Position numbers and translations under genes: made by a program
Shown here: positions 1 to 64,000 of the stretch, in pieces
Layout: the number at the start of each line of letters is the position of its first letter
How positions within the stretch are numbered: the stretch's first letter is position 1
The notes under the pieces: generated by a model
What the model was told of the DNA's origin: nothing
The model's input: the letters and a program-made list of their open reading frames with translations, nothing else
Database searches by the model: none
Source of the DNA: Ustilago trichophora
Lineage: Eukaryota > Basidiomycota > Ustilaginomycetes > Ustilaginales > Ustilaginaceae
Length of the DNA stretch: 64,000 bases
Direction: 5' to 3'
NCBI GenBank assembly: GCA_900323505.1
Contig: OOIN01000030.1
Location: forward strand, 310,001 to 374,000

Positions 1-372
1 AGCTCTTCCAGTCGCTCTCACATCTCACTTCACTGGAGCGAAGCAAGCCACAGACCATACACATAGAGGATCTGAAAGTGTCTAAGTTCTTGTCGTTGTC
101 ACACTAGTTGCACCATCAACCTTCTCGACTTCGCATCTCGACTCATCTCTGTGCATCACTTCTCACACTTTCTCAACATCGGGTGGAGTCTGCCAACGTC
201 AACCTCGACTAGATCAGAGCGAGAAGAGGTAGAGCGAGCAGGAAACATGCATTCATCTTGATCGCTCTAGAGACACATATACAGCATACGACCTTTGCAA
301 GCATCACACTTCCAGCGATCCTCCCATCTTCACCACCTCCGATCATTCCACAAAAAAACGCATCCACACAAC
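1..372. other. Upstream region of the MPS1-like gene
   Basis: No coding region is seen. The stretch is rich in CT/TC and contains CATC-type words, as is usual for smut promoters and 5' leaders. It lies directly before the ATG at 373 and presumably holds the promoter and 5' UTR of the kinase gene. No TATA box or other site can be assigned with confidence. Confidence 0.4.
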
Positions 373-3228
373 ATGACGGCGATATCTAGATATGCCGACC
401 TGCCACCATCCACGCCAGTCTTGCGGCGCTCGCTGCGACATGGTGGCCCCGTACCTGACCAAACACCAAGCGATCGTGTCAATGCTACGATCGGAGATAG
501 CCCTCTCCCACCCGCCCCTGTCAGCCACTTCCTCCGCGAGACAGATTCAGAAGCCGAAGCACCGGAGCCTCTCGTCACTGTACCTTCGACAAGAACACGA
601 CCATATCGCGTCTCAGCAGAAGCACATAGGGAAACACATTCGGATCCCTACGATGACTCTCCGGGTACAGGTCGCAAAGCTGTAGTGGCATCGCATCGAG
701 ACGAGCTGCAGCATCTGAGGGCTTCGAGCGTCTTCTGCGAGGTCCAGGCGCAGGAGCCATACAGTCGATCGTCGCCGTTTGCGTCGAGTGCTGCGACTTA
801 CCATGATGAGTTGCGATCGAAGAGTTCTCCTCCCCTTCGTACGGCTCCCAAGGCGACGCTTCACGCAGGTGCTTCACCATTGTACGATGGAGAATCTCGA
901 AGTAGCACAGTACTACCAACTCGCAGACGCAGCACCGAAAAGGCAGAGGACGAAGAGGAGAAGAAGGTCAGATACGCGCCCATCGAGGAGAGAGCTTCGA
1001 TCAAGCGTGACGCATCTGATGACATTCGAGCGGCCTCTTCTAGCGTCCCACCCGCTTCAGGATACCGCACGCCCGCTATGGCCGGTCGTGCGTTGAGGTC
1101 AAGTGCGACTGCCGCGCCAGCGACAGCTCAACGCAGTGCAGCACGAAGCCTACGCACTCTCACACGCTCCTCGAATCGTCACCCACCAGCAAGAAGGGTG
1201 GTGAGGAGGTACTCGGATGACGAAGACGACGACCTCGACGAGGACGGCGGTGGAGGAAATGGAGAGAACAAGAGCAGGGACGATGCTCAGAGCGCCAGTC
1301 CGGAGAACGGTCAGCGGCACCGGAACCAGGATGGCAGCTCCAACTCGGGGTCTGGCTCTGGATCAGGATACGGGTCTGGACCAGGAGCAGGGCCGGGATC
1401 CGCCGAGGCTGTTGAAAGGCCGGATCGACGATTCCTGCCGTATGGATATGATGCGGAGAAGGAAAAGATCAGGGCAGAGATGATGGAAAGAGCTTCGCTT
1501 GTGCGATCCCCCGGTCCAGAGTCGAGACTTTCACGGCACGAGGCGAGTGGAGACGCTGAGGATCAAGACTACGATATGCAGCCGCCACCGCCTCGTAGGA
1601 ACGAAGCTCATCCTCTTGCAAGGCGGCCCGTCTTGGAACCGGCAGCGTCGACAAGAGCAAACGGTTCTATCCACCCTACCAAGGGACAAGCTGAAGCCAT
1701 CCACAACTTCCTCGCATCCAGCGTTGCGGCACCCGTCGACCCTATGGCGCACCGTCGACTCGTGGCTCCTTTGGCAAACGATCTCCGAGCTGGCCAACGA
1801 GCCCCAGCGGGACCCATGGCGGTGAGCCACGACAGCCTCGTTCGAGCCTCGTCCTCCTTCTCCTCGACCTCTCTAGCCAGCACAGCAGGAGCAGCGCACG
1901 AATCCAATGACGAGCCTGCCGAAGAAGAAGCCGGCCGTCTGTACTCGGAGATTCGCAGCGAATCGATCTGGGCAGAAACGACACGACAGATGCGAAAGCC
2001 GCTCAGCCAGCAAGACCGCTTCATGAAGGAAATTGCCGGCTCAACACGCTGTGTCAAGCTTCCCGGCTTCAAGTTCCGACGCAAGCAGCTGACCAAGGGT
2101 GGATTTTCGACCGTCCACATCTTGCGCGGCCCCGTGAGCGAGAGGATGCGCAATCAGGAAACACAGCTGCTCGAAGAAGTCGCCGTGCCCGAGGAGCAGC
2201 AGGCGTTCTTTGCGCTCAAACAGGTCGATCTAAAGCAGATCGAAAGCGAGCAGGATAAGTTGGACCTGATTGCTGAAGCCAATTTGCTGCGCACGCTGTC
2301 GGATCTGGAGGGAAGTGAGATGTACCTTTTGCGGTACTTTGGTCACCACGTTTCTGTGGGTAACAACTCTTCCCCAGACAAGCTGCGTATCCTCATTGAG
2401 CTGGGAGAGAGCGATTTCGGCACCATCCTCGCCCAACAAGCGCCACTGCCGAGGGAATCCATTGCGCACTTTTTCCGCGAGATGCTGGAAGCGGTGCATT
2501 TCATCCACGAGGCCAACCTGGTCCATGCCGACTTGAAACCGGCCAACTTTTTGATGGTCGACAATCGGATCAAACTGATCGACTTTGGCATTTCGAAAAA
2601 GATCCCCAAGGGCACAGTCCACATTTCAAGAGACAACATCATTGGTACTCCAAACTATATGGCGCCCGAAGCGATCAAGATTGCACGTGCCAAGGGCAGG
2701 CGGGTGTATAAGGCGGGTAAGCCAAGTGATGTTTGGTCGTTGGGATGCATCTTGTATCAAATGATCTGGGGGAGACCGCCATTTGATCGGGTTCCGGCGA
2801 ACCGGAAACTAGAGGCGATTGTGGATCCGGATCACGAGATCCTTTGGAACCGATTTAGGGATCCAAGGTATCCAGAGAGGCTCGAGGTGGACGATGAGAT
2901 GCTGGACTGCGTTCAGGCGGCGCTTAGGTATGAAAGCGAGGAGAGGGCAACGATTCCTGAGCTGTTGAAGCATCCATTTTTGCGAAAGTACGCAGGAGGG
3001 GAGGAAGAGGACGAAGAGAGGATGGAAGAGGAACAAGTGGATCTCAACGAAGCGATCACGGTTTCAAGAGGGATGCTTCGTAGCCTCGTTGCCAGGCTCA
3101 GGACTCTGGCGCTGCAAGAGGAGATTACTGAGGAAAACGTGGTAGAGAGAGCAGATTTGCTCTTCTTAAACCTTCAACAAGCCCAACAAGCCCAACAGCG
3201 ACAGCAACAAGATCAACATCAGCAGTAG
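373..3228 (+). CDS. MPS1: Mps1/TTK-type dual-specificity protein kinase (spindle checkpoint)
   Basis: The 951-residue protein starts at the ATG at 373; the frame is open upstream but offers no other ATG. Residues 1 to about 560 are low-complexity, Ser/Arg/Pro-rich and probably disordered. The kinase domain spans about 565-870. It has a glycine loop (KGGFSTVH), the ALKQVDL lysine, the catalytic loop HADLKPANFL near residue 717, DFGISK near 736, and GTPNYMAPEA at the activation segment end. The Gly-Gly-Phe-Ser loop, HADLKPAN and the IGTPNYMAPE segment match the Mps1/TTK family. That family phosphorylates kinetochore Knl1 MELT repeats and acts in spindle pole duplication and the spindle assembly checkpoint. 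An acidic patch and a Gln-rich tail (about 3168-3226) follow the kinase. No TPR domain like that of animal TTK is apparent. Family assignment is from sequence; cell role is from family knowledge. Confidence 0.88.
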   Translation: MTAISRYADLPPSTPVLRRSLRHGGPVPDQTPSDRVNATIGDSPLPPAPVSHFLRETDSEAEAPEPLVTVPSTRTRPYRVSAEAHRETHSDPYDDSPGTGRKAVVASHRDELQHLRASSVFCEVQAQEPYSRSSPFASSAATYHDELRSKSSPPLRTAPKATLHAGASPLYDGESRSSTVLPTRRRSTEKAEDEEEKKVRYAPIEERASIKRDASDDIRAASSSVPPASGYRTPAMAGRALRSSATAAPATAQRSAARSLRTLTRSSNRHPPARRVVRRYSDDEDDDLDEDGGGGNGENKSRDDAQSASPENGQRHRNQDGSSNSGSGSGSGYGSGPGAGPGSAEAVERPDRRFLPYGYDAEKEKIRAEMMERASLVRSPGPESRLSRHEASGDAEDQDYDMQPPPPRRNEAHPLARRPVLEPAASTRANGSIHPTKGQAEAIHNFLASSVAAPVDPMAHRRLVAPLANDLRAGQRAPAGPMAVSHDSLVRASSSFSSTSLASTAGAAHESNDEPAEEEAGRLYSEIRSESIWAETTRQMRKPLSQQDRFMKEIAGSTRCVKLPGFKFRRKQLTKGGFSTVHILRGPVSERMRNQETQLLEEVAVPEEQQAFFALKQVDLKQIESEQDKLDLIAEANLLRTLSDLEGSEMYLLRYFGHHVSVGNNSSPDKLRILIELGESDFGTILAQQAPLPRESIAHFFREMLEAVHFIHEANLVHADLKPANFLMVDNRIKLIDFGISKKIPKGTVHISRDNIIGTPNYMAPEAIKIARAKGRRVYKAGKPSDVWSLGCILYQMIWGRPPFDRVPANRKLEAIVDPDHEILWNRFRDPRYPERLEVDDEMLDCVQAALRYESEERATIPELLKHPFLRKYAGGEEEDEERMEEEQVDLNEAITVSRGMLRSLVARLRTLALQEEITEENVVERADLLFLNLQQAQQAQQRQQQDQHQQ

Positions 3229-4251
3229 TGACGCCATACTCTACACAAGATATACAGTATACACACGACATACCCACGGACTCGCTCAACGCTTTCTTGG
3301 CCAAGAGAGTGACACTCTTGGCTTTACATTTTCGCCTTCGTTCATCGTTCATCGTTTCGGACATTCATCTTGCTACATTTCTTTCACACATTGTTCACGT
3401 TTGTCTCATTGGAATGGCACCCTTCTCTCACGTACAGCGCTATTTGAGCGTTGGCAAGGATGGTGAATGCCGATGCTAAAGACACAGTCGAGGCAACGTC
3501 AAGAGGGAAAAAAATGGAGGAATGTTGAATCGCAATAGGCAACAAATGGTATTAGTGGAATTTCTGGGGATATTGTTTGTTCGAGGGCAAGCTGGAAGGC
3601 GAGAGACGCTCAGCGAAGAAAAAGAGACAGGGCCCTGAGTCTGGACTTGTCAAGGCAAAAGCAAAGGCTACGTCTTGGCCCAACTCCACGTTTGAGCATT
3701 TTGTTTGAGCATTTTGAAAGCGAAAGCGGCCCATCTCTGCGTGTGTTGGGGTCCAATCTGCGACTCTGGACTGGCAACGACGCGCACTTGCCACTTTACT
3801 CTCCAACACCTTCTTATATCTACCCTGCAACATCCAACTTTACGCAGCCCTTCCCCACCACACCCTTCCTCGAATGGCATCCATCGACTCGGCACGCTTC
3901 GTTTAAGTGTAAGTCTCCTCTCTCTCTCTCTCTACAGCCTTCTTCTTCTGGTCGACAGCTACCGAGGTCCATACTCTCCCTTTGACAACCAGGGAGCCCG
4001 GGACGCTTGTATGATGATCACAACCTTTTCCACTTTCACAAATACATGTTAGACTACTTAGTTTACTTGTGCAGATACGAAGCATTCTGACCCGTCCTCA
4101 GCACTGCATCACCAGAAGAAGCGCCTACTTTGCCACAAGTTGGCACTGAAGCTGACTCTGATATCTTTTCTTGTCTTCTTCTCTCGATCGGATCGATCGA
4201 TTGGATTCCTCTCATGCAGATCTCAGTCTCTCACATATAACACACCACAAC
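3229..4251. other. Intergenic region between MPS1 and SGT2
   Basis: No supported gene in about 1 kb. Short CT tracts lie near 3920-3935, and a GTAAGT word at about 3908 could be the donor of a 5' UTR intron of the downstream gene, but no acceptor can be fixed by eye. It presumably holds the terminator of the kinase gene and the promoter of SGT2. Confidence 0.4.
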
Positions 4252-5355
4252 ATGTCGTCACAACAGACACCATTGGCATTCGCCGTCGCACAATGGCTCC
4301 AGCAGTCCGCATCCTCGTTCCCCGCCGACAAGAAGTCCAAGTTGCAAGATGCCGCCAAGACTGTTTCCGAAGCCTTTGGCGTGGATACTTCTTCATCCGA
4401 GCAGCAATCACAGTACGGTTCGGGTCCCGGTCTCCAGGCCATCTTTGACATTTTCCTCAAGACACAGGCCAAGATGGGTGGCGCCACAGCACCAGCCTCT
4501 TCGGCTGCTCCTTCCTCTGCATCCGCATCCGCATCCGCATCGACCTCTGCAGCCGCTCCTTCCGATGAGGACCTGGCCAAGGCCGAGCAGCTCAAGGCAG
4601 AAGGCAACAAGGCCATGTCGGCCAAGGATTACGGTGCCGCCATCGAGGCTTACGGCAAAGCGATTGAGCTCAACCCCAACTCGCCCGTCTACTTCTCCAA
4701 CCGTGCTGCTGCATTCAGCCAAATCGGCCAGCACGACCAGGCCATCGACGACGCCAAGCAGGCTAGCAAGATCGACCCCAAGTTTGGCAAGGCCTACTCC
4801 CGTCTCGGTCACGCTCTCTTCTCCTCGGGACGCTACGAAGAGGCAGTAGAGGCCTACCAGAAGGGTGTCGAGGTAGACCCTACCAACGAGGTACTCAAGA
4901 AGGGTCTCGCTGCATCCAAGGAGCAAGTTTCTTCTTCGTCTTCGTCTTCTTCTGTTGCCGCATCTTCTTCCGCCAACGCATCTGCTTCCCGAGATGCTGT
5001 CTCCAGCCCAGCCGCTGATGCAGGCGCCGGTGCCGGTGGATTCCCCAACTTTGGCGGTGGAGCAGGTGGCATGCCCGATCTTGCATCAATGATGAACAAC
5101 CCCATGATTGCACAGATGGCCCAAAACCTCATGTCGAACCCAGACAGTCTTGCATCCCTTATGAACAATCCCATGCTGCGTCAGGCCGCAGAGAGGTTCG
5201 GCAGCGGCGGTGGAATGCCCGACATGAGTGCCATGATGAACGACCCCGCACTCAGGGATATGGCGAGGAACTTTATGGGTGGTGCTGGTGGTGCTGGTGG
5301 TGCTGGTGGTGCCCGTGGAAACAACAACAACAACAACAACAACATGTACGGTTAA
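4252..5355 (+). CDS. SGT2: Sgt2-like small glutamine-rich TPR co-chaperone (GET pathway)
   Basis: The ATG at 4252 (protein begins [12 protein letters not shown]) gives 367 residues, close to the family size. An in-frame ATG at 4171 would only add a Ser/His-rich leader. Residues 1-75 fit the Sgt2/SGTA homodimerisation helix bundle ([16 protein letters not shown]). A Ser/Ala linker with GCATCC repeats follows. Three tandem TPRs span about 103-218 ([51 protein letters not shown]), ending in a capping helix. The C-terminus is Met/Asn-rich with repeated MNNP segments and a Gly-Gly-Ala plus poly-Asn tail, matching the hydrophobic client-binding region. Sgt2 receives tail-anchored proteins at the ribosome exit and hands them to Get4-Get5/Get3 in the cytosol, and it contacts Hsp70/Hsp90 through the TPRs. 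Only pathway details are taken from family knowledge. Confidence 0.93.
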
Positions 5356-5646
5356 GTTGTGAAGATGGTTTGATCGTTTTTGGTTAAGCACTGAATATTA
5401 TATCCCCCTTTTGTGATGGATTTGCTGTTGTGTGATTGATGTGCCATCCGGAGAATGATGTGCGCTGTGAGTCGACGTGAAATTGACCGAGATTTGTGTG
5501 TCGTTTTGGCGGAGTGTGTGGCGGATGAGCTCTGTCAGAGATGCCCGACGCAGGAGAGTAAACCCTAAATGGAGGAAGGGAAATGCACGCACCACCGTCC
5601 CGCTACCTTCTTCTTGAGCCTCTTCTACCACCAGCACCCCTTCATC

Positions 5647-6020
5647 ATGTCCAGTGAGTCGCAACACCCCCGGCCTCTCGATCCCATATACCAACACTTT
5701 GAGGCATTGCTGCTGACCACAACTGTAATGCCGTGCTTTCTACAGGTGGACAACCTCTTGTAAAGGTATACTACTTTGCCTCGGTGCGCACAACCTTGGG
5801 CCTATCCTCCGAGACGCTCCCTCTTCCAAAAACGCCGTTCCCACTCACTGCGCTCATCTCGCTGATTGCTAGCAGATATTCCTCCCTCGGCGCTGAGACT
5901 GTATTCCAGGGCTGCAGGTGGAGCGTCGATAACACCTTGATCGAGATCGAAGACATTGCAGAGTGGACTCTGACGGGGGGAGAGGAAGTTGCTGCTATCC
6001 CACCTGTTTCCGGTGGCTAG
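5647..6020 (+). CDS. Molybdopterin synthase sulfur-carrier subunit (MoaD/MOCS2A type), two exons
   Basis: Exon 1 is only 7 bases (5647-5653, ATGTCCA), followed by a GTGAGT donor. The intron is 5654-5745, with a CTGAC branch word near 5713 and a CTACAG acceptor. Exon 2 is 5746-6020. The spliced 93-residue protein starts MSSGQPLVKVYYFASVRTTLG and ends in VSGG. The size, the beta-grasp opening (VKVYYFASVR), the central VDNTLIE-type region and the C-terminal Gly-Gly are those of MoaD. The terminal glycine is adenylated and thiocarboxylated to carry sulfur into molybdopterin in the cytosol. Without the tiny exon, the frame lacks an ATG and would need a GTG at 5733, which supports the splice model. 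The stop lies 8 bases before the ATG of the next gene. The MoaE partner is not in this window. Confidence 0.85.
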
Positions 6021-6028
6021 ATCCCGCT

Positions 6029-6826
6029 ATGTCGTCTTCAACGAAGCCAGTTGAAGTCACAGCGACCCAAGAGCTGGCGCAAAAGCCGCTACTACCAGCA
6101 CCCCAAGTATTCAGCAAATTCTCAGGACATCACTTTTCTCCGTCGCCCTTAGGAGTCGATTCAAACCTGCTCATTCTCCTCCATGGACTAGGCGATTCTG
6201 ATATAGGGTTCTTCAACCTTGGAAAGAACCTTCAAAAGACACTTCCACAAACAGCAGTACTGACTCTGCAAGCGCCGCACCTGGTACCCTTCCTAGATGG
6301 TCCTCATTGGATGTGGTACCCCTCTTTCGACCAATTCGGCGAGCTTTTTACCAAACCAAATCCGACAGCCACTGTTGCGGGTTTCCAAGCGGTCTTGGAG
6401 CATCTGGTAGAAAAATGCGGCTGGGCATCAAGCAGTATACACACCTTTGGCTTTGGACAAGGGGCAACCATCGCCCTCGAAACGCTGGTTTCATGGACCA
6501 AATCGCACAAGCAATCGCTCGGCACCATTGTTTCCATCTCTGGCGAGCTCATCTCCCATCCCACACTGGACAAACCTAGTCCTACACCAATCCTTCACAT
6601 CTACCGTTCCCCCACAGATATTCCTCAAACAGCCTCCAAGTGGGCATCCCATCGCAAAGCCAGCTCCGCCTTGGCACTTGAAAGGCTACCCCTCACCTCC
6701 GATGGACAGGAAGAAGCAATGCTAAGGGGAAAAGAGTGGGACGAAGTCATGCGATTCTGGAGTCGGTTTTTGCGCAACAGAAGCACATGGGAGTTGAAAA
6801 ACGAGGTGGTACAATTGGCAAGTTAA
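6029..6826 (+). CDS. Alpha/beta hydrolase of the phospholipase/carboxylesterase type, nucleophile Ser replaced
   Basis: The ATG at 6029 gives 265 residues. An alpha/beta hydrolase core is visible: [12 protein letters not shown] near residues 46-57 (oxyanion strand and HG loop), a [15 protein letters not shown] loop, and the elbow at 141-145. The elbow reads G-F-G-Q-G-A where acyl-protein thioesterases and carboxylesterases have G-F-S-Q-G; the codon is GGA, so Gly143 stands in for the catalytic serine. The fold family (abhydrolase_2, acyl-protein thioesterase-like) is clear, but hydrolase activity by the usual triad is doubtful. It could act as a binding protein or use another residue. The gene starts 8 bases after the MoaD-like stop, and its TAA overlaps the stop of the convergent histone H4 variant. 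Substrate unknown. Confidence 0.8.
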
Positions 6827-7554
6827 AAGTGGTAGAGGGTACGACCGTGCAGTTTGAGGGCATAGATGACGTCCATTGTTTGCACTGTTTTACGGTTGCA
6901 GTGCTCTACACCGTGTCGCCCGGCACCGGAAGAGAGGTAGGAGAGAAGGTGGCACTGTTAGCCTGAGTTGGCAGAGCACATGTTGAAGAAGTACAAAGAG
7001 GGAGGCGGGGCAGAAACTCACGGGAGTAGACAACAGCATCCCGTACAGCAACTGTCAAAAACTCTCGCAGAATGAAACGGCTTTCTTCAAAGACCGTTCC
7101 AGCGATTCCTGTCCCATGATATCACGATGGCGAAGCGTCACATCGGTTAAACAGAGCGTCAGAAAGTTTCGCAGAGGGAAAAAAAAAGCGCATGAGGTGT
7201 GGGAGTGAGGGTTGGGGATGCTGCTCACGTTTTACTCCTCCCCGACGAGCGAGTCTGCGGATAGACCCCTTGGAGATGCGTTCCAAAGCAGATCGTTCAG
7301 CGCGGTACCGCTTAGTCGCCCGAGCTGCTCGGCCGTTGCCTTGGCCTGGGAGGCACTTTATGCTCTGCACCAGACAAGTCATTCGGTGTCAGTATTCGAG
7401 TCGGAGCTGGAACGATGCGAATGGGATGGAATGCTTACTGTGTAAGTTTCTAGCATTTGATGGAATGATCATTTGAACAGTGGGGAGGTTGTAAATCGGG
7501 GCTCAAGCTGTGATGTACGAGGGAAGTGGAGGATAAGAACTTACTTGCGCCCAT
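6823..7554 (-). CDS. Divergent histone H4 variant, four exons
   Basis: No single open frame shows this gene; splicing the minus strand does. Exon 1 is 7554-7545 (ATGGGCGCAA, donor GTAAGT). Exon 2 is 7345-7229 (acceptor CCTCCCAG, donor GTGAGC). Exon 3 is 7108-7022 (acceptor GGGACAG, donor GTGAGT). Exon 4 is 6905-6823 (acceptor GTGTAG; a CTAAC branch word lies upstream). All three introns are phase 1. The 98-residue product carries [13 protein letters not shown] (H4 alpha-1), [11 protein letters not shown] and [10 protein letters not shown] (alpha-2), [15 protein letters not shown] (alpha-3) and GRTLYHF (C-terminus). By hand, about 42 of 67 fold positions equal canonical H4. The tail begins [18 protein letters not shown]: counterparts of K5, K8, K12 and K20 are gone and only the K16 position is kept. 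The far N-terminus is the least certain part: an alternative start at 7382, unspliced into exon 2, is possible. Canonical H4 is near invariant, so this is a variant with a special chromatin role or a gene under relaxed constraint. Confidence 0.85.
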
Positions 7555-7802
7555 CGTGACCGATCTGCGACTATGAAGTGTTGATGGTTCGTTGAGAGGG
7601 AAGGAAAAGCGTCGACAAGCCACAAACACACACACACACACACACTTCAACACTTGGTGCTACAAACATGATTCCATTCCTTCCATGTGTCCACAAAGCG
7701 ATGTGTCCTAAAAAGCAATCTTTGTCACCAAAGGCGAAATCATCCATGCAACTGTATCCCGCACAACCGCAAGCCAAGAGGAAAGCATTATGAGTCAAAA
7801 TG
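7555..7802. other. Upstream region of the H4 variant with a (CA)n microsatellite
   Basis: A 248-base gap lies between the RNase H2C-like gene and the H4 variant, which are in tandem on the minus strand. A (CA)n run of about ten units lies at 7625-7645. No other element is recognised. It presumably contains the H4 variant promoter. Confidence 0.45.
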
Positions 7803-8598
7803 TCAGCGCGAAAACTTGACACGCTTTGTGTGCGTAAGCATATCTATCTGAAGCATAGGATGAAAGGTCTGGGCGATTCAAACTTACCAGCGGCGCAACT
7901 ACACCATGCCATTCCCCGACGGTTCTAAAGAATGTATCGTCACCTTTGTCTATCGGTCCATCTGGACCCCAGATTGTTAAAGTGGAGTTGATGACGTTGG
8001 CTATTGAGCTGATTCTGATCTTTGGTACTCTGTCATCTGAATTTTTGTCTGGCTGCTCTTCTGCAGGTGCAACGGGCTCGGGTTCGGGGGAGACTTCTTC
8101 TAGTTCTGGAGAGGCAACGTCATAGTCGGACTTCTCGTCATTTTCGTCGTCGTCACTATCCATGGAAAACTTTTGCTGTCGCGCCGGAGGCTTTGGCGCG
8201 GAGATTCTCTGTCGCTTCTTCTCCCTTTCTTGCTCTTGTATTCTACGTTCTGCACTACCGCTTGATTCGGCTGCGGGAATGGGCGCAATCCGAGACAAGG
8301 ATACAATTTTTGCTACATACCCCTCAGGGAGCGGAAGAGGTGTGGATTGAATTGCTCTCCCCCTGAAAGCAGAGATGGAAGTTTGACTCGCTTCATCCGT
8401 CAAGGATGCAGAGGATGATTTGGTGGAGCTAGAGTCGGCGGGGCGCTGGACGAGAAACGAATCGACTGGTGCAGGTCCGTTATAGTCTATGGTGAAGGGC
8501 ATCAGATTTGCGCTGCATTCGGGTAGGTTGTCAGAAGGAGAGCACAAAGAGAGGTCCATCCGAAGCGGTAATAGTTCCACCTGATTGCTTGCCGTCAT
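7803..8598 (-). CDS. Ribonuclease H2 subunit C (RNASEH2C/Rnh203-like)
   Basis: The start at 8598 (MTASNQVELLPLRM) follows a non-conserved in-frame leader. The N-terminal segment has the family signature MPFTIDYNGPAPVDSFLVQRP and then AFRGRAIQSTPLPLPEGY. A charged, disordered middle follows (QEQEREKKRQR, acidic Ser/Glu/Pro stretch), and the last conserved block is LTIWGPDGP...FFRTVGEWHGVVAPL. That layout is typical of RNASEH2C, a non-catalytic subunit of the nuclear enzyme that removes ribonucleotides from DNA. A GTAAGT donor follows exactly after VVAPL (7887), so a short last exon is likely. A 40-base intron (7887-7848, CTTCAG acceptor) would give IDMLTHTKRVKFSR and a stop at 7803; acceptors farther on are also possible. 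Unspliced, the frame runs to 7795. The C-terminal end is therefore provisional. Confidence 0.8.
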
Positions 8599-9012
8599 TA
8601 TGTTGTTATGTTGTGAAAATAAGATGGAGGGAAGCGAAACAAGGAGGAGCACGGAAGAAGGGTTCAGAAAGACCAACACTTTGTCTCAACAGGACGCGCT
8701 CTTTACGCGTAGTCGTAGCGTGTAAATTGTCTTCTCAGTATGACTTCTCGTGCGGAAGGATGCAAGATTCGGCTCCGCGTGATCGGAAGATTCGACACCA
8801 CTTTTTAAGAAAAAAAAAAGGTACCAACAGCAGAGGGCGGCGTGAAATGAGAAGAAAGTTTTTCGATATTTGCCAAAAAAAGCGAGTGGGTGTTTGTGTG
8901 TGCCATACGGAACCATGATGAGGACAAGGTTCCACACATTGCACCATCCGTGCGCCCTCTTCGTTACCTCCATCATACCCCGTTTCGATCCATATACATA
9001 CCGTATTTCAAC
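8599..9012. promoter_or_regulatory. Divergent intergenic region between RNase H2C and SSZ1
   Basis: About 410 bases separate two divergently transcribed genes, so both promoters must lie here. It contains an A-run near 8810-8820 and pyrimidine-rich stretches just upstream of the SSZ1 ATG. No defined factor site is claimed. Confidence 0.5.
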
Positions 9013-10825
9013 ATGACAGAAGCAGCAGGCGCCGTAATCGGCATCAACTTTGGTCACTCTTACAGCTCGATTGCTTGTATCAACCAGCAGTACGTTCAAC
9101 TCCGCCCTTCCACCTTTCAATTTGCACCTGGCTAGCACTTGATACTGACGATTCCACTTGCTTTATTCGCTTTGCTCCGTAACCAGCGGCCGCGCCGATG
9201 TTATCGCCAACGAAGACGGTGAGCGTCAGCTTGCCACCCGTATCGCATTCAACGGTGACCAGGTCTACCTTGCCAACCAGGCCACGCCGCAACTCGTCCG
9301 CAACGCTCCCAACGTCATTGACAACTTTGTCAACCTTCTCGGCCGCTCTTTCTCCGACCTCTCTGCTGATGAGAAGAAGCGCGCTTCCGCTGCTGTGATC
9401 GACGTCAACGGCGCTCCCGGATTCAAGGTCGAGATCGATGGTGCCGAGACTACGCTCACCGTCCACGATGTTTCGGTCCGTTTCCTCCGCAGCTTGTTCT
9501 TGACCGCCAAGGACTTCCTCTCGGGTGTCCCTATCGCAGGTGCAGTTCTCAGCGTGCCCCAGTGGTTCCCCGCTGCTCAGATCACCGCTCTCAAAAAGGC
9601 TGCCGAGGAGGCTGGATTGATCGTGCTTCAGATTATTCCTGCTTCTGCTGCTGCTCTTGCCGCTTACGGTCTCACCTCGCCCGCTGGTCATGGCGCACTC
9701 CCTGCACACCCCGATGGTGTCGACTCGGCCCCTTACCCCATCGCCAAGGCTCTTGACCGCAACGTCGTCGTCGTAGACATGGGTGGCAGCTCCACCGATG
9801 TCACCGTCCTTTCCGCCCGTTCGGGACTCTACACCGTCCTCTCTTACCTCCACGACGCCACCGTTGGCGGTACCACCCTCGACTCGGCCCTCGTAGCATT
9901 CTTCGCCAAGGAATTCACCAAGAAGACCAAAATCACCATTGCCGAGACCGACAAGCGCGCCTGGGCCAAGCTTCGCAACGAGGCCGAATTCACCAAGCGT
10001 GCCCTCTCTGCATCCAACTCCGCCACTTGCTCGGTCGAGTCGCTTGCCGAGGGCGTCGATTTCACCGGAAGCGTCAACAGGATGCGATTCGACATGCTCG
10101 CCGGTGCTGCATATGGCAAGGTTGTCGCAGGGGTGGAAAAGGCACTCAAGGAGGCTGGATTGGAGGCTTGCCAGGTGGACGAGGTTGTTCTTGCCGGTGG
10201 AAGCGCAAGGTTGAGCGGATTGGCGGATAGGTTGGCTGGTCTCTTTGGCGATGCTGAGCAGGGCGGTGCGCATATTACTGCCAGCATTGATGCCGACCAG
10301 GTTATTGCTAGGGGTTGCGCCATTCAGGCTCAGGTCATCGCTGCTGCTCCAGAGGGAAGCAAAGAGGCCGAGTACATTCACAACGTCCCCGCTGCCCCCG
10401 TCACCTCGGTTGCAGAGTTCAAGGTTCAGACCACCTCGGCACCGCTCGGTCTCGTCCTCGCCGACAAGTTTGTCACCTTGATCCCCGCACACACACCTTT
10501 CCCCGTTCGCAGGTCATACCGCTTCCCCGTCGCCAAGGGTGCCGACAGCGTCGCCTTCGTCCTCGACGAGGGTGTCGATGAGGTCAAGACTGAGACCATT
10601 CAGCCCGAGGAGGAGGACTTGGACGAGGACGAGGAACCTATGGAGCCAGAAGTTGTCAAGACCGCCGTCACCAAAGCTGCCGCAAAGAACATCGCCAGCT
10701 TCGCCGTCCCCACCCCAAGCAAAGGTGGCAAGAAGGTCGAGTTGGAACTTCTCATCACCAAGCCTGGTAGCCTCATCGTCGAAGCAAGGGAGGAGGGTGC
10801 TGAGGGTGTGAAGCTCGCTCTTTGA
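9013..10825 (+). CDS. SSZ1: Ssz1-like Hsp70 of the ribosome-associated complex, two exons
   Basis: Exon 1 is 9013-9089 (MTEAAGAVIGINFGHSYSSIA). The intron is 9090-9186 (GTACGT donor, TACTGAC branch, CCAG acceptor). Exon 2 is 9187-10825, and the product is 571 residues. The nucleotide-binding domain shows IGINFGHSYSSIA, DVIANEDGERQ, VPQWFPAAQ, VVVDMGGSSTDVTV and VLAGGSARLSGL. The substrate-binding part is short and atypical, with an acidic EEEDLDEDEEP stretch, unlike a canonical Hsp70. The length and the altered phosphate loop (GHSYSS instead of GTTYS) match Ssz1, which pairs with zuotin to form RAC on the ribosome and stimulates Ssb during cotranslational folding. A canonical cytosolic Hsp70 is excluded by the missing EEVD tail and the truncated C-terminus. 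Confidence 0.9.
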
Positions 10826-11014
10826 TTTCGCACGTTCATAGATAGATTAGTTCCGGTTTTTGCAATTTGATATCACCTAGACTCTGATCAAGATCGACCC
10901 GAGGTCTGTCAACGATGTTTCGTTCAAAGTGAGTAAGATTGATTTGGATCAGTGGAGATCAAAGACAAATGTACTGTACACAAAGCGGTTCTACAAGAAC
11001 GAAAGGGGTCGATT

Positions 11015-13084
11015 TCAGTTGTGCAAGATATGACTCCACCAGCGCGAACTGCCCTTCGCATGCTGTTGCACATCCATTCCCACCGTTGTCGAGCTGGCCG
11101 AAGCGGATCTTGCATGTCCTGCTGTTGTTGCTGCTTCGAGTGTATTCGAGGACACATTGGTAGAGTTTGACTTTTTCTTGAGCTTCTTTAACTTGCTCGC
11201 CGACATGCTTAGTGCCAAGGCGGGCTCGAAGTTGTCCTCTGGGTCGGAATAGAGGTAAATGGATGCGCAGGGGATGTCAACCCCTTCATAAACCTCGGGT
11301 CCTGTTCGGAGGCCTCCTGCGATCAATACTTTGGGCTTGACGCACTCAGCGACATGCTCACTTGGGGGAAGATGAACGGAGGGCTGGGGAGGTGGTGCGG
11401 TGACCACGACTGGGTCTCGCATCGGCCGGGGATTCTCCAAGGGAGGAAGGGTGGCGATGGTGCTAGCGGGCGAGGTGGAAGTGGCAGGGGGAAGTGATTG
11501 GAGATGTTGAATGCGGGTGCGGTCAAACTTCTTGGCTCCAGTCCGGGGTGCAAGAGGGGTAAAGCAGTCCGAGGCTGAAGAACCCTCGGAGGAGTTGGAA
11601 ATCTTTCGAGTCCTCTCGATGCTCACCGCTGGAAGAGGTGGAGGGAGATTTCGGAAAGCTGCGGTGTCGGTGGCTTCATGGAGGGAGGCGACGGATCGGA
11701 CTGCTCGAATCTTTCGTTCTGGTCGCACGGGGGGGTTGCTGCTTGGGGTCGTGGTGGTGGTGGAGGCTTCTGCGGAGTGCCAGCGCTGGCGCTGCGCCCA
11801 TGCATTGCAAGGGACTGTGGAGGGAGATGGCACAGCGGTGTCGTTCTGTTGGGAGAAAGACGGTTGGCGAGGCGTTTCGAACGATGCTGTATGTCTCAAA
11901 GTTCGAGAATTTTGCGAAGTGGAAGAAGGTGTAGGGCTGACAAGGATTTCCATAGCTGCCGAAGAGGGTGGTGTAGTAGCTGTATCGCTCTGCACTCGGA
12001 TCCTTCTACTGGTCATCGCGGCCACTTGCACTCCTGTCGGTGCAGGCTGAGAAGGAGGGAGCAGATCTCCAAACGTTCCCCTACGAACACCACTAGCTGC
12101 ATCAAAAGTACTTCCCCCACCAACGATGGTATTGGGGCTGCCCGGATAAGAGCTGCATGTTGGACTAGGCGCGTTGTCGATCTCGATCAAGCCTTGGTGA
12201 GCTTTTACCGTAGGAATGTGAAGCGTTGCTGGCTTGTGGTTGTTGCACGTAGGAATTGTAGCGTTTGGAGAGAGATCAAACAGGGGATTGTGGGTGCCAA
12301 AGGCTTGATCCAGAGAATCTTGGTCGAGCTTACGGTGACCGAGTGGAAGGCGAGAAATGCGAATGCGAACGTTGTCGCTATGTGCATCTTGGTCCTCCTC
12401 TTCGCCGTAGTAGTAGCTGTCACGAGGATTGGACACAACACCATCGCTCTGCCTGCGCTTGAATCCAGGAGACTGGATCCAATCTCGGAACTCTCCTCCT
12501 CCTCCATTTTGGGGAAGTTGGTCATCCCACTGTTCGCTTCTTGCGACAAGAGCGCTGTTGCTCCTCTTCCTCCCCCTCCTCTCCTTCACATCCTCCCCAT
12601 CCGTGCTGCTGCCAGCACTGCCAATTTCGACCTCGCCAAACCTGCCCACCAAGGGGCTTATACCACTGGCCAAGCTTGCCCTTCTCATGGGGCTTGAGGG
12701 GCGTAGTGGCGAGCTTAGTGTCATAAAAGTCGCAACACTGCTACGCCTCCTGTCCATAGCCGCCACTTGATCAGCCGGAGAGTTGGGGCTCGTCAGCGAG
12801 CCAGTAGCGAGCAAGTGTTGCCACTCATCCTTCTCTATCCAGTCGAAATAGACTTGACCGTCGGACTCGCGTACTCGGAGACGCTGCTCTCGTTTCTGGA
12901 CGGAGGTGGTGCCGAAAAACCGGTCGAGCTCTTCTTTTGTCTGATAGCGGGCCGGACGAAAGTTGTTGAAGCGAGGATCAGACTGAGTAGCAGTGGAGGA
13001 GGAACTGGGAGCAACGGTGGCCGAGGTAGAGGAGGAGGCGGAGGAGTGGGCTGTCATTGAACGGGAACGTGTGGCGACTGACAT
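11015..13084 (-). CDS. Unrecognised low-complexity protein
   Basis: A 689-residue frame starts at the ATG at 13084 (MSVATRSRSMTAHSS). I do not recognise a family. Visible features are a Ser/Thr-rich N-terminus and a compact segment at about residues 38-92 (DPRFNNFRPARYQTKEELDRFF...VYFDWIEKDEWQHLL) that looks folded. A long Ser/Pro/Thr-rich middle with putative phosphosites (SPNSP, SSPLRPSSPMRR) follows. Near the C-terminus there is a second conserved-looking stretch (KPKVLIAGGLRTGPEVYEGVDIPCASIYLYSD). A lysine-rich patch (KLKKLKKKSN) and the end SSRWWSHILHN follow. The long antisense frames are shadows. The gene is convergent with SSZ1, with only about 190 bases between them. Confidence 0.65.
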   Translation of the reverse strand: MSVATRSRSMTAHSSASSSTSATVAPSSSSTATQSDPRFNNFRPARYQTKEELDRFFGTTSVQKREQRLRVRESDGQVYFDWIEKDEWQHLLATGSLTSPNSPADQVAAMDRRRSSVATFMTLSSPLRPSSPMRRASLASGISPLVGRFGEVEIGSAGSSTDGEDVKERRGRKRSNSALVARSEQWDDQLPQNGGGGEFRDWIQSPGFKRRQSDGVVSNPRDSYYYGEEEDQDAHSDNVRIRISRLPLGHRKLDQDSLDQAFGTHNPLFDLSPNATIPTCNNHKPATLHIPTVKAHQGLIEIDNAPSPTCSSYPGSPNTIVGGGSTFDAASGVRRGTFGDLLPPSQPAPTGVQVAAMTSRRIRVQSDTATTPPSSAAMEILVSPTPSSTSQNSRTLRHTASFETPRQPSFSQQNDTAVPSPSTVPCNAWAQRQRWHSAEASTTTTTPSSNPPVRPERKIRAVRSVASLHEATDTAAFRNLPPPLPAVSIERTRKISNSSEGSSASDCFTPLAPRTGAKKFDRTRIQHLQSLPPATSTSPASTIATLPPLENPRPMRDPVVVTAPPPQPSVHLPPSEHVAECVKPKVLIAGGLRTGPEVYEGVDIPCASIYLYSDPEDNFEPALALSMSASKLKKLKKKSNSTNVSSNTLEAATTAGHARSASASSTTVGMDVQQHAKGSSRWWSHILHN

Positions 13085-14262
13085 GGTGTCTCCTGCGATT
13101 CACTTTGAGATAGAGGGGGTTAGAGATGCGGGGTTGTGGAGCAATGAGAGATGGAAGCGCTGGTGATAGAAAGACGACGCTTTATACAGGACCTGACAGC
13201 AAGCGCACAAACAAGGATTCGAAGCGGACCCTTTGGGTCTGAAGTGTCATCCGTGCATGGTGTGTATGTGTGGTGTGTGTATAGATGTGGGTTTGTGCTC
13301 CTATGTCACATGAAAAGGCTGCACCTCACCCTGTTGGCGTACAACCCATCGCTGCTTTCCTTTGTTCTTTCCGCTACCTCATAACGAGAAACACACGGGC
13401 AGTGGCGTTAGGTGGGATGTAGGATCAAAGTTTCTGCGAAACTACCTCGAGGGGTTGATGCTCCCTTTTCGCTCCGCGAAAAGGAATCATCATCTATGTC
13501 TATGTCTATGCCCTACGCCCACTTTGATCTCGCTCAAATATCACATGTGGGGCGGAGTTGCACACAGCATTGTTGACAATGCTTTGACCGCAAGCAGTTT
13601 CATCCCTTTCAATTCGAATCCGGCTAGCTTGCAGCCTTCATTGTGTGTACTATTTTTGTGTGCATCTTGGGTCCACGTATCCTTACCATGGCATGAGAGG
13701 CTCATATACAAAGGGAAAGACTAGAAGCTTTGTTGCACAGCACGCCACAAATTTTTGTGCTTTTCCGAGACGTGTCTCTGTTATGCAACACAAAGGGAAG
13801 CAACGTCAATTTTTAGCGGTGAAAGCTGTCGGTTAAATATCAAGTCGCACACGCACAAAGGGCAAGCATTCTCAGAGACCAATCTGCATCGCATACAATG
13901 GGGAAAAGGTCGAGAACCTGTAATGTACCACTCTCGTCAGTCACTCCGCTTCTATTGCCAAGAAGCATCTGAGTGTTCTTTACGTTTTTGCCATCCCGCC
14001 GCTCCTTGTTCTCACACACACATAAAAAGGCTGCTAATCTCTCTCACTCTCTCTGTATTCTCCTGCTGAGTCGTTTTTGCGGAGTTGAGACGAAGAATGC
14101 CAGGTCTCATCCCAATGGCAGGGCGGTCCAGGTACCTATTAAAGAGCAAATTAAGCGGTGTTACGTGTGATACGGTGGTACAAAACCAAGCAATTATAAT
14201 GTATATCCTATCATCCTATCTTCTTTGGTTGAGGTTCTAGAAGCTCGTCTTGTGACACAGAA
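13085..14262. other. Intergenic region, no gene seen
   Basis: About 1.2 kb between the divergent upstream side of the 11.0-13.1 kb gene and the 3' end of the sterol acyltransferase gene. It contains short CTATGT repeats near 13495-13515 and a CT/CA tract near 14010-14055. Only short random frames occur. Confidence 0.4.
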
Positions 14263-16476
14263 TCAATATACGAGATATCCAATGTTGAGCAGCGGGAAAC
14301 CTGCCATAAGTCCGATCCAGAAGATCATATTTCCCAAAGTCTCGTTTTGCTTGATGAAGGGGATTTGGCTGATGATGATCAGCGGCAATTGAACCATTTG
14401 TGCTGCAAAAAGGTAAAACCTGATCTTGCCGCTCACAATGGCCATCACCAACTCGTGCACGAGCGAGCTAAGCAAGAAGGTCAAAAACATGGCCATGCTC
14501 TTGCTCAAGCCCCAAGCAGCGATTGTGCTGGCATAGACGTGCCTCAACAAAAACGAATGGACCGGCTTGTTCCATTTTCTACTAAAGACATCCATGCTGG
14601 TCGCGTTCCACCAATCGAGGTAAAACTCGCGGTCCGCAAACCGTGTCAGTTCAGCAAAGCCGTTGCAGATGCACTCAAACATGATGTAAAAGATGAGGAG
14701 GTAGTTGATCATCATGGGCACCGCGAGTTGAAGGAAAGTGCGCAGGAAGGGCGTATCGGCGGTGGGGGTGAAGGGCATGATCCAGTGCTCGGTGATGACA
14801 TAGATCACGAGGAAGGTGCCAAATGTTGCAAGGGTCTTTTCTACGACGTAGAGCGGTCGGATGGTCTTGAGGCGTGGATACGAGAGCTCGTAGACGAGCG
14901 TGGGGACCAAGAGATAGTCCCAGAAGTTGGCATAGCTGATGTTGGCGGGCCACATGACGGGGTCCTGGTGGATGAGATCGGGAGATAAGTCGGTAGAAGG
15001 GCGGGCTGACAGGAGGTCTTCACGAAGAACTTCAATCTCACGAGCTAGGTCAGAAATGACGGTGTCCGGGTGAGAGGAGAGTGGATGAGGATCGCGAATC
15101 TGGTGATGCGATGAGGGATCGCGAGAGGTAGAGTGCTTTCGGCTAAGCTTGGCATCGTCGTTGCTGTCAAGCTTGAGCTTGTCATCTTTGGAAGCTGCAT
15201 CGGCACTGCGGTCGGCCTTGTCCTTTTCGGATACGTCCTTGTGCAGCTGGATATGTTCTTCCGTGCTGAGTTTCTTCTCGCCATCAGCTTGTTCTTGGGC
15301 TTTCTTTTCGCTCTGATCCTCGACCGCCAGGGCAGGCTGTGTGGTCTCCTTGTTGGGTACTGCGTTGAGCAACTGGCCTGCACGAAGCCGACTCGAGTCG
15401 CTACCTCTTTGAGTATCCAACGACGACCATTCTGCAAGCACTTGGGCGGTGGATTTGCTTGTAGCCTGATTGTCGAAACCTGCAGCCTGCCTTGCCTGTC
15501 GGACGGCTTTGCCCCACGCCGCTCTGAGCTGTTCGTCGCCACGACCAGCTTCGGATCCTTCGACCTCGGCCACCCTCTCCTCGAGCATGCTCTCCACGCG
15601 GCGCATGCGGTGATACGTATCGGCCATGTTGCCGTTGACGTTCATATATGAGTGAATCTTCATCATCATGGCCAGCGTGTGCAGCACAAAGAATCCGCTC
15701 TGCACCCAAGGCCATTCCCTATACCTCGCCCACTTGATAACCAATCCGAGCAGAGTTGCCTGCCACAAGTGCTGGAATACCACCGCGGTGGGCCAATACC
15801 TGACCCAGCCCCTTCTGCAGACATTGGCAAAGGGCACGCACATGAAGAGCGAGCCGATCAACACTCCATCGCTCAGTGCCAACATCCAAGCATCTTTACT
15901 GAAGAGCGTTGCGAATGTCAGACTGAGCACCTGTCCCGTGCTGGCAAAGCTGGTGTAGGACGTGTTGAGGACAAAGAGTGCCAGGCAGACCCAGAAGAGA
16001 GTGAAGAAGCCGCGGAACTGATCGCGTGAGGATGTCTCGTTGAAGCGGTCAAAATGGCTTCGACGGGGCTTGAAGCTGACGACAGCACGCATCTTTTTGC
16101 GCGACCTGGAAGAGGCAGCGACGGGTTTGAGATAGATAGCGCCATCTTTGCCGACTCTATGTGACAGGCCTTTGGCGCCAATGTGCTGAAATTCGAGTGT
16201 GGAAGAGCCGCTGCCGCGTGGGTTGGAGATGGTAGTGGTGACGGTGGAAGTGGCGACGATAGGCTCGCCTTCCGAGTCAGGGGTGCTGCGACCATTGAGA
16301 GGGGTGGAAGGGATCTCGGAGGACGGCATGATTTCCGAGGCAGGAGTGGTGACAGCAGAGGAGATGACTTCGTCGGGGGTGTCAGAGATGAGTTGAGCTA
16401 CTTTTGGGTGTTTTGGCAAGAAGTCCTCCTCGATGGGGAGAGGACGTCGCTTGCTAGTCTCTGCGGCGTTGCTCAT
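14263..16476 (-). CDS. Sterol O-acyltransferase (ARE1/ARE2-like, MBOAT family)
   Basis: The start is the ATG at 16476 (MSNAAETSKRRPLPIEED); the frame upstream has a non-conserved leader. The product has 737 residues. Residues 1-150 are hydrophilic and disordered. A block of membrane helices then begins (GFFTLFWVCLALFVLNTSYTS). A charged insert of about 200 residues lies between helix blocks. The C-terminal MBOAT region has the family signature FYLDWWNA near residue 617 and the active-site histidine in SSLVHELVM near 672, plus HSFLLRHVY. These are the diagnostic positions of ACAT/ARE enzymes, which esterify ergosterol with acyl-CoA in the ER for storage in lipid droplets. DGAT1 is a relative, but the FYLDWWNA and RHVY forms and the long N-terminus favour the sterol enzyme. 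The long Lys/Glu/Asp-rich insert is unusually large. Confidence 0.87.
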   Translation of the reverse strand: MSNAAETSKRRPLPIEEDFLPKHPKVAQLISDTPDEVISSAVTTPASEIMPSSEIPSTPLNGRSTPDSEGEPIVATSTVTTTISNPRGSGSSTLEFQHIGAKGLSHRVGKDGAIYLKPVAASSRSRKKMRAVVSFKPRRSHFDRFNETSSRDQFRGFFTLFWVCLALFVLNTSYTSFASTGQVLSLTFATLFSKDAWMLALSDGVLIGSLFMCVPFANVCRRGWVRYWPTAVVFQHLWQATLLGLVIKWARYREWPWVQSGFFVLHTLAMMMKIHSYMNVNGNMADTYHRMRRVESMLEERVAEVEGSEAGRGDEQLRAAWGKAVRQARQAAGFDNQATSKSTAQVLAEWSSLDTQRGSDSSRLRAGQLLNAVPNKETTQPALAVEDQSEKKAQEQADGEKKLSTEEHIQLHKDVSEKDKADRSADAASKDDKLKLDSNDDAKLSRKHSTSRDPSSHHQIRDPHPLSSHPDTVISDLAREIEVLREDLLSARPSTDLSPDLIHQDPVMWPANISYANFWDYLLVPTLVYELSYPRLKTIRPLYVVEKTLATFGTFLVIYVITEHWIMPFTPTADTPFLRTFLQLAVPMMINYLLIFYIMFECICNGFAELTRFADREFYLDWWNATSMDVFSRKWNKPVHSFLLRHVYASTIAAWGLSKSMAMFLTFLLSSLVHELVMAIVSGKIRFYLFAAQMVQLPLIIISQIPFIKQNETLGNMIFWIGLMAGFPLLNIGYLVY

Positions 16477-17318
16477 TGTTGTGATACGTATATATTTGGG
16501 ACGAGACAAAAGCGGTGGAAGTGCAATAAATGCCCATCCAAGTCGTTGTCGGAGACGACTGGAGCGGATCTGGACCTCGAGTGGGACCAAGCTCCGAGAT
16601 TGGCGATGGTGGCTCGGAAAGTAGACGCCGAACAGAAAACGACACAGCTGAACACAGAGTCGGGAAGCAGTCTCCGAACGACTATAGTGTTGATCTTGAC
16701 GACAGCTAGTTGATGGCTTGTACTTCCGAACGTAGCTGATGGGAAGAGAGTGAAGCCTCTACTCCAGTGACGCTCGTGATAGGTCGAAGGACCGGAAGCT
16801 TGATTCCAGTGGCAAGCGTGTGCGTGTGTTTGTGCACAGTGACTGCAACACACAGATTCCACACTAAACTGTCACAAAGCCGTGCGCGTTAAAACTCCAC
16901 ACTTGACTTGAAGTACTGTAGAGCGGCGGTTTTGGTTTCGCGGTTTTTCTTCTTCTTCTTCTTTTTTGGGGGCTTTTTGGCCCCTTTTTGCAAAGCACTC
17001 CTGACAGAAATCGAGCAAAGTGTCATGCACGTCCACAACGAGCATCTCCGGCCAACAACGTGGCATCATCGTCATCGCCCTGATTTGCCATCTCTGCACC
17101 CTTCAACAAGTTTCCCCCGCCCCAAGTTCAAACCATGCCGTTTCAGCTAGTGAGATCCAGCAGCTTCACACACATGCTCCAATTTAAGCCACAGCTCGCT
17201 GTGACTTTTCTGTTCAGGCTTGTATGAATTCTAAATAATAACCATGTTTGCAGACGTTCATGGTGTCCCCCCAAACCACAAAAAGAAAAAAAAAAAAGGG
17301 AAAAAATGCAAAAAATAT
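16477..17318. other. Upstream region of the sterol acyltransferase gene, no gene seen
   Basis: About 840 bases with only short frames. It contains a TTC/T-rich tract at 16945-16985 and long A-runs at 17280-17318, just past the 3' end of the tRNA-Glu gene. The A-runs read as T-runs on the minus strand and can serve as the Pol III terminator of that tRNA. Confidence 0.45.
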
Positions 17319-17419
17319 TTCCCGGCCAGGGAATCGAACCCTGATCTGAGCAGTGCTGGGCGATCCGCAGATTACCGAGACTTGAGAGTGCCCTATACTA
17401 ACCATTGTACTAACTGGGA
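17319..17419 (-). tRNA. tRNA-Glu (CUC) with an intron of about 29 bases
   Basis: Read on the minus strand from 17419, the acceptor stem TCCCAGT pairs with GCCGGGA near the 3' end, with an A-C mismatch at pair 5-68. The D arm is GTAC/GTAT with a GG loop. The anticodon stem is GGGCA/TGCTC and the loop CTCTCA...C carries anticodon CTC. The T arm is CAGGG-TTCGATT-CCCTG, with discriminator A at 17319. An insertion of about 29 bases falls between positions 37 and 38, the standard place for nuclear tRNA introns. T-runs follow downstream on the minus strand. The stem mismatch might mean reduced function. The gene marks the left edge of a repeat-rich island. Confidence 0.87.
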
Positions 17420-17659
17420 TGGTACTTTGTTGTATATCACACAAAAATAAGCATATATATATACACAGACACGTATCTAGTGTCATGACTTGGGCTTTAA
17501 AGAGAAGGAAGAGTGGTCTTGTGTTAGGAATCTAGGGTTCTTCAAGATCTTCATAGGGTTGCCTAAACAAAGCAGACATAACAAAGGTGTCTCTTGGATT
17601 TGGCAGAAAGGCCTTTGACTCAAAGATGCTTGGATCAGTCTACTTCATGGTCAAGGCAA

Positions 17660-19689
17660 TCAGAACATCAAGTGGGAACACATTGCCAAGTTTGCTCCAG
17701 TGGTAGGACTGCACCTTGCAGGCTCCATGGCCAGCTTCTTGTCCCAGACACACCATGAGCACAAGCCCTCCTTGGCAAAGTTGAATTGATCCCATGCTTC
17801 AAGTGCCACTTTGGCATGCAGCTTTGCATGCTTGCAGATTGGTGTGGCTCCAAAGAATGAGCAATTGTGTGTAGTGCAGAGTTGCATTGCTGTTGTGTTG
17901 ATGCAAGGAATCCCATGGACGGTCTCAAAATGAAATAGCACTTCAGTGGAATTGAGGCTGCCTTGCCAAGAGAATGGGCAGTTTTGCCCATCCTCCAGCT
18001 GCATTGGGCAAGGGCATGCTTCAATTCCAAGTACAGGCAGACCTGCTGCCAACTTTGTGAGATCCTTTAGGTGTTTTGAAAGGTGCCTATTGAGCGCTTT
18101 GGCATCAACTGGCAGGGCCTTGTTGCAACCGCAATGTGGGCACTGCTTGCCTGCAAGTACCGACAAGCAAGCTGCTTGGTATGCAGCAAAAGCTGGTGCT
18201 TGCATACAAATGGCCAAGTGTTGGTTTATGTATTGCAGCAAGAGACAAGCTGCATGCTTTGTTCCTTTGGGGCCTCTCTGCTTGATGACATCTTGCAGCG
18301 GCTTTTTGCACCAAGGGCACTTATTTTCCATCCATGCAAGTGTCTCTACAGAGACCCCATTCTTGGTCCCTGCCTCCAAAGCCAAAGTGTCAAAGATTGC
18401 CGCAATATCCACTGCACTTGAAGGTGTTTTCAAAGCAGCAAAATCCCATGGTGTGAAAGGGATTGATGTGATGAATTTGATCCCCAAAGCAAACAAGGCT
18501 GCATGTAGCTCTTGCGATGCTGAGGGGACAAGCTGTGCTGGTGAGGAAGATCAAACAGAGGCGCCAGACTGTGCTGATGAGGCATGCGGTGCCATCAAGG
18601 TGGGTGGCACCATTGAGACAAGTGGTGCCATTGAGGCTGGCGCTGAAGGGCCAGGCAGTGTGGGTGAGCACAAGGCCGCAGAGACCTCATCTTCAGAGGG
18701 TGGGAACTCTTCAAATGAGGCTGCAATCTCCTCCAAAGCAAGAGGGTCTTCACCAAGCCCAAAGATCCGTTCAATGTTTGGAGAAGAGAGTTGGCTGCAA
18801 CTGCAACAAGCTCACGAGACGCCACTTCGGACATTGGCAATGTTGACAATGACGCTGCTAGCAACAAAGCCACCACAGACAACAAAAAATCCTACAATCC
18901 CAAGACCTCTCGACTGATGACCAACTTCTTCTTCAGCCTCAAGGATTCCGATGGCCAGTGGGTCACTTTCCACTTGTGCGAGATCAAGGCCTATCACGTC
19001 GGCAACTTGTGGAAGCTTCAAGAATTCTTCACTCACCATCAGGAGGATTCGTCTCCAACCCCTTCTGGAGGCCATCAGTGGCGAACCATCAATGTACCTG
19101 AGCTTGCACGCGACAAGATGCTGGATTGCCAAGCGCTAGCCAGTGTCAGTCAGTGTACAAGCTACATTCCTGCACATGGAGTGTCCTTCAAAGTTCTTAC
19201 CACCGGGCTTGCCAACGTCTTCTTTTGGATCCACTGATCTGGAAAGTGAATGTTGACCATTTTGCTGCCTGTGGCTCCAAGGTTGAGTGTCTCTTGAGGT
19301 GCTGAAAAATTGTCTTGAAGATTGTTGCTGATCTCCCTAGCTGCTGCTGCTGGTCCCTGGCCAAAAAGAGTGTTGTACTCCTGGCGCTCTTCAGCCTCTA
19401 TGACAAGAGCATCAAGTTCCCTCTCCAGAAGGGTTTGTTGAACAACAGCAAGTTGCTGCAAGCTTGTTGCCTTTTGATGCAGGAGCTGCTGCAGCTGCTG
19501 CTTGTCTGCATCACCAATGAGAGGGTGGCTGCATATGCTGCCTTTGCAGCTGCCACTCTTTGGATCTGCTCCTGCACAGCTGGTGAATCTTGCACCTTTC
19601 TTGCTTGTGCAGGATTCTGCTGTCAACAATGTATCGATAGGATATTGGCTGATGCAAAAAATGCACTCACTCAAAAATGCGCAGCACAT
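17660..19689 (-). pseudogene. Broken gene for a multi-C2H2-like zinc-finger protein with a coiled coil
   Basis: Read on the minus strand, exon 1 (19689-19201) ends at a GTAAGA donor. A 65-base intron (19200-19136) has CTGACTGAC branch words and a CTAG acceptor, and exon 2 continues in frame from 19135 to 17660. Two in-frame TGA codons interrupt it, at 18812-18814 and 18551-18553; both could come from CGA by a CpG transition. Exon 1 encodes a Cys-rich start and a Gln/Leu-rich coiled coil (KQQLQQLLHQKATSLQQL). The C-terminal 280 residues hold several zinc-finger-like units, for instance CPWC...H...C, CPHC-x15-H-x3-H and C-x(n)-CPFSW...H-x4-H. I do not recognise the family. Long frames on the plus strand (17946-18917, 18791-19237) overlap it, but the regular Cys/His spacing and clean intron favour the minus strand. 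Probably a relic of a mobile-element gene. Confidence 0.55.
17897..18112 (-). repeat. Dispersed repeat, copy 1 (within the zinc-finger relic)
   Basis: About 216 bases that match, with many substitutions, the stretch at 22164-22389 in the same orientation. Shared words include GATTGAGGCTGCCTTGCC, GAGAATGGGCAG, TGCCAACTTTGTGAGAT and TTTGGCATCAACTGG (positions spread along the copy). It encodes one of the C2H2-like fingers of the broken gene. Confidence 0.8.
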
Positions 19690-19785
19690 TCAAACAAACA
19701 CTGCCAAAGTGCCCGTGAGTCTATCCATTACCCAACAATTGGACGCTTTATGTATACATATATATACTTACTCTCTCCCCATTTC

Positions 19786-19788
<3 letters not shown>

Positions 19789-19831
<43 letters not shown>
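19789..19831. repeat. Compound (CT)n(CA)n microsatellite
   Basis: A run of CT dinucleotides passes directly into CA dinucleotides inside the island. A similar compound tract occurs at about 53299-53327. Confidence 0.9.
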
Positions 19832-19833
<2 letters not shown>

Positions 19834-20089
19834 TCCATTCAGAATTTACCTTTTCAACATTAATATTTGTCTAATCATCATGGCTTGTAGCACTGCTGGT
19901 AGCCCTGTCCCCGCTACAAGCAACACAGCAGAGGGCAGCGACCGCATGCAAAATGGCGAGGCTATGGAGGCCAGCCCTGCTCCCGCACCAAGATGACAAC
20001 AGCAACCCAGGTGATGAGGGTTTAACAGCAATCAATGTCATGTCACAACCAAAGCAACACTGGTGACCAAGGTGTTGGGTGGCAATGAG

Positions 20090-20230
20090 GGCACCCAAGG
20101 TTGCAATGTTGATGAAGGTGGTGATGGCAGCAACAGCAACCAATGCAATGATGGCGACCAAAATCACAACAATGACCAAAGACAAGGAGGCGATGGCAAT
20201 CAAGTTCACATTCTGACCAAGGCAACGGCA
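20090..20230. repeat. Degenerate GGTGATGG/AACAA-type repeat tract A
   Basis: Reading the plus strand gives a low-complexity Gly/Asp/Asn/Gln-rich peptide (GGDGSNSNQCNDGDQNH). Tract B at 21220-21395 reads similarly (GGDKSDQCDNGN then stops), so the two look like diverged copies of one coding repeat. Stops break both. Confidence 0.5.
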
Positions 20231-20699
20231 GCAACCTGGGAGATGTGGAAGGTGTCAGCGGTCGTGTGCCTGAGAATCCTGGAATCGTCAAATGGATGCC
20301 TTCTGGCGATTTTCCACTAATTAATCGGCGAGCGACAGCCTTTGGGCGACTCTCGACTAACCGCTGTGGACACTCCATCCAGAGGCAGAGCGGCACTAAA
20401 CTAGACCTGGCAAGTCGTACGAGAAGTTGTACAAGAGCTTGTGGAATGCTGATTGACGCCTGTTGTTGCGCGAGTGTCCGTAGCGCTCCGACAGTTGTTG
20501 GATGGTACTGATGGAGGTGTCAGGACCGCAGTGGAGGTGCTGCCTACGGTTGAGGTGCCATAGCGTCGATGGAGGTGTCGACGGCGTCTATGGATGTGAT
20601 ACTACACACACACAAGAAGGTAGCAATGCCTGGATTGCTACGAAGACGACTGATACGAAAGACAGTGATATGCTGACAGGAATGACTGTGATACGATAT

Positions 20700-21200
20700 A
20701 GATAGTTAGTAGAGTGGATGGGGCTCCACCCCATTGCACGCCGGAGCAGTGTGAGGATATATGGCTTCGCCCTCACCAGGAGGGCGGTCGTATGGCTTGG
20801 TGTGGCCACATGCTGTATCAGCCTGTGTTCGTCGGCTCTGGGTGGCACCTGTGGGGAGCCACCCACTTCATTCGCCCCTCATCTGCACGGTCTCCCCCTC
20901 CTTCATATCTCCCCCCAAGCGTCTTGCTCGCCATCCCTGATGGCGACAAGCTCTTGGCCACCTCTCCTCTGTACGCCATTGGCCGCACTTCTCCCGTTCG
21001 TCCCTGACGGCGCCTTTTTGCGCTCAACGCGTGAGGATCGCCGGGTGGATGCCACTTGCCAATTTTCCTTTGGAAAGTTGTCCAGTGAGCTCCACCTGCC
21101 GGCCGGGTACTTAGCGCCTGTGCGCCATTCCTGCGCATGGCCGCTGCTGCGCTCCTCCGGCCTCCACTTGTGCCTAACCCTGGTCAGCCCACGTGAGGCC
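20700..21200. other. Block of unlike composition inside the island, nature unknown
   Basis: About 500 bases rich in C and G, against the CAA/TGG-rich flanks. A plus-strand frame of 166 codons (20718-21218) and a minus-strand frame of 106 codons both span it, and neither resembles a known protein. It may be a fragment of a different element inserted in the island. Confidence 0.3.
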
Positions 21201-21219
21201 TGTAACAGAAGGCAATAGC

Positions 21220-21395
21220 AACCAAGACAATGATGGTGGTCCAGGTAGTGACAAATACTGAGGTGATTGTGGCAATTGAAGCAATGGTGGTGACAAAAGT
21301 GACCAATGTGACAATGGCAATTGAGTTGATGGTGGCAATCAAAGTCACAACAGTGATCAAGGTGATGGGGGCAATCAACCCATTGTTGGCGCTGT
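21220..21395. repeat. Degenerate repeat tract B, related to 20090-20230
   Basis: Repeated GGTGG, GACAA and CAATG words and a GGCAATCAA motif shared with tract A. In-frame stops are present. See tract A for the relationship. Confidence 0.5.
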
Positions 21396-21763
21396 AAAAA
21401 AGATCAAGAGTGTTAGTACTAAGCAGAAACAAATGCAAGATGGTGACAAGTGTGTTAGGAAGGCCCTAGGGGTCTGGGTATTGCAGAGCCGTTTTAACGG
21501 CCTAGGACCATGATGGAGCTTGCATGAGCGGTGTACACAGCCACTATAGGTTGAAGGGAGGTCTACTAGTATTGAACCACACTCCTGTGTGGTGAGGTGA
21601 CTCTATAATACATTTGACAATGTCACAGGAGGAGTTGTGATGACAAAGGGTAGAGGTATGGGACCCAGCGCCCTGCCCGGCGTGGGGCAACCTGCGCCCT
21701 GCAATATTCTTGGCCAAGTGGCACAGGGCATGCTGGGCCGCTGGGTGTGAATGTTGGGTTGGC

Positions 21764-22105
21764 CTAACAAAGTGAAGCTGTACTTACTGAAATGCCTTTT
21801 GAGAAGACCCAAAGCTTGTTGCAACAGAACTTGTGGCACTGCTCCAGTCTGTGCACTTCATTCCAGACCTTTGCAAGCACTTGCTGCTTTGAAAGTTGCC
21901 TGGCATCAAGACCAAATGGCTCTGGAACCCCCTTAACTTGAAGCATGGTGGACCTGTGTTTGCGCTTGAGCTGAGCAACAACAATGTTGAGATCCTTGAG
22001 GAGATTCTGTGGCAGCATCACCTTAATACCACAAGCATCAACAAAAGCTTGTTTTTTGTCCAATTTTGTCCAACTTGTCAGAAGTTTACCCTGTGCCTTC
22101 ATCAT
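21764..22105 (-). pseudogene. Fragment of an unrecognised Lys/Leu-rich protein next to repeat copy 2
   Basis: A 113-codon minus-strand frame (KLLTSWTKLDKKQAFVDACG, then LKDLNIVVAQLKRKHRS) lies directly downstream of the second zinc-finger copy on the same strand, one frame off from it. A frameshift between the two is likely, so this is probably the tail of a second, decayed copy of the zinc-finger gene or of a related gene. Function unknown. Confidence 0.4.
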
Positions 22106-22163
22106 TGGGGTTCTTGTCTGTCAGAACATCCTCTTTGGCCTTGCCTTTGCCCTTTGTGCCGCT

Positions 22164-22389
22164 GTTGATGCAAGGGATTGCATGGGCAGTCTCAAAATGA
22201 AGGAGCACTTTGGTGGGATTGAGGCTGCCTTGCCAAGAGAATGGGCAGCTTTGCCTGTCCTCCAGCTGTTTTGGGCAAGGTCATGCTTCAATATCCAAGG
22301 AGGGTCAGGCCAGCTGCCAACTTTGTGAGATTTTTTTTTTTTTTGGGTGTGTTGCAAAGTGCTTGTTGAGTGCTTTGGCATCAACTGGT
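22164..22389 (-). repeat. Dispersed repeat, copy 2 (zinc-finger fragment)
   Basis: Diverged second copy of 17897-18112, lying about 4.3 kb away in the same orientation. The minus-strand translation keeps CPFSWQGSLN, the FETAH histidine and the following Cys, so the finger frame is recognisable. It carries a T-run expansion at about 22331-22344. The gene neighbourhood returns to normal at about 22400. Confidence 0.8.
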
Positions 22390-22565
22390 AAAGTCTGTGT
22401 CTAAATATGTGTTGGACCCTTGTTTGCGGGGTAATCTCAGGCACAGACCACCATGCCGGCTATCCCGGTCGTCCGACATCGACCATCGCTGACCTCGCTT
22501 CGCTACAGTCACACAACAACCTTCTCTCACTCGCAACACCTCCAAGCCAGAGCACTCAAAGAGCA

Positions 22566-23399
22566 ATGACAACACCAAACTACTCGACCGGAAACGACCG
22601 TTTCGACACCGAAGCAGCTACATGGGACACCAAACCAGAAGTGGTCCTTTCCTCGAAGCTGTGTCTCGAATCCATCCTCGCTCACACGTCCTCCCATTTT
22701 CCCGCACTGTCCTCATCTTCAGTGCTCGAGATCGGATGTGGCACAGGACTACTCACCATCCGGCTTGCGCAACATGTGAGAAACATTCTTGCACTAGACA
22801 CGGCGCAGGGGATGATCAGCATGCTCAATGCGAAGATCGACGCAAACGGATTGACAGAGAAGGTGCGCGCCAAGGTAAAATTGCTCGAAGATCCCAAAGA
22901 TGACGTTCTGGAAAGCAAAGAATGGGACGCCGTGGTGAGCCATTTGGTGTTTCATCATGTGCCGGACATGCTAGAGTTGGTCAAAGTTATGTTCGGCACG
23001 TTGAAGCAAGGCGGAAGGATTTGGATCAGTGATTTCGAGGACAACGGGGTTCAAGCTGAAGCTTTTCATCCTAAGGATAAGGTACGTTGACCACACTCAA
23101 CACAACGAGTTCGCAGTCCGTTCTTGAACGTTTGACATGGACGAATGACGAGGTAGAGCGACAGAGAAGAGAGCGCGATGCTAACAAAACCCTTTGAATT
23201 GATCTTCTGTGTGGTTGTGGCGAAACAGCATGCGGGGGTAGAGAGGCACGGTCTTAAACGCAGGGACATGGAAGATATTCTCACCAAAGCGGGCTTCAAA
23301 AAGGTCGAAGTTCTTACTAGCTTCACGATGGACAAGGAGGTCGAGTCTGGTGGTGTACAAGCATTCCCGTTCCTCGCCATCACCGGAATCAAGCCTTAA
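22566..23399 (+). CDS. Class I SAM-dependent methyltransferase, two exons
   Basis: Exon 1 is 22566-23081 (MTTPNYSTGNDRFD), with a GTACGT donor. The intron is 23082-23228 (acceptor GAAACAG). Exon 2 is 23229-23399, starting HAGVERHGLKRRDMEDIL. The product has 228 residues. Motif I is VLEIGCGTGLLTIRLA near residue 52; the acidic end of strand 2 is ILALDTAQGM; motif IV-like is WDAVVSHLVFHHV; post-motif strand 5 is GGRIWISDFED. This is a methyltransferase_11/UbiE-like fold acting on an unknown small molecule. The frame is open back to an ATG at 22407 inside the island edge, but the leader there is not methyltransferase-like, so the later ATG was chosen. The unspliced frame stops right after the donor, which supports the intron. 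Confidence 0.85.
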
Positions 23400-23492
23400 G
23401 AGCACGCTCTCTCTGCCACGCTCAAGAAATGTGCACGTTGAATGATACTGTTCCGAGTGTGTAGTACGAGTTTGTATTACGAGTGTAGAGTG

Positions 23493-26462
23493 TTACGCGT
23501 GTGAGGGATGCTCGGAGGAGCGTACAGACGATTCGACGAGCCACAGCTCGCGTAAAGCTTCCACTGTTCGACCCTGATTAGCAGTCAGTAAAAGACTTGC
23601 GTCCCACCTCTCCCGGTGGTCTTGCTGCAATCCTGCCCGTTGTACCGCCTGCCATCTGCCGAGGAGATCACTATAAAAACGATCGCTTTCTTCACCCTCT
23701 TCCTCCTTCTCTGCTAACACAAAATGCCGTACAGCCATGTCGAGATCCAGCGTCCTTAACAGCAAATCATCCCTGATCGCTGCGACCTCTTCCACCATGC
23801 TCCCGCCCTCTGAGTGAGAAACGCGGACAAGTGCTCTAATCAGCGCTGTGTATGTAGCCAGGTTGGCCGGGGCGAAGCTTGGTTGTGCTGCCTTCACCAT
23901 CTCCTCTGCCGGTGACGGTGAAAGGGGCGAACAGGTGTTGATGCCCACGGCTCGAGCAAGGACACTTGTGGTGCCGGTCCAGCGAGCCCTACCTTCACGG
24001 GCAAGACATTCGAGGGCAATCGTCCACGAGCTTACACTGGGTCGAACGGAAAATTGCTCCGTCATATCGCGGATAATGTCGAGCATTGCTTGTGAAGATC
24101 CGAAGCTTTGCTTCTCGACTTTTGCTTCGGGGGAGGTGGGGTGGGTTTCGACGTTGAGTCGGCCGAAGGCACGTAAAAAGGGATCGAAGGTGTGACTGTC
24201 TGGTCTTTGAGAGGGTGGCCATTGATTGAATACTAGCTCTTCTATTTCCTCCACTGTAGAATCTTGCCGAGAAGGCGTTCTGGAAGGACGAGACGACTCC
24301 TTCCACAAGTTGTACACTTGCGTCAGACGAGAATAGTCCTTAGCTTCTACGCATACACCGGCGATCGCTTTCAGCACGAGATTGATCGAGTGTGTAGAGG
24401 GCCAATGCTTGCCTCTCATCCCCGTGGCTTTGTCGGTCGTTTCTCGCCTGCTTGGGTTGGGCAGAGATTGCTGGTCGAGGGCTAGTTTCACTAGCTCTAT
24501 AGTTATGCCTCCAGAGGGCATCTTAAATCCTGCTTTGCCTACGTAGAATTGTACAGCCTCTCTGTATTTCCCTTTCTTAACGAAGCCGTAGAGCCGGGCT
24601 GTCTCCCAGAGCCCTTTTCCACCGCGCACATGGAGCAGGTTGTCTCGGATGGGACGGAGGAACTCTTCCGCCGTCAAGGTTTCCTGTGATGTTGGGTCGA
24701 GAGTATCGGACTCTGGGTGATGCATGTCGGTCTCGGTGAGAGATGAGGTCACGGCGACGGTGCCGAGCTTGTTGGCCATGTCGTTGAGTTCCGATAGCAC
24801 TCGGGCTGATGGTAGGTGGGCAAAGATCGATGTACTGTCCGCACTTGAAGAGGCGTATGGTAGGAGTAGGTCTGCGTCGTCCCGCCTCACACGTGTCGCA
24901 GATCGTAGGACGGAGAGAAGGTGATCTCTCGCAGTGACGACATCGCCTTGCTGCAGATGGGCTAGGATGGTGTTGTCGAGGCTGGAGCCCGGACGCGATG
25001 CGTAGTCTGTATCCGTTTCGGTGGACGTGAAAGCAGCTTCTCGCTCGATCCGTTCGATAACGGCATCGACGTTGACCCATTTATGCATCATGGGTCGTGC
25101 TGGTGCGCTCGACAGTCGATCAGCGAGAGACCGCGCTTGATCAATCCAGAAAGATCCAGCTCGGACGAGCTCTTCCATCAGCAAATTCTCTGTGAAGCTC
25201 TCGAGCCTCAAGATTTGTGCTAGTCCGGCATTGTTGACATCTACGCTCTTGTCCGCCCAGTGAATCGCATCGTCCAATCGTCCCGCCAAAGCCAGTGTGC
25301 GAATGCCCAAATTGTACAGTCCGCGCAACTCGACCGTTGCTGACAGAATCGCCTTCTTCCTCCCCTCCTCCTTCAACCCTCTCTGACTCTGATGGACCTG
25401 CACAAGCCGGTTGAAGTACTGCCAGGCCAATGCTGGATTTGTTGCCTCCGAATCAGGCATCCTTCCCACGCCAAACCGCAGAATCTGTGCAAGTGTCGAC
25501 TGGAGAACGCTCCACAACCCCTTTTCTGCCGCGATCATGCTAGCTTTCTGCAACAACCTCATATCGTCGCCGTACGAATCGAGGAGAATCATGAAGCATT
25601 TTCGAAAGTTGGTTGCTATCGAGCGAACTTGTTTGGGGTAAGTATTGGTGGAGGCAGTTTCGAGATGCTTGGTGCCGGGTGCGTAGCCTGGGCAGAGACG
25701 CATCCATGTAAGCAAGTCTTGCTTCTTGCCATGTCGGATGGCCCACAGTGCTGCAGTGGAGTAGATGGGGAGGGGCTCGTTGAGAGGTACTTGCAGAGTT
25801 TGGAGCTCTTGGACGACTGTGGTGGCTGCTTCGAAGTCGGCTGAGTTTATTAGGCGGACGAGCAGTTGGGTCGGTGCAGAGAGAGTAGTGGTCGATTCCT
25901 CGGCTGCTGTTGCAGAGGTGTCATCCTGCTGTACTGTGTTTGTTCCATCGACTATGGCTGAAGTGGATGCATACTGCGTGTAGCTTTCATCCTCAGCCTC
26001 GAACAGTGAATAATCAACTCCTCGGGGGTCGATGTCGTTGTTGGATCCGGGAAGCGGGTATGCAGGATTCGAGGTTGAGTAAGCGGATGCGAATGCGAAC
26101 AGCGGCTGTGCCAATTTGGACGTTCTCCTCGACTTGAACGACGATGAGGACGCCGAAGAGGAGGATGAGAGCAACTTTGAGGAAGAACTGGCTGTTGAAC
26201 TTGAGCTGGAGGCAGGCCAGGGGTAGCCAGGATAGACAGCGGCTGAGCTGAGGATGCGCCGTTGCTGCTGCGGCTGTTGTTGCTGCCACAGGGCCCGACA
26301 AGCGTCTCTGGCTGGCAGAGCGCTGCTCGACCTTCGCATCAGGCTCTGTGTGACTGTCCGAGGCCAATAGGTTGCCTCATGGGGAAGAGGAGTAGTGGTG
26401 ATAAGATATGGGGCTTCGGAGGAAGAAGCTGAAAGGGTTCCACGAGAAGAAATCGGAAACAT
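23493..26462 (-). CDS. Mitochondrial PPR-like protein
   Basis: A 989-residue frame begins at the ATG at 26462; an internal ATG at 26339 (MRRSSSALPARDACRALW) would start directly with an Arg/Ser/Ala-rich presequence and is a good alternative. After a Gln-rich and Ser-rich stretch the protein is helical, with pairs of helices spaced like degenerate pentatricopeptide repeats (LLVRLINSADFEAATTVVQEL; ARLYGFVKKGKYREAVQFYV; PDSHTFDPFLRAFGRLN; PANLATYTALIRALVRV). Fungal PPR proteins act in mitochondrial RNA processing, stability or translation. The exact orthologue is not recognised. The gene is convergent with the methyltransferase gene (93 bases between stops) and divergent from the PDI gene. Confidence 0.65.
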   Translation of the reverse strand: MFPISSRGTLSASSSEAPYLITTTPLPHEATYWPRTVTQSLMRRSSSALPARDACRALWQQQQPQQQRRILSSAAVYPGYPWPASSSSSTASSSSKLLSSSSSASSSSFKSRRTSKLAQPLFAFASAYSTSNPAYPLPGSNNDIDPRGVDYSLFEAEDESYTQYASTSAIVDGTNTVQQDDTSATAAEESTTTLSAPTQLLVRLINSADFEAATTVVQELQTLQVPLNEPLPIYSTAALWAIRHGKKQDLLTWMRLCPGYAPGTKHLETASTNTYPKQVRSIATNFRKCFMILLDSYGDDMRLLQKASMIAAEKGLWSVLQSTLAQILRFGVGRMPDSEATNPALAWQYFNRLVQVHQSQRGLKEEGRKKAILSATVELRGLYNLGIRTLALAGRLDDAIHWADKSVDVNNAGLAQILRLESFTENLLMEELVRAGSFWIDQARSLADRLSSAPARPMMHKWVNVDAVIERIEREAAFTSTETDTDYASRPGSSLDNTILAHLQQGDVVTARDHLLSVLRSATRVRRDDADLLLPYASSSADSTSIFAHLPSARVLSELNDMANKLGTVAVTSSLTETDMHHPESDTLDPTSQETLTAEEFLRPIRDNLLHVRGGKGLWETARLYGFVKKGKYREAVQFYVGKAGFKMPSGGITIELVKLALDQQSLPNPSRRETTDKATGMRGKHWPSTHSINLVLKAIAGVCVEAKDYSRLTQVYNLWKESSRPSRTPSRQDSTVEEIEELVFNQWPPSQRPDSHTFDPFLRAFGRLNVETHPTSPEAKVEKQSFGSSQAMLDIIRDMTEQFSVRPSVSSWTIALECLAREGRARWTGTTSVLARAVGINTCSPLSPSPAEEMVKAAQPSFAPANLATYTALIRALVRVSHSEGGSMVEEVAAIRDDLLLRTLDLDMAVRHFVLAEKEEEGEESDRFYSDLLGRWQAVQRAGLQQDHRERWDASLLLTANQGRTVEALRELWLVESSVRSSEHPSHA

Positions 26463-26718
26463 ACTTTCAGAAGGCCGAAATCCGAGTCGAAATTTCGACT
26501 GAATTGTTAAATCGCCAAAGGGGGATGAGCTCTAAAATGTCTCGGCAATTCCGAGGCTTCCACGTCAACTTCCGAAGGTCTCGCACCAAAGTCACACAAG
26601 AGGCTCGAGCGTGGGGAATCCTCAAGACCCCTCCACACCAACCAACCTCACCTTCTCTCCTTTTTCCCAATCACCACCACCACCGAAACCCTTTCTTGAC
26701 CGGAGCATACCACCAACC
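26463..26718. promoter_or_regulatory. Divergent promoter region between the PPR-like and PDI genes
   Basis: 256 bases between two divergent start codons. The PDI side is CACCA/ACCAC-rich, like a leader. An open in-frame extension of the PDI frame to 26611 has no upstream ATG. No defined sites claimed. Confidence 0.45.
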
Positions 26719-28344
26719 ATGATTTCGTCGCCCATCAGGTGGACGTGCAGTCTCGCACTGCTAGCCACCTTGATCCTCAGTACCACCACCGATGCTGCGC
26801 TCTTCTCCAAGAACTCCAAAGTGACCATTGTCGACTCGAGCAACTTCAAGCGCGAAGTGCTCGACATTGAGAAACCCACCATGGTCGCCTTCACTGCTCC
26901 CTGGTGCGGGCACTGCAAGAATCTCGTCCCCGACTACACAAGGGTCGCAGCACAGCTCGATGGCGTAGTCAAGCTGGCCTCGATCGACTGCGATGACGAC
27001 AAGAACAAGCCTCTTTGTGGCAAGTATGGCGTTCAGGGTTTCCCCACACTCAAACTCTTCCCACCCACCAAAAAGCGACTGCCAAAGGACTACCAAGGCC
27101 CCCGTCAAGCCAAAGACATTGCAGCATTCATGGTCGACGCCTTGCCCATGGGGGCCAAGAAGCTCAAGGCTGAAGAACTGCAGGAGTATACCGAGAAGGA
27201 CGAGGCCACACCCAAGGTGATTCTGTTCTCCAAGAAGCCCACTAGCTCTCCGCTGTACAAGAGCCTGGCTTTGGATTTCAGGAAGAGTCTAAGTTTTGCA
27301 TTCCTCAGAGGTGACCAAAGGCCGGTACAGGCAGCGGCAAGGATCCATCTCGGTGTAGAGGTGACTGACGACAAGTTGCCACTGTTGATCGTCGTCCCTT
27401 CCCGTGCGGATGGCGAGGAGCTGGATAAGAGCGAGATCAAAGTGTACAAGGGCGCGCTGAAGTATCACGAGCTGAACAAGTGGATCAAGGATACTGTGCC
27501 CGAGGCCAAGACTGGCAAGGTCAAGAAGGCTCCCAGCAAGGCTCAACACAAGAAGAAGCCGGTCAAGTTGGACCAAGACATTCAAGATCTGCCCAAGGGA
27601 GCCAATCGCGAATGGAGGGTCGAGGAGGATATGACGGAAGATGAAAAGAAAAAGAAGATGGAGGATTTGGCCGAGATGCTCAACACGGCTATCAAGCAGG
27701 GCAACGACCTTCGTGAAGGCGGCGCCGCTGCCGAGCCCAAGAAGAAGGCAAAGGTTGCTGCCGAGGCAGACAGTGATGCAGAGTCTTCAGCCTCAAGTGA
27801 CGGTTCGTCATCGTCCTACTCTTCGTCCAGCTCCTACTCTTCTAGCACCGATGAAGACGGCACGACAACCACTGATCGCAGTGCCTCCTATTCCACCTCT
27901 GGTGACACCCCCGACTCTGCTTCCTCCTACAAGCTTTCCTCGCACATCACCTCTTCCGACCCATCATCTGAAGACATTTCTCTGAAAGAAAATTTGCAAC
28001 GCTGGTTAGAAGGTGAACAGGTCGACTGGTCATCTGACTATGCTACTCAATTCTCTTCCGCCCAAGCCGCCGCTGAGAAGCTCATCGCCCAAGATCCCGA
28101 AAAGGCTGAACAGATGGCACTCGAGAGCGAGAAATGGCTCGCCCAGTATCTCGTCAGCGATGTAGAAATGATGAAGTTGGCAAGAGAGAAGGGAAATCAG
28201 GATCCCGCCGTGGGCGATGACAAGTTGGAGCGCGTAGAGAGGATGTATCAGGAGATCGTCAAGAGGATCCAGGATAGAGAGGACAAGATCAAGGCCAAGA
28301 AGAACGAGGCTGAGGAGGCAAAGAAGAGTCACGATGAGCTGTAA
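26719..28344 (+). CDS. ER protein disulfide isomerase (Mpd1/PDIA6-like) with HDEL tail
   Basis: The ATG at 26719 gives 541 residues. A signal peptide is visible (WTCSLALLATLILSTTTDAA). A thioredoxin domain follows, with the redox site APWCGHCKNLVPDY near residue 59 and a cis-Pro loop GFPTLKLF. A second thioredoxin-like region without CxxC spans about 150-280 (KVILFSKKPTSSPLYKSLA). A Lys-rich stretch, a Ser/Asp/Thr-rich insert (about residues 350-420) and an acidic-basic helix follow. The protein ends KKSHDEL, the ER retention signal. It catalyses disulfide formation and rearrangement in secretory proteins. One active site plus a charged tail matches Mpd1/P5-type enzymes rather than classical four-domain PDI. 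The serine-rich insert is unusual for a luminal foldase. Confidence 0.9.
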   Translation: MISSPIRWTCSLALLATLILSTTTDAALFSKNSKVTIVDSSNFKREVLDIEKPTMVAFTAPWCGHCKNLVPDYTRVAAQLDGVVKLASIDCDDDKNKPLCGKYGVQGFPTLKLFPPTKKRLPKDYQGPRQAKDIAAFMVDALPMGAKKLKAEELQEYTEKDEATPKVILFSKKPTSSPLYKSLALDFRKSLSFAFLRGDQRPVQAAARIHLGVEVTDDKLPLLIVVPSRADGEELDKSEIKVYKGALKYHELNKWIKDTVPEAKTGKVKKAPSKAQHKKKPVKLDQDIQDLPKGANREWRVEEDMTEDEKKKKMEDLAEMLNTAIKQGNDLREGGAAAEPKKKAKVAAEADSDAESSASSDGSSSSYSSSSSYSSSTDEDGTTTTDRSASYSTSGDTPDSASSYKLSSHITSSDPSSEDISLKENLQRWLEGEQVDWSSDYATQFSSAQAAAEKLIAQDPEKAEQMALESEKWLAQYLVSDVEMMKLAREKGNQDPAVGDDKLERVERMYQEIVKRIQDREDKIKAKKNEAEEAKKSHDEL

Positions 28345-28571
28345 CCTAGATTTCTCAAACAATTTGTGCTTCAATTTCAGATTGGAGACGCAGAACACAG
28401 CAGTGCACAGTGTATGCGAAAGTGACAGAAAGTCCATATCGTTTCGTGAGAGTAACACAAGGTATCGACCGAAATGGAGAAGGAAACAAAAAAAAAAAAA
28501 GGAGTGTGGTCGATGAAAAGAGGTATATAGGTTAGGCCGGGTGATATCGCTTTGATTCTCGGGATGTGCGA
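28345..28571. terminator. Convergent 3' region of the PDI and Rua1-type genes
   Basis: 227 bases between two facing stop codons, with an A-run at about 28488-28500. It must contain both polyadenylation sites; neither can be placed exactly. Confidence 0.4.
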
Positions 28572-30764
28572 CTAGATGGGCGAAGCGTTGCCCTTCTTAT
28601 TCCTATGTCCACCTGGGTTGTGTTCGACATACGGACCGTTGCCGACGGCGCTAGCCTTTCTATACGAGTGGCAGGCGTGGGCATGTTTGAAAAAGGCGGC
28701 AAAATTTCGACGTCTCTTTGCTGTACAAATAAGGACCCATTCTTTACACTGGTGACATTTCCCTTCGACCGTTCCTGCTGCATCTGCATAAACCTTCAGA
28801 TGGGTAGGGGCAGTAAAACGCAATCCAGAGACAGACGAGATACCGTGCTTGTGCACCTGATCATACCAGTACTGCGAATTTTTCAATTGAAGCCAATTGC
28901 CACTCTCGCAACGATCGCACCACGCTTCACGTGCGTTACCAGAGCCTCGCACCCATCTTGGAGTGTACAGATCACCAGCGAAACGAAGCTTGTCGGTCTG
29001 CAAACGAGGACGATCCTCTTCGTTCTCCACTTCAAAGTCGGACGCGGGTGGGTCGGCCATACCTGTACGCATCTCACAGTGCTGATCGTAGTAAACATCT
29101 TCCATCTTGCTGCCTGTGGGCGCGCGGAGGACAATGTCGGTGGTAATGTGAAAGGGAGTGTTGGCGAGCGTGTTGGCTTGCTGAACGGCGGAAGCGGAGG
29201 AAGAGGATCGATTTCGCTGTTGACGCTTGTCTCCTGCAGGCATGCCGCTCGGGGAGGGGTAGCCTGCTTCAATGCCGTAGCGCATGACACCGTTGTCGCG
29301 CCAGCCGGAGAGGTTGGGAGACGAGCCCGTGGTGCTCATAGTGCCAGGGACGCCACCAGTGTGAGAGGTGGTAGCACTCCATGGGCTCCATTGGGAAGGA
29401 TTGGAGTAGCCTGCACGCTGAGCTGCCGAGGCCTGCTGGTGTTGCTGTTGCTGAGCTCCATATGGATCCGAAGGAAGCGAAGGTCGGCGAGGATCGCCGC
29501 TGTGGGTCGGTCGGTAGCCATTCATCATGCCGCTGATGGGTGCAGATGGTCGCGAGAATGACATGTTTGGGGCAAGAGAATACCTGCGAGCGACGCTGTC
29601 GCTAGCATCGGCAACGCCACCATGTGCTGACCCACTCATGGCCTCTTCATCGTACTGTCGCTTACCCAAAGTGGACTGAGGGAACTCGTAGCCGCTGATC
29701 TCGAAGCTGCTCGAGTTGGACCAAGCGGGTCGGGAAGCGGAGCGAGTCTCGGGGAGCGGTGGCGGCTGGAGCCTTCGAGCGCCATAGTGACTAGCTGATG
29801 ATGGGTCCTCGGTAGCTGCGTGAGACTCGGCAGACCACCACTGACCATTGTTGGAAGAGGCATCGGCAGAAGCGTCGGAGGAGCGACCGTGGAGGTAGTT
29901 GGGTCTGCGTGCGTAGTGCTGATCAGCCATGGTGCTGGCATCCGAGGCTCCACGAGGCCTTGTGGATTCAAGTGCTGTAGCGCCTGCGAGGCCTGAAGGT
30001 GCGGGCATGCTGTTGTACGATGAAGGGTGGCCGAGATGGGATTGCTGGACTTCAGCGCCCGAGTAAGACGACATTTGCTGTTGCTGCTGTTGCCAGACTT
30101 GCTGAGAGCGGAACGACTGATCCTCATAGTTGCCCTGGAAACCCATGGTCATGGCGACAGTGTCGCGAGGAATGTCCCAGATGGAGGTAGCTGCCTCAAC
30201 GTCGGAAGGACGAGCGGGTTCCAAGTGCTCACCCTTTGCGCTTGTTCCAGTGTTAGGAGAGCGAGGTTTTTGGTGAGGAGCTCCGGTGAGGCTGTTCCAA
30301 ATCCCCTTCATACCGTCTCCCCACAAGTGAGAACCATCCTCGACAGGACGGCCGTTCTGAGAAGAGGTAGAATGGTGGTAAGGATGCGAGTAATGATCGG
30401 TGGAAGAGGGATGTGTGTGAGCCATGGTGGGAGAGGTGGAGCGGTGAGCGGGAGAATGCGTGGCGATGGCCATGCTACGTGTTGGTCCAAGCAAAGGCTG
30501 ACCGTCGATGGGGCTGTGTGGCTCAATGGGGCCGCTCGAGCGAGAAGAATACGAATGGGAGGAGGATGGACTGGACGCAGAGGTGCAAGTAGAAGCCGAA
30601 GCGATAGAGGATCGGCTTCGACTGGCGAAGGTTGTGTGGGTAGTGTTTGTGAATGAGGAGATGGGCGGAAGCGTGGTTGTATTGGAAGACGAAATAGGGG
30701 ACCAAGAGTTGGAAGGATAGTCGTCCTGGTATTGTCGATACGAACGACGAGAGTCTCTTTGCAT
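28572..30764 (-). CDS. Rua1-type (DUF4451) putative transcription regulator
   Basis: The first ATG is at 30764 (MQRDSRRSYRQYQDDY), giving 730 residues; the frame upstream has only a TTG. About 530 residues of Ser/Pro/His/Gln-rich disordered sequence precede a conserved C-terminal domain (about 540-720). That domain has RPRLQTDKLRFAGDLYTPRWVRG, EAWCDRCESGNWLQLKNSQYWYD, THLKVYADA, CHQCKEWV and FFKHAHACH. The Cys pairs and the TPRWVRG and W(C)xxC...WLQLKNSxYWYH pattern are those of the Rua1 C-terminal domain (Pfam DUF4451). It is found in Ustilago Rua1, which activates the glycolipid ustilagic acid cluster, and in yeast meiotic up-regulated proteins. This gene is a family member, not necessarily Rua1 itself; no glycolipid cluster genes are nearby. 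Confidence 0.8.
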   Translation of the reverse strand: MQRDSRRSYRQYQDDYPSNSWSPISSSNTTTLPPISSFTNTTHTTFASRSRSSIASASTCTSASSPSSSHSYSSRSSGPIEPHSPIDGQPLLGPTRSMAIATHSPAHRSTSPTMAHTHPSSTDHYSHPYHHSTSSQNGRPVEDGSHLWGDGMKGIWNSLTGAPHQKPRSPNTGTSAKGEHLEPARPSDVEAATSIWDIPRDTVAMTMGFQGNYEDQSFRSQQVWQQQQQQMSSYSGAEVQQSHLGHPSSYNSMPAPSGLAGATALESTRPRGASDASTMADQHYARRPNYLHGRSSDASADASSNNGQWWSAESHAATEDPSSASHYGARRLQPPPLPETRSASRPAWSNSSSFEISGYEFPQSTLGKRQYDEEAMSGSAHGGVADASDSVARRYSLAPNMSFSRPSAPISGMMNGYRPTHSGDPRRPSLPSDPYGAQQQQHQQASAAQRAGYSNPSQWSPWSATTSHTGGVPGTMSTTGSSPNLSGWRDNGVMRYGIEAGYPSPSGMPAGDKRQQRNRSSSSASAVQQANTLANTPFHITTDIVLRAPTGSKMEDVYYDQHCEMRTGMADPPASDFEVENEEDRPRLQTDKLRFAGDLYTPRWVRGSGNAREAWCDRCESGNWLQLKNSQYWYDQVHKHGISSVSGLRFTAPTHLKVYADAAGTVEGKCHQCKEWVLICTAKRRRNFAAFFKHAHACHSYRKASAVGNGPYVEHNPGGHRNKKGNASPI

Positions 30765-31700
30765 AGCGAGGCGACGAGGCAAAGGCTATGGGCGGCGGTC
30801 AAGGGACGAACGGCTAATGCGAGTGTTGATGATGGTGAAGAAGAACAAGATGGAGGAGCGGAGGAGAGTGTGTGGTGTGAGCTGTCAGCTGTGACGATGC
30901 GGCGTAATGAGCTCCGAGTGGTGCCAGCGAGAAGCTGAGCAAAGGGAAGTGATGATATGGTGATGGTGACGGGATGAAAGGGCAAAGAAGAGAACAAAAG
31001 GGGGATGGAAAGGGTGAAGCAGAGAAGAGAGGATGTTGACAAGAGACTTTAAGGGCGGGCAGGAAAAATGTGGGATTGGTGGCTGATTGAATGGGTTTCG
31101 AGAGAGTATCGACGAGCGTTGGGCGTAATAATAGGAGGAGTGGAAAGAATGATGCCGGAAGCGAGTGTATGGTAGAATACAGTCTGTCGAGTGAATGAAA
31201 GCATGAGACTCGAGACGAATTCTCGGTGTGGGCGCCGAGCTCAACGGGCGGAAGCGCAAAGTCGGAGTTGGAGACGAGATAGAAGAGCAGAGAGGATGAG
31301 TAAAGCGACAAGGACAGCAGCGGCGACGGTACTAGGAAGCCAACGGCGTTTGGCATCAGACGAGGCGATGATGCACTCGCTGCTCTGGTCGAAGCTGTCG
31401 TTCAAAGTTATGCTGCGCCGAAGAGCAAGGACCAAAAAGCGAGGGGAAAAAAAGCCACTCGAGGACAAGCAGGTGAGGAGGAAGCTGCAGTGCGTGTGCA
31501 TGGCAGCTTCTTTTTGTCCGTATTGTCCATCGGAATTCGACTCTGGATGTCGACAAAGTCAGGCACAGTGTACAATACTGAACTGTACTGTACAGCAGAG
31601 TAACCCTACCAAGCACGGGACCAGACTTGGACCCAGACAAGGCGACAAGCGAGACCCAACGAAACATGAGGTGTCGCACTTGACAGAAGCATAGCAAATG
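30765..31700. promoter_or_regulatory. Long upstream region of the Rua1-type gene
   Basis: On the minus strand this stretch is strongly pyrimidine-rich (CTC, TTC, CAC words) from about 30780 to 31250, which opens several spurious frames. That pattern is typical of a long 5' leader and promoter of a smut regulatory gene. No protein-like frame is seen. Confidence 0.45.
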
Positions 31701-31751
31701 AACAGCATGAGGCTTGCTTTCCATCATGGCTGCGCATGACGGAAGCCAAAC

Positions 31752-31796
31752 CAAAGCAAAGCAAAGCAAAGCAAAGCAAAGCAAAGCAAAGCAAAG
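31752..31796. repeat. (CAAAG)9 pentanucleotide tandem repeat
   Basis: Nine uninterrupted copies of CAAAG. It lies at the left end of the gene-free stretch. It is a simple microsatellite; no spacers, so not CRISPR. Confidence 0.95.
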
Positions 31797-34700
31797 GACA
31801 AGAGTGCTCCGAGGATAGCCAGCTGTGCCTGGCTTTGGCGTAGGCGAACTCGTTTCTTTTTTCTTTGGCACAAGAGCAGGAAAAGTGAGCTCTATCTTGT
31901 CCTCCTTTTACAAGAACAATATTGATAATAAAAATTAATATAAGAAAGATAATAAAAAGAGCAAGAGACACACATCGCCAATGCAACATGCTCTGCGGCA
32001 AGTCTGCGATGTGTGATTGTGTCGCAGATGTTGATGTTTATAATTTTTTTCTTTAAAAAGAAAGAGCGCTTCTCCCCAGCCGTTCACCTTTTTTTTTTTT
32101 TAAAGGAAAGGGTGGGAAAAAGTGCTTTTTTCTTGATTCGCCAACTCATTCCGTCTCCTCCCTCCGAAACAGGCCCCCGAACAAGGAAAAAGCCGTGCAA
32201 GTCTGGGTGAGCATGCATAGCAAACGAGTGCATATCTGATCTGGTTATGCTATGCTGTGCTGTATGCTTCCCTGGTCATGTCTTTGATCCGCGGGCTTTC
32301 CCATTGTCTGTCAGCAGAGCAAGCAAGAATTACAATACAATGCCCATTTTGACAGCTGCTAAGCATGCTTCCAATCAACAAAACACAAAATCCAAGATCA
32401 TCTTGCATTGTTCTCGTGATCAAGTTTGACAACTCGAATACGGTTTGCCTTGATGCAAAGCTTTTGTCTGGTTCGTATCAAGTCGAAAGTTGAAATTGAC
32501 GTTTGTTGAAACAGCACCGAGACCATACCGAACATTGACAAATCCATCATTCCATCTCCTCTTTAAAACAGCATGTTTCTGCCCCAATCCCATACAACAC
32601 AAGTTTGTCGCTGTTGTTGAGCAGGCGTGCTCATAATAAAATCGCACGACCGTATCGTCGAGCCTGGATGGGATCGGATCGTGACATTTCTGGGTGTACT
32701 GTATAGTAGATGCTTCTAGCACAGTGGAAGAGCACAGCTGCACGCGCAAGTGTGGGAAATAGGATTTTGCGCTCTCTCTCTCTCTTAAAGACACGAAATC
32801 AAGCGAAGAGGAAGCAGCGCTCTGGGAAAATTTCATAGCACACAGTGGTCGGATAATCCGAATAAGCGACATTTTTTTTTCCCCTCCCTCTCTTGTCTAA
32901 AAAAGAAAAAAAGGAAGAAAAAAAAATGAAGGGCGACTATCGGACTCTCAGCGCATATCGGGCAACGGCGATTGTCGCCCCTCTCCCCACTGTGATGTCG
33001 CTCGGTAGAATTGCATTCCCTGTCTCACCTTTGGCTTTTGGAGTGCACAAAGCAGACACACTCACTCACATAAGCGCCTCCGCGGCCGAGCCAACCACTA
33101 ACCAGTCCCGCCTCCTTTCTTGCCTTGTGGGACGCTACCCCCTCTTGCCCTCGATTTCCTGCTCGGTCAACCACCGCATCGTCAACTAATACCACATTAC
33201 GCTCTCGTGTCGTGTTCGGAAGAGCACGCCGTCTTCCGTCGGCGTGATCCCGGGGATGAGCAGAGTCGGAGTGCTCATCCTGCAGTATCCGCATTACCTT
33301 TCAGAGGGTGCAAAGGCAGGTGCTCACGACGGATGGTAAGAGCTACAAGAGGTAAAGCAAGGAGGCGTGCTCTCACGATGGATCTGCCCACATGCGACTC
33401 AGTCCATCACCTATTCGAAGCGAGACAAGACAAAACGAGACAGATGGCCACTCGCCGTCCGCCCCGATTGTCTGATATAATCCATTTCCACATCGCAACA
33501 ATTCCGCGGTCTTTGAGAGAGTACTCGTAGCCCCTACTGTCATCAAACAACCTCGCTTTTTTCAAAGACTTGATTCATCGTCTGTCAACATGATCCTTTG
33601 ATACCATTAAAGAAGCAATGTGGTCACGATCGAGTGCCACCCCAGATCGTGGTGTTGTCGTTCAGTCGTCTTCTCATTTCAAGGTGGGGACATGGCGAAC
33701 CCAGATCCTGGTTCGCCTGCCACGCACTCATGACGCGTTCCATCAGGGACTGACGGGACACTTGCATTTCGCATTTCGCATCTCCGAACTCGGCATCATC
33801 CTCCCCCCATCCTAAAAGAAATAAAATAAACATAAAAACAAGGCTCATTTGCATACTGTACTGTATCAACAACAGACTTTAAGCACAACACCTATTAAAA
33901 AAAGGGGGCAAGATTTTCCACGAGTTGCCAGGGTCTGTATCTACTCTTTGCCCACCGTGCGCTTCCGGTGGAAGCAAACATTTTTCGTCCTCAGCTGCAC
34001 AAGCTCGCCTTGATTGCCACTGTTTGACTCGCTCTTGTCGCTGTTTCGACACATATGCTACAGTGATCATCGGAGACAGCCGCCTCTACATCGTTCGAGC
34101 ATTTATGCCTTGTAATCTATAAGCGCTCATATTGTAGCCTTGGCAGTTAAGTTCGCTTCGACGTGGACTAGTCGGTCTGGGATTTCTACTGGAACAAATG
34201 AGCCCGGTCTGTCAAACCTAGATCTTTCCCTTTTTTGTTTTCAAGTGTCGATGCATGACAAGTGCCAACGTCAGAGCAAACAAGATTACGACGTCTTCTT
34301 TGTTCTCCTTGTCATGCGAGCAGAGAACGATGAGCGTTGTATGGCCGTGGCTTAGCCGTGCTCTCGGAATCTCTTCTCCGGTCAAGGATTCTCTCATGCC
34401 AAAATGTCACTTCGGCCCATCCTTTCGCCCCGTCCATTCGAATTCGAACCAAAAAAAAAACAAACTACAGTAAAAAGGGTGTCGGTGCTAAAGATGGGGA
34501 AAGTTTTTTAAAAAAAAAAAAAATCAGAAGTCAATCCGATCCAAATCAAACGGCGGCAAAAGCACAGCAGGGCGCACAATCTGCTAGAAACATTGGGCTG
34601 CAGACATGTCAGAGACAAGCAAGCAGACAGAACCCCTTTCATGTCCAAGTCGGGATTGCAATACTTCCAAGACTCGATGCAAATCATTCGCACTGCGCTC

Positions 34701-37700
34701 GCTCATCCCCCCTGCTCCCATGTCTTGCCCGAACAATTCCCTATCAAAGATCAGAGTTTAAGCTTTGGATCCGTCGGATGCTCGTTTCTAGTCTCCGAAT
34801 CCTTCTTGATTTACAACACAGAGAACCGCGCTTGATTCTCGCTGAAAGCCAGAGAGAAAGAACGAGAGAGAGAGAGAGAAAAAAAAAATCAATTCATCGA
34901 CTCCAAACAGCTGCCATGCTCTCGGCTCCCATGAAGAAAGAAGCTTTGTTCACCTCGTGCCACGCAGCAGATTTATGCCGACTTTCAATATTGGTTTCAT
35001 GGCATGTACTTTACTGTATCTTCTCCATGTTCCATCGCACTTATAAAGATGCAGAGCATGCATCATAAATCCGCAGGCCGTCTTGGTCAGCTTCTACTAC
35101 TGTAGCATCGACAAGGCTAATCTCGCTTGAAGGTTGGCTCGATGAGCCTTGACGTTGACCAACAGACGAGAGAATTATGGCGTCGATCGAGACTAACCTA
35201 CTGTAAAAGATGAATTCATTTTTTGGGACCTGAATTGCCATCCCGTGTCGGCGAATTTCGAAACAATTCTTCTTTTTACTGTAACCTCCTGGCGAGAGCC
35301 AAGGGCTGAGCGTGCCAAGGTATCCATCTGCACGCCACCAATTTGCCTCCCCCACGCTGTTTCGTCGTGTAAAACTCCGTTGGAAGCATGTCAGTTGCTA
35401 CTCTCATGCCAAGAGGATCAAACCAAACATCAAAAAGTTCGGGACTCGCTAGATGCATCTTGTTACTGTACCTCATTCGCTGAAATCACCGACACAGTTC
35501 GGTTGACATTTACTGTACAGAACAGCACAAAGGCACCACCTATGACCATGCAGCCTCAGCCACGTCGGATGTGCTGGTTTCATCTTTCGACGAATGGCCT
35601 TCCTTGTCTTGATCAAGCCGCACCGCTTGCCGAATGAGACCCACTTCCGATGTGACCCGACAATGCTGGAAAAATGGGTGGCTTGTCTCCAAACAATGTT
35701 CCTTCGATAGGTATGCTGTAAATGGTCGGAGTTGGTTGTGTTATTGACTGCTGGCATGACTAGCTGATTTTCGGGAATCTCTTCGAGTCGGATTCGAAGG
35801 CAACTTGTGATTCGGTATGGCCTTTGTCGAACATGCAAAGCGTTTTCAAAGCTGCAGCGAAAATCAATGGGGCGACGGGGCGAGGAAAGAGAGAGAGAGA
35901 GAGATTTACTCCTCGACACAAGGATGCGCGAGTTTGGCAGATAATTTGCATGGAATGCATCACAAGGGCCGACGACGATCATATCGTCTGCTTTCCCTTT
36001 TCTTTCTTGTCAAAAGCCCAAAGATCATGCGACTCGCCCGAAGACCCAATCTGCCTAATGTACAGCACTGTACTGTACATATTTGTGCTCGTTGTTCGGC
36101 GTTCATATGCCGCTTCAAGGTGGTGGGCTTGGACTCAGCTGCGTCTCGGTGAGACTGATGCTTCGAATGATGCACAGGATGCATCCTGCTTTATCTCGCA
36201 CAATATATCAGCAAGCTTGAAGTTCTCACGGATACTTGCGTGGCTTCAAGCTCCGACCAGATGGAATCCGCGTGATCCTTATGGGCTCTCGTCGAATCAG
36301 CTTGTTTAGATTTTCGTAATACAGTAAATCTGCTGCTCGAATTCGCCCGTTTCCGAATCTGCCTGAATCCGATTACCAACTCCGACATTTTGGGTCGTCC
36401 TTTTGCACTTGCTCTTCTCCTGCGTCTTTCTCAACGAGTGCAAGACGAGAGAGCCCGTGGGAGAGACCCTTTCTGTCTATGAGCAGAGCTTGGGCAAATC
36501 TGGCCTATCCTGCGTCTGGCTTCCAATCCGGTTTTGTTGTGCATGTTTGCTTCCGTCGGGATCAGCTGCAAGCCTTCCACCATTACGTTTCAGCTGTCAA
36601 AACCCGCAACGTCGCTCGGTGCTCAGTCAAGCCCCCTAGCATCTCTGATCTCCTGCCCGTCGGCCCTGCCCGAATCCCGTTCCTGGTCGAAGCTCGGCCG
36701 TTTTCCGTTTCCACGATGTCGCTTCTGCTTCGAAGATCCGCTCGGCTGCCCTTAACCTGCCGTTGTGCGGCGTTCCTGCTCGGTTCCTGCCTCCTTTCGA
36801 GGCGTTTTGATGCTAAGATGCGCTGCTGCCTTGCCCAGCTGAGAGCTACTTGCTCGCTTAGCTCGTCAATACGTCAGCCCTTCAATTCGAACCCCAAGCA
36901 AAGGAAACCTTTCTCAGACCGAGTCCCAGAGGCGAGAATCCGGGCTATGCTCCATGCTTACACCAGGACAAACTCGCTTTCTACACAGAGGAAACGAGGG
37001 ACAACAATCTGGAAAAGGCGATAGGAGCCAAAACAACAGTGAAAGCTAGTCAAATTTTCTCGGGTTTTCGCATGGATCAATGCGCTCCATAGAAGACGCT
37101 GTTTCGCCTCGCATCGATGCTGAGACACGTCTCTAATCTGCCTCTATGCATAGATTCTTCAACGTCTTCCGTCTCCGCCTCCGCCTCAGTCTCTGTTTCT
37201 TCGTTTTGTTTTAGAGGGTCAGTATCGCGTGAAGCGAATCATTTTGGGTCGAAAGGACACTTTGATGACAACAAGGCAATCCCCGACGTCGCATACTTTC
37301 CAGCGCCTTGTTTGATTTTTCTCGCATGATTGTGCCTAGCTGCTACTGCATTGAGATACGGACATAAAACGCCAATTTGATATGCGACGGAGCGGTCTCC
37401 ACCGAGACCAGTGATACTGTACGTAAAGGTGCCTACAACCGAGTTCTGAGTTGTTCCTAGTGGGGGTGATGTTCAGGGTGATTTGGTCAGCTGCTCTCCA
37501 AACAAGACTGCAATCTAGTCTGCGAGACAATCCTTTTGTTGTGTGTGCCATGCCAAGCGCCCGTTTGCATAGTGGGCTGGCCATGTCTCGGCCACATGCG
37601 AATTCGCTTAGCTGGCTTTCGTGTGCCTCTCTCCGGTCTCGTGTTCACGTCGTTGTGTCTGTACAAGATGCGGAGGCCTCCTGGTACCTGATTTTTGACC

Positions 37701-40700
37701 CTTGTCATGGGGATTTCAAGACTGAGAGCGCGGTCATCTTGAAAATCGGCTGTGCTTGTCCCGATGGGTCGTGAGAGGTACAGTGATTGCGTGCGAGGGG
37801 CCGCTAATTCTGGATGTCACAAAGACTCATCGAGTCAGCTCTGATGACGCTCGCTTGTCTTCATTTACCTCTGTCGCGAGACCGGCAACCCTCTTGTTGT
37901 CGCCCTTAGTTTTCAGTCCAGTGCAATGCTGTGGTAGCCTTGACTTTGAAAGATCACCGTGAAGCGAGACGGCGACGTTGCATAGAAGACGAGGAAGACA
38001 GAGGATCCTTGCATCCAAGTGTGAGCAGGTCACGGACTTCACCGGACAAGGCATCAAAGCTTCGCATGACAGCATATTTTCCCAAGAAGGTGCAGTCGTG
38101 CCTCTTGTCGAAGTCGCCTGTCTCCGCTTTGCAGACTTGATGGAGAAATCTTTCCTGCTCTAGCTCGTTTGGATCTCGCTTTCCTGCTTTCCCCAGAGAG
38201 GGCGGTTGAGTTGAGCTGAGACGAGCTGAGTGCTGTAGAGTGCAGGACGTTTCCACTGTTTCAGGAGAATCTGCCAACCCTTCCAAGGCAGCAGTTTAGC
38301 AAAGCCTCATCCGTCGTGCTATTCGGCGGTATGCAGTACCGAGCAGAAGTGTTGATCAGTCAGGGAAGCATCGGCGAGCCTGACACGGCCAAGTGAGTTG
38401 CGGTCTTGCAATTGACAACGCGAATGGGACGTGCCCCTTGCTTTCCAGGTAGGGCGGGGAAGCAGGTAAGTTGGAGCGGAGATAAATGCGAGACTGACCG
38501 CGCGGTCTTTGTTCGTCGTTTTCGCCGAAGTCTCGGCACGATTTCCTGTATAGTCAATCCAGCCGCGACGCGGCTAGCGTACCAGACTGTGTTCTGATGT
38601 CGCCTCACTTGCATGAGCCTACTGTATGTCGAATCGAAAGAATCCTTCAGAACTTGAAATGCAGTGCGGGCTTGACCTAGTGCCGCCTGAGGAAACGATC
38701 GTGGAAACATGGAACCAAGAAGGCAATCTGTGGTATTCCGCCGCACCTTGAAATGGCTGCTACAAAACGAATTTTGGATCGAGTGGTATGGAAGCGAGCT
38801 CCTTTAAGCATACCTGTGGCTCCGATAGGGATAGCGAGGAAGCACAGGAGAACAGGGCCAGATGAGCCGGATCCGAGACCAAGATGGGATTTTCGACCGC
38901 CGGGGTAGGCACGACTGTAGCTGGCCAGCCAGCCACCTTCGCTTAGAGACCAATTTGCTCTTGAGTCTGCCTAGCGGCGGCTTTCTGGGCATATCGCGGC
39001 AAGCTGTTAAGAAAGGAGGGAAAGCTGGTGCCGTATCGATGCAGCTTGGCTTCTGCCGTTGCTGATGCGTAACTCGCTCGCTTCCAAAGCACTGTATCTA
39101 TTGCACAGCGTAGTATTACAACAGGCAGGCTGGCAGACTCTCGTCGCGAATCGTGAGCCTTGGATACCTGAAATTTTGGGTCTCCACGACCCTTGATGCT
39201 CGCTTAAGCGCGGAGATGCAAATTGTGTGTACGGATCAGCTAGAGCCTGGGAAATTGTAGAGGAAGCGCAGTGCAAGCGTTTGCAAGCAGAAGCAGGTGC
39301 CTGACAACCAACTCGTATTTCCGTTGGCTGCTTCGCTCCTGGTTGCTTCGTTGCATACCGGGCATGTCGACAATGTTAGGATAACGACCGTATCATGGCA
39401 CCAGCCTCTCCGGCGCTTGCTATATGACCTGTCGATCCATTGCAACAACGTACCATAGCATCGGTCAAAGGACCAAAGCTGGATAGCGTATCTTGTGTCT
39501 GTTATGTTTGTCTTGCCTGCCTTTTGTTGCTGACGAGGGAGCCAACGAATCAAGCAAAGCGACAGCTACTGCACAACAACGGCAGCACAATGGGGCTTGG
39601 AGGTCGTTCTTACCATGCCGCACTGTATTCTTCTTCTGCCCTTTCCTTTTTCTTTTCAAAGTAACTCCCTCGGAGTTGTTCAGTAGATGCATGCACCTTT
39701 TTGTTCGCTTGTCGTCGCCTCCGTCCCGACATTTGACTGTCCTCTCTGTTCTTACAATGGCCGCTTGGCGATTCGAGTCAGTCGGTTCCTATGAGAGAAA
39801 TGCATTTTGCGCGAGTCGTCTTTGTTTGGTGGCAGCTCCCGGCCGAGTTTCGTTTCCTCACTTCAAGGCAATTGCGACCACACAACAGACGACCAAGTGA
39901 GACAGTCTGTAACGATGCAAAGCCTCACGCTAGATTGTTGCTTTGAACGGGCTTTGAACGGCGGTGGCAACCTGGATAGAATGTGCCTGGCTCGCGCCAG
40001 CAATAGAACAGGATTCCCGACAACGTTCACAATCAGGGTATTTGCCAAAGTGTCTAGGAGGACCGGCGCGCTTTGATGTTAAGCGTTGGTCAGTCGCGTT
40101 ACCGCGGCGAAAAAGACCTTGACCTTCGTCTGAAAACCCCAATGATGGCATCTTGAGCCGCAGTTGATCCAAGCTACGTGCCAGATCGGATCAATTTGCT
40201 GAAAAACAGTTCACGCTGGCCTGCTGGCACCGGGCGAACCTTTGCGTCTCAAGAAAGGTGCAGATGCCAACCAGATGGATCGGCAAATGGGATTGATGAA
40301 TGGCATGCGACACTCGACTTGTCGGCTACGGGGCCTGCATTGAAAATGAAGACCTGTCGCATGATGCGGGAAAGGGTAGAAAGCACCTTGTTGGACCGCA
40401 TGAAGCTCCAACGGAAACACCTTCGAGGTCGGCTTCTTTCATGCCGCGCTTAACCGTGCCTGACTGTGTGCTTTGCCCGCGTTCCCACTTTACAATTGTG
40501 CTGCCTTACCTCTGGTTGTCTTGCCAGAAAGTTGACTGCGTCTTGAAACGCTTCTTTGGACTGCCTGCCCTGTTCGTGCTGTCCAAGTCGTGTTTGGTCG
40601 ACTCAGGAAGCTCTTCTATGGGCCCGAATCTGTCTTTCCTTGAAACCAAGACGCTATCAAGATCAGTCCAGGGGTCTTCGGAGCACACGTCTCCGACAAT

Positions 40701-42690
40701 GATTGCTAAATCAGTTGCGAGACTGAGCTGCAGCGGAAGGTGGCAACATCGAGATGTAGTCGAGGACAGCCGAGCCAGCCACGATTTTGGGTGTTGTACA
40801 GCTCACCTCGCGTCTGTTGGACCGGCTTTTTGATTTTTCCGAGGATAGGCCGGCTCCGTGCAATGTTAAAAACAAAGACGGTGTTGCACATCAATGTCGA
40901 TCAGTGTCAAGCTTGAAGCCGGACATGAGATGTCGCTGAGAACGCGCGCCACGATGCAAGAGTAATATGCGAGTGCAAGTCGCTGCATCTCGAAAAGAGG
41001 CGTGGGCAAAAAATTGTGCCCTTACCGAGCAGAGCAGGGTGGCTTTTTGCTGTCGGGCTTGGCTCTGCTTGACCCGATCATTCCAAGTCGCCTCTGGACC
41101 GACGAAGCTGCTTGACACGCTGTACACACTAGTGTGGTGTCGGCCAAGGGTATTCCTGTGTCCTTGCCGGAGGTTGCCAGCCTGATCCGAGGAAGAGGAG
41201 ACACAGCAGGAATCAATGCACTGACTCCGACTCTACCTTTCTTGACCAGAATGACTTTCAATGCGGTGTAGGGATAGGCCCTGATCATGTTGTTCGGCAT
41301 ACGGACCGACTCGATGAAGCGAGATAGCGTTCCTTGTCATAGGAGCCGGACGCTTTAACCGACCGCCCTATCCCATCATCCCTGCAGCGTTCCCATCGCG
41401 TGAAGCTTTGAGTTGCGGCGAAGCAGACGAGACAGTAGAGCATGCCACCGATTATCCCAGGCTATGGTGGCAAGCTGATACTGGGCACCGTCGCTTCCGG
41501 TGAGCGAGAACAACATACTTGCCAAGGGCGGAAGCATCGTGAAGGTGGAGGCTTCCATGGGCGTGGGCAACCGAATTTTTGGGTCGAAGAATTCAGCGCC
41601 TGGCGTGATTTAGCGCATGATATGTGCCGCAGCTAGCGTCTCCGCGTTCCGCTCTTGAAGTGACCCAGATGCTCCTACCGCAAGCATTCTAAGTGACCTT
41701 TCATCATCCGTGTTCTTCTAGGAATGGACGGTCGATACTGCGGCGGGTTTCTTCTCGCTGACCATCAGACCCAGGACACCCTCGCGTCAGGCGCTAGTCG
41801 CTTAACGAGATAGATGGGATATGGCGGTGCAACGTCGGGAGGGCGCCAACTTTGTCGAACGGCTTTGGCTCGAAACGATCGCGCCATCAGACCGATCATA
41901 TCAGGTGCACCCTGTAAATCAAAACACCCTGCAATCAAAGCCTCCAAGATCACTTTGGTTTGTTTGCCATGTCTTGGCAGACGGTGCCGCCTTTGCAAAG
42001 ACGACTGATTTGTCCTGCTGCGTGCGCGCTCATAGGTTTAACGACAGAGCGGTGTCTGATATGCTAGACTTGTTTGCCGGTCGCAGCTTCGCCGGCATGG
42101 ATCAAAGCAAGTCTCGCTTCAGACTGGATGATCACATCGATTCCGACTACCCGTTCTGCTTGTGCACTGAGCATTATCTGGCTTCTCATTTGTCTTCATG
42201 TTGAGCTGAGCACCATTCGTCCGGAAAGGTAGCGAGTAGCGTACGAGAAAGTTGTACTTACTTCCGTGAGTAGCGGTCTCTCCTTGGCTCGGATGTACAG
42301 TACAGTACAGGACTTGGATGAAGTCCAAAATACCAGGTCAATAACAAGGGGCGGGATGCAGGGTGGTGCAAGAGGATGCAGCCCAACTTCGAGGATCAGG
42401 TCGCTCGACGTGTGCTCGCGCATCTGTGGAATCTGGTCTGAGCTTAGGTTAACAGACCATAGTGCGGCAGGACTTCATGCTGTCGGTCGTCGTGATGCAT
42501 GGGTCGTGACAGACGCTCCATAATCTATTGCGTATTGTACAGTGGTGATGAGAGGCAAAGTCTATTATCTATGAAAAGCTGCTTATGGTGTTGGTCAAAG
42601 ATGAGTCGTGGTAAGCAGACTGAATGGAAGGCGATCGCTGGCGCTGCTGACTGACAAAGCATATGATGGCAAAAGCTCACTTCCATGTGT
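31797..42690. other. Gene-free stretch of about 11 kb
   Basis: All open frames here are short and of random appearance (the longest is 243 codons at 34337-35068), with no recognisable domain, no codon pattern like the flanking genes, and no RNA gene found. No transposon protein fragment was seen. The stretch holds A- and T-runs (32090-32102, 32870-32940, 34450-34530) and a cluster of TACTGTA/TACAGTA words, mainly at 35.0-36.4 kb. Flanking gene spacing elsewhere is usually below 1.5 kb. It could be a centromere core, another silent region, or host a non-coding RNA. I cannot tell which. Confidence 0.6.
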
Positions 42691-44280
42691 CTACAACCAG
42701 AAGGTCTTGCCAAATGGAACAGCCAGCAAACGCTCTGGATCGTCCGACGTCTGCTGAATCTCTTTGTGCAATTGCCAGTAGGGGTCGTCCCAGGTCTCGT
42801 CCGACATGGACCATGTGCCCCAGTGCATGGCAAACGCGCGCTTGCTGCCAATGTCGCGTGTCACTTGGACCGACTCAGTGACGTGCATGTGCTGGATCTG
42901 CATGTGCCAACGTGGCTCGTACGAGCCTATTGGCAAGCAAGCGACGTCGAATGGACCCAGTGCTCGGCCAATTGCTGTAAAGAGCGAAGGAGAGTAGCCC
43001 GTGTCTCCACAAAAGAACAGAGATCGAGCTTCAGGTGCTGTGCTGGGCGAGCGGGAACGGGACCGAGCTGTACAATTGTGGTCAGAGTAGACGCGAACGG
43101 CGTACGAGTTCCACAGGGTTGTATTGGTGTCGAGAGGGGTTCTAGCACTCCAGTGACTGGCAGGCACGGCAGTGACATCGAAGCATCTTGTGTGCTCACT
43201 TGCGCCATCACCCTTGGATGGCACACGGACGGTCAGAGGCATTCTGCTTTGCTGCCACCAATCGAGCTCCACAATACGCTCCGAATCGATGCCGTACTGG
43301 TTCAAAATGCAAGCAAGCCCGATGGGTACGACGAAAAGCGTATGCTCGGGAATGAGTGGGAGGACATCGATGTCGAGATGGTCGAAATGGTTGTGAGTGA
43401 GGAGGACGACGTCGATGGCTGCATTGGAAACGAGCTCTTGGATGGTGCAGGGCATGGGACGCATCCTGGTAGGACTGAACAAGCTTGCTACGGGTTGCTC
43501 GCCAAAGACAGGGTCTGTGAGGATGGTTACGCCGTCGAGCTGAATCAGACAAGTGGATTGGCCGATCCAGGTGAACGAGGACTGACTTGCATCGCGAACG
43601 ACTGGTGTCAAGGTCTCTGTCTTTTCGGACAAGCTGGTTGAAGCAGAGGCAAAGAGCTCATTCCACTTGATACGCTCGACCGGAAGCAGCATTTCGATCT
43701 TTTGGCGGCCTTCCTGCGTCTTTTGGTCTGCTTTGTAGCCGCCATCCCACCAGATGCGTGGTTTGTAAAAGACGCTGTAGAAGAGCTTCCAGTAGACCCA
43801 TTCCCATGCACCCTGCTCGCGCCATTCTGGAACAACGTTGGCGTAGCGACCTAGCACCTTGAGCGACGAGAAGCGTTTGTGGATGCGCGTGACTTCAGCG
43901 TCAGTCGCGCCGCCATACCAAGATGTCGTGCGTGTTGGCGTGGCAGGCGGAGAGAGGGCATCAACATCCTCGTTGCTGGCATCGAGACCTTGCTGCCTAA
44001 GGATCTCTTGTGCCTTGTTTCGTTCTGCGCTGCCGTCTGATCTCGAGTTCTTGGAGTTGGTATGCGCAAGTACACCGACACGTTCTGCAACACGCACGCC
44101 TGAAGAGATGGCGTGTGGTGGGAGAAGAGGTGCGCGCAATGGATACCTTCTCTTGCGCGAGGCGAGTTCGCGTCTGCGGATGGTCTCCTGCGCCAGGTAA
44201 TATAGACCCCACCCTGCGACATAAAGCGAGGAGATAGAGACAAGCGCTGTCTTTATCTGTTGAGGTTTGGTGGGCAGCAT
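42691..44280 (-). CDS. Metallo-beta-lactamase-fold phospholipase (FMP30/NAPE-PLD-like)
   Basis: 529 residues from the ATG at 44280. An N-terminal membrane segment (ALVSISSLYVAGWGLYYLA) suggests anchoring; yeast Fmp30 is mitochondrial. The metallo-beta-lactamase core starts at FTWIGQSTCLIQLDGVTILTDPVF. The metal motif is LLTHNHFDHLD near residue 295, followed by the CGDTGYS aspartate and the AMHWGTW histidine near the end. The PVFGEQPVASLFSPTRMRPMP loop and VPASHWSARTPLD block are typical of NAPE-PLD relatives, which cleave N-acyl-phosphatidylethanolamine to N-acylethanolamine. All zinc ligands are visible, so it should be active. Antisense frames across it (42685-43641) are shadows. Confidence 0.88.
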   Translation of the reverse strand: MLPTKPQQIKTALVSISSLYVAGWGLYYLAQETIRRRELASRKRRYPLRAPLLPPHAISSGVRVAERVGVLAHTNSKNSRSDGSAERNKAQEILRQQGLDASNEDVDALSPPATPTRTTSWYGGATDAEVTRIHKRFSSLKVLGRYANVVPEWREQGAWEWVYWKLFYSVFYKPRIWWDGGYKADQKTQEGRQKIEMLLPVERIKWNELFASASTSLSEKTETLTPVVRDASQSSFTWIGQSTCLIQLDGVTILTDPVFGEQPVASLFSPTRMRPMPCTIQELVSNAAIDVVLLTHNHFDHLDIDVLPLIPEHTLFVVPIGLACILNQYGIDSERIVELDWWQQSRMPLTVRVPSKGDGASEHTRCFDVTAVPASHWSARTPLDTNTTLWNSYAVRVYSDHNCTARSRSRSPSTAPEARSLFFCGDTGYSPSLFTAIGRALGPFDVACLPIGSYEPRWHMQIQHMHVTESVQVTRDIGSKRAFAMHWGTWSMSDETWDDPYWQLHKEIQQTSDDPERLLAVPFGKTFWL

Positions 44281-44599
44281 GGCGGCTTAGCCGGATGGCA
44301 ACCGAGCCTCTTGTCGAGGTGCTCGTGCTGAGTCGGCGGCCAGGCACTTTTGCCTCAAGCACACCCTTGATCGTGCTTGATCGTTGTCGGAGGCGACCCG
44401 AGGAATGATGCTGTGCTCTGATCACGAGACGATGCTGACTCTTGTTTTCGGAAAGGGGCCGATGCAATGATGTGATGGCATCAAGCAAAGGGTTGGTACG
44501 ACCTGCTCTTGTTGCGTGTGTGTGTGACAGCTCGGTGGAGGCATGCACACTTTTTGTGGCCCCTCGCCTCGAGCTTTAAATTTTCTGTGTTTCTTTTCT

Positions 44600-44633
<34 letters not shown>

Positions 44634-45101
44634 CTTCTTTTTCTCGCTGTCTTCGGGGTCTTTCCGATGCAAAAAGCCCGGAGAGATTCGGTACCACCGA
44701 ATCACCCAAATTTCACTGGATGGTGGATGGGATTGAGGATCGGGCTAGAGCCGATCTAGAAGCAAGATTCCTCCACTTTTTGCCTTTGTTGGTTCTGGCT
44801 CGCATGCACGTCCTTTCAGCAGACCAACAAAGGGACCCTGAATTCTCTCACGCTGAATACATTTAGCCATCAACTTCACTTCCCTTTGTTCGTCACCCCG
44901 GCACATCCGACAATCAGCTTAGGCGCATTGCGACAGACAGGGCCGGCGCGAGTCTAAGCCAGCCAGCTTCAGCGAACTATAAAAGCCTGCCTCGTGACCA
45001 CTTTCGATTCTACCTACGCCTTCCGTCTTGCCATCACATCGGTAGCATCCGATCTACCCCAACACTTTCAGAGAGGTTTGAGTGAACTATAACACAGCAA
45101 A
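44281..45101. other. Divergent region between the FMP30-like gene and RAM1, with a 29-base T-run
   Basis: About 820 bases. A pure T tract lies at 44603-44631. The rest holds only short frames. TATAAAAG occurs at about 44980 (ACTATAAAAGCC), 120 bases before the RAM1 ATG, and is a plausible TATA box for that gene. Confidence 0.5.
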
Positions 45102-46934
45102 ATGCCCGCAATCAGAGCAGCAGCATGGCCTGCGCCTCTTGATAATGTCTTCACTCAGACCTCTGACGACCAGCTCGACACTGAAGAAGCCATCAATGCT
45201 CTCTTTTCACGCCTGCGACCATCAAGACTCGACTTTGGCAAGGATGCTGTCACCAACAGGGGACCCGTCATCAATCCATGGCTTTCCGAAGCTGAACAAC
45301 ACCAGCAGCGTGCGAAAGCATCAGCTGATGACAAAGCCGCACCCAAACCAACTCTGCTTCTCGAGAGGCAAGCCCATGTCAACTTTCTCACAAAGCTCCT
45401 CGAGCCGCTTTCAGGTGCTTACACCGCTTTCGACACCAATCGATCTTGGCTACTCTACTGGATTTTGCACTCTTACGATCTGCTCTCGGTATCTCTTGAT
45501 CCGAAAGGCCGCGCTAGGGCTATTGCCACCTTACTATCGTTCCAGAATAGAGCCACTGGCGGATTCGGCGGCGGTCCCGATCAGATCGCTCACCTAATGG
45601 CCACCTACGCAGCTGTATCTGCTCTTGCTATCATTGGCGGTCCTGGCCCCACGCCGACTGCACAAGATATTGCAAATGGAATCTCTGTCGAGGTCGGTCG
45701 CGGAGGTTGGGACGATATCGACCGCGAAAAGATGCTCGAGTGGATCTCGAGCCTCAAGCAGCCCGATGGCAGCTTCTTGGTGCACGTCAACGGCGAAGTC
45801 GATGTTCGCGCCGGATACTGCGTAGTCTGCATCACTACTCTTCTCGGCATCTCCACGCCAGGGCTGATTGATGGCATGGCTCCCTTTATCACCAGCTGCC
45901 AGACCTACGAAGGCGGCATTGCTGCAGCCAGCCAGCCCACCTATCAGCAAGGCAGCTCAGCAGAAGACGACATCACTCTTGTCTCTGACGACGTCCCACG
46001 ACCACCACTGGGGGAGGCGCACGGCGGCTACACATACTGTGCTGCAGCAAGCCATCTTGCCCTCACGCTCCTTGAATTTTCACTTGGGGGCTCCACTTCC
46101 TCCTCATCAGCAACTCCCACAGCAGCCAACTTCTCCCTACAGCCAACAGCATCCCTGAATCGCGATGCGCTCATTCGATGGGCTACTGCGCAGCAAGGCA
46201 TTCCGTTCGAAGGCTGTGGATTCCGTGGGCGCACCAACAAGCTCGTAGACGGCTGCTACGGCTGGTTTTCCGGTGCCGGACTGTTCACAGTCCTCTCGGC
46301 CATGATCGAAGCCGAGCTCATTGAAGACGCACATGCACGCCTCTCTTCCTCGAAACCGACCAAATTTACAGGAGCTGAAGATTTCAATGGAATGCTTACC
46401 GTCCCACCCACACCTTCCGTCTTTGCCCCTGCCACAGACAGCACCAGCACCAGCGCTGGCTCTTGGAAAACAGAATCCACCCTCGACAACGCCTCCGACT
46501 CGGACGACGACACAGACGATCTCTCTCCACTGACGCTCTTCGACCGCGTCGGCTTGCAGGAGTACATCCTCGTCGCAGCCCAACGCACCACCGCAGAAGG
46601 TGGCGGTTTGCGCGATAAACCAGGCAAACGACCAGACGCCTACCACACGTGCTACAACCTCTGCGGTCTCAGCCTCTCCCAGCACTCCGTACGTTTAAGC
46701 ACCGAGACTTCAACATTCCTTTACCAGCATTACAAAGGGGAAGACGAGTGGAATAGGCACGTGTACGCCACCATGCTGGCTTGGTCTCTGTCGGCAAGGG
46801 ACGAGATCGTGGTCGAGGCGAGATCGGATACGCCAGATGCAAAGAGCAACAGGCTGAACCCTACACATCCCATTTTCAACATCACTTTCCCCAGAGCAAA
46901 GACATTTATGGATTGGGCTTATAGACAGGCGTAG
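45102..46934 (+). CDS. RAM1: Protein farnesyltransferase beta subunit
   Basis: 610 residues from the ATG at 45102. The alpha-alpha barrel prenyltransferase repeats are clear: LLYWILHSYDLLS, GGFGGGPDQIAHLMATYAAVSAL, SLKQPDGSFLVHVNGEVDVRAGYC, YEGGIAA, AHGGYTYCAAASHLAL, GCGFRGRTNKLVDGCYGWF and KPGKRPDAYHTCYNLCGLS. The zinc ligands are the Asp and Cys of DVRAGYC and the His of DAYHTC. The RTNKLVDGCYGWF block binds farnesyl diphosphate. The enzyme adds farnesyl to CaaX cysteines of Ras proteins and of lipopeptide mating pheromones. The split between the Zn Asp/Cys block and the last repeat carries Ser/Thr-rich and acidic inserts, making it longer than yeast Ram1 (431 residues). GGTase-I beta is a relative, but the overall match is to FTase. 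Confidence 0.9.
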   Translation: MPAIRAAAWPAPLDNVFTQTSDDQLDTEEAINALFSRLRPSRLDFGKDAVTNRGPVINPWLSEAEQHQQRAKASADDKAAPKPTLLLERQAHVNFLTKLLEPLSGAYTAFDTNRSWLLYWILHSYDLLSVSLDPKGRARAIATLLSFQNRATGGFGGGPDQIAHLMATYAAVSALAIIGGPGPTPTAQDIANGISVEVGRGGWDDIDREKMLEWISSLKQPDGSFLVHVNGEVDVRAGYCVVCITTLLGISTPGLIDGMAPFITSCQTYEGGIAAASQPTYQQGSSAEDDITLVSDDVPRPPLGEAHGGYTYCAAASHLALTLLEFSLGGSTSSSSATPTAANFSLQPTASLNRDALIRWATAQQGIPFEGCGFRGRTNKLVDGCYGWFSGAGLFTVLSAMIEAELIEDAHARLSSSKPTKFTGAEDFNGMLTVPPTPSVFAPATDSTSTSAGSWKTESTLDNASDSDDDTDDLSPLTLFDRVGLQEYILVAAQRTTAEGGGLRDKPGKRPDAYHTCYNLCGLSLSQHSVRLSTETSTFLYQHYKGEDEWNRHVYATMLAWSLSARDEIVVEARSDTPDAKSNRLNPTHPIFNITFPRAKTFMDWAYRQA

Positions 46935-47191
46935 ACAAGACAACAGCAGCAATTCCTTCATCGTGCGAGATGATTCTCTCAAGTGTTGACGCCTGTGAAA
47001 GAGAATGCTGAGCTGAGCGTGTTTGCCACCGCAATCGAGGCGGGCGTGCAAGCGACCCGGTTCATGTTGCACACACTCTAAAAAGTCATTCGCTGGTTCC
47101 AACTACATCAAGTTGGTTTATGAAGACAAGAGCGATACACACACGTCCCTCGTGATTGATCTGCTTGCATCTTGATCTCTTCTTCGAAGCA
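46935..47191. terminator. Convergent 3' region of RAM1 and the amidohydrolase gene
   Basis: 257 bases between facing stop codons. It should hold both poly(A) sites; no clear signal can be picked by eye. Confidence 0.35.
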
Positions 47192-50100
47192 TTACACGCT
47201 GACCACCTCTGTCCCTCGCTTCGAGTGCAAAGCCACCACCTTAGCTCCGTACTCGAAGGGATTTCCATCATACACCACGAACTCCTCGTCCTCATTCTCC
47301 TTGACATCCTGTTCCTGCTGTTGGATGTGCAGCACGTCATCGATACCCGACGAGATCAGCTGAACGATGTGTTCCTTGTCCACGAGTCCGTTGGTCTCCA
47401 ATGCAGCCCGAGTGGCATCCCAAAGAAGGTTGGATGCCATCCAAGCTTCTTCGATTTTAAGGCCTACTTTGACACCTGCCTTGAGGAGGCTTGAAAGCGT
47501 GGTTTCGCGCGTCAAGGGCGGTCCACTGAGGCCTCGGATCTCGTCAAATGTTCGAGGCCAGGTTTGCGGGATGAGCAAAACCCCGACGTTACGTTTGGCC
47601 AGTTCGTCTGCGACCAAGTGACCTTCAGCTGCTCCAGAGATGACAAGTTTGACCAAAGGGAAGGCATCGACGAGGCGAAGAACTTGGCTGATGTGATCAG
47701 CTCGCAGGGCGGTCACGACCAGAGGGAGGTCGCCGGATGCTACTCGCGCCCAAACGTCTCTGGTCGCGCTGGACTTCTTGACATCCTCGTTGCTAGAAGC
47801 TGAGAGAAGCTGTCGCAAAAGCCCGATCTGCTCCGAGACACTAGGTCCTCCACCACCGTTATGCGTCAATGTAATGTGAACTGCCACTTCCTCGACCTCA
47901 AGGGCTCCAGGCGAAAGCACCGTCGATGCACCGGTGTCAAATTTGACCGAAATGCCAGAGAAGAAAGTGTCACTCTGGGGGAAAACGATTCCTTTAGTGA
48001 CACCGCTGGCACGGGCCCGAACGAGGTCGTGTCCTCCCCATTGCAATCCGTCCACTGCTCTGGCTGTGGGCCAGGAGCGCAAGTACTCCGCAGTGGAAAG
48101 GGCGGGATTGGCCGAGTTGACGGGGTTCAAGGTGTAGCCGTCAGAAGTTTCTGCTTCGGCGACAATGTCGGTGAGACCGAGGTTCGAGCCGAAACTGGTG
48201 AGTCCTGGTAGAACCACACCTCCGTGTGCATCGATGATGTGGACCGAAGAGTCAGAGGGGCATACAGAGGATGGGCAGCTTTCGCCACTGCACAAAACCT
48301 TGCCACCAGCAACGACGATTCGACCGTTGCCCGAGGTAAAGGTGGTGGAAGAGATGCGGGACTTGCTGCCGAACTTGCGGAAGAAGCGCTGGCCGACGTT
48401 GGTAATTACGGTACAGTTGGGAGTAGGCTCCTTTGCAGAGGGGAAAGCGAGTTTTTCAAAGGCGATGATCTCGGTGTACGATTTCTTGACCTCTTCGATC
48501 TCGGTGCTAAAGTTGCCGGCTCGAGGAGCAGATGGCGCAGCTTGGGAAGGCCTCTGCTCGATTTCGGCCTCACCGCGAGGCAGATCCGGGCTGGGTACAG
48601 GAGCATGGGGTCCAAGCTGGGGCACACCATCGATCACCACTTCGACGGGCGTTGCTCCCATCCTCAAAGGGTGGGTGTTCCACAGAACCAGATCCGCATC
48701 CCATCCTTTTCTGATGTATCCCAGCCTGTGGTCTAGACCAAGTCTTTCAGCCGGGGCGGAAATCACACTGCGCAGAGCCTCCGTCTCTCCCAATCCAAAG
48801 TGATGCGCCTGAGCGGCCTGGTTGAGGATCCTTCGCGAGTCAGTGACTGGGTGGTCGGACTTGTAGATGGGAGTGATGTTGTGCGAAGCGAGGATGGGAC
48901 CGGTGAAAGGGGTACCGAAATAGGCTTCGAGCTTGTAGTTGGCATTGGTGCTGAAAATCGCAATGGCAGGGGTGACGTTTCCGTAGGTCTGCTTGAGAAG
49001 GTCAGGAACGAGGTAAGACTCATGAGCATGGTGGAAAGCTGCCACAGGGAATCGGAACTCGTTCGAGTGGCGGACAAAGGCCTCAAAGTCTACTTGGGTG
49101 TAGCAATGGGTGTTGAGCTTGACTTTGCCGCGGAGAAGGGCAACAAGAGCCTCGAGCTCAAGGTCGTCAGGGAACTCGGCTTCGGCCAGGGTCGAGGGAG
49201 CCGAGTCAGTACCGTGGAGATTGGCAAAGGACTTGGCAGAGTCACAGAAGGCATCCTGCTTGTTCTTGAGATCCCTAGCGGCGTTGAAGGTGCGTCGGAA
49301 GTCCCAAGCTTCGTCAAAGCGAGTCATCTTGTAGACTCGACGGGCGTTTTCACCACAAGCCATTTTCATGTACCTCCAGCTCGAGCTGCTATCGTTACGA
49401 TGGAGACCTGTTTCTACGTCAAACTCCTGCAAAGAATGCTCAGACGAAGCGCCTTTGCCTTGTCCGAGGCGAGCAAGGGAGGTAGGCGGCTCAATAAGTC
49501 GATCTTGAGGGAGACGCGAAGAGGGCTGCCTATACTTGATGGGGAAAGCCTGACCACCCATCGAGTTGGCCGAACCGGGAAGGACGAGACCGGTAGTGAT
49601 ACCGCCAGCGAGCGATTTGTGGAACGAGACGTCGTGTTGGTTCATGCCGTCAATGGTACGGAGGTAGGGGTTGGTGTTCTTGCCAATGCTATTGACATCG
49701 TCGTGGCCGGGGAGAGCGGGTAGGGCACCGACAGACAGATGGACGTGCATATCGACCAGTCCGGGCGTCACCCATCGACCAGCAGCGTCGACCACCTTGA
49801 CCTTGGAGTCTGCGAGGAACTCGTTGTCCTTGGTATTGGCGATACGCTTGATGATACCCTGCGATAGCAGAACGTCGCGCTCGTGAAGAACCTCGTTTCC
49901 GTCATCGTTACCAGTCCAGAGGGTCGCGTTGCGAATCACTACATCCTGGAGGTTGGCCTCGGCTCTCTCGGAGCGCTTCCTGTCATGGAAGTTGACAGGT
50001 GGACCGACGGGCGCAGAGATGGCATCACATTTGGCAAGCGAGGCAGCAAAGACGTTCTGGACGTGCGGGTGAGGCGAGGGCTGGTAGACATGGTGCTCGG

Positions 50101-50275
50101 TGCCCTCGAAGGTGGTGGTGAGAGCACCAAGGTAGTAGACGAGCGTGACGAGGCCTACAAGGGAGAGAAACGAGGATCGCAAGGTGAGCGGCATGCGGGG
50201 CTTGCGAGCAGGCGCAGATGAGTAGCTGGGCAGCGTGGCATCTGCCTGCGACTTGGCGTCAGTGAACGACGACAT
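47192..50275 (-). CDS. Membrane-anchored tandem amidohydrolase-like protein
   Basis: The first ATG is at 50275 (MSSFTDAKSQADATLP), giving 1027 residues; the frame extends upstream only to a TTG. A single membrane segment lies near residues 35-55 (SFLSLVGLVTLVYYLGAL), so it is probably type II. The first half is an amidohydrolase TIM barrel: VIRNATLWTGNDD, then VTPGLVDMHVHLSV with the metal-binding HxH, the AAFHHAHES histidines and YKSDHPV aspartate, then GYIRKGWDADLVLWNTHPL. The second half begins a similar barrel (RIVVAGGKVL...VVLPGLTSFGSNLGL) but the HxH is replaced, so it looks like an inactive duplicate. Substrate is unknown; relatives include imidazolonepropionase- and dihydroorotase-like enzymes. 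Confidence 0.8.
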   Translation of the reverse strand: MSSFTDAKSQADATLPSYSSAPARKPRMPLTLRSSFLSLVGLVTLVYYLGALTTTFEGTEHHVYQPSPHPHVQNVFAASLAKCDAISAPVGPPVNFHDRKRSERAEANLQDVVIRNATLWTGNDDGNEVLHERDVLLSQGIIKRIANTKDNEFLADSKVKVVDAAGRWVTPGLVDMHVHLSVGALPALPGHDDVNSIGKNTNPYLRTIDGMNQHDVSFHKSLAGGITTGLVLPGSANSMGGQAFPIKYRQPSSRLPQDRLIEPPTSLARLGQGKGASSEHSLQEFDVETGLHRNDSSSSWRYMKMACGENARRVYKMTRFDEAWDFRRTFNAARDLKNKQDAFCDSAKSFANLHGTDSAPSTLAEAEFPDDLELEALVALLRGKVKLNTHCYTQVDFEAFVRHSNEFRFPVAAFHHAHESYLVPDLLKQTYGNVTPAIAIFSTNANYKLEAYFGTPFTGPILASHNITPIYKSDHPVTDSRRILNQAAQAHHFGLGETEALRSVISAPAERLGLDHRLGYIRKGWDADLVLWNTHPLRMGATPVEVVIDGVPQLGPHAPVPSPDLPRGEAEIEQRPSQAAPSAPRAGNFSTEIEEVKKSYTEIIAFEKLAFPSAKEPTPNCTVITNVGQRFFRKFGSKSRISSTTFTSGNGRIVVAGGKVLCSGESCPSSVCPSDSSVHIIDAHGGVVLPGLTSFGSNLGLTDIVAEAETSDGYTLNPVNSANPALSTAEYLRSWPTARAVDGLQWGGHDLVRARASGVTKGIVFPQSDTFFSGISVKFDTGASTVLSPGALEVEEVAVHITLTHNGGGGPSVSEQIGLLRQLLSASSNEDVKKSSATRDVWARVASGDLPLVVTALRADHISQVLRLVDAFPLVKLVISGAAEGHLVADELAKRNVGVLLIPQTWPRTFDEIRGLSGPPLTRETTLSSLLKAGVKVGLKIEEAWMASNLLWDATRAALETNGLVDKEHIVQLISSGIDDVLHIQQQEQDVKENEDEEFVVYDGNPFEYGAKVVALHSKRGTEVVSV

Positions 50276-50999
50276 GGTTACCAAGTTGGAGAACGTGGTA
50301 GGGTCTGTCGCTCAGCAGTTGGTGGTGGTGGTCATCAAGAAAGGGAGGAAGCGTGGACACTGTGAGGCTGATCGGATCGCCTCGGGACGAGAGCACGCGA
50401 GCACGGCCCTCGGGCACTGTCACGCCATCACGCCGACTGGTCAGTCACACCCTTCACTCTCATATTACTGGCACTTGACCGGTCACGGCTGTCAAACCTG
50501 AGGCATACGACACTGTTTTCCAGTGCGCAATATGAGCAAAGGAGCCGGAAGCGGACTTTTTTGAAGAGATCCGGCAATGCAATTGGCTAAAAGGAAGTCA
50601 GGATGAGGCTAGCAAAGAGTCGAGGGCGGAGCTGTTCGTTCCGACCGCTGATCGTGTGTGTCGTGCATGATGCGCTCGGCATTTTTCACACTTTTTTTTT
50701 CTTCGCATTCCAACAGCAGGACCCTTGCCTCGGCGACAAGCGCGGCCAATTTCAGTATCATATCCGACCTTCATCTTTTTTGCGAGTGGCTTGGTAGCGA
50801 CGAACGCATCCCACCCATTTCACTCAGTCGTCTTTCTTGTTGTTGCAGTGACGGGATACAATCATCAGTTTTGACTTTAAACAGAGACAGGGTATGTAGT
50901 AGTACAAATTTGAACGTGAGCATGTCATGCTACATCAGAGGGAGGAAATGGAAACGTCGGATTGTGATTCCGGTCCAATCCCTTGGGGAGCTAGTCGTT
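50276..50999. other. Intergenic region upstream of the amidohydrolase gene
   Basis: About 720 bases between two minus-strand genes. It should contain the amidohydrolase promoter and the 3' end of the UNC93-like gene. A T-run lies at about 50692-50700. No gene seen. Confidence 0.4.
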
Positions 51000-52523
51000 T
51001 CAGGCGTGCTTCTCGTTGACGTCGATCGCCGCGATCTCATTGTCAACTGCAGCGATCTCCTCGGCTCGACCGGGAACGGTGACCTCTTGGAGAGGATCGG
51101 TGTGCTCCTTGACACGCAGCGCAATGACAGGGATCACAAAGATCATGCCAACGGCACAGAGACCCCAAGTGACTGCGAGGTTGGTCATAAAGGGATGCTT
51201 GTCGTTGTCCATAGCAAAAGCACCGGCAGCACCAGCCGACTGGATCGATTTGTAGAAGCCGGCCAGGTAGCCGAGCTTGGAAAGATCGTTGGAGCATGCA
51301 CCGATGAGCCAGTAAGCAAGGTTCTGCCAGATGGCGTCGAGCAAGCCAGAGAAGATGTAGAGGAAGCAGTATCCGACGTATTTGCTTCGGTCGTTGAAGT
51401 CGATGCGTTCGGTCTCGGCTGCCACGGAAGCGCGAGTGTAGGTCTTTTGCACGTCGTACGATCCGCCCCAGACGGCCCACATGACGGCAAAAACGATGGC
51501 CCAACCAAGCCAAGCGCGCGACTTTCGCGACATGCGCTTGTTGTCGAGGATCTGCCCAATAGACAGACTTCCGACCATCTGGCTGAGCCAGTAGAGGAGG
51601 TTGTTGAGCGAACGTGTGCGGAGGGTAAAGAGGACGCCATTGTAGTCGTTGAACTGCCAAGTGTAGAACCAGTTGGAAGCGAGGAACATGGGGAAAAGGA
51701 GAATCACCCAAGGATCGGATCGCAAAAGCACAAAGAGGCCTTTGAGCTCCTTGGCCCATGTAGTCTGACTGGGGACCAGCACTCGTGTGCCGTCATCGCG
51801 AACCACCTTGGCCGGGTTCATGAGCGCAGCAGAGACGAAAGCTCCAAGACCAGTGAGGACAACAAAAGCAGCATAGGTACCGTTGGAGACGGTATTTGCC
51901 TCAGAGTTGTAGGTGAGGCCCAGTTGGATGGCAGAACCAAGTACAGCGCCGAGGTTAAAGATGACCCAGAAGACACTGATGAAGCGACCCTTCTGAGATT
52001 CGGTGGGGTAGGCGAGCATGAGTGCACCTTGAGCTGTCCAGAGGAGCGAGGCGCAGATGCCTAGAATGGCGCCGGCAGCGATGACAAAGCCTTGGTTCTG
52101 ATTGATGTTGTAAGAAAGGAAAGCGCCGATGTAGAGACAGTATCCAAGCGCACCGATTCCGAGTGTAAGACGGGAGCCAAGCTTGTTATGCACGGTTCCA
52201 GCAAAGAAGGAGACGACGGAGAAAGTCGAGTAGAGGGCAACAGCAGCCTTGTTGGAAGCGTCCGAGTTGACCTGGCCTCCTCCACCAATACCGGAAACCG
52301 CATTGAACATGCCGGGACATAGGAAGCAGACCATTCCGACGAGGGCGACTTGAACGACAGGCATGCTGTAGATGCGCATGACCGTGTTGGACGAGCGCTC
52401 GACGGGCGGGACCTGAGCGAGGGTGGTAGGATGGATGTGGGAGGCGTCTTGACCGGTGGCGACGCCATACTTTGGATCAGAGGAGCTGCTGGAAGCAGCG
52501 TCGAAGTGTTTGTCGTCCGCCAT
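51000..52523 (-). CDS. UNC93-like major facilitator protein
   Basis: 507 residues from the ATG at 52523 (MADDKHFDAASSSSSD). After a hydrophilic N-terminus there are about 11-12 membrane helices, such as VQVALVGMVCFLCPGMFNAVSGIGG, LTLGIGALGYCLYIGAFL, GFVIAAGAILGICASLLWTAQGALMLAYP and AWLGWAIVFAVMWAVWGG. The FxxPGMxNAxSGxGGGG opening, the WTAQGALMLAYPTESQKGRF stretch and the FNLGAVLGSAI helix are those of fungal UNC93-like (DUF895) MFS proteins. They probably act as transporters or channel regulators at the plasma membrane; the substrate is unknown. The 468-codon plus-strand frame over it (50658-52064) is a shadow. Confidence 0.85.
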   Translation of the reverse strand: MADDKHFDAASSSSSDPKYGVATGQDASHIHPTTLAQVPPVERSSNTVMRIYSMPVVQVALVGMVCFLCPGMFNAVSGIGGGGQVNSDASNKAAVALYSTFSVVSFFAGTVHNKLGSRLTLGIGALGYCLYIGAFLSYNINQNQGFVIAAGAILGICASLLWTAQGALMLAYPTESQKGRFISVFWVIFNLGAVLGSAIQLGLTYNSEANTVSNGTYAAFVVLTGLGAFVSAALMNPAKVVRDDGTRVLVPSQTTWAKELKGLFVLLRSDPWVILLFPMFLASNWFYTWQFNDYNGVLFTLRTRSLNNLLYWLSQMVGSLSIGQILDNKRMSRKSRAWLGWAIVFAVMWAVWGGSYDVQKTYTRASVAAETERIDFNDRSKYVGYCFLYIFSGLLDAIWQNLAYWLIGACSNDLSKLGYLAGFYKSIQSAGAAGAFAMDNDKHPFMTNLAVTWGLCAVGMIFVIPVIALRVKEHTDPLQEVTVPGRAEEIAAVDNEIAAIDVNEKHA

Positions 52524-54585
52524 GATGGATGTCGGTCAGCGTGGTTGAGTGTATCGAAGAGGTAGAGATGCTGACGAGGCGTGTATCGCTTCTGGGTGAT
52601 GGCAATGTAGCGAGGTGGATGAAAAGGACAAGAGGGTGGGAAAGATGAAGGGAAGTGTGTTTATAGGGACGTGGGCTGCTTGCCATGTGGATGATGCACT
52701 GCAGAAGAGTGTAACGTTGACACGAAGACGGACGCTGTCGGGGCCTGCGGTGAGATAGCGACACACGCACACGATCCAGGTGGCGTGCGGGGTGTGGGGT
52801 ATGGATATGGGTACGGATATGAGCTCCGGAGGCGTGTGGTCGAGATGAAGGAGGATGATGGTGTTGGCTTGAGAAGGAGATGGCGCAGAGGACGAGACGA
52901 AAGCAGCAGCAGCAAAGGGTTCGGTGTTGATCGGCGGTGCTCCGAGCCAGGTGCGATAGGAAGAGGGTTGACCGGGACGGCCTGAGAGCGAAGCGCCGAT
53001 CAAGTGAAATAGGATTAAGCTCTGCTTGTTGGAGCAAGAGGAGTAAGAGGAGCACAAAGTATCAGCAAGGGACGACCGATAAGCGAACCAAAAGGCGCAA
53101 GTCCAACACTTGACTATTTCTGGGGTCAGTCACTCTACCCTTGACTTTCCAGCCAAGAGAAATTCAAAAGAAGAGCATCGCATAACAAGGCGGCGCAGCA
53201 AAACCGTGCAACTGCGGAGACTTGTCCCGCGTGAATTGACTGTTTTCTCAACGGGCTCTTTTTGCGCAAGCTCGGCTATCGACACTCAGCTTTTCTATCT
53301 CTCTCTCTCTCTCTCTCACACACACATACAGAGCCCAACACTTGCTCCATGTGTGGAGTCTCAAGCTCGAATTGGCTTTCCACTTTCTAAATCACATGAA
53401 GGCAGAGTTCAAGCTTGACAAGCTCGCAAATAGTGCACACCGACACCGAGACGAGAGCTGATGCTGAGCCTGTACTGTATGAATTTTGTGCAGCATCTTG
53501 TGATCCTTTTCCTACCAGTAAAGCCTCGGCTGGCTGAGATTGTAGGCATTGGCGAGCGTTGTGCCTGATTCGCCTCTTGCATCTCTTGCCATTTCCCCCC
53601 TCCTTTCCATCTCACAGAAGCATATCCGTTGTCGCTCACTCAGTCCATCGTATGCTTGTCTGTAACACATTGTCGGTACCCGGTGCAAAGCAGCAACATA
53701 ACTAGCAACACCGGGGCAGAAGAAAGGAGAAAAAAAAAGGGAAAAAAAAAGAAGAAAAAAAAGGCCGAAAGCAAAGCCGTTGTCGTGTCACGAGGCGAAT
53801 AGGACTTTGAATTTTGCAGCCGCCGCCGCCGCCAAGCTCGGTGGCTCGTCCGAAGCCGCCGATTTTTTGGTGTTTGCTCTGGCTGGCGGAGTCTGTGCCC
53901 GCCAAGAGTCTCCGCTCGCTCTATCTGCACAGTGTCTGCTATCTGCGCGGTGTATGTACTTTGAGCGAGAGCTTTTGAGCCAAGTGTACTGTAATGTAGT
54001 ATCTCACCCCGCTTATCCCGCTTTTAACAAATTGCAAAGCATCCCACACAGCGGTTTGCCCATCATACCTCGGAAAGTGCAGTGTGGGATGGTGTGCAGC
54101 TCCTATCTCGGCGAAACCGCCGACTGGACCTCCTCTTTCGCTCGAGTGTCTTGTTGGCTCTGCCTGTGCGGAGACCCCAGTACTGCACAGTACGCCACTC
54201 GAAACACCAGCGCATAGGGTCAAGCTGGGGTAAAAAAGTCATGTTGCGAGGAGCATCCAATCATCGGCCCATTGGCTTGACCGCGTGGTCTACACCGATA
54301 AGCCCGTCTCAGTATCGCCACATGCAAACCACATACATTGGCACAATCCGCTACAGCATAGGGACGCTTCTTGGTATGGCTCTCTCTCGTCGGCTGTCAT
54401 TACATCTCCCAGAGTCTGCAGATACATTTCGAGAGCCAACAGCGCTAAAACTTCGATTTCAGTTAATCGACGAAGAGAAGCCTCATCGAGACGACGCGGT
54501 GAAAATCATGCCAAGCGGCCTCACCATTTTGAGCTTGACAATGTATATAGTCTATATGCAATCTTCTTTGCCTTCGGACATCGAA
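52524..54585. other. Intergenic region between the UNC93-like gene and tRNA-Ala
   Basis: About 2 kb without a supported gene. The first 500 bases are the promoter of the UNC93-like gene and, on the minus strand, are CA/CT-rich, which opens spurious frames. Compound (CT)n(CA)n lies at 53299-53327, an A-rich tract at 53729-53763, GCCGCCGCC repeats near 53819-53832, and TACTGTA words near 53477 and 53988. Confidence 0.4.
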
Positions 54586-54670
54586 GGGGGTTTAGCTCAG
54601 TTGGTAGAGCGTTCGCTTAGCATCTCGTCTAATTTGCGAAAGGTCGCGTGTTCGACTCATGCAGTCTCCA
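54586..54670 (+). tRNA. tRNA-Ala (AGC) with a 12-base intron
   Basis: The acceptor stem GGGGGTT pairs with AGTCTCC (with G-U pairs), and the discriminator is A at 54670. The D arm is GCTC/GAGC with the AGTTGGTA loop. The anticodon stem is TTCGC/GCGAA, and the loop TTAGCA...T gives anticodon AGC. A 12-base insertion (TCTCGTCTAATT) sits between positions 37 and 38. The T arm is GCGTG-TTCGACT-CATGC. A T-run about ten bases downstream can terminate Pol III. A GGGGGTTTAGCTCAGTTGGT opening is the usual eukaryotic tRNA-Ala form. Confidence 0.92.
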
Positions 54671-55219
54671 CTCTCGATTTCTTTTTGGCTTTTCTTTTCT
54701 GGTTCCAATTTCGAGCCAAAATTTTTATTTTCTTTTGACCTGTTACTCTTCTTGCACTCACCCACACCTCTCGCCACATCCCTTGCGCTACAGATCTGTC
54801 TTAAGACCTGTCTTACACAACATCCTGCATCCTGCAATGCTATTGATCTTTGTCGTCGAGTCGAGTTGAAACGCAAGGCAGGCGGAGTGAAATAGAAGCT
54901 GCAACGAGGCATCTCTACTGTACAAAGGCTCAGTTCGCGCGCGCGTGTGTGTGGAGGGGCTGAAGCGCGGAACTCGGAAATGCGCGTGTCTGTCATTTTG
55001 TGATGGTGTCGTTCGAACGACGTTCCATCTTTGACTCTTGGTTCACGACAAACCTCCTTAACCCCGTTCCGGCGTTCTTTTGCTCCTTCCACTCCAACTT
55101 TGACTCCAACGACAGATTTTCAGGAGCATTGTCGGATCTCACTTTCGCCGTTTGATACTCATACAACCCACGCAGTCTTGCAAGAGAATCGAGTCGGCCT
55201 AGCTGAGAGAACGGCAAGC
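54671..55219. other. Region between tRNA-Ala and the CCCH protein gene
   Basis: About 550 bases. T-runs near 54680-54740 serve the tRNA. A GCGCGCGTGTGTGTG stretch lies near 54938-54952. The CCCH protein frame is open back to 55031 with an in-frame ATG there, but the leader is unlike the conserved start. Confidence 0.4.
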
Positions 55220-57328
55220 ATGACATCAACGAGCGAGGAGGAACGTCTCAAAGCCGAAATAGCAAAGCTGTCAGGGGCCATTCAGACACACAAGCAGCAA
55301 CAACATCAGCCATCGCAATATCCATCGTATGGTGGTAGCTATGCAAGTCGCGGGCGTGGCTACTACGCAGGTGCGAATTCGTCTTCCTACCGTGGCGCAT
55401 ATGCAGGCGGTCGAGGTGGATACCATGCGCCTTCAACAGCTGGTAGAGGAAGGGCGCGTGGTACTGCCAGCATCCCACCACGGAACCGTACTTTGATTCT
55501 GAACGATTCAAATGCCAAAGCAACACCTGCTGCTACCTCCTCCAGCAGTGCCGATGACAAGGCAGATGCAACTGGCACAGCAACACAAGGCTCAGCAAAC
55601 GTATCAGCTTCTTCCAGCAGCACTTCATCCATCTCAACCCCAACAGATGGCTGGATCAAGCGTAAATCGACTCACAACATGAGCCTGGTCAGCACTTCAA
55701 CGTTCCAGCGCACTGAACCGGCCCGCTTGGCGGCAATCGAGGCAACACGAAAGGCAAAAGCCGAAGCCAAGGCTGCAGCATCCTCCTCTTCGTCTGGCAA
55801 GAAAGCAATTCGAGCCAAACCCGCCAAACCCTCTTCGTCTGTCCGTCGCGGTGACAATATGGGCGAAGTGGTCATCGATGGTGTCGTCTTTGAATTCGAC
55901 CCCTCTGGTACCAAGCTCGTCAAGAAAGCCGCACAGCCCTCTTCCGAACACACCACCACACAAGACGACTCGGCGTCCACATCAACCGCAGTGCCGCTCA
56001 AAACCAGCATCAATGGTCAAGATTACATCCGTACCAAACGAGGCAACCTCATCTCAGCCTCCCTCCTGGCCAAACGCAAAGCACAACGAGAAACAGCTGC
56101 CAAGATGGGCCGCCTCGACAAAATGGTTGGACAAATCTCAGCCATTCAGGCCACTCGCAATGCCTCCTCGCGCTCCAAGCCTGGCTCTTCATCGCGCATA
56201 CTCGACGTCAAGAAATCCAGAACATTGTGCAGCTTCTTCAACAAGACCGGACAGTGTAAACGCGGTCTTTCCTGTCCATATCTCCACGACTCCTCCAAAA
56301 TCGCCCTCTGCCCTAAAGTGCTTCGTCCATCAGGATGTACACTTCCCAAAGGCATGTGTCCACTCAGCCACACACCAAGGGCGGAACGCGTGCCGCATTG
56401 CGTACACTACCTGCGCACCGGCAATTGTAGGAATGGAGACGAGTGTCTGTATACCCATTCGGACAAGCTTGTGCAAGGGGTCGAGACAAAGATCTGTAGA
56501 AACTTTAGTGATTATGGATGGTGCGACAAGGGGAAAGAGTGCGAGGAAAGGCATACGTACGAGTGTCCTGACTTTGTGGAGAAGGGGAGGTGCGATAGGA
56601 AAGGGTGTAAGTTGGTGCATGTCATACGTGCTACTGCGGCTAATGACGGGGGTGAGAGAGTAGAGGAACAAGGTGACGAGGGCGAAGGTATGGGCGATGG
56701 GATGCTCTTTATGCGGGATGATGCTGCTGCTGCAGATGAGACTTTGGAAGACGAAGAGGAGGAAGAGGAGGCGTCGAGGAAGCGTAAACGAAAGAGACCA
56801 CTCATGCAGACGGAGCTGGACGACGATCAACAGGTGTTACCTGAAGACGAAGGGGTGAATGAGGAGGAGGAGGATGATGATGATGAGCGGGTCAACTTTG
56901 CGAATACAAACGAGACACGGACAGCCAAGCGAAGAAAGGCGAAGGCCTTCACCCAGCAAAAGGATTTTATTTCGTTCGATGATGATGAGAAGGAGGAGGA
57001 GGAGGAAGATGAAAGTGATGAGAGAGAAGAAGTTTCGGACGATGATGATGAGGGTGAAGAGGATGCGTCGGAGGTTGGCAGTGTTCACAGTGAGGACTTT
57101 GAGCTGAGTGGTGCTGAGGAGGACGAGGGAAAGGAAGAAGATCTGCAAGAGGCGGAAACTCAAGACGAAGAGCAAGAGGAAGAGAATGACGACGATGAAG
57201 ATGAACAAGGTGCAGAAGAAGCAGAAATCCATGCCCCAGCACAAATCAAACCAGATCATCAGAACCGCATTCCTTCAGCAAACGATGATGAGGACCAAGA
57301 CGACGATCTTGTTGATCGAGACCTGTAA
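55220..57328 (+). CDS. CCCH zinc-finger protein (ZC3H3/Red5-like)
   Basis: The ATG at 55220 (MTSTSEEERLKAEIAKLSG) gives 702 residues; an in-frame ATG at 55031 would add 63 residues. A short helical N-terminus is followed by an RG/YG-rich stretch. Five consecutive CCCH fingers span about residues 333-465: LCSFFNKTGQCKRGLSCPYLH; then ALCPKVL...GMCPLSH; HCVHYLRTGNCRNGDECLYTH; ICRNFSDYGWCDKGKECEERH; ECPDFVEKGRCDRKGCKLVH. That array, plus KSTHNMSLV upstream, resembles ZC3H3 of animals and Red5 of fission yeast. These are nuclear factors in poly(A) RNA processing, mRNA export and RNA elimination. The last 230 residues are extremely acidic (Glu/Asp runs) with KRKRKRP and RTAKRRKAK basic patches, likely nuclear localisation signals. 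Confidence 0.85.
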   Translation: MTSTSEEERLKAEIAKLSGAIQTHKQQQHQPSQYPSYGGSYASRGRGYYAGANSSSYRGAYAGGRGGYHAPSTAGRGRARGTASIPPRNRTLILNDSNAKATPAATSSSSADDKADATGTATQGSANVSASSSSTSSISTPTDGWIKRKSTHNMSLVSTSTFQRTEPARLAAIEATRKAKAEAKAAASSSSSGKKAIRAKPAKPSSSVRRGDNMGEVVIDGVVFEFDPSGTKLVKKAAQPSSEHTTTQDDSASTSTAVPLKTSINGQDYIRTKRGNLISASLLAKRKAQRETAAKMGRLDKMVGQISAIQATRNASSRSKPGSSSRILDVKKSRTLCSFFNKTGQCKRGLSCPYLHDSSKIALCPKVLRPSGCTLPKGMCPLSHTPRAERVPHCVHYLRTGNCRNGDECLYTHSDKLVQGVETKICRNFSDYGWCDKGKECEERHTYECPDFVEKGRCDRKGCKLVHVIRATAANDGGERVEEQGDEGEGMGDGMLFMRDDAAAADETLEDEEEEEEASRKRKRKRPLMQTELDDDQQVLPEDEGVNEEEEDDDDERVNFANTNETRTAKRRKAKAFTQQKDFISFDDDEKEEEEEDESDEREEVSDDDDEGEEDASEVGSVHSEDFELSGAEEDEGKEEDLQEAETQDEEQEEENDDDEDEQGAEEAEIHAPAQIKPDHQNRIPSANDDEDQDDDLVDRDL

Positions 57329-57800
57329 TATGTTGTCTTGGACTTACGAATGCAATTTTCTCTTGCCTCTCTCCAATAGAGCGACTCTCTTTTCATTTGT
57401 GCTCTTTTCTTTCAACTTGGCAAATCTGCTTTCTCTACTCGCTCGGGTCTTCAAGTGGATGGACTTTGTAAAGCGAGCGCGTTTGAATCCAAGATATGAG
57501 TGGCTTCTGCTGACAGATGTGAGCAACTTGGAAGAGGCTAAGGTGTGACTTGACAGTTTGAACAGTCAGTACCGAGGGCGACGATTTTGCCAGGCTTTGA
57601 TGAGTGAATGTACAAATAAAGTAAGAATGAGCGTGATTGATTGCCCTTTTTTTATTTTCCTGAGCTACTGCATGCTGTGAGTTATACAAAAGTGTGAAAA
57701 GTGTGAATTGATTGATGTCACTGTACTGCACTGTACAGTAGCTTCCAACTTTATATTTTATTTTTTATTTTTCATATGGTAGAAGATCATATCTTCGCAA
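57329..57800. terminator. Convergent 3' region of the CCCH and DUF2235 genes
   Basis: 472 bases between facing stops. It contains CTGTACTGCACTGTACAGTA at about 57722-57741 and AT-rich runs (TTTATTTTATTTTTTATTTTT) just downstream, which suit poly(A) or termination signals. The short frames are not protein-like. Confidence 0.4.
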
Positions 57801-60317
57801 TCAGAGATCATAATCAACCTCCTTACCCGCCCCCGCCCCCGCCGCCGCCGCCGCCGCCGCTGCTGCTGCTGCTGCTTTATCATCCTGATTCACTTTAATC
57901 TTCCCTTTCAACTTGTTGCCCTTTTTATCACGTCTACATCTAGAATCATGAATCATACCCGCTGTCAACGCTTGAACTTTTACTTGATCGTTATATCCTG
58001 CAACTTTGTCTCCCAATTCCCAAATCCAACTTTGGATCACGGTTTGATTGAGATTCGTTTTTGAAACTAGACCAAGATTGATCAAGTCGGAGATGATTGC
58101 GTTGGGGGTTGAGGCTAGGTTGTAGAGGTTTTGCCAGAGGGTGTGTAGATGGGGGTGTTTGATGGGGTCGACTGGGTTTTCGCCGAGTTCTTTGGATGGG
58201 ATTAGGGGGAATGTTGCTGGTGGTGGGATGGGGATGGTTAAAGCGTTGGTGGGGTTGGTGGTGATAATCGGGTGAGGGTTGTAGGGTTTAGTTGTTGTGG
58301 AGGATGTAGGAGAAGCGTCTTCTCCCCATCCATCGAGTGGCTGTTCATCAACATCAACTCCAACATTACCACCACCATGTCCATTACCATTACCATTCGA
58401 GTAGATCACACCGTTCTCCTCAGAAACTTCATCCACATCGCCCATCCCACTCTGCATCTCGGCCGCAGCCACAACCGCCTCCCTCACCTTCCCCCTCGCC
58501 ATCTCGGGAATATTCCATCCACCCGTTACAACCAATGGTGCAGTAGCCGGATTCAATAGTACATCCCCAGCGCTTGGTACAAACGGATAAGGACCCCTCT
58601 CCTTCCAATACAGCAACTTTTCCGTCGGCCTCAACCCCCTCTCCCAATCCTGAGCGTCTTTCCACAATTCTTCCAATCCTGCTGCATCGTCTTTGCGCAT
58701 CTCTGCAAAAGCGGGGTGCGTTTTCGGATCGATCCTTCCACCTCTCACCACAGAAGGGTGGATGGTCTCGTTGGTACGTCCAGTTTTAGCCATGTTGGCC
58801 CATACGGTGCGCTTCATCGTTTCGGAATCCCATTGGCGCTGGTGAACGGTGCGAGCGTGTTGGTAGTTGATGGTGGGTCGCGAACGGTGGGGTAGTTGCA
58901 TGGCCCAATCTCGACGACGATCGAGGATGGTTGCTAGCAGGGGTAGGTCGATGTTGAGGAGAGGACGGAGGGTGGTCGAACCATCAGGGAGAATGTGAGG
59001 GTCTACGAGTTGGGAGACCATCCAGATGAGGGTGATGTCGCTCAAACCATGGTACTGGTAACCACCACCGCAGTCGGTGTGGACACCTTGAAACCAGGTC
59101 TGTTTGAGCACCTGTTTGGTTCGCATATGTTTGCCCCGTACACCAAACTCTTGTCCTCCTCCAGCAGCTGCAGAAGGAGTAGCCGCTACACTAGGCTGAT
59201 ACCACATGGTTGGCAAAAAATCCTTTCGATCCTCCTCCAACGACAGCGCATGAAATCCGAACTGAACGTTACTCCCCAATCCTGGATCGTAAAAATCAAA
59301 GAAATCTATCATGGCATTATCCTGAAACATGCCCGGAAAACCCAACGCTGACACTGTATCCCAAACACCCACAACCTTGATCTGTGGTGGAACGACCAAT
59401 GTCTTTCTCCTTCTGGAATTGCATTCTTCTCTTCTACCATCTTGTAGAATTTTCCTCTGATTTGGCGAGAGTTTTGAATTGTGCTCCAAATTGTAGAGAT
59501 ACATACTTGTGGCGATCGCTTCGCTTTCCGCTGAAGGATATCGTAATGTAGCATCATACAACACTTGAGCTGCTGCGACTTCTGAAGCGATATCGTCTGG
59601 ATCTCTGCGCTGATAAGCTGCCCAAATGTCTGCAAAATGGGTCATTTCCACTTTGGATAAAACACCACACCAATTGATCAACCCACTGATGCATCGAGCT
59701 GTATAAGCACCTCGGGAAAATCCGAACAGGAAAAGTTCATCACCGGGTTGATAATTGTCGACAATAAATGAGTAGGCTTCTTCTATTTTGCTGCCTAGTG
59801 AGAGACCGGTGCCTTGATCGAAAAGGTTTTGAATCTTTCCTGTACCTGTACCTACGCCGGGTTGGTAAAAGACGATTTGAGGCATCACCAAGCTGTTCGC
59901 TGCTCCGTTGCTTTTCGATTCTTGGCCGCTGCTACCACCCAACGTAGGAGATGGAGGTGGCGAAGTAGCAGCAACGCCAGAAGAATTGGCTATAACTTTG
60001 GCAAGTAGTGCCACGTTTGTAAAGAAATCTCCCGAATCAGCGGCTGGTTCAGGTTCACTCTTACCACCCTTTTGACGCTTTTTATCGCGTCTATCTCCAC
60101 GATCAGAGGAAGAGGAAGATGCGTGGAAGTGCGAGTTGGGTTTGGAAAGTGAAGTTTTCACCCAGTTGCGTTGTTGAGCGGTACCATCGCAGAGTACGAT
60201 GATGCGGATTGGTGCACGAGGGATGCGTGGCTGAAGAGGGGGTGGGAGCGGGGTGCCGGTTGTGAGAGAGGGGATTCCGGATGCCTCCGCGTGATTATTG
60301 GTGGTGAGGGCGACCAT
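57801..60317 (-). CDS. DUF2235 alpha/beta hydrolase (Tle1-type catalytic fold)
   Basis: The ATG at 60317 (MVALTTNNHAEASG) gives 838 residues; the upstream in-frame leader is simple Pro/Thr repeat sequence and was excluded. The hydrolase domain starts at PIRIIVLCDGTAQQRNW, continues with IVFYQPGVGTGTGKIQNL and GLSLGSKIEEAYSFIVDNY, and has the nucleophile elbow LFGFSRGAYTARCISGLI near residue 198. Further family blocks are KVVGVWDTVSALG, FGFHALSLEED and TWFQGVHTDCGGGY. Those define DUF2235, a serine-hydrolase domain shared with bacterial type VI lipase effectors and common in fungi. Activity is probably esterase or phospholipase; the substrate is unknown. The C-terminus ends in an alanine run coded by GCC/GCT repeats (57829-57876) before EVDYDL. 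Confidence 0.88.
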   Translation of the reverse strand: MVALTTNNHAEASGIPSLTTGTPLPPPLQPRIPRAPIRIIVLCDGTAQQRNWVKTSLSKPNSHFHASSSSSDRGDRRDKKRQKGGKSEPEPAADSGDFFTNVALLAKVIANSSGVAATSPPPSPTLGGSSGQESKSNGAANSLVMPQIVFYQPGVGTGTGKIQNLFDQGTGLSLGSKIEEAYSFIVDNYQPGDELFLFGFSRGAYTARCISGLINWCGVLSKVEMTHFADIWAAYQRRDPDDIASEVAAAQVLYDATLRYPSAESEAIATSMYLYNLEHNSKLSPNQRKILQDGRREECNSRRRKTLVVPPQIKVVGVWDTVSALGFPGMFQDNAMIDFFDFYDPGLGSNVQFGFHALSLEEDRKDFLPTMWYQPSVAATPSAAAGGGQEFGVRGKHMRTKQVLKQTWFQGVHTDCGGGYQYHGLSDITLIWMVSQLVDPHILPDGSTTLRPLLNIDLPLLATILDRRRDWAMQLPHRSRPTINYQHARTVHQRQWDSETMKRTVWANMAKTGRTNETIHPSVVRGGRIDPKTHPAFAEMRKDDAAGLEELWKDAQDWERGLRPTEKLLYWKERGPYPFVPSAGDVLLNPATAPLVVTGGWNIPEMARGKVREAVVAAAEMQSGMGDVDEVSEENGVIYSNGNGNGHGGGNVGVDVDEQPLDGWGEDASPTSSTTTKPYNPHPIITTNPTNALTIPIPPPATFPLIPSKELGENPVDPIKHPHLHTLWQNLYNLASTPNAIISDLINLGLVSKTNLNQTVIQSWIWELGDKVAGYNDQVKVQALTAGMIHDSRCRRDKKGNKLKGKIKVNQDDKAAAAAAAAAAAAGAGAGKEVDYDL

Positions 60318-61685
60318 GATGGTTCGAGAGGAAGGTGATGTCAATGAGTGCCGATCGAAGGTGGTGGTGGTGGTGGTAGTAGTAGTAGTGAAGTTGGTGC
60401 GAGGTGGAGGAGGAGGAGGAGGAGGAGGAGGAATACGATGGTGAGCAAAGCACCTCTTTTCAACGAAACCTTTCAAGAGGGGATAGCTCCTGTTGTTTCG
60501 GTCTATAATCTAAGTGCAGCAACAAAGAATGTCGAAGCAAAATGATAGTAGCTCGCACAAGCATAGACAGGAGCAACATGATCCTCCCTCCACCTCCTAA
60601 GGACCACTCACGAAACACTAGCACCTCTCCATGCTTGGCGAACTTTCTAACGGGACATCCCGCCTACCATCTCAGGGTCCACACATTTTTACGCAGGTAG
60701 ACCCTTTGAACCACTTTCCTCCTTGGGACTCGAGACACAACTGCCGATCCTTAGCCCGTCTAACGTGAAGCGCGCATTATAACACACAAACCGTACAGTG
60801 CGCGGATAAACGTCATACGCGGGAAGGGGCGATTTCTTACCGTCAAAAAAAACCCAAAAGAGTTACCCAGCATTTCTCACACACGCACCACTACAACCTG
60901 CTGTTTTCACACGTCTCTTTCGTTTCTCGCCAGATGACCATGAATTTTTTTTCATCGCTTAGTGCTATGGAGAGGTTGAGCTGTTTGTGGTGGTAATGGA
61001 ATCATAGGCGAAAGCATGAATGTGCAAAGCAACGAGATGTGGACAGATTGAAAATGAAAATGAAAATGAAAATTAAAATAAATAAAAATGTCACAACATC
61101 GTACAGTGCAACAGCAACGTGATTTCAAGTTTACGTTCCATCTAGACTTGGCCTTATCCCTCGTCTCCCTCTCAAACAACACTTTCTCCCTTATTTGTTG
61201 TATCAGATCTATCAACCACATCGCGATCCTTGCCTATCAATCGAGATCACAAACCCACGCACAGAGGTTGCAAACGCAAAAAAAGAGAAAAAAAAAAGTG
61301 TCAAATCCAAAGTCAAATTACAGTATACTGTAATTTCCGTATACAGTAGGGACTTGTTTCTCTCAACCATGTGCAGAAGTTGACACTCCGACGTGTCGGA
61401 CCAACTTCTAACTTTTCTCCCACGCTTGGAAATCGAGTCTACTGTATCATACGGGGAGCTTTCATCTCCTAACTCTATACGCCACACAGCTCTAGAATTG
61501 CGCACAGTCACAGCGCAATCAGTGTCGGAAAGCTTTGATTGATTGCAATTTCGAGATTACATTTCGGCGCACGGCAAGATTTGCTTTTGCTTTTTTGCAT
61601 TTTTTGCTTTTGGAGTTTGGTGTTACGAGTGGTCGAGTTTGCCAGAGGGCGAGGTTGCGCTGTTGGACTACGCAGAGGGGGAAAG
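60318..61685. other. Intergenic region between the DUF2235 and DUF1917-like genes
   Basis: About 1.37 kb without a supported gene. GGT/GGA repeats (60358-60432) are the start of the DUF2235 leader. An AAAATG repeat lies at 61051-61090. TACAGTATACTGTA and GTATACAGTA lie at 61320-61350. Confidence 0.45.
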
Positions 61686-63992
61686 TTATTTGGCGGCGTT
61701 GGTTTCGTCCAGAGGCTGGCTGAGGATTATAGGAGATGTCGTGGCGCCTTCGACGATCAATTCGTCCAGTGACATTTCGGGAGCACCTGTCGATGCCTGT
61801 GACTCGGACTTAATAGCACTGCCGCTGGTGCTGTTCCTGGGGTCGGTGGTCGAGGCTTCGATGCCCTCATGAACTGCCTTATGCGTGTGGTCGAAATTGA
61901 CCTTTTCGGGCTTCGTATCCACCTCAGTCACATGTTGCTCAGTATCACCGGCTTCTGCTGGAGGTCGAATGGTAGTGTGACCGTCGGATGATTGAGTTGC
62001 CTTACCTTCCTGACTCTGCTCGACAGTAATCTGGGTCGACTCCGAGCTGCTTTCCTCGAGCTCGAGAGATGGCTGAGGAAGGTCTTTGCTGGCATCGGTG
62101 ACGTCCTTGAGGGCTTCGGTTTCTTCCAGAGCTGAAGCAGTCTTGTGGTCATGGAAAAGGGTGTCTGGCTCCTGAGCGCGTTTCTCTCTTGCAGGCATGA
62201 TCTTCTCCATCGTCTCCACAGTGTGGGCTGTCAGAGTCATGGACACTTCAGTCTTCGGTTGGGACTCGCCTGGCTCAGTCGCGTGCTTCTTGTCTCCTTT
62301 TGCGTCCTTGCTGATGGCAGCTCCCGAGATGTTGTCCTTCTTCTCTACCAGGCTCTTGGCCGACGCCTCTTCCGGGATAGAAGCAACCTTCGTCTTCACC
62401 TCTGAAGCGTTCGCAATAGGTCCACTCGCCTCAGTGAAAGGTGTCTTGTGCTGGACTGGCTTCGATGCGTCAACCGAGGTCGCTTCCGCTTTGTCGTCTG
62501 AAGGCTTAATTTCGGCTTTGAAACTTTCCGTGTCTGGCGTCTTTGAAGTACCAGCTGCCCACGGCTCGACCATGCCTTCGTCCTTTGCGGCATCGCTGTC
62601 TGCCATGTGTGCGGTCTTCATGCTATCAACTGCAACCTCACCCTTTGTATCGACAGGAGCTACGGTCTCCTTGACTTCCTTCGCTGACTTCGCACTGCCT
62701 TTGACATCGACGCTAGTCTCAGGCCACGCCTCCTTTTCAGCGTTCTCCTTAGCAGTGGCAGCGGCCTTCGACTCGTCGACAACCTTACCCTCCGTCGTCA
62801 TTGCCTGCGGCTCCAGTCCCATCTTCGTATCTCTCTTCCAAGAAGCGGGATAATCTTCGTTCTTGCCCGATTTCTGGCCCATGATAGTGATGGCTGGTAC
62901 ATGAGCCGGCTTACTTTCGTCAAAGGCAAAAGACGGCTCGATCTGAGTCTGCGACTCGTCCTCCATGCCCAGAGCCACGTCTGGCTTCGGTGCTGTTGGT
63001 GTCTTGACAGCAGGGGTCTCGGGCGTGGCAGCGGTATCGGTCGACTTCAGAGTATCTTCGATCTTGTCCTTCTGCACCGTGTGCGGGTGGCACTCCAGAG
63101 AGGCAGAATCCATTGGAGAAAGACAAGGGTCTGAAGAAGCCCTGGCAGCTCGACGACGAACGGGTAACATAGGCTCATCCTGCGTCTCTTCCATGTCTGA
63201 TTGACCTTCTTTGACCGTGCTGGAAGATGCTGGCATTTCGGGTAGACTAGCTTGCAGCTCGTCAGAGGATGGTCCTCCATTGCGAGCTCTTTTGAGTGCT
63301 GGCTCGTCTGCTTTTGTTGCGGTGTGGCTTGAAAAAGCTTCCTGTTCGAGCTCTCGCTTGGCCGTTTCTCCCACAGCAGGCTTATCCGGGTTGGTCACGG
63401 GAGTAGCAAAAGAGCTGACTACATTAGAATTGTTGGACGGCTCGGCGTCGCCAAAGGAGCTGATCTGAGATTCATCCATGGCATTGTCGCCCGAGAAATG
63501 CTTCTCGACCCAGGCCTTGGCATCAGCAGGCGAAGCCATGTGCTTGGAAGTATACAAGGACGAATGAGAGGCCAATCTGTGTCCGCTCCTGATTCCCAAG
63601 CGAGAGTAGAGACTCGGCTTGCAGAAAGACGCCATCCTGCCACTTACACCAGCCACAACCTTGAGCACTTCCTTGGCGACGTTCGTGTTCCACACTGGGC
63701 GAAAAAAGATATCGATGCCAAGCGGGGCTTCGTGTGCGTGTCGGGCGGATGCGAGGGATTTGGAGCTGCTACTACTCTTTTTGCGTTTGTGACCGTTGCC
63801 ACTGGTCTGAAAGCTTCCCTCCTCAAAAGGGAGGGTGCGAGCGCGAAGTGCGATGATGGAGCCCTGTTTGCGTAGGTCTCCTGAAGCAAGACTTTTGGCG
63901 AGCTCGATGAATACACTGTCGATCTGCTGAGGTCGGATGAGCATGGTCCATCTGCCCTGGCTCCACAAAGCATGATCGAGCGCCATGTGCAT
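61686..63992 (-). CDS. DUF1917-like protein with a long charged tail, 5' end probably outside the window
   Basis: The frame runs to the window edge: the first ATG inside is at 63992 and no stop precedes it, so the true start is probably beyond 64000. Residues 1-150 (HALWSQGRWTMLIRPQQIDSV; IELAKSLASGDLRKQGSIIAL; GIDIFFRPVWNTNVAKEVLKVV; FCKPSLYSRLGIRSGHRLASHSS) resemble the DUF1917/Bles03 fold (C11orf68 relatives). In that family a KPDxYTxLGI-type block ends the domain. The family's role is not established. The remaining 600 residues are Ser/Thr/Glu/Lys/Ala-rich and probably disordered, much longer than in animal homologues. The assignment rests on a few motif-like stretches, so it is moderate. 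Confidence 0.6.
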   Translation of the reverse strand: MHMALDHALWSQGRWTMLIRPQQIDSVFIELAKSLASGDLRKQGSIIALRARTLPFEEGSFQTSGNGHKRKKSSSSSKSLASARHAHEAPLGIDIFFRPVWNTNVAKEVLKVVAGVSGRMASFCKPSLYSRLGIRSGHRLASHSSLYTSKHMASPADAKAWVEKHFSGDNAMDESQISSFGDAEPSNNSNVVSSFATPVTNPDKPAVGETAKRELEQEAFSSHTATKADEPALKRARNGGPSSDELQASLPEMPASSSTVKEGQSDMEETQDEPMLPVRRRAARASSDPCLSPMDSASLECHPHTVQKDKIEDTLKSTDTAATPETPAVKTPTAPKPDVALGMEDESQTQIEPSFAFDESKPAHVPAITIMGQKSGKNEDYPASWKRDTKMGLEPQAMTTEGKVVDESKAAATAKENAEKEAWPETSVDVKGSAKSAKEVKETVAPVDTKGEVAVDSMKTAHMADSDAAKDEGMVEPWAAGTSKTPDTESFKAEIKPSDDKAEATSVDASKPVQHKTPFTEASGPIANASEVKTKVASIPEEASAKSLVEKKDNISGAAISKDAKGDKKHATEPGESQPKTEVSMTLTAHTVETMEKIMPAREKRAQEPDTLFHDHKTASALEETEALKDVTDASKDLPQPSLELEESSSESTQITVEQSQEGKATQSSDGHTTIRPPAEAGDTEQHVTEVDTKPEKVNFDHTHKAVHEGIEASTTDPRNSTSGSAIKSESQASTGAPEMSLDELIVEGATTSPIILSQPLDETNAAK

Positions 63993-64000
63993 GATCTGCT

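Follow-up and report, generated by a model that had tools for sequence, protein, structure and literature searches.

A divergent histone H4 variant of smut fungi, conserved under purifying selection and best read as a five-exon gene with a micro-exon

Introduction

Few proteins evolve as slowly as histone H4, and variants of it are rare. The closest described system is fungal H4E (hheA in Aspergillus nidulans, hH4v in Neurospora crassa), which is described from the Pezizomycotina, the basal Taphrinomycotina and the Glomeromycota (PMC10878826). According to the same report, H4E is nuclear, binds H3, is low in mycelia and well expressed at 37 °C under nitrogen starvation, and can be deleted without phenotype. 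Its gene carries introns of phases 2, 1, 2, 0, 0, 0 and 0, the core introns i4 to i7 all being phase 0, and trees that drew on the canonical H4 of 497 fungal species gave its authors no stable result (PMC10878826). Trypanosoma H4V, human H4G and the Oikopleura testis H4, as described there, are likewise rare H4 paralogues of specialized use; they lie nearer their own canonical H4 (80%, 85% and three residues, respectively) than the smut variant analyzed here, which is about 48% identical to its own. A survey published in 2011, which examined the introns of histone genes in fungi and covered U. maydis and Malassezia globosa, concluded that most histone-gene introns of Basidiomycota and Pezizomycotina were gained independently (PMC3029354). 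The main text of the H4E paper contains no word beginning with basidiomyc, ustilag or smut (PMC10878826). Within the open-access literature we found no report of an H4 variant of Ustilago, teliospores or Ustilaginomycotina, nor, in the broader open-access H4 variant literature, a title naming a smut H4 variant.

Here we describe a divergent H4 gene in a 64,000-nucleotide stretch of Ustilago trichophora DNA (the window; contig C29:310001-374000 of a 38.8-Mb, 45-contig genome assembly). Its sequence points to an H4 variant lineage of smuts that is new, of a kind already known from H4E and probably independent of H4E.

Results and Discussion

The Variant Is Present Once in Each of Two Apparent Subgenomes

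When the genome was searched at the DNA level with the 2401 bases around the variant gene, two places were returned: the gene itself and C26:317785-320132, which is 79% identical over the full 2401-base query and holds a second copy of the variant (C26:319004-318302) in the same gene neighborhood. Genome-wide, 26 of 27 core-histone matches pair by score and frame, as judged by eye. Thus, the assembly appears to contain two diverged subgenomes, and the C26 copy therefore provides a second record of selection on the variant gene. Ten matches were listed in a genome protein search with the variant. They comprise canonical H4 on C10 and on C11, three variant exons on each of C26 and C29, and two weak matches (E 1.7 and 4.1). 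The two tiny exons of the variant are missing from these matches because they are too short. The matches therefore indicate one canonical and one variant H4 gene per subgenome.

As a general observation, the assembly, 38.8 Mb in size, resembles a combination of two diverged smut genomes (a hybrid, a dikaryon or a mixed culture), exemplified by the contig pairs C26/C29, C10/C11, C37/C39, C21/C27 and C1/C2. The three gene pairs neighboring the variant on C29 and C26 have dS values of 0.33-0.41. According to a survey of 17 Ustilaginaceae genomes, their sizes span 18-36 Mb, and Ustilago xerochloae, at 36.1 Mb, is marked as diploid.

The Gene Is Best Read as Five Exons Including a Micro-Exon

The initial annotation had spliced the minus strand into four exons (7554-7545, 7345-7229, 7108-7022 and 6905-6823; 10 + 117 + 87 + 83 = 297 nt) with introns of 199, 120 and 116 nt, all phase 1, to give a 98-residue protein. 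When rebuilt, this splice indeed gave an open, H4-like frame with GT-AG introns, and its last two introns are found again in the C26 copy, as are its core and C-terminal exons; its 5′ end, where a micro-exon was probably missed, most likely does not stand. When the C29 and C26 copies were aligned under the four-exon model, exons were 85-95% identical (9/10 for the 10-nt exon 1) and introns 66-77% identical with 5-18 gapped columns, the splice sites being kept. The supposed first intron (7544-7346) contains a conserved island, CTAG/AAAC.T.CAC./GTAAGC, corresponding to an 11-nt micro-exon flanked by an acceptor and a donor. A second conserved island, the in-frame AGC.TAAAGTG.CTCCCAG, lies immediately before the acceptor proposed earlier. 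This intron is best split into introns of 95 and 74 nt around 7449-7439, with the next exon starting at 7364, 19 nt upstream of the former exon start at 7345. The divergent H4 gene is thus best read as five exons on the minus strand, encoding 108 residues (Table 1), with the same exon lengths in both copies and with intron phases of 1, 0, 1 and 1. The canonical smut H4 gene, in contrast, has one phase-0 intron, after RHRK, and the four introns of the variant lie elsewhere.

Table 1. Exons and introns of the five-exon model and adjoining genes (window positions)
Feature	Position	Strand	Length (nt)	Phase	Details
Exon 1	7545..7554	-	10		ATG start; encodes MGA + 1 nt; ATG, donor and length kept in C26
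Intron 1	7544-7450	-	95	1	GTAAGT...CTAG
Exon 2 (micro-exon)	7439..7449	-	11		AAACTTACACA; length, acceptor and donor same in C26
Intron 2	7438-7365	-	74	0	GTAAGC...GCAG
Exon 3	7229..7364	-	136		Remaining N-tail, KRY patch and first helix; open frame in C29 and C26
Intron 3	7228-7109	-	120	1
Exon 4	7022..7108	-	87		Long central helix; kept in C26
Intron 4	7021-6906	-	116	1
Exon 5	6823..6905	-	83 (incl. stop)		Ends GRTLYHF; 79/83 nt kept in C26 (0.952)
RNase H2 subunit C (upstream)	7795..8679	-			PF08615, 53.6 bits; also in C26
Phospholipase/carboxylesterase (convergent, downstream)	5963..6826	+			PF02230, 59.6 bits; also in C26

We enumerated gene models whose start, donors and acceptors are conserved in both copies and applied our own donor/acceptor rule. 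Thirty-five in-frame models are conserved in C29 and C26, and two pass the splice-site rule in both, the four-exon and the five-exon model. The five-exon model is preferred because it alone yields the N-terminus annotated in other smuts, namely MGGKTFTSGKCLPTQ in P. hubeiensis (P0002) and MGGKTFTSIKHLPGQ in Ustilago sp. UG-2017b (P0107); the C26 copy begins MGGKTFTSVKCLPGQ. Specifically, the micro-exon encodes KTYT/KTFT, fitting the annotated MGGKTFTS of both relatives. The SIKCLPGQ stretch of exon 3 is also found in P0001, P0002 and P0107, in K. brasiliensis P0001 as SVKCLPGQ after a different annotated start.

The acceptor ending the intron at 7346 drops the in-frame SIKCLPG, which is conserved in C26, P0001, P0002 and P0107, and P. 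hubeiensis has Pro-Thr at this point, the presumed codons of which leave no AG. On these grounds this acceptor was set aside; splicing there could occur as a minor form. The alternative start at 7382 that had been put forward is not conserved: in C26 this position reads GTG, and a TAG stands in frame directly ahead of exon 3. Once the micro-exon had been recognized, a 14-nt exon 1 using a weak second donor was dropped.

The Variant Forms Its Own Branch in Smuts

A public protein search gave 74 matches from 79 candidates; inspection of 11 yielded at least four relatives of the variant, K. brasiliensis P0001, P. hubeiensis P0002 and the unnamed P0022 and P0044. A profile search scored 7989 candidates, of which 7629 passed, and among the 120 listed, four further ones were inspected, adding one relative, Ustilago sp. 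UG-2017b P0107, so that the named relatives come from three smuts. When only the N-tail was used as query (C26 protein, residues 1-42), no candidate shared three 5-residue words with it. The exon 4 stretch is present in all five relatives (P0001, P0002, P0022, P0044 and P0107), and the exon 5 protein end is identical in P0022 and nearly identical in P0044, both of which read through intron 4, consistent with its phase-1 junction. The window variant is identical to P0107 at 61/81 positions, to P0002 at 57/78, to P0001 at 60/74, to P0022 at 49/54 and to P0044 at 45/53, as compared with 48/101 for the canonical H4 of its own genome. Since the canonical H4 of this genome is identical to an animal H4 at 95/103 positions, the variant, at 61/81 against that of UG-2017b, has diverged further among smuts than canonical H4 has across kingdoms, and yet it is under purifying selection (see below).

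The initial annotation had expected the gene to be awkward for gene finders, and all three named annotated relatives do depart at the exon 4/5 junction: P0001 and P0107 enter intron 4, and in P0002 two residues stand in place of the nine in the window. A histone gene with tiny exons thus serves as an example of mis-modeling.

A tree was built from 41 chosen rows, including five variants and leaving out the fragments P0022 and P0044. The five variants form one branch with support of 100/99 and a stem of 0.73, separate from canonical H4, in a tree of which 23 of the 38 inner branches, including the backbone, remain open and the bootstrap has not settled.

The Variant Is under Purifying Selection

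Of 109 codons, counting the stop, 37 differ between C29 and C26, and five of these differences alter the residue; by codon position, the differences number 4/2/32. The Nei-Gojobori (NG86) estimates are dN 0.021 and dS 0.560, giving a dN/dS of 0.038 (bootstrap 95% 0.007-0.088), and YN00 gives dN 0.0255 and dS 0.434, a ratio of about 0.06. The NG86 ratios of neighboring genes are all higher (TPR 0.093, esterase 0.139, RNase H2C 0.332). For the canonical H4 pair, dN is 0.004 and dS 0.051. The N-tail is slightly looser than the rest, with three of the five amino acid differences falling within codons 1-15. Thus, the H4 variant is under purifying selection. The proposal of a specialized H4 variant is borne out to the extent that the protein is conserved, strongly constrained, present in other smuts and encoded beside one canonical H4 per subgenome.

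The Histone Fold Is Kept and the Tail Is Changed

Against PDB chains, the best match of the variant is histone H4 (residues 16-108, E 4.2e-28), and every one of the best 60 of 90 distinct PDB matches is named H4. Compared with an animal H4 reference, the fold is identical at 41/71 positions (residues 25-95), close to the 42 of 67 counted previously. Residues kept are R35, R36, R39, R40, K44, R45, D68, H75, R78, K79, Y88, K91 and Y98; those changed include G56F, V60E, E63T, N64V, T71V, E74Q, K77N and R92L. The DNA-facing residues of H4 are R35, R36, R39, R40, R45 and R78, and the variant shares the histone fold and the DNA-facing arginines with the canonical smut H4. Some of these substitutions in the fold, V60E, T71V, K77N and R92L among them, could make nucleosomes weaker. 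The C terminus, GRTLYHF, is two residues shorter than that of canonical H4; it is the GRTLY.F end of H4 that Asf1 holds.

In H4, K5 and K12 are Hat1 sites and K20 is a methylation site. The earlier view that the tail lysines are gone proved half right, since the 5′ gene structure behind it was most likely wrong: K5, K8, K12 and K20 indeed have no lysine counterpart, but the tail is longer than had been thought and carries conserved lysines at positions 4 and 10 and a K16-like lysine. Within the variant group, K4 is conserved in the four of four rows that reach it and K10 in five of five. A 24-residue lead-in precedes the KRY patch, and the N-tail before IRRL comprises 41 residues with four lysines versus 34 residues with six in the canonical H4 of the same genome. 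The basic-patch signature of H4, GAKRH, is absent in its exact form and the patch is partly kept, as ATKRY in the window and (K/R)RY in relatives. Deriving (K/R)RY from KRHR would take a one-residue deletion before helix 1, and the pairing of KRY is our own reading; the automatic alignment slid the patch by one residue, so that the K16-like lysine appears only when the proteins are aligned by KR(H/Y).

A Putative Replacement H4 for Specialized Chromatin

Since the variant retains the fold and DNA contacts but not the tail marks, our best reading is a replacement-type H4 variant for specialized chromatin. We consider it likely that this conserved, divergent, five-exon H4 of smuts replaces canonical H4 alongside H3 in a small, specialized share of nucleosomes. 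The variant would pair with H3 where canonical H4 otherwise does, and would likely take the normal H3-H4 chaperone route, as suggested by the kept DNA-facing arginines and Asf1-held end. Given that K5, K8, K12 and K20 have no lysine counterpart, the resulting nucleosomes would retain a basic patch but not the customary acetyl and K20 signals of the H4 tail. By analogy with H4E only, the gene is likely low-expressed and used outside ordinary growth, in starvation, mating or spore stages. In genetically tractable smuts, the variant would permit a direct test of an H4 without the usual tail marks. A more far-reaching version can be put forward only tentatively, as a possibility we would not favor as a whole: that smuts possess a private second H4, free of K5/K8/K12 acetylation and K20 methylation, displaying instead a conserved code of its own in the tail (MGGKTFTS.KCLPGQ), setting apart a particular chromatin state of the life cycle and representing an H4E-independent lineage of the Basidiomycota.

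Alternatively, the variant might be the smut branch of the ascomycete H4E/Neurospora hH4v family, descended from an old fungal duplication. By the published description of H4E, the kind of change is the same: both are divergent paralogues beside a canonical H4 that keep the fold, have a longer, lysine-poor N-tail and contain many introns not in common with canonical H4. However, introns i4 to i7 of H4E are phase 0 whereas the smut core introns are phase 1, the exon lengths differ, and the C-tail is longer than canonical in H4E and shorter in the smut variant. The MG.KT.TS.K tail seems particular to the smut group, H4E being compared here through its published description. The lack of a stable tree for H4E also counts against this placement (PMC10878826), which we judge unlikely.

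We regard it as improbable that the variant instead serves CENP-A, the centromeric H3, as its dedicated H4 partner. Each subgenome does carry, on the same contig as the variant, a CENP-A-like gene (C26:611914 and C29:586099), but these lie ∼270-295 kb from the variant, a distance that gives no linkage; moreover, to our knowledge, CENP-A pairs with canonical H4 in the species studied. It is very improbable that the variant is a histone-fold protein with a non-nucleosomal role, such as one in a TAF-like or CENP-T-like complex. CENP-T_C is the only Pfam match of the 108-residue variant up to E 0.01, yet its score, 23.5 bits, is below the 28.1 cut-off and canonical H4 scores higher, at 31.5 bits, so that the match does not identify a CENP-T-like protein; the kept DNA-facing residues and H4 C-terminal end also argue against this role. 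Separate CENP-T_C matches above the cut-off fall in two long open frames, one of 1142 aa on C39 and one of 1135 aa on C37. Finally, a decaying pseudogene, to which the lack of a Pfam match over the cut-off and the damaged 3′ ends of the three relatives' annotated models might point, and for which the initial annotation had looked to frame-breaking changes and a neutral dN/dS, can be dismissed, as the ratio is 0.038, both frames are intact and the splice sites are kept.

Neighboring Genes and Other Features

Scanning 7300-8000 with four motif patterns (pheromone response, MCB, TATA and b-site) gave one match, a b-site-like one at 7962 (minus strand) that falls within the upstream RNase H2C gene. 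The RNase H2C open frame reaches into an intron at its 3′ end. Between the two subgenomes this subunit is evolving rapidly, with 75% protein identity and a dN/dS of 0.33, and the aligned stretch may hold a few intron codons. A second H3 gene, distinct from the H3 adjoining canonical H4, is present at C27:519267 and C21:203083; the frame of the former departs from H3 past about residue 90, where there is probably an intron. At 295-3228 (plus strand), the window contains an open frame of 977 residues ending in a kinase domain that presumably resembles the spindle-checkpoint kinase Mps1. At the 3′ end of the variant gene, a single TTAA (6823-6826), also present in C26, forms the stop of both the H4 variant and the convergent esterase, one on each strand.
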